Shown: piece after piece, positions 1 through 64,000 of the stretch | Layout: each line of letters begins with the position of its first letter | Numbering within the stretch: position 1 is the first letter of the stretch | NCBI GenBank assembly: GCA_025062045.1 | Contig: JANXAF010000005.1 | Span: forward strand, 1-64,000 | Source of the DNA: Thermodesulfobacteriota bacterium | GTDB taxonomy: Bacteria > Desulfobacterota > Syntrophorhabdia > Syntrophorhabdales > JANXAF01 | Direction of reading: 5' to 3' | Length of the DNA: 64,000 nt | Translations under genes and position numbers: made by a program | Notes under the pieces: model-generated | Database searches by the model: none | What the model was told of the DNA's origin: nothing | The model's input: the letters and a program-made list of their open reading frames with translations, nothing else

Positions 1-279
1 GTCTTTTAAATTCTTTGCCTTCTCGGCCAATTCCAAATGTTCTTTTCTATGCCAGAAAAGTCCTGGAAATCCGTACTGTTCCATGAGTTTCTCCTCTGTT
101 GAAAAATGATATGCCGTATAGTGGATTAGCTCTCCCAAAATCTTTCCCATAATCTCCTTCGCTTTTCCTTCCTTCATGGCATCAAAGAGATCATTCACCA
201 ACTGAAATAGCTTCTTGTGCTGTTCGTCACAGATTTTGACATTGGTTTTGTTTTTATCTGTCCACTCGATGAATGGCAT
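1..279 (-). CDS. Bacteriohemerythrin, partial at window edge
   Basis: This frame is open for 93 codons from an ATG at 279 to the window edge, so the C-terminus is missing. AGGAGG sits five bases before the ATG. Hemerythrin ligand positions are visible: H21 in DEQHKKLF, H58 and E62 in HFSTEE, and H77 and H81 in HRKEH. In this family such residues bind a di-iron centre that carries or senses O2. The protein has no signal peptide and is probably cytoplasmic, where an anaerobe would use it for oxygen binding or sensing. No neighbour on its 5' side suggests an operon. Confidence 0.88.
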   Translation of the reverse strand, partial: MPFIEWTDKNKTNVKICDEQHKKLFQLVNDLFDAMKEGKAKEIMGKILGELIHYTAYHFSTEEKLMEQYGFPGLFWHRKEHLELAEKAKNLKD

Positions 280-1350
280 TTATACCTCCTTTTGCTAGAA
301 TTCTCGGTTATTATCGTCAAAAAACGAAAAGAGTTAAGGACTCGCTAGGGCTCCGTCCGTAGTTTGACTGGTATTTAGAAACGTGAACCGACATAAAACG
401 TAGCTGCTTCTTTAAAAAAATGTGTAGATGACGCACTACATCGTCAAAGCCAACTTGATAGTGATGTAGGCGTACTGGCATCGCTTTCAATAGAATACCT
501 TTTTTAGATTCGTCGTCTAAATGATAGGCCCTAGGAAAATAGAAGAATCAGAGCTTATTTTGAGATCTTTTTGTTCATAGTTGGACCGATTGTGACCCGA
601 GTCCATGATAAAAACTTGATCGACAGGGAAAAAGTTGGCCATCACACCTAAAGTGCAGTCTTCTACAAACTAGCCTCAAAAGTGAGCCCAGCAGAACTAT
701 GGAAAATTTTGAAAAATAATTGAACGCAGTGAGATAATTCTAACGACAAAAATAAGCCAATTTTTTATAGTACCGCAAGGTCTTCCGCGGAAGGTTTTAA
801 ACCTCATCTGCTGTCGAGTTCGTCAAAAGGGTACCTCGCCTTCATCGAATCTGATTGATTTTTAGGCAGTGATGGAATTTTTAGGTTTTTTGGTTTCAAG
901 CTCTTTAAAATTCCAATTTTTTCTCTGAATAAAAAAATGCCCAACTTTTGCTTAGTCTTTTTCACTTTTACAGGTGACAGACCAATTGGTTAGATTGTAA
1001 AAAATTCGGAAAAAACCCGCATTAGAGAACTAACGGACAGCAACTTAATAAGTCGAACCAAAACTTGACTAAAAGGAAACCGTGAAATGATCTCTCATCT
1101 TCAACGTACCACTGTGTTTCCAAAACGGGAATTATTGGTGAAGTCCCGACGCACGGCAGATATTTATTCAAACCCTAGTGACGTAGAAAAGAAAGCTGAC
1201 ATTGGTATTTGTCCTGAGTTTCCTGAAGGGTAAATGTATAGTAGAAAAAACCCTCGCGATTCGATTTGTCAATGTGGTTTTCTTTGTCTCTTTTACGTTC
1301 AGCTACAGTAGGCAGGACTTCAAACCAGGGCTTACTTTAATACTTTAATA
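280..1350. other. Gene-free stretch, about 1.07 kb
   Basis: I find no credible reading frame on either strand, no tRNA and no strong hairpin-plus-T terminator. The only simple repeat is ACTTTAAT twice in tandem at 1334-1349. Stop codons are dense in all frames. It lies between the hemerythrin gene and a truncated TRAP permease, and I read it as decayed sequence, without being able to name the source. Confidence 0.6.
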
Positions 1351-1513
1351 CTTTTTTTCAACCTTGTGGTCGAGGGAGCTCTGATATTCCTCTCATTGAA
1401 GGCGACCGGATGGGAGCTAGGATTGTTTCTGCCTTTCCCCGTATTTGTGATAAATAATCCAACCGTTTCTCGGACATCTTCTTCCAGAGCCGTTTTACTG
1501 TCATTCTCTTGGA

Positions 1514-2920
1514 GTGTCTAAGACCATTTCCAAACTGGCCATAGCTTTGGAAAGTGGAATATACCAATTTCTCCCTATCTCGACTAATTACATTTTTCTT
1601 TTCGCCGTCTTCGGATGTCTCTTGCAAGCTCTCGGTGGAACAGACTTCTTCATGGAGTGTGCTCGGCTCATTTCGCGGAAGCTCAGGGGTGGACCGGCGA
1701 TGATGGCTGTTGTCAGTAGCGCTATGGTAGGGACGGTCACTGGAAGCGGAGCTGCAAATGTTCTGATCACCGGCACGTTTACAATACCGCTTATGAAGAA
1801 ACACGGATACACACCTGAGCAGGCAGGCGCTATTGAGGCTGCCGCGGTAAGCGGCGGACAAATAATGCCACCTATCATGGGCATGGTGGCCTTCGGGATG
1901 GCGGGACTAACAGGAATCCCCTACACTTACATATGCATAATGGCAGTGATTCCGGCCCTTATTTACTTTTTTAACTGTGGCATGTACGTATACCTCCTCT
2001 CCGGCAAACTCCAGATTGGAAAAGCAGTTTCAGGTCCGGCTATTTCGAAGAAGAAGCTATTTTTGTCGTCACTCTGGTTTCTGGTACCCTTTACCGTGAT
2101 AGTTGCGCTTCTTGCCGCAGGACGTACTGTCATGTTTGTTGCCTTTTGGGCGAATGTGTCTTTGATATTACTTGCTGTTCTTACTAAAAAGAGTCTTACA
2201 GCACTTTTTAAAGGACTGGTAGAGGGTGCCATAGCAGGTGCGGGCATTGCGTCATCCGTTGCGGCCGTTGGCATGATAGCAACAACTTTCACCACGAGCG
2301 GTCTAGGTGTAAAAATGGCGTCAGGAATTGAAGTTTGGTCAGGCGGTAGTCTTTTTTTCGCCCTTTTGATAATTTGGGCAGTATGCATAATTCTCGGCAT
2401 GGTTGGACTTTCCCTTACCGCCTACATCATAGTTTCCCTTTTCGCTGTGCCTCCCTTGGTGAAAGTTGGGGTTCCTTTCGAGATAGCACATTTTTTTGTC
2501 ATGTATGTTGCTGTTTTTGCCTTTTTAACCCCGCCCGTTGCCGTTGTGGCCTTGATCGCAGCTAGAGTAGCTCAAGCAAATTACATAAGAACCGCTATGG
2601 AAGCCGTAAAGACTGCTTTTGCTGCCTACATTTTGCCCTTTGCTTTTCCGTACTGTCGCCTTCTGCTGCTTAGGCCTGTGGATCTTAAAGCTGAGATCTT
2701 AGAAGTCCTTTCCCTAGTTGTTGGACTTTTCAGTCTTCAAGTGGCATTCGTTGGACATTTTATTCGAAAATGTGATTTACTTCAGCGTGCCTTTGCTTTG
2801 ACGGCTTCTTCGCTTTTCTGCATGCTACTTTTTTTTGACAAATATATGTTGCTAATTCCTGCATTTGCCCTTTTGGGTATCAACCTATGGCTCAATCTCC
2901 GTGTATCGAACACGACTTAA
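1514..2920 (+). pseudogene. TRAP transporter fused permease (4TM/12TM), N-terminally truncated
   Basis: The 468 codons from GTG 1514 match the membrane core and C-terminus of fused DctQM-type TRAP permeases, which take up organic acids with a periplasmic receptor. Visible hallmarks are GTVTGSGAANV, the MPPIMG segment, and about ten hydrophobic helices. Family members are usually near 640-680 residues, so about 200 N-terminal residues are absent. No ribosome binding site precedes the GTG. Another frame (about 1357-1518) encodes a hydrophobic stretch with the spaced VE and GW residues seen upstream in this family, which suggests a frameshifted N-terminus. No receptor gene is adjacent. It is most likely a decaying gene, although the remaining frame is intact. 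Confidence 0.65.
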
Positions 2921-5178
<2,258 letters not shown>

Positions 5179-5643
5179 TGAGTTTAAAGAAAAGCTTTAG
5201 TATTTCTTCACACCTTTCTCTAAGTAAGCCGCCTTGGACTTCAACTTTGTGATTTAAGGGCAGACTATTTACATCTATCATCGAGCCAAAGGCACCTCTT
5301 TTTTTGTCGAAACACCCGAAAACAAGTCTTTTTATTCTTGATTCCACAATAGCACCGGCACACATGATGCAAGGCTCTTTTGTTACGTATAAAGTACAGC
5401 CTATTAGTCTGTAATTCCCTATTCTTTCCGTCGCCGAGGAAAGCGCAACAATTTCCGCGTGAGCATATGGTTTTGTGAGACTTATCGTCTGATTGTGACC
5501 TTTTCCGATAATCTGGCCGTCTTCTGACACAACTATAGCCCCAATTGGGACCTCTCCCGCTTGAAACGCTTCTTCAGCAAGTTTTACGCAAATCTCCATG
5601 TACGCTTTGTCATCCACAAAGAAAGTATACCTAGGTTCTAGCG

Positions 5644-6384
5644 CTAAATCAAATTATGTGACCGTAGGATCTCTATTAACTGTTTTGCGTTTTGAACGCT
5701 ATACGCGTAAGCATCGTTATTAAAGTAAACGTAAACATCCTTAGAGCGGTTCGCATATTCTTTTATTTTTTCTGCATCTGCCATTATCTCTTCATCTGTG
5801 TAACATGTTGCGTAATTGCCACCATGACCATGTCTCCGGATATAAATGTAGTCTGCCGTCAATGGGACTTCTTCAAGAAACGGTGGCCAGTCGGCGCTGC
5901 AAAAACTGAAATTGTTTTCTTCGAGCAGGTTTCTTACATCGTCGTTTATCCAGGACGGATGCCTAAATTCAAAAGCTGCTCTCACGTTGAAGGAAGAGAG
6001 TAGTTTTATGAAAATTTCTAGCTTTTTTAAGTCAAGCGGAAATCCGGGAGGAAACTGCCAGAGTGTGATTTCGAGTTTTTCACCAAGGGCTGAGGCGTTA
6101 TTGAAAAACGCCCGAAGTGGTTCCTCAATATCGGAGAGTCTTTTCATATGAGTGATGAGGCGGCTTCCTTTGACGGCAAAGGAAAAATCATTCGGAGTTT
6201 CTTTATACCATCTTTTGAACGTCGATTCTTTGGGAAGCCGATAAAAGGTGACATTCAGCTCGACTGTCTTAAAAACACCCGAGTAATACTCCAGCCATTT
6301 TCGCTGTGGCAAATCTTCAGGGTAGAATCTCTTTCTCCATCCGAAATAGTTAAAGCCGCTCGAACCGATTAGTATCTTAGGCAT
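5644..6384 (-). CDS. DUF72 (YecE-like) family protein
   Basis: This 246-residue protein matches the DUF72/YecE TIM-barrel-like family, recognised by the N-terminal GSSGFNYFGWRKRFYP, the ELNVTFYRLP segment and the C-terminal YVYFNNDAYAY. The biochemical role is not established. It starts at ATG 6384. Only 11 bases separate it from the RNase R stop, and 26 bases separate its stop from the tadA start, so the three are likely co-transcribed. Confidence 0.88.
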   Translation of the reverse strand: MPKILIGSSGFNYFGWRKRFYPEDLPQRKWLEYYSGVFKTVELNVTFYRLPKESTFKRWYKETPNDFSFAVKGSRLITHMKRLSDIEEPLRAFFNNASALGEKLEITLWQFPPGFPLDLKKLEIFIKLLSSFNVRAAFEFRHPSWINDDVRNLLEENNFSFCSADWPPFLEEVPLTADYIYIRRHGHGGNYATCYTDEEIMADAEKIKEYANRSKDVYVYFNNDAYAYSVQNAKQLIEILRSHNLI

Positions 6385-6395
6385 GAGCCCCCGAT

Positions 6396-8210
6396 TTAAT
6401 TTTTTCCAGTAAGCACAAACCTCAAAACTTTTCTTTCCACGTCTGCACTGACAACTTTGACCCTCACAATATCACCCAGAGTGAAGATTTTTTTCCTCCT
6501 TTTTCCCGCAAATACTGTGCCTTCTCTTTTGACCTCGTAGTGGTCGTCTACCATGTCAGAGAATAATACCACCCCTTCCACGAATACATCAAAGAGCTCG
6601 ACGAAAAAACCGAAAGGAGCTATGTGCGTTATAATACCAGAATACTCCTCGCCCAAATTGTCCTTCATAAAGAGAATTCTTACCCTGTCTTCTATTTCCC
6701 GTTCTATTTCCATTATGATCCTTTCCCTTTCTGAAAGATAACTTGCCATACTGTCAAGTTCTTCGTACGTGTATGGACTCTTTTTACCGGAAATGACTGC
6801 CTCTAAGATCCTATGACAGACAAGGTCAGGATACCTTCTTATGGGTGATGTAAAGTGGAGGTAACTTACAAGACCTAACCCATAATGGCCTCTGTTTACG
6901 GCACTGTACTTCGCCTGCTTCATAGATCTAAGTAGCAGCCTATTTAGAATAAACTCGTAGAACTTGTTTTTCGCACTCTCCAAAATCGCTTGAAGCCGCT
7001 TTATACCATTTTTGTTCCGATGAAGAGGAATTCCAAAGGATTTACAAAACTTTTCAAAAACCCTCAGTTTTTCATGTTCCGGCTCCTCGTGTACTCTAAA
7101 GAGAACAGCAATTTTTTTTCTTTCGAGAAACTCTGCGACAGTTCTGTTTGCTAAAATCATGAATTCTTCTATTATCCTGTGTGAAAAGAGTCTCTTAGAC
7201 CGTAAAATGTTTTTCACGGCACCTTTAAGATCGATTATGATTTCAGGTTCAGGAAGATCGAAATCAAGACTACCCCTTTCGGATCTTCTCTCTAACAAAA
7301 CTTCAGTCAGTTCTTTCATCAATTCGAGATCTTTAAGTATGCCTTTGAGTCTTTTCCTCACTTGTTTGTCTTTCTCTATGATCGCAAGTTCCACTTCTTC
7401 ATACGTGAGCCTTTTTACGCTTCTGATTACCGATTTCTCAAATCTTGTCCTTTTCACGTTACCTTTTTTATCGAGTTCCATTATCACTGAGAAGCAGAGT
7501 CTATTTTTTTTTGGTTTTAAACTGCATAGATCGTCTGATAAGGCGGCAGGCAGCATGGGAATGACTGAGTCAGGAAAGTACACGCTCATACCACGCATGT
7601 TTGCTTCTTTGTCCAGAGCCGACCCTTTTGGGACATAGCTTCCTACATCCGCTATTGATACGTAGAGCCTGTAATGTCCGTCAGTTTTTTCAACGTACAC
7701 CGCGTCGTCGAAATCTTTGGCATTCTCACCGTCAATTGTGACGTGCCTTATGTGCGTAAGATCTATCCGATTCTTCGTGGATACTTTTCTTTCGAGAAGC
7801 TTTATCTCATCTTCTACGTTCTTTCCGAACCTTCTTGGAAGCCCATATTTGGCAATTACAAATTCTTTAATCTGATTGAGTGTTGAAATGGCGGGAAATA
7901 CCTTTGTAATTTCACATCCCCGATCTAGTTTTCTTGCCACCGCCAAAGCTTCCTCTATGAGTTTTTCTTTACTTTTTAAGATGACATACGAAGCGTACGG
8001 CTTCGCATCCGACTCAAGTGTGTATGTACTTCCGACCTTTTTTATGAAACCTGTTATGGTCTCTCTCTTTTTTTCCTGGGGAGAAAAAGAGTGTTCGGTA
8101 AAGATTTTATTTGTCTTTTTCTCTGTTTTATGTCTCTTTAATTTCTTAGATCTACGCTTAATATTTCGAATCCTCGTGATCGATTTTTTCCTATCCGACG
8201 TATATAACAT
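6396..8210 (-). CDS. rnr: Ribonuclease R (RNB family 3'-5' exoribonuclease)
   Basis: RNase R degrades structured RNA from the 3' end. The 604-residue protein has a lysine/arginine-rich start (residues 7-37), a shortened cold-shock/OB region, and the RNB catalytic core with its aspartate cluster (D160, D166, D168, D169 in IDGENAKDFDDA). The core also carries HFTSPIRRYPDL, and an S1 domain occupies about residues 525-600 (GIITHIAPFGFFVEL). It is much shorter than E. coli RNase R (about 813) because the N-terminal helix-turn-helix and one cold-shock domain are missing or reduced. Starts at ATG 8210 and leads the rnr-DUF72-tadA-tRNA run. Confidence 0.93.
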   Translation of the reverse strand: MLYTSDRKKSITRIRNIKRRSKKLKRHKTEKKTNKIFTEHSFSPQEKKRETITGFIKKVGSTYTLESDAKPYASYVILKSKEKLIEEALAVARKLDRGCEITKVFPAISTLNQIKEFVIAKYGLPRRFGKNVEDEIKLLERKVSTKNRIDLTHIRHVTIDGENAKDFDDAVYVEKTDGHYRLYVSIADVGSYVPKGSALDKEANMRGMSVYFPDSVIPMLPAALSDDLCSLKPKKNRLCFSVIMELDKKGNVKRTRFEKSVIRSVKRLTYEEVELAIIEKDKQVRKRLKGILKDLELMKELTEVLLERRSERGSLDFDLPEPEIIIDLKGAVKNILRSKRLFSHRIIEEFMILANRTVAEFLERKKIAVLFRVHEEPEHEKLRVFEKFCKSFGIPLHRNKNGIKRLQAILESAKNKFYEFILNRLLLRSMKQAKYSAVNRGHYGLGLVSYLHFTSPIRRYPDLVCHRILEAVISGKKSPYTYEELDSMASYLSERERIIMEIEREIEDRVRILFMKDNLGEEYSGIITHIAPFGFFVELFDVFVEGVVLFSDMVDDHYEVKREGTVFAGKRRKKIFTLGDIVRVKVVSADVERKVLRFVLTGKN

Positions 8211-8330
8211 GAATCAGCCATCCTAGCCAAGCTTTCATTTGAGGGATCGCCACACGAGATCCAACCACGAGGATGGATCTTTAAAGTTCAAAATTTCGGA
8301 GATAACACGATCTTATGATCGTTTACGCCT

Positions 8331-8729
8331 TCACAAAAGATTATACTTCTTCAAAATCTCTGCAACTTTGCTATCTTCTTTGGCAAGCTCTTTGAGAGCT
8401 TCAAGGATGCTTTTTAGAGGACTTTCTCTTTCTAGATACTCTCTGGTTTCCCTTTTTGCTTCACGGAGCATGGTTCTTCTATCCCAAAGAGCCAAGGCTA
8501 TTACAACTCCAACCAGAGCAGTGAATATCCCTGAGAGGAGGTACAGGAAGTTATTCAGTTGTTCGAATCTTTTGTCTACAGCATCTCTGAATTCTTTAAT
8601 CGTAACATCGAGTCTTATGATCCTTTCTCTATCTTCCTGGGTGAAAGAAACTTCTTTTGCAAAAGAAAGTCCAAAGAGACTGAGTAATAAAGTTAGGATG
8701 ATCAATTGCTCTTTTATCCTTTTTCTCAT
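8331..8729 (-). CDS. Small secreted/membrane coiled-coil protein, copy 1
   Basis: This 132-residue protein has a signal-like hydrophobic N-terminus (residues 8-22, ending SFA), a charged helix with one DKRFEQL heptad, a transmembrane helix (LSGIFTALVGVVIALALW), and a charged cytoplasmic-type tail. It starts at ATG 8729. It is nearly identical to the copy at 8777-9217, apart from two missing heptads and a few substitutions. I do not know a function. The plan resembles small coiled-coil, membrane-anchored proteins that I recall from thermophilic bacteria. Confidence 0.82.
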   Translation of the reverse strand: MRKRIKEQLIILTLLLSLFGLSFAKEVSFTQEDRERIIRLDVTIKEFRDAVDKRFEQLNNFLYLLSGIFTALVGVVIALALWDRRTMLREAKRETREYLERESPLKSILEALKELAKEDSKVAEILKKYNLL

Positions 8730-8776
8730 TAGAAAGCCTCCAGTTTAGCGTTCTTATCTCTTTTTAGCTTCCCATT

Positions 8777-9217
8777 TCACAAAAGATTATACTTCTTCAA
8801 GATCTCTGCAACTTTGCTATCTTCTTTGGCAAGTTCTTTGAGAGCTTCAAGGATGCTTTTTAGAGGGCTTTCTCTTTCTAAGTACTCTCTGGTTTCCCTT
8901 TTGGCTTCACGGAGCATGGTTCTTCTATCCCAAAGAGCCAAGGCTATTACGACTCCAACCAGAGCAGTGAATATCCCTGAGAGGAGGTACAGGAAGTTAT
9001 TCAGTTGTTCGAATCTTTTGTCTACTTGTTCGAATCTTTTGTCTACTTGTTCGAATCTTTTGTCTACAGCATCTTTGAATTCTTTAATCGTAGCATCGAG
9101 TCTTATGAGTCTTTCCCTATCTTCTTGGGTGAAAGAAGCTTCTTTTGCAAAAGAAAGTCCAAAGAGACTGAGTAATAAAGTTAGGATGATCAATTGCTCT
9201 TTTATCCTTTTTCTCAT
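8777..9217 (-). CDS. Small secreted/membrane coiled-coil protein, copy 2 with expanded heptads
   Basis: A 146-residue paralogue of the preceding gene, with the same signal-like N-terminus, transmembrane helix and tail. It carries three DKRFEQV/L heptads where copy 1 has one. The start is ATG 9217, matching the copy 1 start. An upstream in-frame extension is possible but has no counterpart in copy 1. The two genes are 47 bases apart and almost identical, so this is a recent tandem duplication followed by repeat expansion or contraction. Function unknown. Confidence 0.82.
   Translation of the reverse strand: MRKRIKEQLIILTLLLSLFGLSFAKEASFTQEDRERLIRLDATIKEFKDAVDKRFEQVDKRFEQVDKRFEQLNNFLYLLSGIFTALVGVVIALALWDRRTMLREAKRETREYLERESPLKSILEALKELAKEDSKVAEILKKYNLL
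9005..9067. repeat. Three perfect 21-bp tandem repeats inside the coding sequence
   Basis: The unit TTGTTCGAATCTTTTGTCTA plus C occurs three times head to tail at 9005-9025, 9026-9046 and 9047-9067. Each unit encodes one seven-residue coiled-coil heptad (DKRFEQV type) on the minus strand. The neighbouring paralogue holds a single copy at 8559-8579. The length keeps the frame and the heptad register, so copy-number change would lengthen the coil without breaking the protein. Confidence 0.97.
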
Positions 9218-9400
9218 TCCGAAACCTCCGATTTTTTCGCGGGTACGATGTATATACCACGTTGAATATTCCGAAAAAAGGCATGTTTTTAAAACTACGC
9301 AGCCCATCTTTCACCTTTATTTTTGCCCATTCGGTCCTAATATTCAAGGTGGAGGACTAAAAACTTTACTTTTTTCGGACTTTGGTGGTGTAATTTTTTT

Positions 9401-10234
9401 GTGATCGAGGCGGAAAACCTAACAAAAACTTACGGAAGGATATCTGCATTAAATGGGGTTTCTTTCAGAATCCGAAGCGGTGAAATTTATGGACTTTTGG
9501 GACCCAACGGCGCCGGAAAAACGACCATAATAAAAATCCTTACGACTGTCTCTAAACCGGATTACGGAAGAGCAACTATCTTCGGTTTTGACGTAGTCAA
9601 ATCCCCAGAAAAGGTAAAAAGCCTCATCTCGTGTGTCCCACAAGAGAATAACCTCGACAGGGAACTTACCGTGTACGAGAACCTCTTGATATACGGTATG
9701 CTTCATAAGGTTAAAAATTTAAAAGCTAAGGTGGAAGAAGCATTAGAGCGGTTCGACCTCAAGGAGAGAAAAAATGATCACGTTTCCCAACTTTCGGGAG
9801 GTATGCAGAGAAGGCTTCTTTTGATTAGAGCTCTTATTTCTGACCCGAAGATTTTATTCCTTGACGAACCAACAACAGGACTTGATCCACAAATAAGAAG
9901 GCAGATATGGGATTTAATAAGAAGAGCCAAGTTGGAAGGAAGGACAGTTATTCTCACCACCCACTACATAGAAGAGGCAGACACTTTATGTGACAGGGTC
10001 GGAATTTTAAATAGAGGACGCCTAATTGCGGAAGGGAGTCCTTGGGAGCTAAAGCGTACCGTAGGAAATTTCGTATTAGAGAAACTCGACGGTGACGGTA
10101 GACTCATCCAACAAATTTTCAGGACTGAGGAAGAAGCTTACGCAAATGCGAAAAAGTTGGGTCCACCGTTTACTGTCAGACAGTCGAACCTTGAAGACGT
10201 CTTTATCAAACTCACTGGGGAGAGAATAGATTGA
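9401..10234 (+). CDS. ABC transporter ATP-binding protein (DrrA/CcmA type)
   Basis: A 277-residue ATPase of an ABC-2 exporter. Walker A is GPNGAGKTT (about residues 34-42), the signature is LSGGMQRR, Walker B is ILFLDEPTTGLD and the H-loop is TTHYIEEA. A short C-terminal regulatory part follows. It starts at GTG 9401, just downstream of a possible promoter, which leaves almost no 5' leader. Its stop overlaps the TTG start of the permease gene, so the two are translationally coupled. The substrate cannot be read from sequence; a drug, lipid or polysaccharide is possible. Confidence 0.93.
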   Translation: MIEAENLTKTYGRISALNGVSFRIRSGEIYGLLGPNGAGKTTIIKILTTVSKPDYGRATIFGFDVVKSPEKVKSLISCVPQENNLDRELTVYENLLIYGMLHKVKNLKAKVEEALERFDLKERKNDHVSQLSGGMQRRLLLIRALISDPKILFLDEPTTGLDPQIRRQIWDLIRRAKLEGRTVILTTHYIEEADTLCDRVGILNRGRLIAEGSPWELKRTVGNFVLEKLDGDGRLIQQIFRTEEEAYANAKKLGPPFTVRQSNLEDVFIKLTGERID

Positions 10235-10968
10235 GCTGGTACCCCATATTCTTAAGGGAGATGATTATCTTTAGAAGGCGGCTTTTGCGTCTCGGATACA
10301 TCTTTTCTACTCTCATAGTTCCCATTATCTATCTTTTTGCTTTCGGTCTTGGTATAGGAAGGAGTTTTAGAATCAGTGAATATGACTATTTAGGTTTTTT
10401 AATACCCGGGCTTTGCGCTCTAAGTTCCATGAATAACTCTTACACTTGGGTAGCAAATGGCATAAATTTTAATAGGCTCTATAGCAAGGGATTTCAAATG
10501 CTTATACAGTCACCAATAAGTCCCACATCCATCGTTCTGGGTCACGTTTTTTCAGGCGTTGTCAAAGGGCTCTTCGCCGCCTCTCTCATAATCGTTGTAG
10601 GCTATCTTACTGGTGGTATCCGTGGATTGAGTTGGTTATTCTGTTTTGCTCTCATCGTGAACTCTTTTATGTTTGCAAGCCTCGGCGTAATAGTCGGTAT
10701 GATCACGAAATCCCACGAAGATACGGCGACTTACTCGAACTTTCTCATAATTCCGATGGGCTTTTTTTCAGGAACGTTTTTTCCTGTTGATAAAGTCCCC
10801 GCAATCTTTAAACCCGCATTATACGTTATGCCTCTCACCCACACAAACATACTTATCCGGAAAGACTGTTTGGATATTTCGGGACTTCTCTCTTTCGGTA
10901 CGATTCTCCTTTACACCTTGTTTTTCTTCTTGGTGGCTGTAAAACTTGTGAGGGACTACTCTGAGTGA
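10231..10968 (+). CDS. ABC-2 type transporter permease
   Basis: This 245-residue integral membrane protein has about six hydrophobic helices and the ABC-2 pattern near the C-terminus (GFFSGTFFPVDKVP followed by a PLTH segment). It would form the channel of the exporter with the preceding ATPase. The start codon is TTG 10231, overlapping the upstream stop. The stop in turn overlaps the GTG start of the amidohydrolase, which makes a tight three-gene unit. Confidence 0.9.
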   Translation: MSWYPIFLREMIIFRRRLLRLGYIFSTLIVPIIYLFAFGLGIGRSFRISEYDYLGFLIPGLCALSSMNNSYTWVANGINFNRLYSKGFQMLIQSPISPTSIVLGHVFSGVVKGLFAASLIIVVGYLTGGIRGLSWLFCFALIVNSFMFASLGVIVGMITKSHEDTATYSNFLIIPMGFFSGTFFPVDKVPAIFKPALYVMPLTHTNILIRKDCLDISGLLSFGTILLYTLFFFLVAVKLVRDYSE

Positions 10969-11816
10969 GTTCAAAAATATTTGATTTTCACACTCATATC
11001 TTTCCGGAAGAGATCATCAGAAAAAAAGAGATGATAATGGAAAGAGAACCTGCTTTTTCGCTCCTTTACGGCAAAAAAAATTCAAAGCTTGTAAGCCTTG
11101 AAGGCCTCACAAGCTACATGGATGAGGAAGGTATCTCAGTAGCCGCCATACTTTCTTTTCCATTTAAGGATAAAGGACTTTTAAACCTTTGCAACGACTA
11201 CATAGTTTCGGTCTCAAAAGACAGGAGATTTTTACCGTTTATAATGCTCGATCTGAATGACGAGAAGTGGTCGCAAAACGAAGTAGAGAGATGTTTTTCT
11301 GCGGGTGCCGTAGGAATTGGGGAAGTTGCTTCTTACGACAGAGAGTTTGGAGTAAATGATTTTAAATTACTCGATTCCATCGCTCCTTTCTTAAGAGAAA
11401 AGAAAGCCATCTTGGTGCTCCACGTAAATGAACCCGTAGGGCATAATTATGCGGGAAAAACGTCCGTCAATTTCAACTCTCTTTACAAGTTCATTGAAAG
11501 AAACAGAGATCTTAAAATTATTTTGGCCCATATGGGAGGTGGAATCTGCTTCTACGAATTTATGCCAGAGGTAAAAGAACTCTTCCAGAATGTCTTTTAC
11601 GATATGTCTGCTACTCCTTACCTTTACACCGACGAGGTATATTCCTTTATTGCCAACTATATTTCAGAGAAGGTTATTTTCGGATCAGACTTTCCTTTGC
11701 TTAGGTACTCACGGTATGTGGACGGTCTTCGTAAGATACGCGAAGAAAAACGGCAACTCGTTCTTTTTAAAAACGCCCAAAGACTTTTGGCGTCAGTTAC
11801 CGAGTACAAGCTTTAG
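10965..11816 (+). CDS. Amidohydrolase-2 family metal-dependent hydrolase
   Basis: A 283-residue TIM-barrel hydrolase of the amidohydrolase-2 type. The N-terminal metal motif FDFHTHIF is at about residues 6-13. Further probable ligands are in VLHVNEP, LAHMGGG and the late FGSDFPL. The family includes decarboxylases and lactonases acting on ring or carboxylic substrates, and the substrate here is unknown. It is coupled to the ABC exporter genes by a four-base overlap. Its 3' end overlaps rnc on the other strand by 24 bases. Confidence 0.85.
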   Translation: MSSKIFDFHTHIFPEEIIRKKEMIMEREPAFSLLYGKKNSKLVSLEGLTSYMDEEGISVAAILSFPFKDKGLLNLCNDYIVSVSKDRRFLPFIMLDLNDEKWSQNEVERCFSAGAVGIGEVASYDREFGVNDFKLLDSIAPFLREKKAILVLHVNEPVGHNYAGKTSVNFNSLYKFIERNRDLKIILAHMGGGICFYEFMPEVKELFQNVFYDMSATPYLYTDEVYSFIANYISEKVIFGSDFPLLRYSRYVDGLRKIREEKRQLVLFKNAQRLLASVTEYKL

Positions 11817-12449
11817 GACATTCTGGGCAGCGTTCATCTCCGCTTCTTTTTTTGTTCGTCCGAAACCTTTTGCTCTCAACTCGTTTCCTATTTTGCACGT
11901 TACTGAAAACCCACCCTTTTTTCTTTTGACACATCGGTATCTTGGGAGTACTCCGTATTGTTTCTGTGAATATTCCTGTAAGAGGTTTTTAGGGTTTTTT
12001 TGCTTCAATCTTTCTTCATCGAAATATGGCGAGAATAACCGCCTTATAACAGATCTTACCTTTCTTATCCCCCCATCTAAGTAAATGGCTCCGATAAGTG
12101 CCTCAACAATGTTAGATATGACCTTCGAATCGGAGGGAGATATAGTTTCCTCACATCTTATGAATCTTTCCAGGTTCAAATCTTTACCTATCTCAGTTAA
12201 GGTTTCTCTCCTCACAAGGTATGATCTCGCGTTACTCAAAAATCCTTCATCCCTTTCCTTAAACTTTTCGTAAAGCATAAATGTGATAACAGCATTTAGA
12301 ACAGCATCCCCCAGAAATTCAAGCTTTTCATTTACTATCCTCTTTTCAAGATCTGACGAGTAAGAAGCGTGTGTCAGAGCCGCAAAGAGGAGCTCTTTAC
12401 TTTTGAAAGAGTACTTTATCGTTTCTTCCAGCTCAGATATTCTGTCCAT
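11793..12449 (-). CDS. rnc: Ribonuclease III
   Basis: RNase III cuts double-stranded RNA, including rRNA precursors. The 218-residue protein has the nuclease signature NEKLEFLGDAV (residues 40-50) and the second catalytic helix around EALIGAIYLDGG. A C-terminal dsRNA-binding domain with a KKEAEMNAAQ helix follows (about residues 150-218). The position normally filled by a metal-binding Asp (D114 in E. coli) is N113 here, while E44, D48 and E116 are kept. The start is ATG 12449. The gene lies eight bases downstream of the acyl-CoA ligase stop. Confidence 0.94.
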   Translation of the reverse strand: MDRISELEETIKYSFKSKELLFAALTHASYSSDLEKRIVNEKLEFLGDAVLNAVITFMLYEKFKERDEGFLSNARSYLVRRETLTEIGKDLNLERFIRCEETISPSDSKVISNIVEALIGAIYLDGGIRKVRSVIRRLFSPYFDEERLKQKNPKNLLQEYSQKQYGVLPRYRCVKRKKGGFSVTCKIGNELRAKGFGRTKKEAEMNAAQNVLKLVLGN

Positions 12450-12456
12450 GCTGGAC

Positions 12457-14037
12457 TTATATTTTAAATGCCTCCTCGATACCGGTGTACTTTTTTCGAA
12501 GCTTTGGCTTCTCTATTTTCCCAGTTGGGTTTCTCGGAACCTCACCAAAGAAGACTTTCCTCGGTCTTTTATATCTCGGAAGCGCTTCGCAGAATCTAAG
12601 GATTTCCTCCTCTGTCACCTCTTTGCCCGGCACCGGATCTATAACGACCGCAACTACTTCTCCCAATCTCTCATCCGGAATTCCTATCGCGGCTACATCT
12701 TTTACTGCAGGATGGGTGTGTAGAAAGTTCTCTATTTCAACCGGAAAAACGTTTTCCCCTCCTGTGATTATTATGTCCTTTTTTCTGTCCACAAGCCATA
12801 TAAATCCATCTTCGTCCTGCCTTGCCATATCCCCTGTGAAAAGCCACCCGTTCCGGATGGTACTCGCTGTCGCCTCCGGATTTTTATAGTATTCCCTCAT
12901 CACCCCGTCGCCCCTCACTATTAGTTCGCCAACTTCTCCTCTTTTTACATCGTTTCCATTTTCATCAACGATCCTTGCCTCCCAGTTAAAACCCGGTTTT
13001 CCTATGGAGCCTATCTTATGTAGGGCATCGGAACTCAAGTATATGCATCCTGGTCCTGTCGCTTCGCTCAAACCATAAACCGTGTTATACTCCATGTTTG
13101 GAAAATATCGCTTCCAATGCTGGATAAGAGCAGGAGGCACAGGCTGGGCCCCTATGTACATGAGTCTCCACTGATCCAACTTATAGTCGGATAGCTTTAT
13201 CTCACCTTTATCGAGCTTAAGAAGGATATCTTGAGCCCAAGGTACAAGAAGAAAAAGTACGGTCCCACCTTCCTCGCTTATCGCCTCTAAAATCCATTCG
13301 GGCGCTACACCTTTAAGCAGAACGCCCCTACCCCCCACTATGAATGCGCCGAACCAATGCATCTTCGCACCTGTGTGGTAAAGGGGAGGAATAAGCACAA
13401 ATACATCATTTTTTGTCATTCTCTGTCTTACGTTTTCAGTGATACAAGAGGAGACCATGTTCTTGTGAGTGAGAAGTATAGGTTTTGGCTTTCCCGTTGT
13501 TCCCGACGTGAAATAGAGACCGCAGGGATCGCTATAGGTGATTTCCGTTGCAAGAGGCGTATGAGACGCCTCGCTCATCAATTTTTCGTACAACTCCGCG
13601 AAGGGAGGAGCTGATTTTCCTACACAGATGTAGCTCTTCACAGTGGGCAATTTATCTAGAATCGCTTCTATTCGCGGGGTGAACTCTTCGTCGAAGACTA
13701 TAACACTAGGTTCGGCGACATCACAGCAGTATTTTACGTCTTCTGCAGTAAAACGGAAGTTAAGCGGCGCAACCCATGCACCTGTTCTTATAATTCCAAA
13801 GTAGCATATGAGCCATTCGAGCGAATTCATCATAAAATGGACTACTCTATCACCCTTTTTCACCCCTTTTGAAACCAGAATGTTTGCAAATTTATTCGCT
13901 AGCCTGTCAAACTCAGACCAAGTTATCTGCCTACGTCTCTTTTCAGCCGGCACTCTTTCTACAAGGGCAACATCATCTGGGTACATCCTACCGTTTCTTG
14001 CGAGGATTTCGCCTATATGAATGTAAATATCAGGCAT
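12457..14037 (-). CDS. AMP-forming acyl-CoA synthetase
   Basis: A 526-residue member of the ANL superfamily that activates a carboxylic acid to its CoA thioester through an acyl-AMP. Hallmarks are the P-loop TSGTTGKPK (about residue 175), YGLSEATGP, the hinge GDMARQDEDGF-VDRKKDII, and the catalytic lysine in PTGKIEKPKL. I chose ATG 14037 because GGAGG lies eight bases upstream; a TTG 15 bases earlier overlaps that ribosome binding site. The substrate, a fatty or aromatic acid, is not determined. It shares a transcript with rnc. Confidence 0.9.
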   Translation of the reverse strand: MPDIYIHIGEILARNGRMYPDDVALVERVPAEKRRRQITWSEFDRLANKFANILVSKGVKKGDRVVHFMMNSLEWLICYFGIIRTGAWVAPLNFRFTAEDVKYCCDVAEPSVIVFDEEFTPRIEAILDKLPTVKSYICVGKSAPPFAELYEKLMSEASHTPLATEITYSDPCGLYFTSGTTGKPKPILLTHKNMVSSCITENVRQRMTKNDVFVLIPPLYHTGAKMHWFGAFIVGGRGVLLKGVAPEWILEAISEEGGTVLFLLVPWAQDILLKLDKGEIKLSDYKLDQWRLMYIGAQPVPPALIQHWKRYFPNMEYNTVYGLSEATGPGCIYLSSDALHKIGSIGKPGFNWEARIVDENGNDVKRGEVGELIVRGDGVMREYYKNPEATASTIRNGWLFTGDMARQDEDGFIWLVDRKKDIIITGGENVFPVEIENFLHTHPAVKDVAAIGIPDERLGEVVAVVIDPVPGKEVTEEEILRFCEALPRYKRPRKVFFGEVPRNPTGKIEKPKLRKKYTGIEEAFKI

Positions 14038-14140
14038 GACTTTATCCTCCAATTAGTTAAAGCAAAATTTCGAATCTGATTTTGATTTAGCACGCAAGAA
14101 TATGACAAATCAAGAGAAAACAGACACTTTCCTCTATTTA

Positions 14141-14169
14141 TTGACAGATTACACTTTTGGTTATACGAT
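14141..14169 (+). promoter_or_regulatory. Sigma70-type promoter for the DedA gene
   Basis: TTGACA (14141-14146) and TACGAT (14164-14169) are separated by 17 bases. The predicted start of transcription is near 14176, only about three bases before the ATG at 14179, which would give a practically leaderless mRNA. Confidence 0.5.
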
Positions 14170-14178
14170 AAATCCTTG

Positions 14179-14838
14179 ATGGAATTTCTAGGAGCATTTT
14201 TTGACTTCGTTTTGCACATAGATAAACATCTCGGCTCCCTAATAGCCCAATACGGGTCCTGGATTTATCTTTTACTCTTCTTAATTGTCTTTTTGGAGAC
14301 AGGCTTTGTAGTTACCCCTTTCTTGCCAGGAGACTCGTTGCTTTTTGCTTGCGGAACATTCTGTGCGTTGGGTGCCCTGGATATGGAAAAGGTTATAATC
14401 CTTCTATCTTTGGCTGCCATAATTGGTGACACGGTAAACTATTGGGCTGGTGCACTCCTTGGGCCAAGAGTTTTTAGACGAGAAGATGTGCGATTTTTAA
14501 ACAAAAAACATCTCGAAAGAACCCAAAGATTTTACGAAAAGTACGGTGGAAAGACGATTGTTATCGCCCGCTTTGTTCCAATTGTTCGCACTTTTGCTCC
14601 GTTTGTTGCTGGAATCGGAAAAATGAACTACCCGAAGTTCCTCTTCTACAATGTGACGGGAGGAGTTGCTTGGGTTGTAATTTGCACCTACCTTGGTTAC
14701 TATTTCGGAAACATACCCATTGTCAAATCCAATTTTTCGCTTGTCATCCTAGCAATCATCATTATCTCTCTTCTTCCGGCAATCGTCGAGTACGTAAAGA
14801 TCAGGTTTTTGGCAAAGGCAAAGGAAGCTCATTTTTAG
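14179..14838 (+). CDS. DedA family membrane protein
   Basis: This 219-residue protein has several hydrophobic helices and the DedA/SNARE-associated signature, including FLPGDSLLF in the first half and GGKTIVIARFVPIVRTFAPFVAG in the second (given here in two joined parts: GGKTIVIARF and VPIVRTFAPFVAG). DedA proteins affect lipid scrambling and the proton motive force; the exact role is unknown. The start is ATG 14179, with a TTG immediately before it. No ribosome binding site is obvious. Confidence 0.9.
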   Translation: MEFLGAFFDFVLHIDKHLGSLIAQYGSWIYLLLFLIVFLETGFVVTPFLPGDSLLFACGTFCALGALDMEKVIILLSLAAIIGDTVNYWAGALLGPRVFRREDVRFLNKKHLERTQRFYEKYGGKTIVIARFVPIVRTFAPFVAGIGKMNYPKFLFYNVTGGVAWVVICTYLGYYFGNIPIVKSNFSLVILAIIIISLLPAIVEYVKIRFLAKAKEAHF

Positions 14839-14931
14839 TTTTCAACATTCTTTGTTAATATGTTGTGGAAAAGAGATGGTATAAAGCTTGTAACTTATTA
14901 AAATCGCAAAGGATTCCAAAAGGGGTACTTT

Positions 14932-16575
14932 ATGCTCGACCCTAATGCACTTATCATTTTAGAAAGACGGTACCTCCTAAGGGACAAGGACGGAAAAGTA
15001 AAAGAGACTCCGGAAGACATGTTTTATAGGGTCGCATCCCATGTAGCGTTAGCGGAAAAAGATTATGGTAAAACTGATGCCCAACTGATTGAGGAAAAAT
15101 TCTTTCTCGCTATGAGAAACCTCGAATTTTTGCCGAACTCGCCTTGTCTTATGAATGCTGGAAAGGAACTCGGTCAGCTTGCTGCCTGTTTCGTTATTCC
15201 CGTGGAGGATTCTTTGGATTCGATTTTTGAGGCCGTGAAGCTCACGGCGAAGATTCACCAAAGTGGCGGTGGGACAGGATTTTCTTTTTCCAAATTGAGA
15301 CCGAAGGGGGATATCGTTCAGACTACAATGGGTGTTGCGAGTGGCCCAGTTTCTTTTATGAAAGTTTTCAATATGACAACGGAGGTGATAAAACAGGGTG
15401 GAACACGCAGAGGTGCCAATATGGGTGTGCTTAGGATCGATCATCCCGATGTGGAGGAGTTTATAACGGTAAAAAGAGATCCCAATGAACTCACCAATTT
15501 TAATTTGTCAGTTGCGATAACGGACGATTTCATGGCCAGTTATTTTAATGACGGAGAGTTTGAACTTGTAAATCCTAGAGATAAAAAGGTCGTAAAAAAA
15601 GTGAAAGCGAAAGAACTCATGAGGCTTCTTTCTGAATCGGCCTATATGTGTGGTGAACCGGGTTGTCTTTTTATTGACACCATAAATAGGGAGAATCCTT
15701 TGCCTCATCTGGGAGATATCGAAGCTACAAACCCATGTTCGGAGCAACCGCTTCTTCCTTACGAGTCCTGCTGTCTGGGTTCGATCAATCTCTGTCGCTT
15801 CGTGGATGATGAGGGAAGGATAAATTGGGAGAAGCTCAAAAATACTGTCCATCTTGCTTGTAGATTTTTGGATGATGTTATAGATGTGAATAGATATCCC
15901 CATCCCGAAATAGAACGGATGACAAAGATGAATAGGAAAATCGGGCTTGGGGTTATGGGTTTTGCCCACATGCTTATAAAAATGGGCATCCCCTATGACA
16001 GTGAAAGGGCAGAAAGAGTGGCAGAAGAAGTGATGTCCTTCATCCAGAAGGAGTCAAAGAAGGCCTCGGCTATCCTTGCAGAAGAAAGGGGTACATTTCC
16101 AAGTTACAGAGGGAGTAAGTGGGAAAGACTTGGGCTTCCCCAAAGAAACGGAACTACTACCACTGTGGCACCTACTGGAACATTAAGCCTTATTGCTGGA
16201 ACTTCGAGTGGTATAGAACCTATATTCGATTTAGTCTATTCGAGAATCATCCTCGGAGACATAAAGGTTGAGATTGAGGATCCGCTTTATAGAGAGTTTC
16301 GGGAGAAAAAAGAACCAAAGGATAAGATTATTAGACTCTTCCGTACAGCTTATAACATAAGTCCTGAATGGCATTTGAGAATACAGTTAGCCTTCCAAAA
16401 GCACATAGACAATGGGGTAAGTAAAACTGTTAATCTACCTGAGGATACAAGCGTTGAGGATGTTGAGAAGATCTTCGTCTCGGCATACAAATTAGGGCTT
16501 AAGGGCATTACGGTTTTTAGAAACAGAAGCAGAAAATATCAGGTTCTTTCCTGCAGTGGCCAGACCCTATGCTAA
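14932..16575 (+). CDS. nrdJ: Adenosylcobalamin-dependent (class II) ribonucleotide reductase
   Basis: Converts ribonucleotides to deoxyribonucleotides with a B12-derived radical and needs no oxygen. The 547-residue protein has the alpha-barrel motifs: the first redox Cys in QLAACFVIP, the catalytic N/C/E set in NPCSEQPLLPYESC, and TVAPTGTLSLIAGTSSG. The C-terminus ends CSGQTLC, giving two cysteines that could act as the thioredoxin-reduced pair. No ATP-cone is evident. ATG 14932 follows AGGGG. I see no cobalamin riboswitch in the 93-base upstream gap. The 3' end overlaps ygiQ by nine bases. Confidence 0.93.
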   Translation: MLDPNALIILERRYLLRDKDGKVKETPEDMFYRVASHVALAEKDYGKTDAQLIEEKFFLAMRNLEFLPNSPCLMNAGKELGQLAACFVIPVEDSLDSIFEAVKLTAKIHQSGGGTGFSFSKLRPKGDIVQTTMGVASGPVSFMKVFNMTTEVIKQGGTRRGANMGVLRIDHPDVEEFITVKRDPNELTNFNLSVAITDDFMASYFNDGEFELVNPRDKKVVKKVKAKELMRLLSESAYMCGEPGCLFIDTINRENPLPHLGDIEATNPCSEQPLLPYESCCLGSINLCRFVDDEGRINWEKLKNTVHLACRFLDDVIDVNRYPHPEIERMTKMNRKIGLGVMGFAHMLIKMGIPYDSERAERVAEEVMSFIQKESKKASAILAEERGTFPSYRGSKWERLGLPQRNGTTTTVAPTGTLSLIAGTSSGIEPIFDLVYSRIILGDIKVEIEDPLYREFREKKEPKDKIIRLFRTAYNISPEWHLRIQLAFQKHIDNGVSKTVNLPEDTSVEDVEKIFVSAYKLGLKGITVFRNRSRKYQVLSCSGQTLC

Positions 16576-18405
16576 AGCAAGCGATTTTAAGTAAAGAGAG
16601 ATCAAGTCTTCCCGTTTTGCAAGTTTTAACGCTTCAACTACTGCCTCTCTATTCTTTTCATTGTAGTATTGAAGAAGCGCTCTTCTTAGCTTTCTCTCTC
16701 TAAATCGCCAAGGAACATAAAGTTCCTCATAAGTAAAGGGATGGATTCCAGTGTAGTACATGGCCGTCGAATTTGTGAGAGGAGTAGGTAAAAAATCCTG
16801 TATTTGTCTCGGATGTATTCGATTCCTGAAAAGATAAAGGAAGAGCTCGATCTCGTCTGTAAGTTCCGCCCCCGGATGGGATCCGATAAAGTAGTTGACC
16901 AAATAGACGTCCACTTTAGTCTTCTTTTTCAGCCTGTTGAAAGTATCAACGAACCTTTCATAAACCTCAAAAAATGGTTTGTTCATTAGCCTTAAAACTT
17001 TGTCAGATCTGTGTTCTGGCGCTACTTTCAGCTGACCACTTATGTGCCTTTTTAGAAGAGCTTCGAGATAGATTTTTCCTTCATCATCAGTTATAACGTC
17101 GTATCTTAGCCCGCTTTCGATAAATACATGTTTGATCCGTGGTATATTGAGGATGTCATTTAGTAAGTTTATTTGGCAAGAAAAGTCTATCTTTAAATTT
17201 TCGCACTTTTTTGGAATGAGACAACTCCTCTTCGAGCAAAATCCGGCAGTTTTCCACATCTTGCAGCTCGCTCCGTAGAAGTTGGCAGTAGGTCCACCAA
17301 CATCTGTTATAGTTCCTTTAAAATCTTCCATACTGGCGATTCTCTTTGCCTCCTTTAATATCGAGAGGCTGCTTCGGGAACTTACAATCCGACCTTGGTG
17401 AACGAACAGGGCGCAGAAATTACATTCTCCAGGACATCCTCTGTGAGAGACAATAGAAAATTTCACGGTTTCGTAAGCAGGTACTCCGCCTTCACTATCG
17501 TATGCTGGATGCCATCTTCTCGCAAATGGAAGTTCGTAAATCCTGTCCAGTTCCTCGGTTGTATACGGCATCTGTGGCGGGTAGACGACAAGGAACCTAT
17601 TACCGTGGGCCTGAATGAGTGTCTTTGCCTTAAACGGATTCTGGTTCCTGTAAATTATTCTTTGGGCCTCGTTGAATTTCTCCTTATCATCTCTAACCTC
17701 CTCAAAGGATGGAAGCTCTATGGCGTCTTTTAGGTCTTGGTCGGAGGATTTAAGGGATGCGAATAAGTCTCTTTTCATAACTACGGCTGTTCCCCGTATA
17801 CCGAAAAGAGGTTTACCGCTTATTAACCTTTCGGCTATAGCAAGTATTTGCCTCTCACCCATACCGTAGACTAAAATGTCAGCCCGGGAATCGAAAAGAA
17901 TCGATCTCCGTACCGTATTGTCCCAAAAATCGTAGTGGGCGAATCTTCTTAAGCTCGCTTCGATACCTCCGATCACTATCGGAACATCCGGAAAAGCCTC
18001 TTTTATCCTCATTGAATAGACGATGATTGCTCTGTCCGGTCTTAGGCCAGGTTTCCCGCCTGGTGAATAGTCATCCCTTTCTCTCTTCTTCTTGTTATGG
18101 GTATAATTTGCAACCATCGAGTCAACGTTTCCTGAAGTAACACCAAAGAAGAGTTTCGGTCTCCCAAACCTTTTAAAGTCTTTCGTATCCTTCCAGTCAG
18201 GTTGGGCAATTATGGCTACCCTGAGACCAGTACTTTCAAGTAGCCTGCCAATTAATGCCGCCCCGAATGTTGGATGGTCCACGTACGCGTCTCCAGTTAC
18301 TATGACTACATCTAGAGAATCCCATTTTCTCTTTTTTACTTCGGCTTTTGTTAGTGGTAAAAACTCCATTTTTCTAAAGAAAAATTTTGACAAGAGCTCG
18401 AACAA
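16567..18405 (-). CDS. YgiQ family radical SAM protein
   Basis: This 612-residue protein matches the YgiQ family: a cobalamin-binding-like N-terminal domain (FDVVIVTGDAYVDHPTFGAA pattern in part), then a radical SAM core with CxxxCxxC in CPGECNFCAL (about residue 325) that binds a 4Fe-4S cluster. The reaction is unknown. It starts at ATG 18405 and is divergent from the speE-like gene. Its 3' end overlaps nrdJ. Confidence 0.9.
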   Translation of the reverse strand: MFELLSKFFFRKMEFLPLTKAEVKKRKWDSLDVVIVTGDAYVDHPTFGAALIGRLLESTGLRVAIIAQPDWKDTKDFKRFGRPKLFFGVTSGNVDSMVANYTHNKKKRERDDYSPGGKPGLRPDRAIIVYSMRIKEAFPDVPIVIGGIEASLRRFAHYDFWDNTVRRSILFDSRADILVYGMGERQILAIAERLISGKPLFGIRGTAVVMKRDLFASLKSSDQDLKDAIELPSFEEVRDDKEKFNEAQRIIYRNQNPFKAKTLIQAHGNRFLVVYPPQMPYTTEELDRIYELPFARRWHPAYDSEGGVPAYETVKFSIVSHRGCPGECNFCALFVHQGRIVSSRSSLSILKEAKRIASMEDFKGTITDVGGPTANFYGASCKMWKTAGFCSKRSCLIPKKCENLKIDFSCQINLLNDILNIPRIKHVFIESGLRYDVITDDEGKIYLEALLKRHISGQLKVAPEHRSDKVLRLMNKPFFEVYERFVDTFNRLKKKTKVDVYLVNYFIGSHPGAELTDEIELFLYLFRNRIHPRQIQDFLPTPLTNSTAMYYTGIHPFTYEELYVPWRFRERKLRRALLQYYNEKNREAVVEALKLAKREDLISLYLKSLALA

Positions 18406-18416
18406 TCAATTATTAA
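18387..18416 (+). promoter_or_regulatory. Candidate promoter for the speE-like/DJ-1 unit
   Basis: TTGACA (18387-18392) and TATTAA (18411-18416) are separated by 18 bases, and the ATG at 18450 with a GGGGTGA ribosome binding region follows. The -35 lies inside the first codons of the divergent ygiQ gene. The -10 match is only moderate. Confidence 0.4.
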
Positions 18417-18449
18417 CATTAAAACTATCACATATGGGGTGAAAAGAAA

Positions 18450-20006
18450 ATGAGCCTACTTACAGCATACGCTATAACCTTTATCGCTAGTTTCTGCACT
18501 TTAGTGATTGAGATTGTAGCTGGCAGGATCTTAGCTCCCTTTGTAGGCGTATCCATCTACACGTGGACGAGCATAATTGGCGTGATACTGGCCGGGATAA
18601 GCATAGGAGCCTACATAGGAGGACGATTGGCAGACAAATATCCTTCTCGAAAGACACTTTCAGTCCTGCTTCTACTTTCCGGTTTTACCGCTCTTATGAT
18701 CATTCCTCTTACAAACCTTGTCGCCTCTTACAAGTTTCCTCTCTCCCTTATGATGAGAATATTTGTCGTGACATCGATTATATTTTTCATCCCCAGTTGC
18801 ATTTTGGGTACTATTTCGCCTGTTGTGATTAGACTCGCTTTGAAGAACGTTGAAAGTGCCGGGGGCATTGTGGGTAAGATCTATGCTTTCTCCACACTTG
18901 GAGCAATAATAGGGACTTACGTCACCGGATTTTTTCTGATCTCTTGGATGGGAACAAGGAACATCATATTTACAACAGGACTCATCCTTTTAGTGTCAGC
19001 CCTCTTTGTTGGTTCCCTTTTTAGGCGTAAAGTTTATACGGTTTCTTTCTTTGTCCTTCTCGTTCCAGTTCTTGCTTTATGCTACGAGTCCCTATACAAG
19101 GTGAAACTCAGAGAAGACACCTATTTTTACAAGGAAAGTGATTACTATACTATCAAGCTCTGTAAATCTCTAAGCTCCGACGGAAAGACCGAGCTTGATG
19201 CTTTGATTCTCGACAACCTGATCCACTCTTACGTATGTAAAAAAGACCCAACCCACATAGAGTACGAATACGAACGCATATACGCTGACGTTCTCAAATG
19301 GAAGTACAAGAAGAAGGACAATTTTAAAACCCTCACCATAGGAGGGGGTGGTTACACTTTCCCTAGATACATGGAGGTCTACTACCCTAATGCCAAAATC
19401 GACGTTGTGGAGATCGACCCTGAAGTGACGAAGGTCGCATACGAGCATCTCGGGCTTCCAAGAAATACTAGAATAAGGACCTTTAACACTGACGGTAGGT
19501 GGTATGTGATGAACTGTAAAGAAAAGTACGATGTTGTCTTTCTCGATGCCTATAACGACCTTACGGTCCCCTACCATCTAACGACCAAAGAGTTTCTGAC
19601 CCAGGTCAACAATATCATGACGGAGGATGGCATACTGCTCTCCAATATCATAGACAATTTCCAAAAGGGTGAGTTTTTACCGTCCTATATCCATACGTTG
19701 AAAAGAGTCTTTGGGGAAGAAAAGGTCTTTCTCCTTTCTGTTTCTCCCAATTTCGAGGACTTAAGGATAAGTACATTCATCGTTATCGCCTCTAAGGGAA
19801 ACCTGAACATAAAAGAGTTCGACAGATTTGTAAAAGAGCGCAGACTAAAAGGTAAAGCAACGACGGTTGTAGTTCCGGATGAACTTGTAAAAAAGATGAT
19901 ATCTGGAAGACGAGTAATAACTATAAGTGACGATTACGCCCCTGTCGATAATCTTGTCGCTCCTGTCTTTGAGGAAAGGTTTGGATACGACAGAAAGGAT
20001 GGATAG
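18450..20006 (+). CDS. Membrane-fused spermidine-synthase-like protein
   Basis: The N-terminal half (residues 1-210) has about seven hydrophobic helices with an MFS-like GGRLADKYPSRK loop. The C-terminal half is a SAM-type Rossmann fold like polyamine aminopropyltransferases, with LTIGGGGYTFP, VVEIDPEV and DVVFLDAYND. The family of fused proteins is common but its substrate is poorly known, so polyamine synthesis is not certain. The 518-residue gene starts at ATG 18450. Its stop lies two bases before the DJ-1 gene. Confidence 0.85.
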   Translation: MSLLTAYAITFIASFCTLVIEIVAGRILAPFVGVSIYTWTSIIGVILAGISIGAYIGGRLADKYPSRKTLSVLLLLSGFTALMIIPLTNLVASYKFPLSLMMRIFVVTSIIFFIPSCILGTISPVVIRLALKNVESAGGIVGKIYAFSTLGAIIGTYVTGFFLISWMGTRNIIFTTGLILLVSALFVGSLFRRKVYTVSFFVLLVPVLALCYESLYKVKLREDTYFYKESDYYTIKLCKSLSSDGKTELDALILDNLIHSYVCKKDPTHIEYEYERIYADVLKWKYKKKDNFKTLTIGGGGYTFPRYMEVYYPNAKIDVVEIDPEVTKVAYEHLGLPRNTRIRTFNTDGRWYVMNCKEKYDVVFLDAYNDLTVPYHLTTKEFLTQVNNIMTEDGILLSNIIDNFQKGEFLPSYIHTLKRVFGEEKVFLLSVSPNFEDLRISTFIVIASKGNLNIKEFDRFVKERRLKGKATTVVVPDELVKKMISGRRVITISDDYAPVDNLVAPVFEERFGYDRKDG

Positions 20007-20008
20007 TT

Positions 20009-20578
20009 ATGGAGAAAAGGACGCTAGTCCTTGTACCTTTGGCTTATGGATCCGAAGAACTAGAAGCAGTAAGCATAATCGATATATTAAGAAGGGCAAA
20101 TGCCAAAGTGGATATTGTCACAATTGGGGATGAAAAGTTATTGGAGTGTTCGAAAGGGGTTAAGATCTTGGGAGAAAAAGTCATAGATGAGGTCAAAGGT
20201 GTAAAATACGACGCGATCGTTGTTCCTGGGGGCATGCCCGGCGCAGAAAATATCAGAAATTCCGAAGAATTCTCAAAAATACTGCTAGACCATGTCAAAT
20301 CTGGTGCGCTCATTGGCGCAATTTGTGCGTCTCCTGTTGTAGTTCTCGACTACCTCGGGCTTACAAAAGGAAAAAGAATCACATGTCACCCCTCTTTTGC
20401 CCCCATGCTCAAACATGGCATTTATGATCCACAGCCTGTGGTTGTTGATTCGAATATCGTTACTGGGAAGAGCGCAGGTTTTGCACTCGAATTTGCTTTA
20501 AAAATCGTTGAACTACTCTTCCCTGAGGAAGTCGTAGTTAATGTAAAAAAAGGATTGGCTCTTCTCGAAATAATTTAA
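20009..20578 (+). CDS. DJ-1/PfpI family protein
   Basis: A 189-residue member of the DJ-1/ThiJ/PfpI superfamily with the fold VLVPLAYGSEELEAV at the start and the nucleophile elbow GAICASPVVVL, containing the conserved cysteine (about residue 106). E14 of the SEELE segment is likely the companion acid. Members act as glyoxalases, deglycases or chaperones, and a precise role is not given by sequence. It is probably co-transcribed with the upstream speE-like gene. Confidence 0.9.
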   Translation: MEKRTLVLVPLAYGSEELEAVSIIDILRRANAKVDIVTIGDEKLLECSKGVKILGEKVIDEVKGVKYDAIVVPGGMPGAENIRNSEEFSKILLDHVKSGALIGAICASPVVVLDYLGLTKGKRITCHPSFAPMLKHGIYDPQPVVVDSNIVTGKSAGFALEFALKIVELLFPEEVVVNVKKGLALLEII

Positions 20579-20616
20579 ATAGAGATTCCAGGTTTCCCAG
20601 GTAGGTCAAAAATTTT

Positions 20617-20636
20617 CGGTTTTATATATAAAACCG
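20617..20636. promoter_or_regulatory. Perfect 20-bp palindrome, possible operator
   Basis: The half-site CGGTTTTATA is repeated exactly inverted at 20617-20636. It ends 14 bases before the -35 box of the glcD promoter. The position and symmetry fit a transcription-factor site, or the end of the upstream unit, since a T-rich tract follows at 20637-20649. No other copy is evident in the window. Confidence 0.6.
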
Positions 20637-20649
20637 TGTTTTATTTTTC

Positions 20650-20678
20650 TTGACAAATTAAAATTCGGTGAATATAAC
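20650..20678 (+). promoter_or_regulatory. Strong sigma70-type promoter of the glcD operon
   Basis: TTGACA (20650-20655) and TATAAC (20673-20678) are separated by exactly 17 bases. The predicted transcription start is near 20685, leaving a leader of about 41 bases before ATG 20726, with AGGGGG as the ribosome binding site. Confidence 0.75.
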
Positions 20679-20725
20679 ATCTGAACAAAGGTTAAAAAAA
20701 TTAGAACCATGTTCAGGGGGATTAA

Positions 20726-22105
20726 ATGTTGAAAGAGTCGATAGTAGCTGAACTTAAAAGGATTTGCGGAGATGAAGACGTTTTAACAACTCCTGAAGCT
20801 TTGAAAGCATACTCTTACGATGGGACCACCAACTGGATCAAAGAACCGGAAGCGGTAGTTTTTCCTAAAACCGCATCAGAGATTTCAGAAGTTTTGAAAC
20901 TTGCGAACAGAGAAAAGATACCGGTTACTCCAAGGGGTGGCGGAACGAACGTTAGTGGTGGGTCTGTGCCATGGTTCGGTGGAATAGTGCTGTGCACCAC
21001 TAAGATGAATAAGATCAAAAAAATTGACAAGGAGAATTTGAGTTGTACTGTCGAATGCGGAGTTGTGCTACAAGATCTAAATACTGCACTTGCGAAGGAG
21101 GGGCTTTTTTTTCCTCCCGATCCTCAAAGTTTCCTCGGCGCTACAATCGGTGGGATTATTGCTGAAAACGCTGGTGGCCCAGCATGCGTAAAGTACGGGG
21201 TGACAAAACAGTACGTTCTGGGTCTTCAGGTTGTTTTGCCCACAGGAGAGATTGTGAATTTGGGGGGAAGAACCCTAAAAAATGTTGCTGGATACGATCT
21301 TATCCATCTTTTCATCAGTTCTGAAGGAACACTCGGTGTTATAAGTGAAGCGGAACTTAAGGTAAATCCTCTTCCGCCAGCGAGAAAAACGATTGTGGCT
21401 GTCTATGACAGCGTTGAAAAGGCTGGAGAGACGGTTTTTAGAGTCCTTGAAAATGGGGTAATTCCGGGAAAGATAGAGCTTTTGGACAACTGGGTTATAA
21501 ATCGGATAGAAGAGATGATGCCTATGGGTCTACCTAAAGAGGCGGATGCTATGCTTCTTTTTGAGTGTGACGGGATAGAAGAGGCAGTTCAAAAGGAGAC
21601 CGATAAGATCGTTGAAATAGCGAAAATATACGGAGCAAGGGATGTGCGGGTTGCAAAAGATATGGACGAGGCAAACAGATACTGGATGGCAAGAAGAGCA
21701 GGATTTGCGGCGGTGTTCGGAAAGGCAAAAACGGTTCTATCGGAGGATGTGACAGTCCCAAGAGGAATGATCCCTGCTCTTATAAGAAAGAGTAAGGAGA
21801 TAGCCAAAAAATATGGGCTAGAACTTGTAATCCTTGGACATGCAGGAGACGGAAATCTACATCCGTCCTTCCTGACAGACATAAACAACAAAGAACACTA
21901 CGAGAGGGCCCAAAAAGCTATGGAAGAAATCATTTACGCCGCTGTCGAACTTGGTGGGGTTCTTTCTGGTGAACATGGAATTGGCCTTGAGAAACAGAAA
22001 TTCTTCATGAGGGTTACAGATCCAGTCGCGATCGATCTCATGAAAAAGATCAAAGCTCTCTTTGATCCAAATAATATCATGAATCCCGGAAAGATATGGG
22101 AGTAA
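20726..22105 (+). CDS. GlcD-like FAD-linked 2-hydroxyacid dehydrogenase, copy 1
   Basis: This 459-residue flavoprotein belongs to the VAO/GlcD family that oxidises glycolate, D-lactate or related 2-hydroxy acids. FAD-binding landmarks are PRGGGTNVSGGSVP, GATIGGIIAENAGGP and the LKNVAGYDL segment. The C-terminal FAD-oxidase domain ends HAGDGNLHPS ... SGEHGIGLEK ... DPNNIMNPGK. It is followed at once by an iron-sulfur CCG protein, the usual electron-acceptor partner. It starts at ATG 20726 downstream of a good promoter and palindrome. About half its residues look shared with the copy at 26470. Confidence 0.92.
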   Translation: MLKESIVAELKRICGDEDVLTTPEALKAYSYDGTTNWIKEPEAVVFPKTASEISEVLKLANREKIPVTPRGGGTNVSGGSVPWFGGIVLCTTKMNKIKKIDKENLSCTVECGVVLQDLNTALAKEGLFFPPDPQSFLGATIGGIIAENAGGPACVKYGVTKQYVLGLQVVLPTGEIVNLGGRTLKNVAGYDLIHLFISSEGTLGVISEAELKVNPLPPARKTIVAVYDSVEKAGETVFRVLENGVIPGKIELLDNWVINRIEEMMPMGLPKEADAMLLFECDGIEEAVQKETDKIVEIAKIYGARDVRVAKDMDEANRYWMARRAGFAAVFGKAKTVLSEDVTVPRGMIPALIRKSKEIAKKYGLELVILGHAGDGNLHPSFLTDINNKEHYERAQKAMEEIIYAAVELGGVLSGEHGIGLEKQKFFMRVTDPVAIDLMKKIKALFDPNNIMNPGKIWE

Positions 22106-22122
22106 AACTTGAGGGGGCCAAA

Positions 22123-23391
22123 GTGAACGAGAAGAAGGAACTAAAAAAGGTGGAACAGTACATCGAACAGTGCATGAAGTGCGGCTTTTGTACATATTTT
22201 TGTCCTGTCTATCAAGAAGAAAAAGTCGAGACATCAGTTGCAAGAGGCAAAAACTACCTAATCAAACTGGCGCTCCAGGGGCAACAGGAATTCACAGAGG
22301 AGATGGGAAAGATTGTTGGCAAATGCCTTCTCTGTAAAAGGTGCGTAGTGAACTGTCCAGCAAAAGCACAAATAGATAGGGTTGTTGTAGGCGCCCGTGC
22401 TCAGATGGTAAACGAGAAGGGCCTTGGGTTTATAAAGAATTTAGCGTTCAGAAAGATCATGTCTGACAGGAAAAGATTCACAAGGTACCTTAAACTTGCA
22501 AAAGCCTTTCAGTGGCTTTTACCAAAAACAGAGGGAAATATAAGACATCTTCCCGATTTTCTCAAGGCTCTTGGCGCAGGAAGAAACATACCGGAGCTTG
22601 CTAAAACTTTTCTTCGGGATATGGTAAAGCCAGTCTATGAGCCGCAAAGCAAAGATAAGCCTGTCATGAAGGTTGGATTCTTTATGGGATGTGCAACAGA
22701 CTTCATCTATCCTGAGATTGGGCTAAAACTCATAGACTTTCTAACAAAGAGGAACGTGGAGGTCGTAGTTCCTAAAGACCAGAACTGCTGTGGGGCTCCC
22801 ATATACTTCAGTGGGGACTTCTTAACGGGAAGACTGATCGCTGACATGAATGTGGAGGCTTTTAAAGAAGTAGATACTATAGTTACGGCCTGCGCAACGT
22901 GCAGTTCAACCTTAAAAGAATACGAAAAGTACCTTGCAGAAACCGAGGAACAAAAACAGAAGTACGCGAATTTTGGAAAGAAAATAAAGGACAGTCTTGA
23001 GTTCATAGTGAAGACACTGAAAGTGGATCCAAAGAACCTTAAAGTTAGAAAAGAATTTCATGGAAAGACCGTAACATGGCATGATCCATGCCATCTTGTA
23101 AGGTATCAGGACATAAAGGATGAGCCGAGATCTATCCTTAAGAATTTGGATGGCATAAAATACGTGGAAATGCCCAATGCTGATCTGTGCTGCGGCATGG
23201 GAGGATCTTTCAGCATATACCATTACGACCTAACAAAAAGGATAGCGAAAAAGAAGCTGGATGGGATAAAAGCAACCGGGGCAGATATAGTTGTGACGGC
23301 ATGCCCGGGTTGCATGATAAATCTCATAGATAACGTTTTGCAAAATAGAATGCCCCAAAGGGTTTACCATATCGTCGAACTCTTCGAGTAA
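22123..23391 (+). CDS. GlcF/heterodisulfide-reductase-like iron-sulfur protein (CCG domains)
   Basis: Two 4Fe-4S motifs (CMKCGFCTYFCP and CLLCKRCVVNCP) are followed by two cysteine-rich CCG domains (CCGAPIYFSGD and CCGMGGSFSI). This is the layout of GlcF and LldE/HdrD-type electron carriers that accept electrons from the GlcD flavoprotein. I favour GTG 22123 because GAGGGGG lies five bases upstream. An ATG at 22096 overlapping the glcD stop is the alternative and would add nine residues. No membrane helix is seen, so the acceptor is soluble or an associated subunit. Confidence 0.9.
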   Translation: MNEKKELKKVEQYIEQCMKCGFCTYFCPVYQEEKVETSVARGKNYLIKLALQGQQEFTEEMGKIVGKCLLCKRCVVNCPAKAQIDRVVVGARAQMVNEKGLGFIKNLAFRKIMSDRKRFTRYLKLAKAFQWLLPKTEGNIRHLPDFLKALGAGRNIPELAKTFLRDMVKPVYEPQSKDKPVMKVGFFMGCATDFIYPEIGLKLIDFLTKRNVEVVVPKDQNCCGAPIYFSGDFLTGRLIADMNVEAFKEVDTIVTACATCSSTLKEYEKYLAETEEQKQKYANFGKKIKDSLEFIVKTLKVDPKNLKVRKEFHGKTVTWHDPCHLVRYQDIKDEPRSILKNLDGIKYVEMPNADLCCGMGGSFSIYHYDLTKRIAKKKLDGIKATGADIVVTACPGCMINLIDNVLQNRMPQRVYHIVELFE

Positions 23392-23422
23392 AAAATAAAT
23401 CAAGATAAAGGAGGGAGACCTT

Positions 23423-25027
23423 ATGAAACACGGCGTATGGCTTACGGCAAAGGATGTCTTAAGGGTCAACGCTTTTAAATGGCCAAACAAAATTGGCATT
23501 AAGGACTTAAACAAGCAGTACACGTTCAAAGAGTGGAATGAGAGAGCCTGCAGGCTCGCCAACGCTTTAGCCAATCTAGGAATGAAAAAAGGAGATAGAT
23601 TCTGCGTTTTGTCTTACAACTGCGTGGAATGGCTCGAATTCTATGCCGCTGCTGCAAAGGGTGGGTTCATATGCGTACCCATAATGTTTAGACTTGCGCC
23701 GCCTGAAATGGAATACATAATTAACCACGCGGAGGCAAAAGTTTTTATAGTCCAGGGCGGAAAGGACCAAAAAGGAAATGAACTTCCCTGGATAAAGCAG
23801 GTCAACAACATGAAGAAAAACTTACCTACTGTAGAACACTACATATCCTTTGCAGTGGACAGTCCGTACTATGATGGATACATAAATTACGAGGATATGC
23901 TAAAAGAAGCAAGTCCGGAAGAGCCGGAAGTTAGAGTCGATGCAGATGACATATGGGTCATAATGTATACCGGTGGAACTACAGGCCTTCCAAAAGGTGT
24001 TATGAAAAGCCACGGGAACCTCATAGCACAGTATTTTATAATGCTTTATGATCACGAGTTCGAACACGACGACATAGTACTTTTAGTTATGCCACTTTGC
24101 CACGTGAACTCACTCTTTTATTCCTTTGTCTTTACATGGATCGGTGCCACTGTAATGGCTTACAACATGGTCAGTTTCGATCCAGAAGATCTTCTTAAAA
24201 CCTTCGCCGAACATAAGATTACTTTTACATCCCTCGTTCCGACACATTACATAATGATGCTCGCACTTCCAGATGAGGTTAAGAAGAAATACGATCTCTC
24301 CTCTGTCAAAAAACTCCTTATATCGTCTGCCCCTGCAAGAAGGGATACAAAGCTTGGAATCATGAAGATGTTCCCCAATGCAAGACTCTGGGAGGCATAT
24401 GGATCAACGGAGGCAGGAATAGTCACAATACTTAAACCGGAGGAACAGCTCTCCAAACTTGGATCTATAGGCCGCGAAGTTATAGGCTCGGATATAATTA
24501 GGCTTTACGACGAAAACGGAAACATAATCACTGAACCGAACGTTGTGGGAGAACTTTACTCCAGAAGCCCCATGGTCTTCGAAGGGTACTGGAAGGATCC
24601 TGAAAAGACGAAAGCTGCGATGAAAGGCGAGTATTTTAGCGCGGGAGACATGGCCTATAGGGATCCTGACGGGTACTATGTCCTCGTTGACAGGAAAGCC
24701 AATATGATCATAACTGGTGGTGAGAATGTCTATCCCTCTGAGGTTGAGAACGTTATCGGAGCTCATCCTAAGGTAAAGGATGTGGCGGTAATTGGTGTTC
24801 CACATGAGAAATGGGGTGAGGCCGTAACTGCTGTAATCGTGCTCCACGAGGGGCAGACTGCAACCCCTGAAGAGATTATCGAGTTCTGTAGGGGTAAGAT
24901 AGCAGGGTACAAGATACCTAAAAACGTGTACTTTATAAAGGACGAAGAGATGCCCCGTAGTGGAGCCGGAAAGATACTTCACAGGGTTCTAAGAGAAAGG
25001 TACGGAAAGTGGAGTGACGTAAGGTAA
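23423..25027 (+). CDS. AMP-forming acyl-CoA ligase, FadD-like
   Basis: This 534-residue ANL-superfamily enzyme makes acyl-CoA from a carboxylic acid, ATP and CoA. It has the P-loop YTGGTTGLPKG (about residue 180), YGSTEAG, the hinge region VDRKANMIITGGENVYPSE and the C-terminal lysine in GAGKILHR. It starts at ATG 23423 with a GGAGGG ribosome binding site. It is the third gene of the glcD transcript and is followed by a strong terminator. The substrate is not identified. Confidence 0.92.
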   Translation: MKHGVWLTAKDVLRVNAFKWPNKIGIKDLNKQYTFKEWNERACRLANALANLGMKKGDRFCVLSYNCVEWLEFYAAAAKGGFICVPIMFRLAPPEMEYIINHAEAKVFIVQGGKDQKGNELPWIKQVNNMKKNLPTVEHYISFAVDSPYYDGYINYEDMLKEASPEEPEVRVDADDIWVIMYTGGTTGLPKGVMKSHGNLIAQYFIMLYDHEFEHDDIVLLVMPLCHVNSLFYSFVFTWIGATVMAYNMVSFDPEDLLKTFAEHKITFTSLVPTHYIMMLALPDEVKKKYDLSSVKKLLISSAPARRDTKLGIMKMFPNARLWEAYGSTEAGIVTILKPEEQLSKLGSIGREVIGSDIIRLYDENGNIITEPNVVGELYSRSPMVFEGYWKDPEKTKAAMKGEYFSAGDMAYRDPDGYYVLVDRKANMIITGGENVYPSEVENVIGAHPKVKDVAVIGVPHEKWGEAVTAVIVLHEGQTATPEEIIEFCRGKIAGYKIPKNVYFIKDEEMPRSGAGKILHRVLRERYGKWSDVR

Positions 25028-25038
25028 GTGTTTTCGTA

Positions 25039-25062
25039 GAGGCGGGCTTTGCCCGCCTTTTT
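25039..25062 (+). terminator. Rho-independent terminator after the acyl-CoA ligase
   Basis: An eight-base GC-rich stem AGGCGGGC/GCCCGCCT with a TTT loop is followed directly by a run of Ts. It closes the glcD-glcF-ligase transcript. Confidence 0.93.
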
Positions 25063-25081
25063 TAATTTGTTAAAAATTTCC

Positions 25082-25110
25082 TTGAAGTGTCCTTCCTTTT
25101 TCTATATCAT
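25082..25110 (+). promoter_or_regulatory. Candidate promoter for the DUF3553-like/selD unit
   Basis: TTGAAG (25082-25087) and TATCAT (25105-25110) are separated by 17 bases. Transcription would begin near the ATG at 25116, giving a leaderless message. The boxes are only moderate matches. Confidence 0.4.
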
Positions 25111-25115
25111 TAGTT

Positions 25116-25415
25116 ATGGCCAATGATTACGTCCTTTATCTTCAGGTCGGAGACAGAGTTTATCACAAAAAGTACAGAAGATGGGGAATAGGTGTCGTAA
25201 TTGAGGAGAGAAGATCAGAGCTTCCAGGTGGATTTTGCTATGTGAGGGTCGACTTTCAGGACGGTAAAGTAAGGATCTTCGATAACAACTTTAATAGTCA
25301 CAACTGTTGTTACTATTCAGGGATCGAAAAGATCGAGTTTGACGAGGATTGTCCCCCAAAAAGAGTGAGGGGAAAGAAGAACGAAAAAAAATCGATTCCT
25401 AAGCTCAAAAAGTAA
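25116..25415 (+). CDS. Small DUF3553-like protein upstream of selD
   Basis: A 99-residue protein whose first 60 residues (VGDRVYHKKYRRWGIGVVIEE...VRVDFQDGKVRIF) resemble the short beta-barrel DUF3553 family. A lysine-rich tail follows, and CC at about residues 66-67 is unusual. Function is unknown; the fold suggests nucleic-acid or protein binding. The stop is seven bases before the selD ATG, so the two are surely co-transcribed. The ATG has no clear ribosome binding site. Confidence 0.75.
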   Translation: MANDYVLYLQVGDRVYHKKYRRWGIGVVIEERRSELPGGFCYVRVDFQDGKVRIFDNNFNSHNCCYYSGIEKIEFDEDCPPKRVRGKKNEKKSIPKLKK

Positions 25416-25422
25416 ACAAAAA

Positions 25423-26451
25423 ATGGAACGGATTGAGCTCGCAAAGAGTGTAAGGGGGGCCGGCTGAGCCTCAAAAATAGGTCCGGGAGACCTAAATAAC
25501 ATTCTCTGCGGCATCGAAATGCCAAAAGACGATAATGTGATTGTCGGTATTGAAGGATTTGATGATGCCGGTGTTTACAAACTCGACGAAAACACTTTTA
25601 TCGTTCAAACGATCGACTTTTTTACACCTCTTGTGAATGATCCATATTGGTTCGGTAAGATTGCAGCAGCGAATTCCATGAGCGACGTTTACGCCATGGG
25701 TGGAGTTCCAAAAACGGCATTGAACGTGGTTTGTTATTCTACGAAAAAGTTTGGAACTGATATCTTAAAAGAGATACTGAAAGGCGGGATCGAAAAGATA
25801 AAAGAAGCCGGGGCGGTGCTTATAGGTGGTCACAGCGTTGATGATGAGGAGATAAAATACGGATTGGCTGTAACAGGTGTCATAAACCCAGAAAGGATTT
25901 TGAGAAACGATACGGCTTTTTTAGGAGATTTGCTCATCCTTACAAAACCACTTGGAACCGGAATCCTCACAACGGGAATAAAGGCCGACTTATTAAAAGA
26001 GGCGGACGCTCTTTACGTAGCCCAAATAATGGCAGAACTTAACAACAAGGCTTCAGAGCTTATGTTGTCGGTCAACACACATGCTGCAACTGATGTCACC
26101 GGCTTTGGACTGATAGGGCATCTAAAGGAGATGATAAAGGATCGGATAGGTGTCGATCTGTACATTAACGAGATACCGATTATCGAAGGCACACTGGAGC
26201 TTGCAAAAAAAGGTTTCATCCCAGGAGGCCTTTACAGAAATAAAGAGTATTTTCAAAAGTACGTTATGAATTTACGCGAGGGACCTATATACGACGTCAT
26301 ATTCGATCCTCAAACTTCAGGCGGGCTTCTTTTTGCTGTACCAGAGGAGGAAATCGGAAGATTAAGCGAAAATGCTCAACGGCTTGGCGTAAAGTTTTGG
26401 ATCATAGGGAAGTTTACAGATAAAAACTTAGGACAGATAGCCCTCCTCTAG
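25423..26451 (+). CDS. selD: Selenide, water dikinase SelD (selenoprotein, in-frame UGA at codon 15)
   Basis: SelD makes selenophosphate from selenide and ATP for selenocysteine, selenouridine and labile-selenium cofactors. Frame reading from ATG 25423 reaches TGA at 25465-25467, in a context (GAG-U-ASK-IGPGDL) that matches the catalytic site of SelD. U15 corresponds to Cys/Sec17 of E. coli and K18 to the essential Lys20. The frame continues to TAG 26451 for 342 residues, the normal family length. A start at ATG 25519 would give 310 residues and delete the active site. Later motifs are TIDFFTPLVNDPYWFGKIAA, the metal/ATP-binding segment, and GGHSVDDEE and TDVTGFGLIGHL. A hairpin follows the UGA. 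Confidence 0.93.
25465..25494 (+). promoter_or_regulatory. UGA Sec codon and bacterial SECIS-like hairpin in selD
   Basis: The UGA is at 25465-25467. Eleven bases later a perfect six-base stem TAGGTC/GACCTA (25478-25483 and 25489-25494) closes a five-base loop CGGGA. The loop begins 17 bases after the UGA and has a G near its tip, both as expected for a SelB-bound bacterial SECIS element. The structure is predicted by eye only. Confidence 0.8.
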
Positions 26452-26469
26452 GTCTTTTTAGGACCGAAA

Positions 26470-27855
26470 ATGGAAAGGCACTTGATCGAGAAGATTGAAT
26501 TAGCAGTGGGAAAAGAAAACGTGCTTAGAACCGAGGAAGAAAGAAAGTGCTATTCGTTTGACGCGAGGGCCAGTGGCTGTGTGCCAGATCTTGTCGTACT
26601 GCCAACGAATGCAGAAGCTGTATCTTCTGTGCTCAAACTCGCGAACGAATACAAATTTCCAGTAATACCTAGGGGACAGGGTTCCGGTGTAACAGGCGGT
26701 GCCATCCCGGTTTCTGGTGGGGTTGTGATGGCTTTTACGAGAATGAGAAGGATAATCGAGATAGACAGAGACGATCTCATAGCAATCGTTGAGCCCGGGG
26801 TTATTACGTATGAGTTTCAAGAAGAGGTTAAAAAGTATGGTCTATTTTATCCTCCCGATCCTGCTTCCCATAAGTATTCAACCATAGGTGGAAATGTTGC
26901 CACATGTGCTGGTGGACCGAATTCACTGAAATACGGAGTAACGAGGGACTATATTTTGGGACTTGAGGTCGTTTTACCGACTGGTGAGATAATAAATACC
27001 GGTGTCAGAACTATGAAAGGGGTTGTCGGGTACGATCTTACACGCCTCTTTGTTGGTAGCGAAGGAACATTGGGGATCTTCACAAAGATAATACTGAAAC
27101 TGATCCCTTTACCAGAGGCAAAAGCGACAATTCTCGCTTTTTTTAAAGAGGTTGAGGAAGCTGCAAAATGTGTTTCGAGCATCATCGCAGCCCGTGTAGT
27201 TCCAGCGGTCGTGGAGTTTATGGATAAAGCTTCCGTCATCTGCAGCGAAAAGGCAAATCCAATAGGTGTTCCAGAGAACACAGGCGCGCTTCTTCTCATT
27301 GAAGTTGACGGGGATCCTCCCTCTGTGAAGTACCAGACGGAAAAGATTATACGTCTTATAAAAGAGTCGAACGCAAGCAGCTTCCGAGTAACGGACGACC
27401 CAAAGGAGGCTGATCATTTATGGCTTGCAAGGAGGACGCTTTCTCAGGCCACGTACAATTTAAACCCGGTAAAGATAGCAGAGGATGTAGTAGTACCTCG
27501 TTCTAAAATCCCTATCCTCATAAGGAAACTTGAAGAACTTGGCAAGAGATACCAAATTCCCATACTCAGTTTTGGACATGCTGGAGATGGAAACTTCCAT
27601 GTAAGCATCATGATAAGAGATGATCCGGAGGATTATAGAAAGGCAGAGGACGCAGTTAAGGAGATATTTAAGGAGACTTTGAGGCTAGGTGGAACGCTCT
27701 CTGGAGAACACGGGATAGGTGTTTTAAAATCGGAATACATAGACATGGAGCTTTCAAAGGAAGTCTTAGAGAAAATGGCAAAAATCAAAAAACTTTTCGA
27801 TCCAAATAACATTTTGAACCCGGGAAAGATGTTTCCGCCATACATGGCGATCTGA
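26470..27855 (+). CDS. GlcD-like FAD-linked 2-hydroxyacid dehydrogenase, copy 2
   Basis: A 461-residue paralogue of the flavoprotein at 20726, with the same family landmarks: PRGQGSGVTGGAIP, YSTIGGNVATCAGGP, MKGVVGYDLTRLF, FGHAGDGNFHVS and SGEHGIGVLK. It oxidises a 2-hydroxy acid in relatives. It starts at ATG 26470, 18 bases after selD, with no Fe-S partner of its own next to it. It may share the CCG protein at 22123 or use another acceptor. Confidence 0.92.
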   Translation: MERHLIEKIELAVGKENVLRTEEERKCYSFDARASGCVPDLVVLPTNAEAVSSVLKLANEYKFPVIPRGQGSGVTGGAIPVSGGVVMAFTRMRRIIEIDRDDLIAIVEPGVITYEFQEEVKKYGLFYPPDPASHKYSTIGGNVATCAGGPNSLKYGVTRDYILGLEVVLPTGEIINTGVRTMKGVVGYDLTRLFVGSEGTLGIFTKIILKLIPLPEAKATILAFFKEVEEAAKCVSSIIAARVVPAVVEFMDKASVICSEKANPIGVPENTGALLLIEVDGDPPSVKYQTEKIIRLIKESNASSFRVTDDPKEADHLWLARRTLSQATYNLNPVKIAEDVVVPRSKIPILIRKLEELGKRYQIPILSFGHAGDGNFHVSIMIRDDPEDYRKAEDAVKEIFKETLRLGGTLSGEHGIGVLKSEYIDMELSKEVLEKMAKIKKLFDPNNILNPGKMFPPYMAI

Positions 27856-27886
27856 CCGCAAATTGACTATAATTTAAAAATAAGCC

Positions 27887-28378
27887 ATGGCTGTTTTAGA
27901 GATAAGGAGATATCCTGACCCGATCCTCAAAAGAAAAGCTACCCTAGTCACCGATATCTCTTCAGAGATAGTTCAGCTGGCAAAAGATATGGTGGAGACG
28001 ATGAGAAGCCAAAGAGGAATAGGTCTTGCCGCAAACCAAGTTGGATACCTTTTAAGAGTTATAGTTGTTGACGGGCTAAGTACTGAGGAGCCGATCGTAA
28101 TGGTAAATCCCGAGATATTAGCTTTCGAGGACGAGGAGGTAAGAGAAGAGGGTTGCCTGAGTATCCCAGGGTATTTCGAGTACCTAAAAAGGGCAAAGAA
28201 GGTCTGGGTGAGGGGAATAGATTTACAAGGTCAACAGTTGGACATCGAGTGTGAGGGGTTAGTTGCGAGGGTTTTTCAACACGAGATAGATCACCTAGAC
28301 GGGATTCTTTTTGTTGATCGCCTAAGCCCTGTAAAAAGATCGCTTTTTAAGAAGAATTACGAAGGAAAAAAAGGATGA
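27887..28378 (+). CDS. def: Peptide deformylase
   Basis: Removes the N-formyl group from nascent proteins. The 163-residue protein shows the three deformylase motifs: GIGLAANQVG (residues 44-53), EGCLSIPG with the metal-binding Cys (about residue 89), and the metal site HEIDH (about 130-134). The start is ATG 27887. Its stop overlaps the fmt ATG by four bases, the usual def-fmt coupling. Confidence 0.95.
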   Translation: MAVLEIRRYPDPILKRKATLVTDISSEIVQLAKDMVETMRSQRGIGLAANQVGYLLRVIVVDGLSTEEPIVMVNPEILAFEDEEVREEGCLSIPGYFEYLKRAKKVWVRGIDLQGQQLDIECEGLVARVFQHEIDHLDGILFVDRLSPVKRSLFKKNYEGKKG

Positions 28379-29295
28379 AGATCTGTTTTTTCGGTTCTTC
28401 TGTCTTTTCCGTTCCTTCCCTTGTCGCTCTAAAGGACAGGGTCGTTTTGGTGGTAACAAAGAAAGCAAAACCAAAAGGAAGGGGTTATGGACTTGACGAC
28501 AATGAGGTTAAAAAGTGCGCAAAGTCGTTGAACTTGGGAGTTTTGGAAATCTCTTCTTTTACTGAGCCAGATTTGGAAACGATAAGAAAAATAGAACCCG
28601 ATCTTTTTGTGGTTGTCTCATTTGGGTTGATTTTGCCAGAATCCGTCCTCAAGATCCCAAAAATTGGCGCCATAAATGTACACCCGTCCTTGCTACCAAA
28701 ATACAGGGGACCCTCACCTATTCAGGCAGCTCTTCTAAACGGAGACAAGGAAACTGGAATTACGATAATAAGGATGAGCAAGAGGATGGATGCGGGAAAC
28801 GTACTTTTGCAGAAAAGTTTCGAAATAAGGGAAGACGACGACTCAATCTCTTTAAGTGAGAGACTTTCTCGTGAGGCAGCGGACATCCTTTTTGGATTTG
28901 TTAACGAAGTAGAAAAAAAAGGGCTGGAAGAAGGAATCGCGCAAGACGAAAAGTTAGCGACGTACACAAAAATGATAAAAAAAGAGATGGCTAGGATCGA
29001 CTGGAATCAGGATGCGACCCAGATCGTAAACGCCGTCAGAGCTTATGCAGGTTGGCCTGTCTCTCACACCTATCTTGATGGAAAGTTGCTCAAGATTCAT
29101 AAAGCTAGAGTTTACGATCTTTTCACATCCGAAAAACCAGGAAAGATTCTTTTTTTTAACAAGAACGGGATCGTTTGCGCATGTGGCTCTGGATCCGTAC
29201 TTTTAACTGAAGTTCAGCAAGAAAGTAGAAGGCGGATGAGCGCGCATGATTTTGCGATAGGAGCAAAAGACATAGTCGGAAAAATTTTCACGTAA
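28375..29295 (+). CDS. fmt: Methionyl-tRNA formyltransferase
   Basis: Formylates Met-tRNA for initiation. The 306-residue protein starts with FFGSSVFSVPS, carries the formyl-folate catalytic motif INVHPSLLPKYRGPSPI (N, H and nearby D residues) and has the C-terminal OB-like domain (about residues 205-300). It is directly downstream of def with a shared ATGA, and 14 bases precede the nitroreductase gene. Confidence 0.94.
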   Translation: MKICFFGSSVFSVPSLVALKDRVVLVVTKKAKPKGRGYGLDDNEVKKCAKSLNLGVLEISSFTEPDLETIRKIEPDLFVVVSFGLILPESVLKIPKIGAINVHPSLLPKYRGPSPIQAALLNGDKETGITIIRMSKRMDAGNVLLQKSFEIREDDDSISLSERLSREAADILFGFVNEVEKKGLEEGIAQDEKLATYTKMIKKEMARIDWNQDATQIVNAVRAYAGWPVSHTYLDGKLLKIHKARVYDLFTSEKPGKILFFNKNGIVCACGSGSVLLTEVQQESRRRMSAHDFAIGAKDIVGKIFT

Positions 29296-29309
29296 AAAGG
29301 AGAAAAGAG

Positions 29310-29837
29310 ATGATAGAGATCTTAAGAGAGCGAAGAAGCATAAGAAAATACAAGGACATTCCTATTGAAGCCGAAAAAATAGAACTTCTAAAGGAAGCTG
29401 TTTTACGTTCTCCATCATCTAGGGGTATAAATCCCTGGGTTTTTATCTTTGTCGACGACAAAGATCTTTTACTAAAACTGTCCTACGCGAAAGAACATGG
29501 ATCTTCTTTCCTTAAAGATGCGGTACTTGGTGTTGTAGTCATGGGTGACGAAACGCGATCTGATTGCTGGGTTGAAGATTGTTCAATAGCCTCGATCATA
29601 CTGCAACTTGTTGCTCAATCATTGGGACTTGGAAGTTGCTGGATCCAGATAAGAAATAGAATGCATTCTAAAGAAAAGACCGCCGAGGACTATGTGCGCG
29701 AGTTGTTAAGTATACCATCCAACTTACGAGTCCTCTCTATAATAAGCATCGGATATCCAGCTGAAAGGAAAAGAAAAGTAAAGCTAGAGGAACTTGAGCA
29801 CGAAAAGATCTACCGCAATCGATTCGGAGAACGGTAG
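29310..29837 (+). CDS. Nitroreductase-family flavoprotein
   Basis: A 175-residue member of the nitroreductase/FMN family with the N-terminal RRSIRKYKD FMN-binding motif and a C-terminal IISIGYPAE. These enzymes reduce nitro, quinone or other substrates with NAD(P)H, and the substrate is unknown. ATG 29310 follows AAGGAG. Its 3' end overlaps the LeuA-domain gene on the other strand by 28 bases. Confidence 0.88.
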   Translation: MIEILRERRSIRKYKDIPIEAEKIELLKEAVLRSPSSRGINPWVFIFVDDKDLLLKLSYAKEHGSSFLKDAVLGVVVMGDETRSDCWVEDCSIASIILQLVAQSLGLGSCWIQIRNRMHSKEKTAEDYVRELLSIPSNLRVLSIISIGYPAERKRKVKLEELEHEKIYRNRFGER

Positions 29838-30277
29838 TGGAGATGGATCGCGTATTCGAAACCGTCAAGGAGTGCCCAAAAGGAAGCAGCATTTATGTTT
29901 TCTGAGATTTCGGATACTCTCCAAAGGTCATTCCCGTTGGAGAAAACTATAGATACTTCAACCTTCGCCGCAGTCCCTGTCTTCGCATCGTGAACCCTCG
30001 CAGAATAATCGACCAGTTTTACGTTCTCTATGAACGGAAAAACCCTGGTTAGGGATTTTTTGAGTACGTTTGCCAGTGCATCAACGGGTCCAACTCCAGT
30101 TGCGGCTTCGTGTGCTTCTTGGCTATCCGTCTTTATTATCACTGTCGCTTCTGGCATATTACCATCGTCTATGAGTCTATAAGAACCAACAACCTCAAAA
30201 GGTCTTTTGTAGGAGTCTAATGAGCGAATAAGACTCAACTCTTTTGTTGCGTCTCTTACCTCAATCAACCTTTCCAC
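29810..30277 (-). CDS. Free-standing LeuA/CimA allosteric (dimer) domain protein
   Basis: The 155-residue product is homologous to the C-terminal regulatory domain of 2-isopropylmalate and citramalate synthases: [15 protein letters not shown] and [18 protein letters not shown] align with the corresponding part of the CimA encoded just upstream. No catalytic TIM barrel is attached. The start is GTG 30277, with AGGAGG nine bases before it, and the reading overlaps the cimA 3' end by 17 bases, so translation is coupled. It could be a separate amino-acid-binding subunit. That is inference; the family is normally fused. Confidence 0.8.
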
Positions 30278-31856
30278 GTTCCCTTTCCTCCTCAATCAGA
30301 AGCTTGTAATCTATGCTGTCTACAAGAGCCTCCCAGCTGGCCTCGATTATATTTTCAGAGACGCCAACGGTCCCCCATACCCTCTTCCCGTCCGAAGTCT
30401 CAATGAGCACTCTGATTGGCGCCCTTGTGCCTTCTTCCGTCGTCAAAACCCTTACTTTGTAATCTACAAGTTCCACTTCTTTCAAAGATGGATAGAATTT
30501 GTGGAGTGCTTTCCTTAACGCATTGTCTAAGGCGTTGACAGGTCCGCATCCCAAAGCAGCTGTGTGTTCGATCTGATCATTGACTTTAACCATTATAGTA
30601 GCCTCTGATACGGGCTTCATCTTACCCTTTTTCTCAACTATTACTCGAAACCCTATGAGATCAAAGTATTTTTTGTGTAGACCAATCACTTTTTTTATGA
30701 GCAGCTCTAATGTTCCATCGGCCCCTTCAAATTGGTAGCCAAAAAGTTCCATTTCCTTGATCTTCTTTAAGATCTCTCTTAAGTGTTTCTTATCCTTCTC
30801 CGAATCGAGTTCAATTCCAAATTCTTTCGCCTTTTGGATGATATTACTTTCTCCCGAAAGGTCCGACACAAGGACTCTCTGCTTATTACCCACGATTTGG
30901 GGGGGTATGTGTTCGTATGTTTCTGGATTCCTTCTTACCGCACTTACGTGTATTCCTCCCTTGTGGGCAAATGCGCTTTCTCCAACGTAAGGTTTCTTCT
31001 TGTCAGGAATAAGGTTAGCTATCTCATCGACAGTCAAGCTCAGTCGTCTTAAGTTTTTGAGTTTCTCCTTGTCAATCCCTTCAAGGCCCATCTTAAGAAT
31101 AACATTCGGTATGACGGAGCACAGATTAGCATTTCCACATCTTTCTCCATACCCATTTATAGTACCTTGCACGTGTACACATCCCGCTTTCACCGCCATT
31201 ATTGTGTTTGCTACTGCCATTTCCGTATCGTTGTGAGTGTGGATCCCCAATTTCACAGTTATTTTCGGATCCTCCTTAACCTTTTTTACGATCTCGTAAA
31301 CCTCGTAGGGCATAGAACCCCCGTTTGTATCGCAGAGCACAAGCGCATCCGCACCTGCCATAACTGCAGTATAGAGGACTTTCATCGAGTATTCCGAATT
31401 CCTCTTATATCCGTCGAAGAAATGCTCGGCATCAAAGAAAACCTTTTTACCATGTTTTTTTAGGTACTCGATAGTCTTCTCCACCATCCTGAGATTTGTA
31501 TCGAGCGAAACCCTAAGAGCGTCTTTCACGTGTAAATCCCAGCTTTTGCCAACTATCGTCACATATTCCGTGTCCGCATCAAGGAGAAGTCTTAAAGACT
31601 CATCAGATTCGGGGTGAGAAGTCTTCCTTATCGTACTTGAGAAAGCGACTATTTTTGAATTTTTAAGGTGTATTTTTTTGACTTCTCTGAAATAGTGAAG
31701 ATCCTTTGGATTGGAGGCGGGCCACCCGCCTTCTATGTAGTGGATGCCAAAATCATCTAGGAGCTCAGTTATTCTTAGCTTGTCGTTGAGGGTAAACGAA
31801 ATGTCCTCCGCCTGGGCACCATCTCTTAAAGTCGTGTCGTAGAACTCTATTGGCAA
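30261..31856 (-). CDS. cimA: (R)-citramalate synthase (CimA-type)
   Basis: The 531-residue protein of the LeuA/CimA family condenses acetyl-CoA with pyruvate for isoleucine synthesis via citramalate. Landmarks are the N-terminal [18 protein letters not shown], the metal-binding [15 protein letters not shown] region and [12 protein letters not shown]. The LeuA allosteric domain spans about residues 400-520. The pattern ERCGNANL and absence of a long isopropylmalate-type insert favour CimA, but LeuA-like activity is not excluded. The start is TTG 31856 with AGGAGG seven bases upstream, overlapping the end of lysC. Confidence 0.85.
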
Positions 31857-33094
31857 ATGGTCTCCTCCTCTATGTCTTCCTTGTCCAACCCAAATGCGGT
31901 ATGGAGGGCCTGAACTGCTAGTTCGGCGTATTTGGCCTCAATAACGCACGAGATCTTTATCTCCGATGTTGTGATCGCTTCTATATTTATCCCTTCGGAG
32001 GCCAAAGTGGAGAACATCTTTGCAGCAACCCCGTAATGTGATCTCATTCCCGAACCAACAATTGAGACTTTAGCAATGTCCTCATCTAGAGTAACCTCTT
32101 CCGCTCCGATCTCTTTAGCCACCTGCTCTGCAATTTTATGCGCTTTTCTTGCATCTCCCTTCGAGACTGTGAAAGTTATGTCAGTATAATTTCCCTTACT
32201 TACGTTTTGAACTATTATGTCCACAACGATATTGGCATCGGCAAGGGCCGAAAATATCTTAGCCGCAATTCCGGGTCTGTCTGGGACCTTACTGATCGTG
32301 ATCTTGGCCTCATTTTTATTGAATGTAACACCAGAAACCACAACCTTTTCCATTGCCATATTCGGTACCTCCTTGCTCACCAACGTTCCCGGTCCCTCCG
32401 TGAACGAAGATTTAACGAGGATCGGAACGTTGTATCTTTTTGCCAGCTCAACTGACCGGATCTGCAAGACTTTTGCCCCAAGGCTTGCCATTTCTAACAT
32501 TTCGTCGTAAGTTATGTAATCCAGTCTTTTCGCCTTAGGACATACATTTGGGTCCGCAGTGAACACTCCATCCACATCAGTATAGATTTCGCAGAGATCC
32601 GCACCTAATGCTGCTGCAAGAGCCACAGCCGTCGTGTCCGAGCCTCCTCTCCCTAAAGTTGTTATGTTTCCGTTCTTGTCGATTCCCTGGAACCCTGACA
32701 CGATCACAACTCTACCTTTATTCAGTTCCGAAAGTATTCTTTCCTTTTCAACCTCAATAATTCTCGCTTTCGTGTAAGTGGAATCTGTGATTATCCTAAC
32801 CTGGTGCCCCTGAAGGGAAACTGCACTGCAGTACATGCTGTTTAATGTAATCGCCAAAAGGGCCGATACCACTTGCTCTCCCGTAGTTAACAAAACGTCG
32901 AGTTCCCTCTCGTCGGGTGTCTTTGTTATGGATGTTGCAAGAGATATGAGTCTGTCCGTCTCACCAGCCATTGCGGATACGACAACAACTAAACTATCTC
33001 CTCTCTCTCGGTAAGAAATTATTCTTTTGGCCACATTTTTTATCCTTTCCAAATCTCCAACTGAGGTACCTCCGTACTTCTGAACTACAAGCAT
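31847..33094 (-). CDS. lysC: Aspartate kinase
   Basis: First step of lysine, threonine, methionine and isoleucine synthesis from aspartate. The N-terminal kinase domain starts [11 protein letters not shown], with [14 protein letters not shown] and [12 protein letters not shown] as further motifs (to about residue 260). Two ACT domains follow (about residues 265-410) and usually give feedback control. The chosen start is ATG 33094 with a GGAGG ribosome binding site; the GTG at 33097 precedes it. Directly upstream of cimA, with which it overlaps by ten bases. Confidence 0.95.
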
Positions 33095-33137
33095 CACTTC
33101 CTCCGGAAGGGAACGCTAATTGTGAACTCTTATAATA

Positions 33138-33566
33138 CTAAATTGTTCCCAAATTTACAACCTCAATCCTTCTTTCATTCTCACCAATTATCTCTATCTT
33201 CACTTCGGTTCTTGGTCCATGCCAGGCTCTCCTTTCTGGCCATTCCACAACCACGATCCCTTCGTCGAGCATCTCTTCCACAAAGATATCTGAGGCTTCC
33301 TCGTTACTGAGTCTGTAGAAGTCAACGTGGATCAAGGTTTGTCTTCCTCCTTCGTAGACGTTTACGATTGTAAAGGAGGGGCTATTCACATAAATCCAGT
33401 CTTTAAAACCGAGGCCCTTCGCTATGCCTTTTATAAGCTGCGTTTTGCCAGAACCCATATCTCCGGTGATTAGCACAAGGCTGCCTATGGTCAACTCTTT
33501 CGCTATAATTTCTCCTATTTCCCACGTTTCAGAGGGTCCTCTCGATATAAACTCTCTCTTTTCCAT
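33138..33566 (-). CDS. tsaE: tRNA threonylcarbamoyladenosine ATPase TsaE
   Basis: TsaE is the ATPase that drives the TsaBDE complex in t6A tRNA modification. The 142-residue protein has a Walker A GDMGSGKTQ at residues 35-43, and VEWPERR near the C-terminus. The start at ATG 33566 overlaps the end of the nnr gene by 38 bases. Confidence 0.92.
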   Translation of the reverse strand: MEKREFISRGPSETWEIGEIIAKELTIGSLVLITGDMGSGKTQLIKGIAKGLGFKDWIYVNSPSFTIVNVYEGGRQTLIHVDFYRLSNEEASDIFVEEMLDEGIVVVEWPERRAWHGPRTEVKIEIIGENERRIEVVNLGTI

Positions 33567-35103
33567 CCTTTATCTCCCTTATTGCCAAACCGAGATCACA
33601 TAGAAGGTCCATAGCTAAAAGATCCATATCGGAGTATTTTTCTACATACCTGTCCGCTATGTATCCGTGAAGGTAAGTGCCAAGTATGGCAGCTTCTACG
33701 AGGCTATAACCCTGAGATTTTAAACCACCTATGAAACCGGTGAGAATGTCTCCAGAACCACCTTTCGCTAAAGCGGGATTTCCCGTGGGATTGATATAGA
33801 TTCTGCCTGCTTCGTCAAAGATAAGGGTTCTTGCTCCTTTAAGTACAAGTGCTATTCCATACGATTTTACAAAGCCCAATCCTATCCCTATTCTGTCCTC
33901 GTTTATTTCCCTCGTACTCTTTTTTATAAGTCTTGAAAATTCTCCAGGATGAGGGGTGATGAGAGTTCGATTTTTACCATTCCTCAGTAAATCTGGTTCG
34001 TCTTTAAACGCATTTATCCCATCGGCGTCTATGACGAAAGGTTTGTCCGTCTCAAGAAATATTCTTCTTGCAAATTCCATCGCTTCTTCCTCCTGAGAAA
34101 GTCCAGGTCCGAGTATCACAACGTCCTTATCAGAAACAAACTCTTTCGTCATTTCGAAACCATCCATTGTAAAATGCCCTTTATTTCTGTCAGGCACTGG
34201 GAAAGTCATAACCTCAGTCGTTTTAGTCTCCAAAATTGGGTTTAGGCTTTCAGGGATAACGAGAGTTACAAGTCCAGCTCCGATCTTCAATGCCGCAACG
34301 GAAGCCATATAAGCAGCACCCGTTTTACCTTTAGATCCCGCAATTACTACGGCATGGCCGTAATTGCCTTTATGTGACTCAGGTGGGCGTTCTTTTAAGA
34401 GGCTTCTTATAAGACAACCGTCTATCACTTCTGCGTCCCAGCCAAGGATCTCCTCCGCGTGGCGTGGAATCGATATGTCGATCACTGTGAGTCTTCCCGT
34501 GTACTGAACACCAGGAAAAAGCACATGCCCAAGCTTCGGATACCCGAAAGTAAAAGTGTGGCAAGCCATAACAGAGACTGGTTGAGGTTTTCCTGTTTTT
34601 CCATTGAGCCCAGAAGGAATATCTATAGACACAACAGTCTTTCCTAAATCGTTTATGGCCTCGATCGCTTCTTTCTCCAGACCTTGTACTTCCTTTGAAA
34701 GACCTGTTCCAAAAATCGCATCCACTATAATGTCAGTTTTCTCAAGATACGATCTGACTTCGTCAAAGTTTTCGGTGATTTCCAATATCTGACCTCCTGT
34801 CTTCTCGTATAATTCCATGTTCAGCAAAGCATCACCTTTTAGCTCGGATTTTTTTCCAAGAAGGAAAACAGTGACTTCGTAACCTTCCATTTTTGCGTAT
34901 CTTGCAACGACGAATCCATCCCCTCCATTGTTTCCCCTTCCAGCGATGACGACGATTCTTTTTTTTCCGTTCATGTAGGTCTCTTTTATGAGTCTAAAAA
35001 CACTCCTTCCTGCATTCTCCATAAGGACTGAAGATGGAATACCCCACTCGTTTATCGCATAGTTGTCGTATTTTGCCATCCTTTCTGGTGACATAACTTT
35101 CAT
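33529..35103 (-). CDS. nnr: Bifunctional NAD(P)HX epimerase/dehydratase
   Basis: Repairs hydrated NAD(P)H. The N-terminal epimerase domain (about residues 1-210) has MENAGRSV and GRGNNGGDGFVVARY. The C-terminal ADP-dependent dehydratase domain (about 225-510) has HKGNYGHAVVIAGSKGKTGAA, taken as separate parts HKGNYGHA and AGSKGKTGAA, and the signature NPALAKGGSGDILTG. It has the normal fused length of about 520 residues. ATG 35103 follows GGAGGG. It is part of the ftsH-to-cimA operon. Confidence 0.94.
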   Translation of the reverse strand: MKVMSPERMAKYDNYAINEWGIPSSVLMENAGRSVFRLIKETYMNGKKRIVVIAGRGNNGGDGFVVARYAKMEGYEVTVFLLGKKSELKGDALLNMELYEKTGGQILEITENFDEVRSYLEKTDIIVDAIFGTGLSKEVQGLEKEAIEAINDLGKTVVSIDIPSGLNGKTGKPQPVSVMACHTFTFGYPKLGHVLFPGVQYTGRLTVIDISIPRHAEEILGWDAEVIDGCLIRSLLKERPPESHKGNYGHAVVIAGSKGKTGAAYMASVAALKIGAGLVTLVIPESLNPILETKTTEVMTFPVPDRNKGHFTMDGFEMTKEFVSDKDVVILGPGLSQEEEAMEFARRIFLETDKPFVIDADGINAFKDEPDLLRNGKNRTLITPHPGEFSRLIKKSTREINEDRIGIGLGFVKSYGIALVLKGARTLIFDEAGRIYINPTGNPALAKGGSGDILTGFIGGLKSQGYSLVEAAILGTYLHGYIADRYVEKYSDMDLLAMDLLCDLGLAIREIKDGKERVYIERTL

Positions 35104-35117
35104 AAAGATTTCCCTCC

Positions 35118-35438
35118 TTAAGGAACGATGACCAGTGATATGGCGTATGTCTTTTCGTGAGAGATACTTACGTTTTTAAAAAAACGTCCGTTATAAACTA
35201 TGTATGGTTTACCGTTTTCATTTAAAACCCTTATCTCTCTTAGCGGGATCCTTTTCTCCATTGCCTTTATAAAGGCCTCTTTTGCCGCAAAGATACCCGA
35301 GATTGATTCAATGCGTCTTTTTTTCCGATCCACATACTTTCTTTCCTCGTCCGAAAGAATCCTACGTAGAAACCTTTCGCCGTAAAGAGTGAGAATCTTT
35401 TCTATTCTTTTTGTGTCAACAATGTCTATGCCCACCAT
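35118..35438 (-). CDS. acpS: Holo-[acyl-carrier-protein] synthase
   Basis: Transfers 4'-phosphopantetheine from CoA to acyl carrier protein. The 106-residue protein begins with VGIDIVDTKRI, carrying the metal-binding Asp, and has the FAAKEAFIKA motif with the catalytic Glu-Lys pair. The start is ATG 35438, sharing its A with the pdxJ TGA; a GTG one codon earlier is possible. Confidence 0.93.
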   Translation of the reverse strand: MVGIDIVDTKRIEKILTLYGERFLRRILSDEERKYVDRKKRRIESISGIFAAKEAFIKAMEKRIPLREIRVLNENGKPYIVYNGRFFKNVSISHEKTYAISLVIVP

Positions 35439-36169
35439 CACTTAACTTCTCTGCGAGCTACTTCAATGATTTTGATCATATCCCGAACCGCTCTGTCGAG
35501 TCCTACAAACACGGCTCGGGCTATAATACTGTGTCCTATGCTGAGCTCCTCTATCTCCGGTATTTTTGCTATTTCAAATACGTTGTCGTAGTTTAAGCCA
35601 TGTCCCGCGTGGACTTTAAGACCCTCTCTTTTTCCCTTTTTTGCGGCCTTTTTTATCCTTTCTAGTTCGAAAATCCTTTCTTCCTCCCTTAATGCGTCTG
35701 CGTACCTTCCGGTATGAATTTCTATCATTTGGGCTCCAATTAGGCGAGACGCCTCAATCTGTTCTTCCTCCGGATCAACAAAGAGGCTTACTTTTATCCC
35801 GGCATTTTTAATTCTTTCGACAGCTGATTTTATGTGGGGAAATAGACCTTTTACATCAAGACCACCCTCAGTTGTGAGTTCTTCCCTCCTTTCGGGAACC
35901 AGTGTGACCATATCAGGTTTTATCTTGGTGGCTATCTCTATCATCTCATCCGTTGCTGCCATTTCTAGGTTCAGCTTTGTCCTGACAACCTCCCTCAAAA
36001 TTTTTAAATCGCGGTCTTTTATATGACGTCTGTCCTCTCTTAAGTGGACTATTATGCCAGAGGCTCCTGCCATTTCAACTATTCCCGCAGCATAAATGGG
36101 ATCGGGATAGGGGGTCCTTCTTGCCTCCCTCAATGTTGCGACATGATCGATATTAACCATAAGCTTCAT
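35438..36169 (-). CDS. pdxJ: Pyridoxine 5'-phosphate synthase
   Basis: PdxJ condenses 3-amino-2-oxopropyl phosphate with 1-deoxyxylulose 5-phosphate to pyridoxine phosphate. The 243-residue protein has the N-terminal [20 protein letters not shown], the [16 protein letters not shown] stretch, [10 protein letters not shown], and [10 protein letters not shown] near the C-terminus. The start, ATG 36169, overlaps the cdaR stop. In many relatives glmM lies between these two genes, and it is absent here. Confidence 0.95.
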
Positions 36170-36819
36170 CTTTCCTCACCTCTCCTTACTAATTTGACCT
36201 TAACCGTGGATGGAAAGATGTTTTTTATAATCATCCCATTGGTATTTAGAAGAAGCTCTATTTCTTCCTCTTTGGCTTCTAGTCTACCTTTCGGCGGGTG
36301 CGTTTCAATTTCGCCTTTAGACCCTAGTGCTTTTTCTGCTCCCTCCACCTCCACAAACCTAGGGGTGTAGTCAAGGACAGAATATTTTTTTTCCAAATCA
36401 TCACTGAGCCTAACTATGACTTTCATTCTTTTCTTTACAACCCTGTCCAGTTCGAAACTTACAGTGTCAGGACGAATATCTTCTAGTTTCAGACCTTTAG
36501 GCAAAATAACGTTCTTCTTTTCGATGTGGTATGTATGGTGACCTTCTCCGTATTCTCCTAAATTGATTTTAACCTTAAGTTCGCTTTTATTTAAACTTTT
36601 AAGCTCTCCGATTGGGCCTCGCACAGTCACAAACACGCCTTCCGGTTCAAGTTTGGTAACTATTGTGTCTTTCCTAAGCCCCTGAGCAACTATAGGCACG
36701 TAGACGCTTTCTCTGTCCTCCCCTATCGTGGTTATGGCAAGCCAAACTATAATGGCTATAATAACGGATATAATCTTTAGTCTAAGGTTCGAAAGTAAGC
36801 GTCTCTTAATCGATCGCAT
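36166..36819 (-). CDS. cdaR: YbbR-domain protein, CdaR-like regulator
   Basis: A 217-residue protein with an N-terminal membrane anchor ([20 protein letters not shown], residues about 16-35) and YbbR-like domains in the extracytoplasmic part. In Gram-positive bacteria CdaR controls the diadenylate cyclase encoded next to it. ATG 36819 lies four bases after the cdaA stop. A two-domain length is shorter than the four-domain CdaR of Bacillus. Confidence 0.8.
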
Positions 36820-36823
36820 AAAT

Positions 36824-37564
36824 TCACGATAAAAGCTCGTTTAAAATCCTTTTGAGTGCTTCCGGCTTCACATTTATTTCTAGGTTTCCTCTAACAGCAT
36901 ACGCAATATGGCCTCTTTCTTCTGAAACACATATAGCTATGGCGTCGGTTATCTCTGAGATCCCCAAAGCAGCCCTGTGCCTTGTCCCCAATCCTTTCGT
37001 ACTTTCTTCATTCATGCTGAGAGGAAGGATACACTTTGCTGCTCTTATCCTTCCCTCCTTTATGATGACTGCTCCGTCGTGTAGCGGTGAACTTGGCTGA
37101 AATATGCTAAGGATCAATTCCGTATTAACCTCTGCATCGAGTCTTGTGCCGACCTCCATGAAATCTTCAAGTCCGACTTTCCTTTCAATAACTACCAAAG
37201 CTCCAATTTTGTGAGCACTAAGGATCGCTAACGCGTTTACAAGTTCATCAAAAAAAAGTGTAGCTTCAACATAGCTTATCCTTTTCAAAAAAGGGCTTCT
37301 ACCTATTTCGAGAAGCATCCTTCTTATATCATCCTGAAAGATTATAACGACAATAAGAACGGCGTAAGTAAAGAAATTGTCAAGAATCCAGCTAGCCGCC
37401 GACAATTCAAGTTTTTTTGAGAGATAAAAAAAGCAAAAGAGGATAAGGAGACCAAAAAGGAGCTGAGCGGCTCTTGTCCCTTTAATAAAAAGGAGAACCT
37501 TGTAAACCAAAAACGCGATGATGATTATATCGAGAAAGTCCTGCCATCTTAGGTAAGAGATCAT
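36824..37564 (-). CDS. cdaA: Diadenylate cyclase CdaA
   Basis: Makes c-di-AMP from two ATP molecules at the membrane. The 246-residue protein has two to three N-terminal helices (about residues 10-75) and a DAC domain with the catalytic LHDGAVII (DGA) and TRHRAALGIS (RHR) motifs. The start is ATG 37564, overlapping the folP TGA as ATGA; a longer upstream frame would run deep into folP and is not needed. c-di-AMP commonly controls potassium, osmolyte and wall homeostasis, which are inferred outputs. Confidence 0.92.
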   Translation of the reverse strand: MISYLRWQDFLDIIIIAFLVYKVLLFIKGTRAAQLLFGLLILFCFFYLSKKLELSAASWILDNFFTYAVLIVVIIFQDDIRRMLLEIGRSPFLKRISYVEATLFFDELVNALAILSAHKIGALVVIERKVGLEDFMEVGTRLDAEVNTELILSIFQPSSPLHDGAVIIKEGRIRAAKCILPLSMNEESTKGLGTRHRAALGISEITDAIAICVSEERGHIAYAVRGNLEINVKPEALKRILNELLS

Positions 37565-38379
37565 GAGGTTTTTATCGCGTGGACAAGGTCTACTACCTTT
37601 TTCGTCTCTTTTACATGGTGAACTCTCACAATATCTGCGCCATTCCATATGGAAATAGCAACACTCGCAAGTGTACCTGGTAATCTCTCAGTAAGGGGAG
37701 AATTAGTAACTACCCCGATAAAGCTTTTCATCGAAGTGCCTATAAGTATTGGTCTTCCAAACTCTTTAAAATCAGAGAGGCTTTTTAGAATTTTAAGATT
37801 GTCCTCAACTCTCTTACCAAAACCAATTCCCGGATCGATTATGATATTTTCCTCTCTTATCCCTTGGCTTTTGGCATACTCGATCCTTTCCCGGAAATAC
37901 TCTTTTATCTCCCCTATAACGTCATCATAGTGAGGTGAAATCTGCATATCTTCGGGTCTCCCCTTTATATGCATTATCACTACCGGAACATCAAACTCGG
38001 CTGCCACTTTTGCCATGTCCTTGTCGAAGGAAAGACCGCTTATGTCATTTATGATATTTGCCCCTGCTTTTATCGCCTCGTAGGCGACCTTTGCTTTGTA
38101 AGTGTCTATTGAGATTGGGATATCAGAAAATTCCCTTATTTTTTTTATCACCGGGATCGTCCTTTTTAGTTCTTCTTCAAGGGGAACCCTCTGTGAGAAC
38201 GGTCTTGTAGACTCACCGCCCACATCGACGATGTCAACCCCTTCATCAATCATCTCTTTCACGCGGGATATTGCCCTATCAAGCTCGAAATAGAGACCTC
38301 CGTCGTAGAAAGAATCTCCGGTTACGTTAAGTATGCCCATAATTTGGGGTCTCTTTTGGAACTTAAGACCTTTTTTCAT
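37561..38379 (-). CDS. folP: Dihydropteroate synthase
   Basis: Joins p-aminobenzoate to the pterin pyrophosphate in folate synthesis. The 272-residue protein shows [15 protein letters not shown] (residues about 14-28), [20 protein letters not shown], and [10 protein letters not shown]. The usual NVTPDSF is NVTGDSF here, a Pro-to-Gly change beside the pterin/pyrophosphate site. ATG 38379 overlaps the ftsH 3' end by 17 bases. Confidence 0.94.
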
Positions 38380-40201
38380 CGAGACGGTCCTTTATGATTC
38401 GATCTATTTCGTTTCCGTCAAGGACTTCTTTTTCTAGCAACTTATTCGCGATTTCATGAAGGATGTCCAGACGTTCTTCTATAATCTTCTTGGCCTTTTC
38501 GTAACAGGATGTTACTATGCGTTTTATTTCCTCATCTATCTCCCTTGCTGTTTGCTCGCTAAAGTCCCTGTGACGTGCTATTTCTCTACCAAGAAATATA
38601 TGTTCTTCATTTTTTCCGTAGCTCAAAGGCCCGAGTTTTTCACTCATACCCCATTCGCACACCATCTTTCTTGCCAGTTCGGTTGCCCTTTCTATATCGT
38701 TACCTGCACCTGTTGTCTCAATATTAAGGACCACCTTTTCCGCCGCCCTTCCTCCAAGAAGAATGGTTATGTTGTTCAAGAGGTAATCCTTTGAATACGT
38801 ATGCCTGTCATCTATTGGTAGTTGCTGGGTTATTCCAAGAGCCCTACCCCTTGGGATGATAGTCACCTTGTGGATCGGATCGGTTCCGGGTAACATTTTG
38901 GCGACAAGAGCGTGTCCTGCTTCATGATAAGCCGTGTTTCTCCTCTCCTCGTACGGTATTATCATGCTTTTTCTTTCAACACCCATAAGCACCTTATCTT
39001 TTGCGTGCTCGAAGTCCTCCATCTCTATGTACTTTTTATTTCGCCTTGCCGCAATAAGCGCTGCCTCATTGACCAGGTTTTCGAGGTCAGCCCCGGAAAA
39101 CCCAGGAGTTCCTCTAGCTATTACTGAAAGATCTACATCCGGTCCCAAAACCCTTTTTCTCGTGTGAACCCGAAGTATAGCTTCGCGGCCTTTCACGTCA
39201 GGTGTAGGAACAACAATTTGGCGGTCGAACCTTCCAGGTCTTAAAAGGGCTGGATCAAGAACATCGGGCCTATTTGTGGCAGAGATTACTATCACACCTT
39301 CATTCGACTCGAATCCATCCATTTCTACAAGGAGTTGGTTTAGAGTCTGCTCCCTTTCGTCGTGTCCACCACCTAAACCCGCACCTCTTTGTCTTCCCAC
39401 CGCGTCAATTTCGTCAATGAAGATAATACACGGAGCATGCCTTTTCGCCTGGTTGAAGAGGTCCCTCACCCTGGATGCCCCAACGCCTACGAACATTTCA
39501 ACAAAGTCTGAACCACTTATTGTGAAAAAAGGCACGTCTGCTTCCCCTGCTATTGCCCTTGCAAGCAAAGTTTTACCAGTTCCAGGCGGGCCCACAAGAA
39601 GCACTCCTTTGGGGATACGTCCTCCGAGTTTTGTAAACTTCTTTGGATTTTTTAGAAACTCTATAATCTCCTGGAGTTCTTCCTTGGCTTCTTCGATTCC
39701 TGCCACATCGTCAAACGTCACTTTATTCTCCTTACTGGTTATCATTCGTGCCCTACTCTTTCCAAAGGCGATAGCTCGTCCACCGCCTGACTGCATCTGC
39801 TTCATAAAGAAGATCCACACCCCAATCAAGAACAAAACTGGAAGCCAAGATATAAAGACGTTCTGCCAGAACGAAGACTCCTCACCAGGCTTTGCCTCTA
39901 TTTTTACATTCTGCTTCCTCATGAGTTTTAAAAGTTCCGGATCTTCCGGGGCGTATGTTCTAAACTCCTTACCGTTATGGAAAACCCCCGTGATACTGTT
40001 TCCCTGTATTACAACCGAAGAGACAAGCCCTGCCTCTAAGGCCCCTACAAAATCAGAAAAAGGCAAATACTCTTTTGCTTTTTTCGGCCTGTTGTACAGG
40101 TTGAAGATAAGAAGGACAAGAATCAAAAGAACAAAAAATAAAAGTAGGTTTCTATTTAGCTGGTTGACTCCACCGTTTTTCGCCACATGTATATTTAACA
40201 C
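38363..40201 (-). CDS. ftsH: ATP-dependent zinc metalloprotease FtsH
   Basis: Membrane-bound AAA+ protease that degrades membrane and regulatory proteins. The 612-residue protein has a short N-terminal transmembrane segment, a periplasmic part and a second helix (about 108-128). Walker A is GPPGTGKT, Walker B FIDEIDAV, the SRH region [17 protein letters not shown] and the zinc site HEAGH. GTG 40201 is the first start in frame; GTG 40186 is an alternative, and neither has a clear ribosome binding site. It heads the operon running to cimA. Confidence 0.96.
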
Positions 40202-40344
40202 GAATAGTCTTGTATTATCAACATGTTGGACTTATCTCTGAGTCCAAAACCTGAAGTTTTGTAGATCAGCGAGGAGCGCTAAAAGTATCTTTAAACGTTA
40301 ACGAAAGGGCAGAAATAACACGTAGTCTTCTCTGAAAATTTCCA

Positions 40345-40376
40345 GGCTGCACCCGGAAAGACAAACGAGTGCAACC
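40345..40376. other. Hairpin between the zinc-ribbon gene and ftsH
   Basis: On the minus strand GGTTGCAC and GTGCAGCC form an eight-base stem with one G-U pair and a 16-base loop, about 15 bases after the zinc-ribbon stop codon. Only a short AATTTT tract follows, so it is at best a weak terminator. Confidence 0.35.
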
Positions 40377-40391
40377 CGGATGAGGTGTCTT

Positions 40392-40556
40392 TTAGCTCTT
40401 TCTACTCGTTTTAGCCATAAAACTGGAAGGAATCTGCTTCACCTGATCGCTGTTGCAATTAGGACAGGTGATTTTTTCTTTTTCCCGTTCGGAGATACTT
40501 AGCACCTTGAAAAATTCGTGGTTACACTTTTCGCATCTGTACTCGTACGTTGGCAT
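40392..40556 (-). CDS. FmdB-type zinc-ribbon small protein
   Basis: A 54-residue protein starting MPTYEYRCEKCNHEF and carrying a second CPNC pair, so four cysteines (CxxC at 8-11 and CPNC near 32-35) form a zinc ribbon. This is the FmdB/CxxC_CxxC_SSSS family, named for a supposed regulator of formamidase or amidase genes, with no settled function. The ribosome binding site GGAGGG lies eight to nine bases before ATG 40556, and a near-consensus promoter lies upstream. Divergent from the reductive-dehalogenase-like gene. Confidence 0.9.
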   Translation of the reverse strand: MPTYEYRCEKCNHEFFKVLSISEREKEKITCPNCNSDQVKQIPSSFMAKTSRKS

Positions 40557-40589
40557 CGTCTAACCCTCCTTTTTCTTTGGTGCAAGAAT

Positions 40590-40618
40590 ATTATAAGTAT
40601 GTCCCTTCCCGTTGTAAA
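40590..40618 (-). promoter_or_regulatory. Near-consensus promoter of the zinc-ribbon gene
   Basis: On the minus strand TTTACA (40618-40613), a 17-base spacer and TATAAT (40595-40590) match sigma70 promoters closely. The predicted start is near 40583, about 27 bases before the ATG. Confidence 0.75.
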
Positions 40619-40664
40619 GCGACTAATAAAAACGATATCCAAAAAAAGTTCGGACACTTGTTTC

Positions 40665-40693
40665 TGGACATGAATTCTAAACTTGACTATAGT
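40665..40693 (+). promoter_or_regulatory. Promoter of the reductive-dehalogenase-like gene
   Basis: TGGACA (40665-40670) and TATAGT (40688-40693) are separated by 17 bases, each one mismatch from consensus. AAAGGAGG follows just before ATG 40725. It is arranged back to back with the zinc-ribbon promoter. Confidence 0.7.
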
Positions 40694-40724
40694 TTGAGAA
40701 GCATCTTGGAAAAGGAGGCATATA

Positions 40725-41882
40725 ATGCCTGGATACTTAAAGCGAGATTTTGAAACTTTTCCCACGCGTGCGATAAAGCGAGTCGAAAGACCGACAACAA
40801 AGATAGAAGACGAAAAAATCCAAAGAGTGAGTGAAAAGGAAAGCGGCTTCTCTAAAGCGGCTTTAGGAGATTATGGGCCCACAATACAAAAAGAGGTTAG
40901 AAGGTTTGTCTCAAAATACCCTCTTTCGGCTGCTTTATCTTCCTTTAGGTACGTCATGAGACCTTACGCCGGCGGAAATGTTTCACAAAAAGAGGCTCCC
41001 ATCCCAAAGGATCCAGAATTACTCTCCAGACATATAAAAGAGGTTGCTTACTTCCTTAGGGCGGATGCCGTTGGTATCTGTGCATTGCCGCCATGGTCCG
41101 TATATAGTCGCAAATTCGATTTTATGGACCCTGAAGGAAAGGAAGAAATCTGTGAACTTAACCATAAATACGCAATAGTAATACTTGTAGATCAGGATTA
41201 TAGAACATCTGTCGCATCAACCGGAAATGACTGGATAAGCAATTCGATGAGCATGATGGCATATGCGAGCTCCGGGTTCATAAGTATTATTCTTGCAGAT
41301 TACATAAGAAGACTTGGCTTTCCCGCAAAAGCCCATTTCGCCCCTTTTTACGATGTTCTCGTTCCACCGCTTATTCTCCTTTCAGGTCTTGGAGAGCTAA
41401 GTAGGCTCGGCGACAGTGTAGTGCACCCGTTTCTCGGGCCAAGATTCAAGGCTAGCGTTGTCACAACAGACCTTCCTCTCGTGCCTGACAAACCCATAGA
41501 CTTCGGGCTACAGGATTTTTGTACGAAATGTAAAAAATGCGCAAGGGCATGTCCAAGCAAGGCTATAAGTGATGGCTCGAAGGTAATGTACAATGGCTAC
41601 GAAAGGTGGCCTTTTGATAAAGAAAGGTGTACTAAATTCAGGATCGGCAACCAGAAAGGTTCAGGGTGTGGTGTCTGTATAAAAGTCTGTCCGTGGAATA
41701 AACCCTACACGTTGATCCACAGGATCTTTGGACGGATAATTAGAAGATCCTCCATAGCAAGGCGATTGGCCATATGGGGAGATGACCTTTTAGGTTACGG
41801 AAAACCCGATTTACGGAAAAAATGGTGGTTCGACCTTGAAGAACGAGAAGGACTCATACAACTTCCAAAAGAAATGGAATAG
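40725..41882 (+). CDS. Reductive-dehalogenase-like iron-sulfur protein
   Basis: The 385-residue protein resembles the RdhA/QueG-type cobalamin enzymes: a central domain with VVHPFLGPRFKASVVTTDLP in part (FLGPRFKASVVTTDLP), then two ferredoxin clusters CTKCKKCARACPSKAI and, after an isolated Cys (ERCTKF), CGVCIKVCPWNKP. No Tat signal or membrane anchor gene is found, unlike respiratory dehalogenases, which are about 450-550 residues. A cytoplasmic corrinoid reductase is likely. Whether it dehalogenates is unknown. It starts at ATG 40725 and precedes the AOR gene by 55 bases. Confidence 0.82.
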   Translation: MPGYLKRDFETFPTRAIKRVERPTTKIEDEKIQRVSEKESGFSKAALGDYGPTIQKEVRRFVSKYPLSAALSSFRYVMRPYAGGNVSQKEAPIPKDPELLSRHIKEVAYFLRADAVGICALPPWSVYSRKFDFMDPEGKEEICELNHKYAIVILVDQDYRTSVASTGNDWISNSMSMMAYASSGFISIILADYIRRLGFPAKAHFAPFYDVLVPPLILLSGLGELSRLGDSVVHPFLGPRFKASVVTTDLPLVPDKPIDFGLQDFCTKCKKCARACPSKAISDGSKVMYNGYERWPFDKERCTKFRIGNQKGSGCGVCIKVCPWNKPYTLIHRIFGRIIRRSSIARRLAIWGDDLLGYGKPDLRKKWWFDLEEREGLIQLPKEME

Positions 41883-41937
41883 TCAAGTGTGGCTTGAAAA
41901 ACTACTTTGCACACGATAAGATGAGACCAAAGATTCC

Positions 41938-43710
41938 ATGTTTGGAAGGATCCTCTTCATAAACCTTACGGAAAGGACTTACAAAGTAAGGGAGATAGGA
42001 AGAGAAATTTATCGTCACGTATTAGGTGGAAAAGGACTTGCCACGTACCTTCTCTTAGAGGAAAACCCATCCGGAATCGATCCCCTTTCCCCTCAAAACA
42101 AACTCGTAATAGCCTTGGGACCTGTCCAGGATACCCCCATTTGGGGATCGAGCAGGTACGGTGTTTTTACGAAGTCGCCTCTTACAGGGCTTTATGCAGA
42201 ATCGTACTCCGGAGGAAGGGTTGCGGAATCTATGAGCAAGACGGGTTACGATGCCTTCGTTCTTGAGGGATCCTCTACTTTTCCAGTATTTCTCGAGATA
42301 AGCGATAAGGAGGTAATCTTTAGGGATGCTAAAGACATCTGGTCTTATGACACATTCAAATCGGAAGATGAAATAAGAAGAAGGATAGAGAGAAAAGACG
42401 CGGGCGTTATCGTTATAGGTCCGGCCGGTGAAAACCTTGTAAAATTCGCATCCATAGTTAACAACTACTGGAGATGCGCTGGAAGAACAGGTACCGGATG
42501 TGTCCTTGGATCTAAGAAGGTTAAAGGCTTAGCTTTTTACGGTTCTAAGAGAAGGCCAGTTGCTTATCCAGAAGAAGTAAAAGAACTGAGCAAAAGATGG
42601 CTTAAAGAAGGAAAAAATATGCCCTTTGTCCGGGCTTTTAAAACTTTTGGAACACCTGGGCTTGTCTCAATAATAAACAGTGTTGGGGCTTTCCCCTCTT
42701 ATTACTGGCATACTGGAGAATTGGACGGTTGGGAAAGTATCTCGGCTGAGGCGCTCCATATGAACTTTAATGTAAGGGCTCGGGCTTGTAGTAAGTGCTT
42801 TATTGCCTGCGGAAGGTATACCCAGGTAACGGATGGAAAGTACGCCGGTTTAAAAATAGAAGGACCTGAATACGAAACGATCTATGCCTTCGGTGGGCTT
42901 TGCGGAATAAAAAGTCTGGAGGACATAATCTTTCTAAACGATATTTGTGACAGGCTCGGTATGGACTCCATCAGTGCTGGCAATCTTGTGGGGCTTACTA
43001 TTGAGGCTTCACGCATGGGAAAAATAAAAGAAAAGATCGATTATGGAGAGACAGAAAAAATAGCGGAACTTCTCATAAAAATAGCAAAAAGAGAAGGAAT
43101 AGGAGAGATACTGGCGGAAGGCGTAAAATTTGCGGCAAAAGAATGGAATTTAGAGGACATAGCAATTCATGTAAAAGGTCTTGAACCGGGAGGCTACGAT
43201 CCGAGGTATTTTAAAGGTATGGCCCTCACGTATGCCACTTCTGACCGAGGTGCTTGCCACATGAGATCTACGGTTTTTAGGGCCGAGCTTTCAGGCATCA
43301 TCTCGCCCCACGATATTGATAAAAAGGCTGAAGTAATGATCGATTTCGAGGATAGACACATACTAAAAGATTCTTTGATCGTATGCAGGTTTTACAGAGA
43401 TATCTACATGTGGGATGAGATATCAGAGATCATAAAGGCTACTTTTGGGGAAAGCTTCGGCAAAGAGGACCTAAAAAAAGTTGCTTCCTCAATCAGGGAC
43501 ATGGTTAGGCTCTTTAATCTAAGGGAAGGGATGGGAGATGGGGAGGATACTTTACCTACGAGGTTCTTTACAGAGCCGATCGGCAAAGGTGAGTATGTCT
43601 TAAAAAGAGATGACTTTGAGAGGATGTTAAAGGACTATTACCGGATACGGGGTTGGGATGAAAGGGGAAGACCTACTCGTATTCCCCCCTTTCTTCGTAG
43701 ATCCTATTAA
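41938..43710 (+). CDS. aor: Tungsten aldehyde:ferredoxin oxidoreductase
   Basis: Oxidises aldehydes to acids, or the reverse, with ferredoxin. The 590-residue protein has the AOR N-terminal GRILFINLTERTY and GGKGLATYLLLEE, and a 4Fe-4S motif CSKCFIACGRY. Pterin-binding loops such as TSDRGACHMRS (about residues 435-446) contact the bis-pterin tungsten or molybdenum site. The start is ATG 41938. It probably belongs to the same transcript as the preceding gene. The 3' end overlaps the DUF488 gene by 38 bases. Confidence 0.93.
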   Translation: MFGRILFINLTERTYKVREIGREIYRHVLGGKGLATYLLLEENPSGIDPLSPQNKLVIALGPVQDTPIWGSSRYGVFTKSPLTGLYAESYSGGRVAESMSKTGYDAFVLEGSSTFPVFLEISDKEVIFRDAKDIWSYDTFKSEDEIRRRIERKDAGVIVIGPAGENLVKFASIVNNYWRCAGRTGTGCVLGSKKVKGLAFYGSKRRPVAYPEEVKELSKRWLKEGKNMPFVRAFKTFGTPGLVSIINSVGAFPSYYWHTGELDGWESISAEALHMNFNVRARACSKCFIACGRYTQVTDGKYAGLKIEGPEYETIYAFGGLCGIKSLEDIIFLNDICDRLGMDSISAGNLVGLTIEASRMGKIKEKIDYGETEKIAELLIKIAKREGIGEILAEGVKFAAKEWNLEDIAIHVKGLEPGGYDPRYFKGMALTYATSDRGACHMRSTVFRAELSGIISPHDIDKKAEVMIDFEDRHILKDSLIVCRFYRDIYMWDEISEIIKATFGESFGKEDLKKVASSIRDMVRLFNLREGMGDGEDTLPTRFFTEPIGKGEYVLKRDDFERMLKDYYRIRGWDERGRPTRIPPFLRRSY

Positions 43711-44113
43711 AGTCCATTATATGGTACACATTCCAACCCTTTCTTTTGAGCCTTTTTGCTATAAATTTCCTGTGGCACCTGAAAAATAGCCTTTCACAGC
43801 AGAAAAACACTGTTTTTGAGGTTTTAGCGAGACTCTCTAGTATCTCCATACCTTCTTCAAATGTTTTTGTTAGAGCGTGGTTTTTATAGCCTTTCTTTCT
43901 TAATCCACCAAGTTCTTGGCCCAGATAAACGTATCTTATGCCTGATTCTTCTAATGCTTTAGATAACGTCTCTTTCATAAACTGTGGAAACCTTTTTGAT
44001 CTGGGGATTCTGCGAACATCAACGGCGGTTTGTATTCCATAGGACAAAAGTAGATCTATAAATTCTTGGAGCGTGCGGCTACTGGTACCTACTGTGTAAA
44101 TATCCTTTTTCAC
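43673..44113 (-). CDS. DUF488 family protein
   Basis: A 146-residue protein with the DUF488 pattern: IYTVGTSSRTLQEFIDLL at the N-terminus, AVDVRRIPRSKRFP, YLGQELGG, and a late CCERLFFRCHRKFIA segment. The family is widespread without an assigned reaction. The gene is transcribed opposite to AOR and divergent from thioredoxin, whose ATG is about 100 bases away. Confidence 0.88.
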   Translation of the reverse strand: MKKDIYTVGTSSRTLQEFIDLLLSYGIQTAVDVRRIPRSKRFPQFMKETLSKALEESGIRYVYLGQELGGLRKKGYKNHALTKTFEEGMEILESLAKTSKTVFFCCERLFFRCHRKFIAKRLKRKGWNVYHIMDFNRIYEERGEYE

Positions 44114-44214
44114 ATCACTTTTACAGTCTTACAATTTTTTTCTTTTATCCACTCTTGACTGTTGACAATTAAGTTTCAATGCATAAAAATTTCAAGAAAA
44201 AAAGGAGAGTAACC

Positions 44215-44538
44215 ATGGGTCAGGCAAAAGCAGTAACTGACGCGAATTTTAAAGAAGAAGTTTTAGAATCGGATATCCCTGTACTTGTCGATTTCTGGGC
44301 GAGCTGGTGTGGACCCTGCCAGATGATGGGACCTATAATAGACAAGCTGGCAGAGGAGTACGAAGGTAAAGTAAAGGTAGTAAAGCTCAACGTTGACGAA
44401 AACCCTCAAACGCCGGCAAAGTATGGGATTAGGGCCATACCAACCCTTATAATTTTCAAAAACGGAGAGATTATGGAGAGGATGGTAGGAGCACAACCCA
44501 AAACGGTGGTGGAAGAGGTGATAAAAAGGGTCGTCTGA
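44215..44538 (+). CDS. trxA: Thioredoxin
   Basis: Dithiol-disulfide reductant of about 107 residues with the active site WCGPC (C32 and C35), and FKNGE and the cis-proline region IRAIPTL downstream. The start at ATG 44215 follows AAGGAG; an in-frame ATG at 44179 would add an implausible lysine-rich stretch that covers the ribosome binding site. The stop is one base from the thioesterase ATG. It could reduce NrdJ and other enzymes. Confidence 0.94.
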
Positions 44539-44978
44539 TGGAAGAAGAAAAGAAGCGGCTCTATTTTAGAAAAGTAGAGACTGAGCCTTACGCGAAACTT
44601 CTAAATATCAAACTCAAAGACGTGGACGAAGGTTATGCACTCTGCGAAATGGAGTATACTGAAAGGCTTGATAACATTTATGGAATTGCCCACGGAGGTG
44701 CCATATTCTCCCTTATAGATGAAGCCTTTGAGATCTCCTCAAACAGCTATCAGAATGTGGCTGTCGCCTTGAACATGAATGTCACGTATATCCGGGCCCC
44801 TAAAAAGAACACCATCCTTACTGCGGAATCTAAAGAAATCTATAGAACAAAAAGGACAGCCTCTTATTACATCACGGTTCGGGATGACGAAAATTTGCTC
44901 GCGGTATGTCAAGCGCTAGTCTACATCAAGGATAGAGAGATACCTTTCCTGGAAGAACTAAGGCAGAAAAAAGGGTAG
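44538..44978 (+). CDS. PaaI-type hotdog thioesterase
   Basis: This 146-residue hotdog-fold protein has the PaaI/4HBT signature YGIAHGGAIFSLIDEAFEI, with the catalytic Asp or Glu near residue 62, and NVTYIRAP further on. Such enzymes hydrolyse phenylacetyl-CoA-type or other acyl-CoA thioesters. It starts at ATG 44538, overlapping the thioredoxin stop region. Near the two acyl-CoA ligase genes it suggests acyl-CoA recycling, but the substrate is unknown. Confidence 0.88.
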   Translation: MEEEKKRLYFRKVETEPYAKLLNIKLKDVDEGYALCEMEYTERLDNIYGIAHGGAIFSLIDEAFEISSNSYQNVAVALNMNVTYIRAPKKNTILTAESKEIYRTKRTASYYITVRDDENLLAVCQALVYIKDREIPFLEELRQKKG

Positions 44979-44979
44979 C

Positions 44980-46218
44980 TCATTTTGGGAATATGATCAT
45001 TCTCGCTTTTTTGTCTTTTTTCCCTTTAACTAATATCCTGTCCTCGTTCATGTAGTAAACGATCACATCACCTTTTAGTCTGTCCGGACCGGATATCACT
45101 AAAACTTCTCCTTTAAGGACTATTGTTGCGCCTTTGCTGTCAAATTCTGCTTCATTGCAAGTTGCGGTCCTTTGACCTTTGATTATTCTCACATTTCCTT
45201 TAGCGAAGACCTTTTCGATCTCCTTTCTGTCCTCGGAGAGATATGCCTCTAAGGTGTCGCAAAGAATGGTAAGATCCTCCTGTCTTAAAAGGACATTGCC
45301 CTCAAAAAAGACTCTCCTTTCTTTCTCGAAACCTTCCATTCTTTTGGCAAAAACTTCAACCCCTTTTTTTGGATCGAAAAACGTGAACTTTTCGGTAGGG
45401 TTCCTCTCTTCTTTCCGTATTTCCTCTGGTAATACCCTTTCTTTTCCTTCCCCTTTTGGATTCACTTCTTTATTTTTTGATCCTTTAAGACCGCCTCTTT
45501 GACTTTTTGACTGAGCTGCGTACGGACTTTTTGGGTATTCCTCCATAAGCCTGGCCCTATAGTACTCGCTTTTCTCTGTATTTCCCAGCTCGAAGTGGGC
45601 CTTACTTAAAAGAAATAGGGCTTTGTCGATTCTTTTCGAGTTTGGATAGTGTTTCAAGAGATACTCGAGTCTTAAAATACAGGCGTTGTATTCGTGAGTT
45701 CGAAAGTAGAATTCGGCAACGTAGAGTTCTCTCTCTGCCAGTTTCTCTTCGAGAAGTTTCTTTCTGTTTTCGGCTTCCTTCGCGTAGTGAAGGTGAGGAA
45801 AACGGCTCAAAAGGATAGTGTACTTTTCTAAAGCTTTATAGGTGTACTCTTGATCCCTTTCAAAAGAGAGGGACAATTTTTCGTAGCATTCTCCGCATTT
45901 TAGCAAGACGTAAGGGATATTCTCGTCGTTGGGAAAACTACTTGCAAAGTCTTCATAAAGCCTAGACGCTGCCATATAGTCCTTCTTCATAAAGTAGCAG
46001 TCTGCCATTTTAATGAGCGCATAGGGTGCAACAGGATCAAAAGGATAGTTTTCCCTTATCTGGGAGAAGTTACGAATTGCTCTATCGTACTTCTTCTGTT
46101 TCATAAGATTCACACCTTCAACGTAGAGATCATTTGCTAATCGGGTAGGTTTAGTCTGCTTTCCGGCACAGTAGCTGAAGAAAAAGGCAAACATGAGGAT
46201 AAAAACGAGCTTCTTCAT
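44980..46218 (-). CDS. BamD-like lipoprotein fused to an LptA/OstA-like domain
   Basis: The 412-residue protein has an N-terminal hydrophobic segment ending in a lone Cys (C17, FFFSYC), which resembles a lipobox but has Tyr at -1. About five TPR units follow to near residue 230, as in BamD, and a charged linker covers about 240-285. The last 120 residues form a beta-rich LptA/OstA-type domain (EGNVLLRQEDLTI, GNVRIIKGQRTA, GEVLVISGPDRL). BamD assembles outer-membrane proteins and LptA moves LPS, both in the periplasm. I took ATG 46218; the longer upstream frame lacks a signal. Confidence 0.75.
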   Translation of the reverse strand: MKKLVFILMFAFFFSYCAGKQTKPTRLANDLYVEGVNLMKQKKYDRAIRNFSQIRENYPFDPVAPYALIKMADCYFMKKDYMAASRLYEDFASSFPNDENIPYVLLKCGECYEKLSLSFERDQEYTYKALEKYTILLSRFPHLHYAKEAENRKKLLEEKLAERELYVAEFYFRTHEYNACILRLEYLLKHYPNSKRIDKALFLLSKAHFELGNTEKSEYYRARLMEEYPKSPYAAQSKSQRGGLKGSKNKEVNPKGEGKERVLPEEIRKEERNPTEKFTFFDPKKGVEVFAKRMEGFEKERRVFFEGNVLLRQEDLTILCDTLEAYLSEDRKEIEKVFAKGNVRIIKGQRTATCNEAEFDSKGATIVLKGEVLVISGPDRLKGDVIVYYMNEDRILVKGKKDKKARMIIFPK

Positions 46219-46255
46219 ACTTTTGGGATTATAACAGAAAAGAGGAAAATGTGCT

Positions 46256-46882
46256 ATGCTTTTGAAGATGGATTTGAGAAAGCTCATCCTTCTTGGAATA
46301 GAACATTACTGGGAAAAAACTTCTGGAGTCCTTATAGAGAAGTTAAACGCAATCGTGGTGGAGCTTCTAAGGTGGAAAAAACACATAAATTTGACAGGAT
46401 TCAAAAATGAGGAGTCTGTAATAAAAAATTTAGTCTTCGAGGCCCTCTTTGTTCTTAAGTACCTTCGCGATCGGACAAGAATAGTCGATGCTGGGTCAGG
46501 ATCGGGTATCATGGCTTTCGTTTTTGCTCTTTTTCTGCCCTCTGAAATTCTCTCTATTGAAAGAAACACAAAAAAGGCGACTTTCCAAAAGCACATAAAA
46601 AGACTAATTGACATTCCGAATCTTACTATACTTAATGGAGCAATTGAGGAAATAGAACCATTGGGCGCGGACGCTGTATTCGCGAAGGCTTTCGGCAAAA
46701 CTGAAGCGATAGTAAAGAAGACCGACAAACACCTTTTGAAAATGGGGATTCTCCTTCTGCCCAAAGGAATAAAAGAAGAACCTCGAAAACTACCGAATTA
46801 TATCCTCGAAAAAAACGAAGCATACGTCCTTTTTATGGGTAATAGACAAAGCAGACTTTTAATCTACAGAAAAATCCGTTGA
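46256..46882 (+). CDS. rsmG: 16S rRNA (guanine527-N7)-methyltransferase
   Basis: RsmG methylates G527 of 16S rRNA using SAM. The 208-residue protein has the fold and signature segments HINLTGFKNEES, the SAM-binding loop VDAGSGSGIMAF (about residues 80-91), ERNTKKATF, and the DAVFAKAFG region. It precedes the parA/parB pair, the usual chromosomal context for gidB/rsmG. ATG 46256 is 37 bases from the divergent BamD-LptA gene. Confidence 0.9.
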   Translation: MLLKMDLRKLILLGIEHYWEKTSGVLIEKLNAIVVELLRWKKHINLTGFKNEESVIKNLVFEALFVLKYLRDRTRIVDAGSGSGIMAFVFALFLPSEILSIERNTKKATFQKHIKRLIDIPNLTILNGAIEEIEPLGADAVFAKAFGKTEAIVKKTDKHLLKMGILLLPKGIKEEPRKLPNYILEKNEAYVLFMGNRQSRLLIYRKIR

Positions 46883-46892
46883 GGAGGAGAAA

Positions 46893-47276
46893 ATGAAGGC
46901 CAAGATAACGATAGGAAATGTCTCCGTTGAAGCCGAGTTTTTTAATACTCCATGTGCGAAGGCAATCTACGAGGCTCTTCCTCTTTATGCCGAAGTAAAC
47001 GAGTGGGGGGACGAATTCTATTTTTCCATCCCTCTTAGGTTACCACTCGATGAGACGGCAACACGTGAAGTAGATGTGGGAGACATAGGTTACTGGCCAC
47101 CTGGTAGCGCCATAGCGATCTTTTTCGGGCCAACTCCCATAAGCGAGGGAGAAAAACCCCGTCCCGCAAGCGAGGTAAACTTGATTGGGAAAGTTTTGCA
47201 CGATCCAAAGGTACTTAGAATGGCAAAAGGTTCAAAGAGAATATCGATAGAGAGGATTCAGGGCCAGAATCTGTAA
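46893..47276 (+). CDS. Cyclophilin-like TM1367-type protein (DUF369)
   Basis: A 127-residue protein resembling the small cyclophilin-like TM1367/DUF369 family; the WPPGSAIAIFFGPTPIS segment and the TREVDVGDIGYWPPG region are typical. The active-site arginine of true cyclophilins is not evident, so prolyl isomerase activity is uncertain. It lies between rsmG and parA, with an ATG just after a GGAGGA ribosome binding site. Confidence 0.8.
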   Translation: MKAKITIGNVSVEAEFFNTPCAKAIYEALPLYAEVNEWGDEFYFSIPLRLPLDETATREVDVGDIGYWPPGSAIAIFFGPTPISEGEKPRPASEVNLIGKVLHDPKVLRMAKGSKRISIERIQGQNL

Positions 47277-47283
47277 ACCCACT

Positions 47284-48063
47284 ATGGTCATATCCATAGC
47301 AAACCAGAAAGGTGGGGTAGGAAAAACAACCACCGCTATAAATCTCTCCGCTTCAATAGCAGTCTCGGAAAGGAAAGTTCTCCTCATAGACATGGATTCA
47401 CAGTCAAATGCCACACAGGGACTAGGCATACTTTATAGCGAGTTGAGATCCAGTATATACGATGTCCTCATCGGGGAAAAAGAGATAAAGGAAGTGATAA
47501 TGAGGACTGAGGTTCCGTATCTCGACATAATTCCATCCCATCCGGACCTTATCGGGGCTGAGGTGGAGCTTTTAGATTTTCCGGAAAAAGAGTCTATTCT
47601 TAAGAAACACTTAGAAATAGTAAAAGAGGAGTACGCATATATAGTCGTTGACTGTCCCCCGTCTCTCGGTCTTCTCACAATAAATGCTCTTGTCGGTTCT
47701 GATAGGGTTTTAATCCCTCTTCAGTGCGAATATTTCGCTTTGGAAGGCCTAGCCCTCCTTTTAAGAACAATAGCTGTCGTAAAAAGAAGGCTCAATCCCT
47801 CCCTAGATATTTTAGGGGTCCTCCTTACAATGTTCGACAAAAGGAACGCTCTTTCCTTTCGGGTCTTAGAAGAAGTAAAGAGGCACTTTTCAAAAGAGCT
47901 TTTCTCCACAATAATCCCCAGAAACGTAAGATTAAGTGAGGCAAGTAGCTATGGTAAACCTGTCCTTCTCTATGATATAAACTCCAAAGGCGCGGAAAGT
48001 TACCTCGATCTTGCAGCGGAAGTTATAGAAAGGAGCCCGAAGTGCAAAGAAAAGATCCCCTAG
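47284..48063 (+). CDS. parA: Chromosome partitioning ATPase ParA (Soj)
   Basis: The 259-residue MinD/ParA ATPase segregates chromosome origins with ParB. Walker A is KGGVGKTT (residues 9-16), DMDSQSNAT follows, and VVDCPPSLG is the Walker B/hydrolysis part. Starts at ATG 47284 and overlaps the parB start by 22 bases. Confidence 0.95.
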   Translation: MVISIANQKGGVGKTTTAINLSASIAVSERKVLLIDMDSQSNATQGLGILYSELRSSIYDVLIGEKEIKEVIMRTEVPYLDIIPSHPDLIGAEVELLDFPEKESILKKHLEIVKEEYAYIVVDCPPSLGLLTINALVGSDRVLIPLQCEYFALEGLALLLRTIAVVKRRLNPSLDILGVLLTMFDKRNALSFRVLEEVKRHFSKELFSTIIPRNVRLSEASSYGKPVLLYDINSKGAESYLDLAAEVIERSPKCKEKIP

Positions 48064-48857
48064 GAAGAGGGCTTAGGGCAATACTTAAGGATATAGACGA
48101 AAAATCTACCGTCCTTTTAGTTGCTGTAGAAAAGATTTTGCCCAATCCAAATCAGCCAAGGACCTCAATCGATGAGGAAAGCCTTTTTGGTCTCGCACAG
48201 TCGATAAAAGAGAAGGGTGTGCTGCAGCCCCTGCTTGTAAGAAAGAAGGGTGAAAATTATGAGCTTATAGCTGGAGAGAGAAGACTTAAGGCTTCAATTC
48301 TTGCCGGCCTTAAAGAGGTTCCAGTTATAGTGAGAGATGTCGATGATAAGGAGTCTTTGGAAATAGCTCTCATCGAGAACCTCCAGAGGGAAGATTTGAA
48401 TCCTATAGAAGTGGCTAAGATTTACAAGAGATTTGTCGATGAACTAGGCTATACCCACGAAGAACTTGCAAAAAGAATAGGCGTTGAAAGGACCTCAGTA
48501 ACAAACACAATTAGACTTCTCAAACTTCCAGAATGGGTGCAGGAAAAGATAAAAGAAGGTTACCTCTCTTCGGGTCACGGAAGAATCCTTCTGAGTCTAA
48601 AGGACGAAAATGAACAGAGAAGATTCGTTGAAAAGATCCTAAAGGAAAAAAGTTCTGTGAGAGACCTCGAAAGGGAAACGAGAAAGCTCACAAAGAAGGA
48701 TTCGGAATTTATGACCATAGAAGATGATCTTTCAGAATACCTAAAGACAAAGGTCCAGATTACGTACAAAAACAGAAAAGGAAAGATCATCATAGAGTTC
48801 TTTAGTAAAGAAGACCTCTTTAGGCTTCTCGAGCTTATTAGGCCCTCTCGTATATGA
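48042..48857 (+). CDS. parB: Chromosome partitioning protein ParB (Spo0J)
   Basis: A 271-residue ParB with the N-terminal CTPase/NTP-binding region (VEKILPNPNQPR, AGERRLKASILAG, IALIENLQREDLNPIE), an HTH DNA-binding domain (THEELAKRIGVERTSVTNTI) and a C-terminal dimerisation part. The start is GTG 48042. It binds parS sites; I did not find the consensus TGTTTCACGTGAAACA in the window. Confidence 0.95.
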   Translation: MQRKDPLGRGLRAILKDIDEKSTVLLVAVEKILPNPNQPRTSIDEESLFGLAQSIKEKGVLQPLLVRKKGENYELIAGERRLKASILAGLKEVPVIVRDVDDKESLEIALIENLQREDLNPIEVAKIYKRFVDELGYTHEELAKRIGVERTSVTNTIRLLKLPEWVQEKIKEGYLSSGHGRILLSLKDENEQRRFVEKILKEKSSVRDLERETRKLTKKDSEFMTIEDDLSEYLKTKVQITYKNRKGKIIIEFFSKEDLFRLLELIRPSRI

Positions 48858-49740
48858 TCCCGTATCTTAGGCCTTTCGTCGAGACTTTTAGATATTCCGA
48901 CTCGAAAAAGTCCATGATACATTTTAGGGCAAGAGTTCCTGAAAAAATCACGTCTGCCCTGCTTTTCTCGAGGGAAGGAAAATTCTCCTCTATCTCCTTG
49001 TAAGTCATTCTTTTCATCGTATCATAGAGTTCTTCTACGTCTTTTTTGGAAACTGTCATTCCGTGGATGAGTTTCTTGTCGAAATAACTTTTCTTTGTGA
49101 GTATACCCGCAAGGTTTGTGACAGTACCTCCAACCCCACATAGATCCTTTTTTTCCTTTTTAAGCCTTTCTTTTAAAATCCCACTAAGGTATTTTTCTGC
49201 ATAAATCAGCATAGATTCATCCGGGGGATCGGTTTTAAAGAACACCTCCTTTAACTTCACAACACCAAAAGGAAAAGAGAAAAACCTCTCCATCTTTTTA
49301 TTCTTTCCGTAAATCACTTCTGTACTCCCACCGCCCAGATCAAGGATGATCTCGTCTTTATATTCCAATTCCTCATCCATAACCACCGATAAGAAGCTAT
49401 AAAAAGCCTCCTTTTTTTCGCTTAAAATCTCGGGTTCTATCCCTATTTTGTCCTTCACTCGTTTCAGAAATACATCTCTATTTTTCGCTTCCCTTAGCAC
49501 CGCTGTTCCGAAAATGAATCTTTTTTCTACACCCTCTCTAGCTAAAAGCTCGTTGTATTTCTCAAGTACCAAGAGTGTCCGCAAAATAGCCTCATCTTTT
49601 AAGATGCCAGAACTAGTTAAGTTTTCTCCAAGCCTAGGGACTTCCGAGATATCCAGTATCTCTTTAAAGAAGGAAGACTCCTTTTCGAGAATCAGAAGGA
49701 GGACTGAATTTGTACCAATGTCAATGGAACCATATTTCAT
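48838..49740 (-). CDS. Ppx/GppA family phosphatase
   Basis: A 300-residue exopolyphosphatase/guanosine pentaphosphatase-type protein of the actin-like ATPase fold, with IDIGTNSVLLLI at the N-terminus and ILDLGGGSTEVIYG about residue 125-138. It lacks the C-terminal HD-like domain of the long E. coli enzymes. It lies nine bases after the sigma factor gene on the same strand, and overlaps parB by 20 bases at the 3' ends. It may adjust polyphosphate or (p)ppGpp levels. Confidence 0.9.
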   Translation of the reverse strand: MKYGSIDIGTNSVLLLILEKESSFFKEILDISEVPRLGENLTSSGILKDEAILRTLLVLEKYNELLAREGVEKRFIFGTAVLREAKNRDVFLKRVKDKIGIEPEILSEKKEAFYSFLSVVMDEELEYKDEIILDLGGGSTEVIYGKNKKMERFFSFPFGVVKLKEVFFKTDPPDESMLIYAEKYLSGILKERLKKEKKDLCGVGGTVTNLAGILTKKSYFDKKLIHGMTVSKKDVEELYDTMKRMTYKEIEENFPSLEKSRADVIFSGTLALKCIMDFFESEYLKVSTKGLRYGIIYERA

Positions 49741-49748
49741 TTCTTACT

Positions 49749-50657
49749 TTAATTGGAATTTCTTTCAAACTGGTCTCTGAAGGTCTCTTTAAACTTTTTT
49801 ATGATTCTATTCTCTAACTGTCTTACCCTCTCCCTCGAAATATTGAACCGTTCTCCTATTTCCTGGAGAGTGAGAGGTTCTTCCGCTAAAATTCTCTGTT
49901 CAAAAATGAATCTTTCTTTCTCGCTCAGTTTACTTTTAAAATCCTCAACCTTTCTCTGAAATATCTCCTTTTCCTCTTTCTCCGAGACCTTTTCTTCTAT
50001 ATTGTCCTCCACTCCCATAAAGTCCATTAATGTGTCGGTTCCGTCTTCGTTGATCGGCGTCTCAAGGGATATGTCAGCTGCGGAAAGTCTTTTTTCCATA
50101 TCCTCAATCTCTTCCTCTTTTACATCGAGTGTGCTTGCAAGAAGCTTCGGTGCAGGAAAGATACCTAAGGCCTCGAGCCTTTGTCTTTCCTTATTTAGCT
50201 TGTAAAAGAGCTTTCTCTGGCTCTGGGTAGTGCCAATCTTCACGAGGCTCCAAGTTTCCATTATGTACTTTAATATGTATGCTCTAATCCAATAAGACGC
50301 GTAAGTTGAGAATTTGGTTCCCTTATACGGATTATACTTTTTGACCGCATGCAGAAGACCTACGTTTCCCTCTTGTATGAGATCAAGGATATTCTGATAT
50401 ACCGTGTAGTATTCGAGGGCTATTTTTATCACAAGCCTAAGGTTCGAAATCACAAGCTTTTGAGCAGCCTCTTTATCCTTATACTTGTAAACCCTCTCTG
50501 CAAGCTTAAACTCCTCTTCCTTCGATAAAACCGGGTACTTTGAGATTTCATGTAAGTACTTCTTTAAAGGATCGAATGGTATGGGTAAGCTCTCTTCCTC
50601 TCTTTTTTCCCCACCTTCGATATCTTCAATCTCTTGCGTCGTTAATTCATCGAACAT
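49749..50657 (-). CDS. rpoH: RpoH-like sigma-32 factor
   Basis: The 302-residue sigma70-family factor lacks region 1.1 and carries the RpoH box near residues 140-150 (QSQRKLFYKLN). Region 2 shows NLRLVIKIALEY and YNPYKGTKFSTYASYWIRAYI, and the -35-binding helix-turn-helix is TLQEIGERFNISRERVRQLE at about residues 255-275. It is probably the heat-shock sigma factor. The ATG 50657 overlaps the xdhC end by 11 bases, so it is translated together with the molybdenum maturation genes. Confidence 0.9.
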   Translation of the reverse strand: MFDELTTQEIEDIEGGEKREEESLPIPFDPLKKYLHEISKYPVLSKEEEFKLAERVYKYKDKEAAQKLVISNLRLVIKIALEYYTVYQNILDLIQEGNVGLLHAVKKYNPYKGTKFSTYASYWIRAYILKYIMETWSLVKIGTTQSQRKLFYKLNKERQRLEALGIFPAPKLLASTLDVKEEEIEDMEKRLSAADISLETPINEDGTDTLMDFMGVEDNIEEKVSEKEEKEIFQRKVEDFKSKLSEKERFIFEQRILAEEPLTLQEIGERFNISRERVRQLENRIIKKFKETFRDQFERNSN

Positions 50658-51666
50658 TTCTGAAATACTCTCCCCTTTCTTTAATTAGTTCTGCAACTAT
50701 ACTTACGGCAACTTCTTGCGGTGTTTCAGAGTTTATCTCGATACCGATAGGTGCGTGGACTCTTTTTAGGAGTGCCTCATCGTAGCCTTTGGCTCTTAAG
50801 TACTCAAAAACTGCTCTTACTTTCCTTTTCGAACCTATCATTCCCACATAGCGGAACGGTCTTTTTAACACTTCCTCCAGACATAAGGTGTCTGACTTGT
50901 GGCCCCTCGTTACTATTACTACGTACTCTTCGCCTGTAAAACTCAGGAGATCAAAAGACTCTTCGAAGGGAACTGCGTAGACGGCCTCCGCATCAGGAAA
51001 ATTCTCCTTTTTTGCAAATTCCCCGGAGTCGTCTATCACTATTACTGAAAAATCGACAAGGCTTGCAATTTTGACCAAGTATTTCGACACATGTCCCGCG
51101 CCAAATACGTATAACTGGGATCTCACCTGAAGGGGGATGATGAAGCTCGAAATATCTACTTCAATAGGCTTTTTTGCATTTATATTTTTTTCTAGAAGTA
51201 CTCTTTCCGCCTCGCTTAAGGCATCACCAACTAGTCTTCCGTCCGACGTAAAAAGGGATTTTGAGTAGTTTGGCTTCAATTTTACATAAAATACTCCTTT
51301 TTTTCTTTCGGTGAGCAGTTTTTTTGCTTCCTCGTAGATCCCAAGATGGCCAAGAAGTACTGGCTCTATAAGAACATCCACATTACCGCCACAGAGCATA
51401 CCTTCGTCCTCGACAGATTTTGCGTCCAACCTGTATCCAAAAAGATCGGGTTTCTTCTCCATAAATACCGATTCCGATCTTATCTTCACTTCTCTTTCTA
51501 AACTTCCACCCCCAATAGTCCCGAATGTAGTTCCGTCCTCTCCAAGAAACATGGTAGCTCCCTCTCCTCTGGGAGACGAACCGATCCTCTTTACTATTGT
51601 AGCCAGTAAACCCGATCTTTCAGTTCTCAGATATTCAACTATCCCTTTATAAACTTCAAGTGACAT
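50647..51666 (-). CDS. XdhC/CoxI-family maturation factor
   Basis: The 339-residue protein has an N-terminal XdhC/CoxI domain with SSPRGEGATMFLGEDG and GTIGGGSLEREV, and a C-terminal Rossmann domain (LYVFGAGHVSKYLVKIA, MIGSKRKVRAVFEYL). In xanthine dehydrogenase and related enzymes it inserts the sulfurated or selenated molybdenum cofactor. It overlaps yqeB by 11 bases. It belongs to a set of Mo-hydroxylase maturation genes, although no hydroxylase gene is in the window. Confidence 0.9.
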   Translation of the reverse strand: MSLEVYKGIVEYLRTERSGLLATIVKRIGSSPRGEGATMFLGEDGTTFGTIGGGSLEREVKIRSESVFMEKKPDLFGYRLDAKSVEDEGMLCGGNVDVLIEPVLLGHLGIYEEAKKLLTERKKGVFYVKLKPNYSKSLFTSDGRLVGDALSEAERVLLEKNINAKKPIEVDISSFIIPLQVRSQLYVFGAGHVSKYLVKIASLVDFSVIVIDDSGEFAKKENFPDAEAVYAVPFEESFDLLSFTGEEYVVIVTRGHKSDTLCLEEVLKRPFRYVGMIGSKRKVRAVFEYLRAKGYDEALLKRVHAPIGIEINSETPQEVAVSIVAELIKERGEYFRNVR

Positions 51667-52489
51667 CTTCTTTTCCCCTTATATCAGGCAAAAAATGGAG
51701 TATCGCCTCGAGCACTCCACCACCAATCGCCCTTGCCTTATCGGAAATCGTATTAAGATATCGGGCATCCATCCTGGGATCAATATCTCCAATCTTTTCG
51801 TTTTCCGAAACCTCTATCTCCCTAATGAGACCTCTTAGGATCCCATCTATCTCTGAAAAGACAGGTGTTTTATCAACATACATGACAATCTCACCTTTCT
51901 TTATCCGATCTCCGATTTTCTTTACATGCTTTACAACACCGCTGCATGGTGCCCTAAGAACTCTTTCTGTGGTATAACCCAAAACAGGTGACGGAACTTT
52001 TGTGTGAGGTTCGGCTTCCCCGTTATAGATAACCTTCCCTAAAAAGTGACCTCTTTGGCTTTCTATAACCGCATGACAGTTTTCTGGAGCTCTAAACCCG
52101 GGCCCAATACCAATAACGATTGGTTCATCCTTTATCTTTCCTTCCGTATATTTTTTAATCATTCTCGCATCGACAACAACATGGGGATTCAAACTTGCAA
52201 TGGAGCTAGAAGACGGATCTACTATGACTCCGATCATCCCCTGATCCCAAACCTTTTGCACTTCTTCAATGGATCTTAAAAAGAGAGCTTTAACTCCCTC
52301 TACCTCCCATTGCCCTTCATATATTGCTTCACAAAATGAAACCGTCCTCCGAATGCATAAAGGGTTTGGAAGCTCGGTCATAAGGATCTTCTTTATCCCA
52401 GCCATAAAGAGCCTGTGGGCTATTCCAGAAGCCATCTCTCCTGCACCTTTTATTACGACCTTTAGCTCTCTGTAATCGATAGGCCCCAT
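51656..52489 (-). CDS. yqeB: YqeB-type selenium-dependent molybdenum hydroxylase maturation protein
   Basis: The 277-residue protein matches the EF2563/YqeB family: VVIKGAGEMASGIAHRLFM at the start, GIGPGFRAPENCHAVIESQ, HTKVPSPVLGYTTERVLRAP in part (LGYTTERVLRAP), and a biotinyl-lipoyl-like end. This family is a marker of labile-selenium molybdenum hydroxylases that need SelD. The start, ATG 52489, shares its A with the stop of the molybdopterin-binding gene; the longer upstream frame is rejected. Confidence 0.88.
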   Translation of the reverse strand: MGPIDYRELKVVIKGAGEMASGIAHRLFMAGIKKILMTELPNPLCIRRTVSFCEAIYEGQWEVEGVKALFLRSIEEVQKVWDQGMIGVIVDPSSSSIASLNPHVVVDARMIKKYTEGKIKDEPIVIGIGPGFRAPENCHAVIESQRGHFLGKVIYNGEAEPHTKVPSPVLGYTTERVLRAPCSGVVKHVKKIGDRIKKGEIVMYVDKTPVFSEIDGILRGLIREIEVSENEKIGDIDPRMDARYLNTISDKARAIGGGVLEAILHFLPDIRGKEDVT

Positions 52490-53514
52490 CACATTCCCTT
52501 TCCGAAATAACATATTGGATAGTGGCACGATTCACAGTTATAGCATAATCCACCATACGATAAAGACGCGATATCCTTCTTATCCAATTTTTCAAATCTT
52601 TCCCCTGCAAGAATCCGCGCAAAAATGATGTCGAAGGCAGTATTTTTGTTATAATAGATGCAAGCAGGAGCACCTAGTATGTATCTTTCTCCGTAAGAAG
52701 CTAAAAGGAACATGGCTCCAGGAAAGATGGGCGTACCATAAAACAGTATTTTTGCTCCCGAAGCTTCAATTGCCTCTTTCGTCACATCATCCGGATCAAC
52801 AGAGAGACCTCCTGTTGTAACAACGATTTCTGCACCTTTATCAAAAAGTTCAACTATAGACCCCTTTATCAATGCCACATTATCGGGAACCACCCTTTTT
52901 TCTAAAATCTCGCACCCCATTTTTTTTATCTTCTCTTCCACAACCGGTGATCCGTCTTCCACCCTGCCTAAAAAGATTTCAGATCCTGTCACTACCAACC
53001 CCACTTTGGCCTTTACGAAAGGCTGAATCCTCATTACCCCTTTCTTTCCCATCCTTTCTACCTGTTTTAGACTCTTCTCATCTATGTAGAGCGGGACAAT
53101 TCTTGTTGCGGCAATGACGTCATTTCTTTTGACAGGGTGTCTATTGGGCAATGTGGTAAAAAGTACACCTTCTACGAGATTAATCCTAAGAAGCATCCTT
53201 TTATCTACGTAGAAGAGGCCATCTATTTTGCTCCTTATGGAGACCCTCCCTTCCTTTGGAGGGTCGTAATCCATATGTTCGTTTATCATAGCCTTCGCTA
53301 TGCGGACTGCAGCCTCATCTTCGTGGATTCCTTCTTCTTTTCCGTCAAAGACGTACACGTAAGTTTTTCCTAGATCGAGAAGCTTTTTTACGTCATTTTT
53401 TTCGATTCTCTGTCCTTTTCGGAATGCAACGTCTTTTTTTTTGCCAGGTATTATCTCAGTTATGTCGTGGGCAAGGATCATCCCGACTGCTTCATCAACT
53501 CTAACCTTTCTCAA
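52489..53514 (-). CDS. Molybdopterin-binding (MoeA-like) protein
   Basis: The 341-residue protein has a MoeA/MogA-type molybdopterin-binding domain with VGLVVTGSEIF and VVTTGGLSVDPDDVTKEA, the latter close to the family's binding loop. A C-terminal cysteine tail CYNCESCHYPICYFG is a likely metal or Fe-S site. It is related to the MoeA-like proteins of Mo-hydroxylase clusters, without the N-terminal beta-roll of MoeA. It overlaps the mocA 3' end by 14 bases. Confidence 0.85.
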   Translation of the reverse strand: MRKVRVDEAVGMILAHDITEIIPGKKKDVAFRKGQRIEKNDVKKLLDLGKTYVYVFDGKEEGIHEDEAAVRIAKAMINEHMDYDPPKEGRVSIRSKIDGLFYVDKRMLLRINLVEGVLFTTLPNRHPVKRNDVIAATRIVPLYIDEKSLKQVERMGKKGVMRIQPFVKAKVGLVVTGSEIFLGRVEDGSPVVEEKIKKMGCEILEKRVVPDNVALIKGSIVELFDKGAEIVVTTGGLSVDPDDVTKEAIEASGAKILFYGTPIFPGAMFLLASYGERYILGAPACIYYNKNTAFDIIFARILAGERFEKLDKKDIASLSYGGLCYNCESCHYPICYFGKGM

Positions 53515-54112
53515 GTTTTACCTCCATTTTTTCAATCTTTCCGAGATCCTCAGGGGTGTCGATGTCGGTAAGAACTCCTTCGTCTGCGGATATATATACA
53601 ACATTTTCTCTTTCTCTTTCTATGACGTACCTAAGCCCCACATCCCCTCTCACATCGGAAATCCTTTTTAGATACCATCCCGGTCCTATAAGGATCGGAT
53701 GTCCTCTTTTTCCTTCATAGACCGGAATGACTATGTGCGGTGTCTTTTTTGAAGAGACTTTTTTCATGTACTTTATAAGGTCCGGCCTCACTAAGGGTTT
53801 GTCCGCAAGATGGATGAATGTTTCGTCTTCGTCTCCAATGTATGAGATGCCGATGCGGATGGAAGAAGATATACCTTCATAATAATTCGGGTTATTTATA
53901 ATCACTACCGGGTAAGGCTTAAGAACTCTTGCAACTTTTTCGCTTTCGTGTCCTACAACGATTAGGATCTCGTCTACGCACTGAGAAACCAAAAACGGCC
54001 TAAGCGCCAATTCAACGATTGTCGCTTGGCCTACCCTTTGGACGAGTTTTTGTGATCCAAACCTCTTTGAGAGACCAGCGGCAAGGATAATCGCAAAAAA
54101 ACGTTTTTTCAT
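53501..54112 (-). CDS. mocA: MobA/MocA-type molybdenum cofactor nucleotidyltransferase
   Basis: A 203-residue NTP-transferase with the N-terminal AIILAAGLSKRFGSQKL, where the GxG/RxG residues bind the nucleotide. The family adds CMP or GMP to molybdopterin, MocA forming the cytosine dinucleotide cofactor of xanthine-dehydrogenase-type hydroxylases. CTP or GTP specificity is not shown by the motifs I can see. It is next to the MoeA-like and YqeB genes. Confidence 0.85.
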   Translation of the reverse strand: MKKRFFAIILAAGLSKRFGSQKLVQRVGQATIVELALRPFLVSQCVDEILIVVGHESEKVARVLKPYPVVIINNPNYYEGISSSIRIGISYIGDEDETFIHLADKPLVRPDLIKYMKKVSSKKTPHIVIPVYEGKRGHPILIGPGWYLKRISDVRGDVGLRYVIERERENVVYISADEGVLTDIDTPEDLGKIEKMEVKLEKG

Positions 54113-54123
54113 GAAGGGATCTC

Positions 54124-54666
54124 TTAGAAAACTTCCGCAGAAAAGACATATATATTTGCCTTATCCGACTTCCAAGCGTCTTTCGGCAATCCCGCTTTAT
54201 AACACGTATGCTCCAAAAATTCGGTTCTGTCCCAACCGTATTCAAGAGCCACCTGAGGTAGAAGGAGACCTGATGCTCCTTGCATCTCAATATAAAGCCC
54301 GTGTTTTCCAACCTCAATCTCTTCTATGGTTTTTATTTTTCTCATCGGACTCAGAACAGAAATTTCGAGCTCGATATCTTTCCACTCTTCCTTGGAGAGA
54401 GGTGGAAATCTCGGATCATGAAATGCCGCCTCAACTGCCACTTCTTCCACCGTTTTGTGAAGTGGAAGATATCCCCTTATGTATCCTATACAGCCTCGAA
54501 GTTCACCTCCTTTTTTCAAGGTCACAAAAGCCCCTCTTTTTTCCGTTAGAGATTCGGGTATGTTTATCTCTTTGGTGCTTTTTCCAAAGAGTTTCCTTTC
54601 TATTGCAGATCTTGCTATCTCTTTAAGTATTTTTCTTTCTTCATCGGTAAGTTTTCGCTCAGCCAT
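54124..54666 (-). CDS. AMMECR1-domain protein
   Basis: The 180-residue protein has the AMMECR1 hallmark LRGCIGYIRG (about residues 56-65), then HDPRFPPLSKEEW and LEISVLSPM. Function is unknown, but the domain occurs in the AmmeMemoRadiSam set together with MEMO1 and a radical SAM enzyme. Here MEMO1 precedes it by three bases, and a radical SAM gene is not found beside the pair. Confidence 0.9.
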   Translation of the reverse strand: MAERKLTDEERKILKEIARSAIERKLFGKSTKEINIPESLTEKRGAFVTLKKGGELRGCIGYIRGYLPLHKTVEEVAVEAAFHDPRFPPLSKEEWKDIELEISVLSPMRKIKTIEEIEVGKHGLYIEMQGASGLLLPQVALEYGWDRTEFLEHTCYKAGLPKDAWKSDKANIYVFSAEVF

Positions 54667-54669
54667 TCC

Positions 54670-55500
54670 CTACCTCACAAAAACAGCGGACAAATAACCA
54701 ACAACCGCGCTTTTGTCACCTGAAACATCTCCCGAATTCGCGTATTTTAGAACCAAACCTTTAGTCGCTCCGAACATTTGGGAAAGGAGCATCACTGTGA
54801 TCATGGGTCCACCTCCACACGCCTCGTAGGTCTCACTCTCAAAATCTTTCTGAATCCCTTCCACATCAAATGATTCAATGTGTCTCACAACGATCTTATC
54901 GAGCATGAGGGCCTTTTCGTACGGATAGTAGTGAGAAAGGTCTGTACTCGCAAGAAAAAGCACCTTTTTCGTTTCCCCTTTTAGCGCCGAAAAGATTGAG
55001 TCTTTCGCCTCTGTCCAGATCTCTCTTCTCTGAGCTCCCATAATCATGGGGACAATTTTAAACTCCTTTAGCACAACTTGCAAAAATGGGATCTGCACTT
55101 CCAGCGAGTGTTCTCCAAGGTGGGCCTCATAGTTCGATTCGAAAACTCGCATATTCGATGAGAGGATCTTCTCCGCAAGTTCCTCATCCACGGAAACTAC
55201 CCCAAAAGGAGTACGGTAACCTCCTCTGTCCATAATTGCGATTTTTTGAAAATAGAGTCTGTGGCTCGGGGCAATAATAACCACAGTATCGTATCTCTTT
55301 CCCAAAATTGCTTTAAATCCATAAGCGGCAACCTGGCCAGAATACATATAACCCGCATGGGGCGAGACAATTCCCACAACATCGCCTTCAATCTTTTCGA
55401 TCCTTGCGTTTTCCAAATATCTCTCTATTGTTTTTTTGAGAGTTGAAGGATTATCGGGGTAAAAAGATCCGCTTACGCTCGGTTCTCTTATGTATCCCAC
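54670..55500 (-). CDS. MEMO1-family protein
   Basis: The 276-residue protein resembles MEMO1, a relative of non-heme iron dioxygenases. VSPHAGYMYSGQVAAYGFK (about residues 47-65) and ASTDLSHYYPYEKAL show the conserved His and Asp ligands. Its role in bacteria is unknown. The start, ATG 55500, lies 11 bases after sucD, and AMMECR1 follows. Confidence 0.9.
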   Translation of the reverse strand: MGYIREPSVSGSFYPDNPSTLKKTIERYLENARIEKIEGDVVGIVSPHAGYMYSGQVAAYGFKAILGKRYDTVVIIAPSHRLYFQKIAIMDRGGYRTPFGVVSVDEELAEKILSSNMRVFESNYEAHLGEHSLEVQIPFLQVVLKEFKIVPMIMGAQRREIWTEAKDSIFSALKGETKKVLFLASTDLSHYYPYEKALMLDKIVVRHIESFDVEGIQKDFESETYEACGGGPMITVMLLSQMFGATKGLVLKYANSGDVSGDKSAVVGYLSAVFVR

Positions 55501-55511
55501 ACTCTCATTAA

Positions 55512-56408
55512 TTATACCACAGAACTTTTTCTTTTTAGATTAAAAAGGAGTCTTTTTACTTTTTCGCCAACCTCAGCAATCGATCGGACAACCTCAATAC
55601 CAGCCTCCTCTAAAATTCTTATCTTTGCAGCTGCATCTTCGCTTCCTCCCGAAATGATGGCTCCCGCATGGCCCATCCTCTTTTCCCTTGGGGCTCCATA
55701 ACCGGCTATATAGGCGCAGAGGGGTTTCCGCATAGAGCTTCTATAAAAGTGTGCCGCCTCCTCTTCCATATTACCACCTATCTCACCGATAAGAACCACA
55801 AGTTCAGTCTCCTCGTCCTCCTCAAAAAGGGAAAGCACGTCAATAAATCGCATTCCCACAATGGGGTCACCCCCGATTCCAATGCAAGTTGATTGTCCAA
55901 TATCTAAAGCCGTAAGCTGACTTACGACCTCGTATGTTAGTGTGCCACTCCTAGAGACGACACCTACATTCCCCTTTTTATGGATGTAATCCACCATAAC
56001 ACCAACTTTGGCCTTCCCCGGTGATATTACACCGGGTGTGTTAGGGCCTATGATGAATGCGTCTTTCTCTTTGGCAAATTTTTTAAGAATGAGCATATCA
56101 TGGACGGGAACGCCTTCTGTTATGCAAACGACTGTCTTTATACCCGCATCTATGGCTTCAAAGATTGCATCCTTAACATAGGCTTGTGAAACGAAAATAC
56201 AAGAAAAGGTTGCCCCTTCACTCTTTACAGCTTCGTAGACAGAACCAAAGACTGGAATCCCCAAAAAGTAATGCCCTTTTTTCTTAGGTGAAACACCAGC
56301 AACTACTTTTGTACCATATTGGATCATCCTTTCCGTATGAAATGCCCCTTCTTTTCCAGTAATGCCTTGAACGACAACCCTTGTGTTTTCGTCTAAGAGG
56401 ATGCTCAT
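55512..56408 (-). CDS. sucD: Succinyl-CoA synthetase alpha subunit
   Basis: The 298-residue protein has the CoA-binding Rossmann fold (QGITGKEGAFHTERM) and the active-site histidine loop GHAGAIISGG. It catalyses succinyl-CoA plus ADP and Pi to succinate plus ATP with SucC. It starts one base after the sucC stop, and belongs to the same transcript as the KOR genes. Confidence 0.95.
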   Translation of the reverse strand: MSILLDENTRVVVQGITGKEGAFHTERMIQYGTKVVAGVSPKKKGHYFLGIPVFGSVYEAVKSEGATFSCIFVSQAYVKDAIFEAIDAGIKTVVCITEGVPVHDMLILKKFAKEKDAFIIGPNTPGVISPGKAKVGVMVDYIHKKGNVGVVSRSGTLTYEVVSQLTALDIGQSTCIGIGGDPIVGMRFIDVLSLFEEDEETELVVLIGEIGGNMEEEAAHFYRSSMRKPLCAYIAGYGAPREKRMGHAGAIISGGSEDAAAKIRILEEAGIEVVRSIAEVGEKVKRLLFNLKRKSSVV

Positions 56409-56409
56409 T

Positions 56410-57561
56410 TTAGATATCTAGGCTTTTTAACCTTTCTAAAGCTTCTTTTAGGTCATTGACAATTATTAGGGGAATCTTTAAATCCTTCAAAATCTTCATT
56501 CCATCTTCCACATTTGTACCTTCAAGCCTCATTATCACAGGCTTCTCAATTATCTCAGAAGCATCCCTAAACCCCATTGCAAAGGTGTCACACCTTAGGA
56601 TTCCACCGAAAATGTTTATGAAAATGACTTTGACGTCCGGGTCGGAATGCACTATTCTTAGACCTTCACGAATCATCTCCCTCGTTGCTCCACCCCCAAC
56701 ATCCAAAAAGTTGGCCGGTTCTTTCCCTGAGAGGCGTACAAGATCCATAGTTGCCATGGCTAGGCCGGCTCCATTCGCAACACATCCCACATTCCCTTTA
56801 AGTTTCACATAGTTAAGACCGAATCTTCTAGCCTCAACCTCCTTTGAGTCTTCTTGGGTTGGGTCGAACAATTCTGACAAATCGGGATGTCGAAATAGGG
56901 CGTTATCATCCAAAATAACTTTAGCATCTAGTGCCACAAATTTTCCGGTATCATTGATGGCAAGAGGATTTATCTCACAGAGAGTGCACTCTTTCTCAAC
57001 GAATATTTTATACATGTTTTGACAAAGCTCAGTAAAAGGCTCGAGCAAAGACGGATCAAGCTCTAAAAAGAAGAAAAGTTTTCTCGCCTGGTACGGCATA
57101 AGTCCGTATCTCACATCGATTACTTCGCTTGCTATGAGGTCCGGGTCCTTTTTTACCATCTCTTCTACCTCTATCCCTCCTCTTTTGCCCGCAATAAGCC
57201 TTGGGCTCTCCTTTTCTCGGTCTAGAACGATTGCAATGTAAAGTTCCCTCGTGATATTTTCGAATCTTTCAAAAAGAAGTTTAGAGACGATTTTTCCTTC
57301 TTTTTCCGATTGCTCGGTCACAAGTCTTTTTCCAAAGAGTTCATCGAATGCGGTTTTGAGCTCTTCCATGGTATTTGCGATCCTTATGCCACCTCCCTTT
57401 CCTCTTCCACCTACATGTATCTGCGCTTTGACCACAATGGGAAAACCCAAAACGGAGGCTGCAAGTTCTAAATCATTGCTTTTTTCGACTACGAACCCTT
57501 GGGGACAGAAAATAGAATAAGCTTCAAAGATCTTTTTTGCCTGGTATTCATGTATCCTCAT
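56410..57561 (-). CDS. sucC: Succinyl-CoA synthetase beta subunit
   Basis: The 383-residue ATP-grasp subunit shows EYQAKKIFEAYSI, HVGGRGKGGGIRIA, CEINPLAI, and VANGAGLAMATMD, then the NIFGGILRCD loop. ATG 57561 (MRIHEYQAK) is the normal start; the upstream in-frame codons lie in korC, which overlaps by 14 bases. Together with KOR it turns 2-oxoglutarate to succinate with ATP. Confidence 0.94.
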   Translation of the reverse strand: MRIHEYQAKKIFEAYSIFCPQGFVVEKSNDLELAASVLGFPIVVKAQIHVGGRGKGGGIRIANTMEELKTAFDELFGKRLVTEQSEKEGKIVSKLLFERFENITRELYIAIVLDREKESPRLIAGKRGGIEVEEMVKKDPDLIASEVIDVRYGLMPYQARKLFFFLELDPSLLEPFTELCQNMYKIFVEKECTLCEINPLAINDTGKFVALDAKVILDDNALFRHPDLSELFDPTQEDSKEVEARRFGLNYVKLKGNVGCVANGAGLAMATMDLVRLSGKEPANFLDVGGGATREMIREGLRIVHSDPDVKVIFINIFGGILRCDTFAMGFRDASEIIEKPVIMRLEGTNVEDGMKILKDLKIPLIIVNDLKEALERLKSLDI

Positions 57562-58126
57562 CGATTCTCTCACTTACAATGAGAGGCTTTAGTGCCTTCT
57601 TTGCTTTTCTTCCCTCCCTCACTCCAATCTGGAAGGCCTCTAAGTTCAACTTTTCAGTTCCCTTTGGAACTCGTCGTGATAATGCTTCTTTTAAAGAGCT
57701 CGGTTTTACAAACTCCGTAAGGACAGAAAAAGCGCCAAGAGCGACTATGTTTGCCACAAAGTCTTTTTTGAGCTTTTCTTTCGCTAACTGAGTAAATGGG
57801 ATCCTGTATGCTTTTTGAACTGCCACCTGTTTGACAAAAGTGGAATCAACTATTAGGATACCCTCTGGCTTCAAGTCCATGTAGTAGTCATCGCAGGACT
57901 TTTGGCTCATCGCAAGGAGACAGTCCAGTCTCTGGGCTTTTGGATAGTCTATCTCTTCGTCGCTTATCACAATCTCCGATTTACTCGAACCCCCTCGCGC
58001 CTCGGGCCCGTAACTTTGAGTCTGGGCCACGTTTAGTCCTTCGAGAATTGCAGCCTCCGCAATTATGATACCTAGAAGTACTATTCCTTGGCCTCCCGAC
58101 CCACTGATCCTTATGTCGTACCTCAT
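57548..58126 (-). CDS. korC: 2-oxoacid:ferredoxin oxidoreductase gamma subunit
   Basis: The 192-residue gamma subunit has the conserved ISGSGGQGIVLLG start, and AQTQSYGPEARGG, both typical. It forms the CoA-binding part of the 2-oxoglutarate:ferredoxin oxidoreductase complex. The start overlaps the korB stop by four bases. Confidence 0.93.
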   Translation of the reverse strand: MRYDIRISGSGGQGIVLLGIIIAEAAILEGLNVAQTQSYGPEARGGSSKSEIVISDEEIDYPKAQRLDCLLAMSQKSCDDYYMDLKPEGILIVDSTFVKQVAVQKAYRIPFTQLAKEKLKKDFVANIVALGAFSVLTEFVKPSSLKEALSRRVPKGTEKLNLEAFQIGVREGRKAKKALKPLIVSERIDEDT

Positions 58127-58965
58127 AGTGGAACTTGCGCCAACTCTTTTGCCTTCTTTCTTATCTTTTCGTATTCTTCTTCAAAGACCGGAAAGTCCCT
58201 GTCCACAAGAACACCTATTAAAAACTTGCCCTCCAAATCCTCTTCTTTCATTTCCCTTGCCCTATCGACTTGCACTGCATGCTCTTTTTGCCAAAGGAGC
58301 ATATCCACAGCAGATCCGATCTTGTTTATCTTTCCGTAATGAGTATGGCAGTGAGAAATCACTTCTACAACTGAAAACCCTTTTTTTAGAAAGGCCAGTT
58401 TTAAAACTTCGTCCAAAAGCCTTACGTGGTAAACTGTTGACCTTGCAACGAAGGCGGCCCCACTTACAACTGCAAGCTCAGCCACCTGAAACGGTCTCTC
58501 AATATGGAAGAACTGTGAGGTCGTTGTTCTTGCACCATAAGGAGTCGTTGGAGAATGCTGTCCACCTGTCATTCCGTAAATGCTATTATTCACCACTATA
58601 GCTTTTAGATCAACGTTTCTTCGCGCAGCGTGGATGAAATGGTTTCCACCTATAGCCATCGCATCCCCATCGCCCATGATCACAATAACTTTAAGGCTAG
58701 GTTTGGCAAGCTTTATACCTGTCGCAAACGCGAGTGCTCTTCCATGGGTCGTGTGAAGGGTGTTAAAGTCGACGTAGACTGGCAATCTTCCCGTACAACC
58801 TATTCCAGAGACAAGAACTATCTCATCCTTTTTAAACTTACATTCATGAATTGCCCTTATGAGTGATCCAAGAAATATCCCTATCCCGCATCCCGGACAC
58901 CAAACATGGGGAAACTTTTTGTCGTGCCTTAAATACTGGTGGATGAGCTTTGTTACTCCTTCCAT
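58123..58965 (-). CDS. korB: 2-oxoacid:ferredoxin oxidoreductase beta subunit (TPP-binding)
   Basis: The 280-residue subunit has CPGCGIGIFLGSL near the start and the TPP-binding motif GDGDAMAIGGNH (about residues 95-106), then NNSIYGMTGGQHSPTTP. The late VVEVISHCHTHYG part carries a cysteine pattern. 2-Oxoglutarate is assigned as the substrate because sucCD follow in the same run. The ATG overlaps the korA stop. Confidence 0.93.
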   Translation of the reverse strand: MEGVTKLIHQYLRHDKKFPHVWCPGCGIGIFLGSLIRAIHECKFKKDEIVLVSGIGCTGRLPVYVDFNTLHTTHGRALAFATGIKLAKPSLKVIVIMGDGDAMAIGGNHFIHAARRNVDLKAIVVNNSIYGMTGGQHSPTTPYGARTTTSQFFHIERPFQVAELAVVSGAAFVARSTVYHVRLLDEVLKLAFLKKGFSVVEVISHCHTHYGKINKIGSAVDMLLWQKEHAVQVDRAREMKEEDLEGKFLIGVLVDRDFPVFEEEYEKIRKKAKELAQVPL

Positions 58966-60125
58966 CAGTATATCTCCTTTATTTTTAAGAGAATCTCATC
59001 CGGGGTGATTGGGGTTCCATCCACTTTGTTTATTGTAAAGATCTTCGATGTCCCCCTGTTTACCCTTTTTACCTCTCTAGATATCTGACCCATGTTCATC
59101 TCCGGAACAAGAACGATCTTTGATCTACTGAGCACCTTTTCAACCTCCGTTCTCATAAAAGGCCACAAGGTGTTGAGTTTTAAAAGACCAACCTTCATCC
59201 CCCTTTCTCTTGCTTCAACACAGGCTCTCTTGGCAGATCTTGCAACGCATCCGTAAGCTACTATTGTAAGGTCCGCATCTTCGGTTAAGAAACTCTCCCC
59301 GATCTGCACATCATTAAAGTTCTGGCTTATCTTTCTAAAAAGCCTCCTTATGAACGGATCGACCTCTTCTGGCCGATTCGTCGGGAAACCTCTTACATCG
59401 TGGGTGAGCCCAGTTACGTGGTAGCGATAACCTTCTCCGAAGTTTGCCATAGGAGGTACCCCGCTTGGGGTATCCTCATATGGAATGTACCACTCAGGAG
59501 GGACAGAAGGCTTAACACGGTTTACGATTTCTATTTTTTCATCATCCAGGCAAATATTCTCCCTCATGTGAGCCACAACTTCGTCAACAAGCAAAATAAC
59601 AGGGATTCTATACCGCTCAGAAAAATTAAACGCGGTGATGGTGAGTCTATAGCATTCTTTAACAGTAGATGGGCAGAGTACTATAATTGGATGGTCGCCA
59701 TGGGTGCCCCACCTTGCCTGCATGACATCGCCCTGAGCTGGAGATGTAGGAAGCCCGGTGCTCGGTCCTGCCCTCATGCAATTGACGATCACACATGGAA
59801 TTTCCGCCATTATTGCAAACCCAATATTTTCCTGCATAAGGGAAAACCCGGGACCGCTTGTTGCAGTCATCGCTTTGACTCCGCAAAGGGAGGCACCTAT
59901 AACTGCCGCAATACTTGCAATCTCGTCCTCCATTTGAATAAACGTGCCGCCAACCTGCGGAAGCCTAACGGAGAGAACCTCGGCTATTTCAGTGGCAGGA
60001 GTTATAGGGTAACCGGCAAAGAATCTGCAACCGGCCCTTATTGCCCCTTCCGCTATAGCCTCATTTCCCTGTAAGAGAATTTCGTTGCGTCTGTTCTTTT
60101 TTTTCAAAATCTTCTTGTCCTTCAA
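58965..60125 (-). CDS. korA: 2-oxoacid:ferredoxin oxidoreductase alpha subunit
   Basis: The 386-residue (from TTG 60125) alpha subunit has AGYPITPATEIAE, KAMTATSGPGFSLMQENIG and EMNMGQISREVKR. The first in-frame codons overlap korD by 65 bases, and the first residues before [12 protein letters not shown] are dispensable, so the true start may be a few codons further in. It binds TPP and the oxoacid with KorB. Confidence 0.9.
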   Translation of the reverse strand: MKDKKILKKKNRRNEILLQGNEAIAEGAIRAGCRFFAGYPITPATEIAEVLSVRLPQVGGTFIQMEDEIASIAAVIGASLCGVKAMTATSGPGFSLMQENIGFAIMAEIPCVIVNCMRAGPSTGLPTSPAQGDVMQARWGTHGDHPIIVLCPSTVKECYRLTITAFNFSERYRIPVILLVDEVVAHMRENICLDDEKIEIVNRVKPSVPPEWYIPYEDTPSGVPPMANFGEGYRYHVTGLTHDVRGFPTNRPEEVDPFIRRLFRKISQNFNDVQIGESFLTEDADLTIVAYGCVARSAKRACVEARERGMKVGLLKLNTLWPFMRTEVEKVLSRSKIVLVPEMNMGQISREVKRVNRGTSKIFTINKVDGTPITPDEILLKIKEIY

Positions 60126-60303
60126 GAACGGTTATTGCAAAGTCAGGACACCTAAGTTCACACCACCTACATCTTATGCATTCGTCGGGCTTTTCAACGA
60201 AAGGATATCCTAGTTCATCTTTTGCGAGAACCCCTTTGGGACAAAAAGCTACACAGATACCACAGCATTTACACCAGGCCCTATATATGTCGATTTTTGT
60301 CAC
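60061..60303 (-). CDS. korD: Ferredoxin-type delta subunit of the oxoacid:ferredoxin oxidoreductase
   Basis: An 80-residue protein with two 4Fe-4S motifs: [12 protein letters not shown] and [12 protein letters not shown]. It passes electrons from KorAB to ferredoxin. The start is GTG 60303, overlapping the dtd TGA. The C-terminus overlaps the start region of korA. Confidence 0.92.
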
Positions 60304-60752
60304 GATTTTGACCTTTTAGAATCGACGATCAAGGTTACAGGACCCTCGTTTACAAGGTAGACATCCATGTGGGCTCTAAAAACTCCTGTCTCTACCTTTT
60401 TAACCCTCCTTTTTACCCTCTCTACGAAATCGTTAAACAGTTCTTCCGCCTTTTCTTTATCCATAGCTTCAGTGAAAGACGGTCTTCTTCCTTTGGAACA
60501 GTCACCGTAAAGTGTGAACTGGGAAACAACTAAAAGTTCCCCATCCACATCGAGGAGCGAATAGTCTAGCCTCCCTTCCTCCTTCTCAAAGATACGAAGA
60601 TTTACTATTTTTTCTGCCATCCACTCGGAGTCCTCTTCGGTATCATCCCTTCCCACGCCAAGAAAGACAAGAAGACCTTTCCCTATACTCCCTTTCGGCT
60701 TTCCATTTACTTCCACGCGAGCCTCTTTGACCCTCTGAACTATGGCTTTCAT
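60300..60752 (-). CDS. dtd: D-aminoacyl-tRNA deacylase
   Basis: Removes D-amino acids from mischarged tRNA. The 150-residue protein has [17 protein letters not shown] (residues about 79-95) and the Gly-cis-Pro loop [10 protein letters not shown]. It lies between the EF-G paralogue and korD, overlapping both by four bases. Confidence 0.95.
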
Positions 60753-62842
60753 TTTTCCTGTTCTTTCTCTTTTTTCGCCTGCTCGATTATTTTTTGCGCA
60801 ATGTGGGGAGGAACTTCTTCATAATGCGAGAATTCCATAGTGAATGTCCCTCTTCCACCTGTCATCGACCGGAGATCCGGAGCGTACTTTAGGATCTCTG
60901 CCATCGGCACATAGGCCCTGATTATCTGGTTACTCCCCTTTCCCTCAACACCTAAGATCTTTCCCCTTCTTGAGTTTAGGTCTCCCATAACATCGCCCAA
61001 GTTTTCTTCGGGTACTATTATCTCCATCTTCATAATCGGCTCAAGAAGGACAGGATTAGCCATCTCCATGCATTTTTTAAATCCTATAGAAGCAGCTATT
61101 TTAAACGCCATCTCCGATGAGTCAACTTCGTGATAGGATCCATCGTAAAGGGTGACTTTCACGTCTGTTACTGGGTAACCCGCCAAAATCCCTTGCTGCA
61201 TCGCCTCCAAGACACCCTTTTCCACTGCAGGAATGTACTGTTTTGGAATAACGCCACCAACTATCTTATCCTCAAATACGAAACCTTCTCCCCTCGGAAG
61301 AGGAGAGATCTCAAGCCATGTATCCCCGTATTGTCCTCTTCCCCCAGACTGCCTTTTGTATTTTCCCTGCGCCTTAGCAGTCCCTTTGATAGTCTCTTTG
61401 TATGGAACCTTAGGTTCTTTGAGCTCAACTTCAACCCCAAACTTTCTTTTGAGCCGTTCAACTATGACCTCTATGTGAACCTGTCCCATCCCAGAAAGGA
61501 TGAACTCCTTTGTCTGTTCGTCCCTTGCGTATCTTATGGTTAGGTCTTCGTCCATAAGTTTTCCAAGTGATGCATTAAGCTTATCCTCATCCCCCTTTGT
61601 CTTGGGCCTCAACGAAAATGAGATGAGGGCCGGTGGCACTTTCACTGTATCGTATCTTATTGGAGATTTCTCATCACAGAGTGTGTCCCCTGTGCTCACA
61701 TTTTTCAGCTTGGCCACAACCCCGATGTCTCCCGTTGTTGCGGAGGGTATGGGTTTCTGTTTCTTTCCTACAAGCGAAAATATTTGCCCTATCTTTTCTT
61801 TCTCGTCCTTTGTGGAGTTAAGCACACTTGTGTCAGGGTATAGTTCTCCAGAGTAGACCTTAAAAAGATTTAGCCTTCCGGCGAAAGGATCGCTTATCGT
61901 TTTGAATACATATGCGCTAAAGGGTTCATCCAATGAGATCTTCCGTTTCACCTTTTCTCCTGTCTTTAAATCGTAGCCCAAGACTTCCTTTCTGAAGGTA
62001 GGAGGGGGCATGAATTTGATTATAAAGTCAAGAAGGTGCACGATACCGATATTTTTTAATCCAGACCCACAAAGGACGGGGATTATCCTCGTTTCCCAAA
62101 TTCCCTTCCTTAAGCACTCTTCAATCTTTGATGGTTCTATCTCCTCACCGTTTAGGTATTTCTCCATCGTTGCGTCATCGATTTCTACAATCGCTTCCAT
62201 AAGCTTTTCCTTAAAATCCTCGTAAGTTCCTCTCAATTCTTCCGGTATCTCTTTTTCTTCAAAGTTTCCCTGGAAGTCATTGGAGTAGATATACGCTTTG
62301 GCATCGAGAAGGCTTACTATCCCCTTAAAGCTTTCCTCTCTCCCTATGGGAATCTGAACTGCTAAAAAATTAGCGTCTTCAAAACTGGCCTTTAGATTCT
62401 CTAAAGTTCTATAAAAATCTGCCCTCTCTCTATCTAGTTTGTTGACGAAGACACATACCGGGTTTGAGTTTTCTCGAGCAAAGTTCCAGACCTTTTCTGT
62501 CTGAACCTTAACCCCATCGATTCCACTGACAACTATTACAGCGGAGTCAACAACTCTCATACACAGTTTGGCGTCCCAGATAAAGTTATCGTCTCCGGGC
62601 GTATCGATCAAATTCACTTTATGTTTCTTCCAGTCAAAGAATGCCAAAGAGGAAGAGATGGTAATCTTCCTTGTAATTTCCTCCGGTTCATAATCCATTA
62701 TTGACGTTCCTTCATCCACACTGCCTAGTCTCGTGTTTTCACCGGCCAAAAAGAGCATTGCCTCGGCTATGGATGTCTTTCCGTCTCCACCATGGGCAAA
62801 AAGTCCCACATTCCTTATCAGCTCAGGTTCATACCTTTTCAT
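60749..62842 (-). CDS. fusA2: Elongation factor G-like GTPase (EF-G2 type)
   Basis: The 697-residue translational GTPase has the EF-G domain order, but its P-loop is [12 protein letters not shown] rather than AHIDAGKTT, and G3 is DTPGDDNF rather than DTPGHVDF. G4 is NKLDRE. These features fit the EF-G-like paralogue class found beside the canonical fusA, not the standard factor. The start is ATG 62842, with AAGGAG five bases upstream; the in-frame TTG before it overlaps that site. Confidence 0.88.
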
Positions 62843-62910
62843 GCCGACTCCTTTCAAAAACTAAGATGGAAGAAAATTACGGTGAATTTTACCTGTGGTT
62901 TCCGCAAAAA

Positions 62911-63963
62911 TCAAGAGCCGGAATAGACATAGAAAGGTCCAGAACTCGAAAGAAGGGGTGGGAACTTCTTCCATTTTAAAAAATGTACTGCATCTAGGTC
63001 GATGTAATCTAACTCTCCCTTTCCCATAGCAAAGAAAATCCCCGCTTTAAGACCGATTATGCTCTCCATCATGCACCCGATCATGAGTTTTAAATTTTGA
63101 GCTTTTGCAAGGTCATAAATCTTTTTCGACTCTGAAATTCCACTTTTTGGAATCTTTATGTTGATACCACCTTTGAATCCAATAAGCCCGATCCTATCTA
63201 AATCCTCCACTGACAACACAGATTCATCTAGGATGATTTCGAAATCTGACCTCTTTATAAGCTCTTTCAAACCGCGATAATCTTCTTTTGGTAAAGGCTG
63301 TTCTATGAACTCAATCGAAATTTCAAGTTTTTTTAGGCTCTCTGAAAAACTGTAAAAATTTTTAAGACTGTAACTTCCATTCATGTCCAGCCTTATTGAG
63401 TGCTTGTCTTTTAAAATCCTCTTTAGAGTTTTCGATATCCCTTCCAAAAAACGGAGATCCTCTGTAGGATCACCTTTTAGCTTTATCTTAAAAGAGCGAA
63501 ACCCTTTTTTTGCGAAAAATGAAGCCCAGTTTTTCGAAAGGTTGATCTCAATATTGGGAATAGTAATATCTGTCTCGAGTACCCTTCGCTTACCTCCCCA
63601 GTAGGAAAATTCGGAAACACCTATTAAGGCGAGGTATGCCCGAAAAAGAGCAACTTCTAGACCTGAAAGTGCAAATATACTCTTATCCTTCCTTTTTTTG
63701 AGCTCCTCAATTAGAACCGGGTAATCTTCGATCTCATTGCCCACTAAATTGGGAATTACGGTTTTTATAAAGCCTTCTATTCTTTCTATAGATTCTGACT
63801 TATAGACAATCGATGTCGGTGACTCCCCTACCCCTTCATGTCCGTCTTCAAGGATGACTCTCACAATGAGACTTTCTGCGGCTCGAGATGCACCAGATGC
63901 GGTCTTAAATGTGAGTTTAAGAGGTATCTTCTGTCTTTTTGTCTCGATCGCCTTTATTCTCAT
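62911..63963 (-). CDS. Enolase-superfamily dipeptide epimerase
   Basis: The 350-residue protein is of the muconate-lactonising subgroup: an N-terminal capping domain, a KIKLK (K-x-K) general base pair near residue 160, Asp/Glu metal ligands in LDMNGSY, EFIEQPL and ILDESV, a NIKIPKSG lysine and GCMMES. GCMxES is typical of L-Ala-D/L-Glu epimerases that recycle peptidoglycan; o-succinylbenzoate synthase is the alternative. ATG 63963 overlaps a possible upstream frame ending in TGA (ATGA). The window ends 37 bases upstream. Confidence 0.82.
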   Translation of the reverse strand: MRIKAIETKRQKIPLKLTFKTASGASRAAESLIVRVILEDGHEGVGESPTSIVYKSESIERIEGFIKTVIPNLVGNEIEDYPVLIEELKKRKDKSIFALSGLEVALFRAYLALIGVSEFSYWGGKRRVLETDITIPNIEINLSKNWASFFAKKGFRSFKIKLKGDPTEDLRFLEGISKTLKRILKDKHSIRLDMNGSYSLKNFYSFSESLKKLEISIEFIEQPLPKEDYRGLKELIKRSDFEIILDESVLSVEDLDRIGLIGFKGGINIKIPKSGISESKKIYDLAKAQNLKLMIGCMMESIIGLKAGIFFAMGKGELDYIDLDAVHFLKWKKFPPLLSSSGPFYVYSGS

Positions 63964-64000
63964 TTTCTTTCACGAATCGTCCAAAATAAAAAGTCGTGTC

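Follow-up and report, generated by a model that had tools for sequence, protein, structure and literature searches.

The window, a stretch of 64,000 nucleotides from a genome of the order Syntrophorhabdales, carries a selD gene on its forward strand. The gene and the two elements within it that concern us here are:

25423 to 26451, + strand: selD, selenide water dikinase (selenophosphate synthetase), 342 aa with a predicted Sec at codon 15; assigned from TIGR00476, the Aquifex SelD structure and Pfam
25465 to 25467, + strand: in-frame UGA, predicted to be read as Sec, at the catalytic Cys/Sec position with Lys18 three residues on; assigned from alignment and relatives
25478 to 25494, + strand: putative bacterial SECIS hairpin, stem UAGGUC/GACCUA, loop CGGGA; assigned from its fold, relatives, frozen synonymous sites and a compensatory change

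The selD frame opens at ATG 25423–25425 and closes at a TAG stop at 26449–26451, giving 342 residues plus the stop, with the TGA of codon 15 as its sole in-frame TGA. The initial annotation had the same coordinates, its 342 codons excluding the stop. At 364 bits against TIGR00476 (curated cut-off 125) the product belongs to the SelD family; it contains both the AIRS and AIRS_C domains of Pfam and matches the Aquifex SelD structures 2yye/2zod at E 5e-85, aligned over residues 3–336. In that alignment codon 15, in the context VRGAG-U-ASKIGPGDL, lines up with the active-site Cys in the GCAAK of Aquifex SelD, and Lys18 with the Aquifex Lys. This bears out the proposal that GAG-U-ASK is the SelD active site, and the Cys or Sec followed three residues later by Lys that characterizes the N-terminal loop of SelD is present as U15 and K18. 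It had also been foreseen that a gene caller treating UGA as a stop would begin at ATG 25519, and the standard ORF list does so, with a 310-aa ORF that loses the active site. The gene call is corrected here, as the UGA-as-stop version would drop the SelD active site from the predicted protein.

selD lies between two genes for GlcD-like FAD-linked oxidases (20726–22105 and 26470–27855; region 20726–27855), the first of them followed by genes for an LdhH/GlcF-like Fe-S protein (22096–23391) and an acyl-CoA ligase (23423–25027). A 99-aa ORF just upstream of selD (25116–25415) has no Pfam or NCBIfam match, and an Rfam search of the window from 23 to 30 kb returned chance matches only, all below cut-off. 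We also considered a general reassignment of TGA and rejected it, because TGA is the commonest stop among the 62 long ORFs of the window (25 TGA, 20 TAA, 17 TAG).

The genome, an assembly of 29 contigs totalling 1.76 Mb and 97% complete, encodes the Sec pathway. The initial annotation had made its reading of UGA as Sec depend on selB and tRNA-Sec, and a search for selA, selB and selC found selA, selB and tRNA-Sec all present. Contig C4 carries the tRNA-Sec, which has a UCA anticodon and scores over the Rfam cut-off (70.5 bits), and selA (contig C11, 580 bits) and selB (contig C2, 381 bits) are likewise over their cut-offs; SelB carries at its C-terminus the SelB-wing_2 and wing_3 domains, the SECIS-binding winged-helix domains. 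Together with selD, the genome has all four genes of the pathway. On contig C6 an apparent further selB was taken, from its sequence and its position at the contig end, to be an EF-Tu gene broken there. A second or Cys-type SelD was sought in the genome and not found, other AIRS-family matches lying far below the SelD cut-off, and a genome search for ybbB (selenouridine use) gave no match. Sec is therefore probably the only use of selenophosphate in this genome, given a single SelD over the cut-off and no match to ybbB.

Family searches added three further genes with in-frame TGA at known Sec positions: formate dehydrogenase alpha (contig C3:152094–154097), with one TGA in the context DHCARL-U-HSP, and two FlpD/MvhD genes (contigs C1:306957–307328 and C2:59256–59624), in the context CFW-U-GYG or CHW-U-GYG. 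With selD this makes at least four genes in which UGA appears to be decoded as Sec in this small genome of the Syntrophorhabdales order.

Downstream of the selD UGA, TAGGTC (25478–25483) pairs with GACCTA (25489–25494) around the loop CGGGA (25484–25488). The perfect six-base stem, the G-containing five-base loop and the start at the 11th base after UGA are all present as first described; the G is at loop position 2, and the loop lies 16 nt from UGA. A published bacterial SECIS model (PMC13188914) specifies a stem of 4–16 bp, a loop of 3–9 nt, a UGA-to-loop distance of 16–37 nt, a G in the first two loop bases and an energy of at most −7.5 kcal/mol. The selD hairpin has this geometry in stem, loop, loop G and UGA spacing. 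Its energy depends on the stretch folded, being −6.9 kcal/mol for the hairpin alone, just short of the limit, and −9.5 for 25465–25515; of the fold suggested earlier, then, the geometry holds while the energy straddles the limit. Relative to shuffled sequences the fold energy is not unusual (z −0.7 to −0.9), and it was not used as evidence. The window has 1924 TGA triplets; Watson-Crick stems of at least 6 bp in bacterial SECIS geometry follow 2.4% of them, and the exact spacing and loop seen in selD follow 2 of the 1924. Given this frequency of such stems and an energy that is ordinary relative to shuffles, the single hairpin taken by itself is weak evidence for a SECIS.

A selD match is present in 190 of 198 related genomes, and among the full-length matches listed most have exactly one TGA inside. 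We compared 72 distinct selD genes, taken from the related genomes and from a named genome collection (Deltaproteobacteria, Syntrophorhabdus, Syntrophales). Aligning codon 15 with Cys- and Sec-containing SelD, as had been suggested, gives TGA in 64 of 64 Sec relatives and TGC or TGT in the 8 Cys paralogues. The reading frame is conserved on either side of UGA throughout the phylum, and the UGA stands at a redox Cys/Sec position, as expected of a selenoprotein gene. The inner 5-bp stem is complete in 52 of the 64 Sec genes versus one of the eight Cys genes (Fisher p 0.0002, phylogeny not corrected); if each protein were recoded at random according to the codon usage of its own gene, 5.4 complete inner stems in 64 would be expected.

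The 35 Sec genes of the order have 88 conserved columns with fourfold degeneracy. Of these, the third bases of Gly20 (T in 34 of 35) and Pro21 (G in 33 of 35) vary least, at 0.19 and 0.32 bits compared to a mean of 1.71 over the 88 columns; these two most frozen sites fall in the stem and on the loop guanine. Among the Asp and the Ile columns of the gene, those of Asp23 (C in 34/35) and Ile19 (A in 34/34) are the most frozen, whereas Gly22 varies freely at its third base (rank 26 of 88), which sits unpaired in the loop at its 3′ end. Hence, the constraint tracks the hairpin, not the protein. Pair 15–27 (counted from zero at the U of UGA) has changed from G-C to A-T in four genes, each of a different family, and T on its 3′ side is never seen without A on its 5′ side (p 5.5e-5, kinship not corrected).

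Twelve of the 64 Sec genes lack a full inner stem in the consensus register, and most of these can form another hairpin nearby. In the Sec-SelD genes of L104, L074, L077, L101 and L103 the consensus stem is broken and a hairpin in a shifted register is possible within the first 45 bases past UGA; that of L074 is CTCCAGG-GGA-CCTGGAG, with its loop 20 nt after UGA. This looks as though the SECIS had shifted by some bases from one lineage to another. We regard the comparison of relatives as decisive in indicating that the selD hairpin is functional and under selection in Sec genes and not in their Cys homologues. Sec and Cys paralogues occur within one order, and the contrast between them cleanly demonstrates a SECIS located within coding sequence.

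The gene at 25423–26451 is therefore almost certainly selD encoding a selenoprotein, with UGA predicted to be decoded as Sec via SECIS and SelB. The initial proposal to this effect is supported by the Sec machinery of the genome, by the TGA of the relatives and by selection on the hairpin at synonymous sites in Sec genes only. The hairpin, with its apical loop 16 nt past UGA, would be bound by SelB-GTP with Sec-tRNA-Sec, and Sec would be delivered at codon 15 in place of termination. The flexible N-terminal loop of SelD would carry Sec15 and Lys18, and the enzyme would make selenophosphate from selenide and ATP, to be used by SelA for further Sec-tRNA-Sec. Since the genome search yielded no Cys-SelD, the enzyme would seem to help make its own 21st amino acid. 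A more speculative extension, which we think improbable, is that the Sec pathway depends on its own product, with a start-up route expected, either low-level insertion of Cys or another residue at codon 15 or carry-over of the enzyme into daughter cells; the pathway may then be bistable at low selenium, a dependence that relatives possessing an extra Cys-SelD would escape. The start-up puzzle of a Sec-only SelD pathway is not special to this genome.

Start-up also bears on a very unlikely reading in which a near-cognate tRNA places another amino acid (Cys, Trp or Arg) at UGA, at least under scarce selenium, giving the first active SelD. The only SelD found needs Sec or Cys for activity, so a start-up route is needed, and SelD carrying Cys is active (PMC4561486 and references therein). 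However, nothing in the sequence points to such misreading, the conserved SECIS and SelB indicate Sec as the normal reading, and the idea adds to the main explanation rather than replacing it. We give even less weight to UGA being a true stop, with a shortened SelD-like protein of 310 aa, without the active-site loop, made from ATG 25519: that ORF exists, but the residues flanking UGA are conserved in frame across the phylum, synonymous positions in the hairpin are frozen only among Sec genes, and no further SelD was found in the genome to supply its Sec pathway. That TGC or TGT was misread as TGA in sequencing or assembly, which the initial annotation had named as a possible undoing of its claim, has a negligible chance. 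Cys paralogues with these codons do occur in the same order, but independent assemblies refute the error, genomes of the same family and order sharing the TGA codon and hairpin and nearly all related genomes having the same TGA at the same codon.

The Cys paralogues of the order appear to have arisen within the Sec tree and lost the hairpin. In a maximum-likelihood tree of the 72 proteins, rooted at the midpoint only, at least four changes are required to account for the Cys label, and the Cys-SelD genes are nested inside Sec groups. This nesting agrees with the published view of a change from Sec to Cys in SelD, one of two families where Sec has mostly changed to Cys (PMC1794560). Several genomes of the order carry both forms. 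In several, the extra Cys-SelD is close behind an HdrA-like gene (L063:1483–6564 with L115:10513–11601; L064:5565–10682; L065:5641–10800; L062:5964–11000). An MvhD/FlpD gene with Cys (NWCCYGG) stands between the two in L063 and L065, placing the Cys forms of two selenoproteins side by side, where the window genome has Sec (W-U-GYG) in MvhD/FlpD; in L063/L115, a selB is found upstream.

Sec-containing SelD is among the most widespread bacterial selenoproteins and is listed for many Deltaproteobacteria, including Syntrophobacter, Syntrophus, Geobacter and Desulfovibrio (PMC1794560, Table 3); Sec occurs in 19% of the SelD genes of a prokaryotic reference set (PMC4561486). The initial remark that some SelD proteins carry Sec was right, and refers to a well-documented family (PMC1794560, PMC4561486). 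The closest solved structure to the window SelD is that of Aquifex aeolicus SelD (2yye/2zod), which has the active site in register, although the solved chain shows Cys where the window SelD has its predicted Sec. Cys-SelD of the E. coli type and the Syntrophorhabdales Cys paralogues share the fold, the site residues and the Lys at +3 with the window SelD, but have TGC or TGT instead of its TGA, and their hairpin is unmaintained (1/8). With the Deltaproteobacterial Sec-SelD genes (PMC1794560) the window gene shares a predicted N-terminal catalytic Sec, a SECIS that follows it immediately within the coding sequence, a genome with the full Sec machinery and a Deltaproteobacterial lineage. There is no substantive difference; the window contributes a new sequence in a lineage of the Syntrophorhabdales, and its Sec-SelD is ordinary, one more member of a published family, typical of the phylum and common to most of its relatives.
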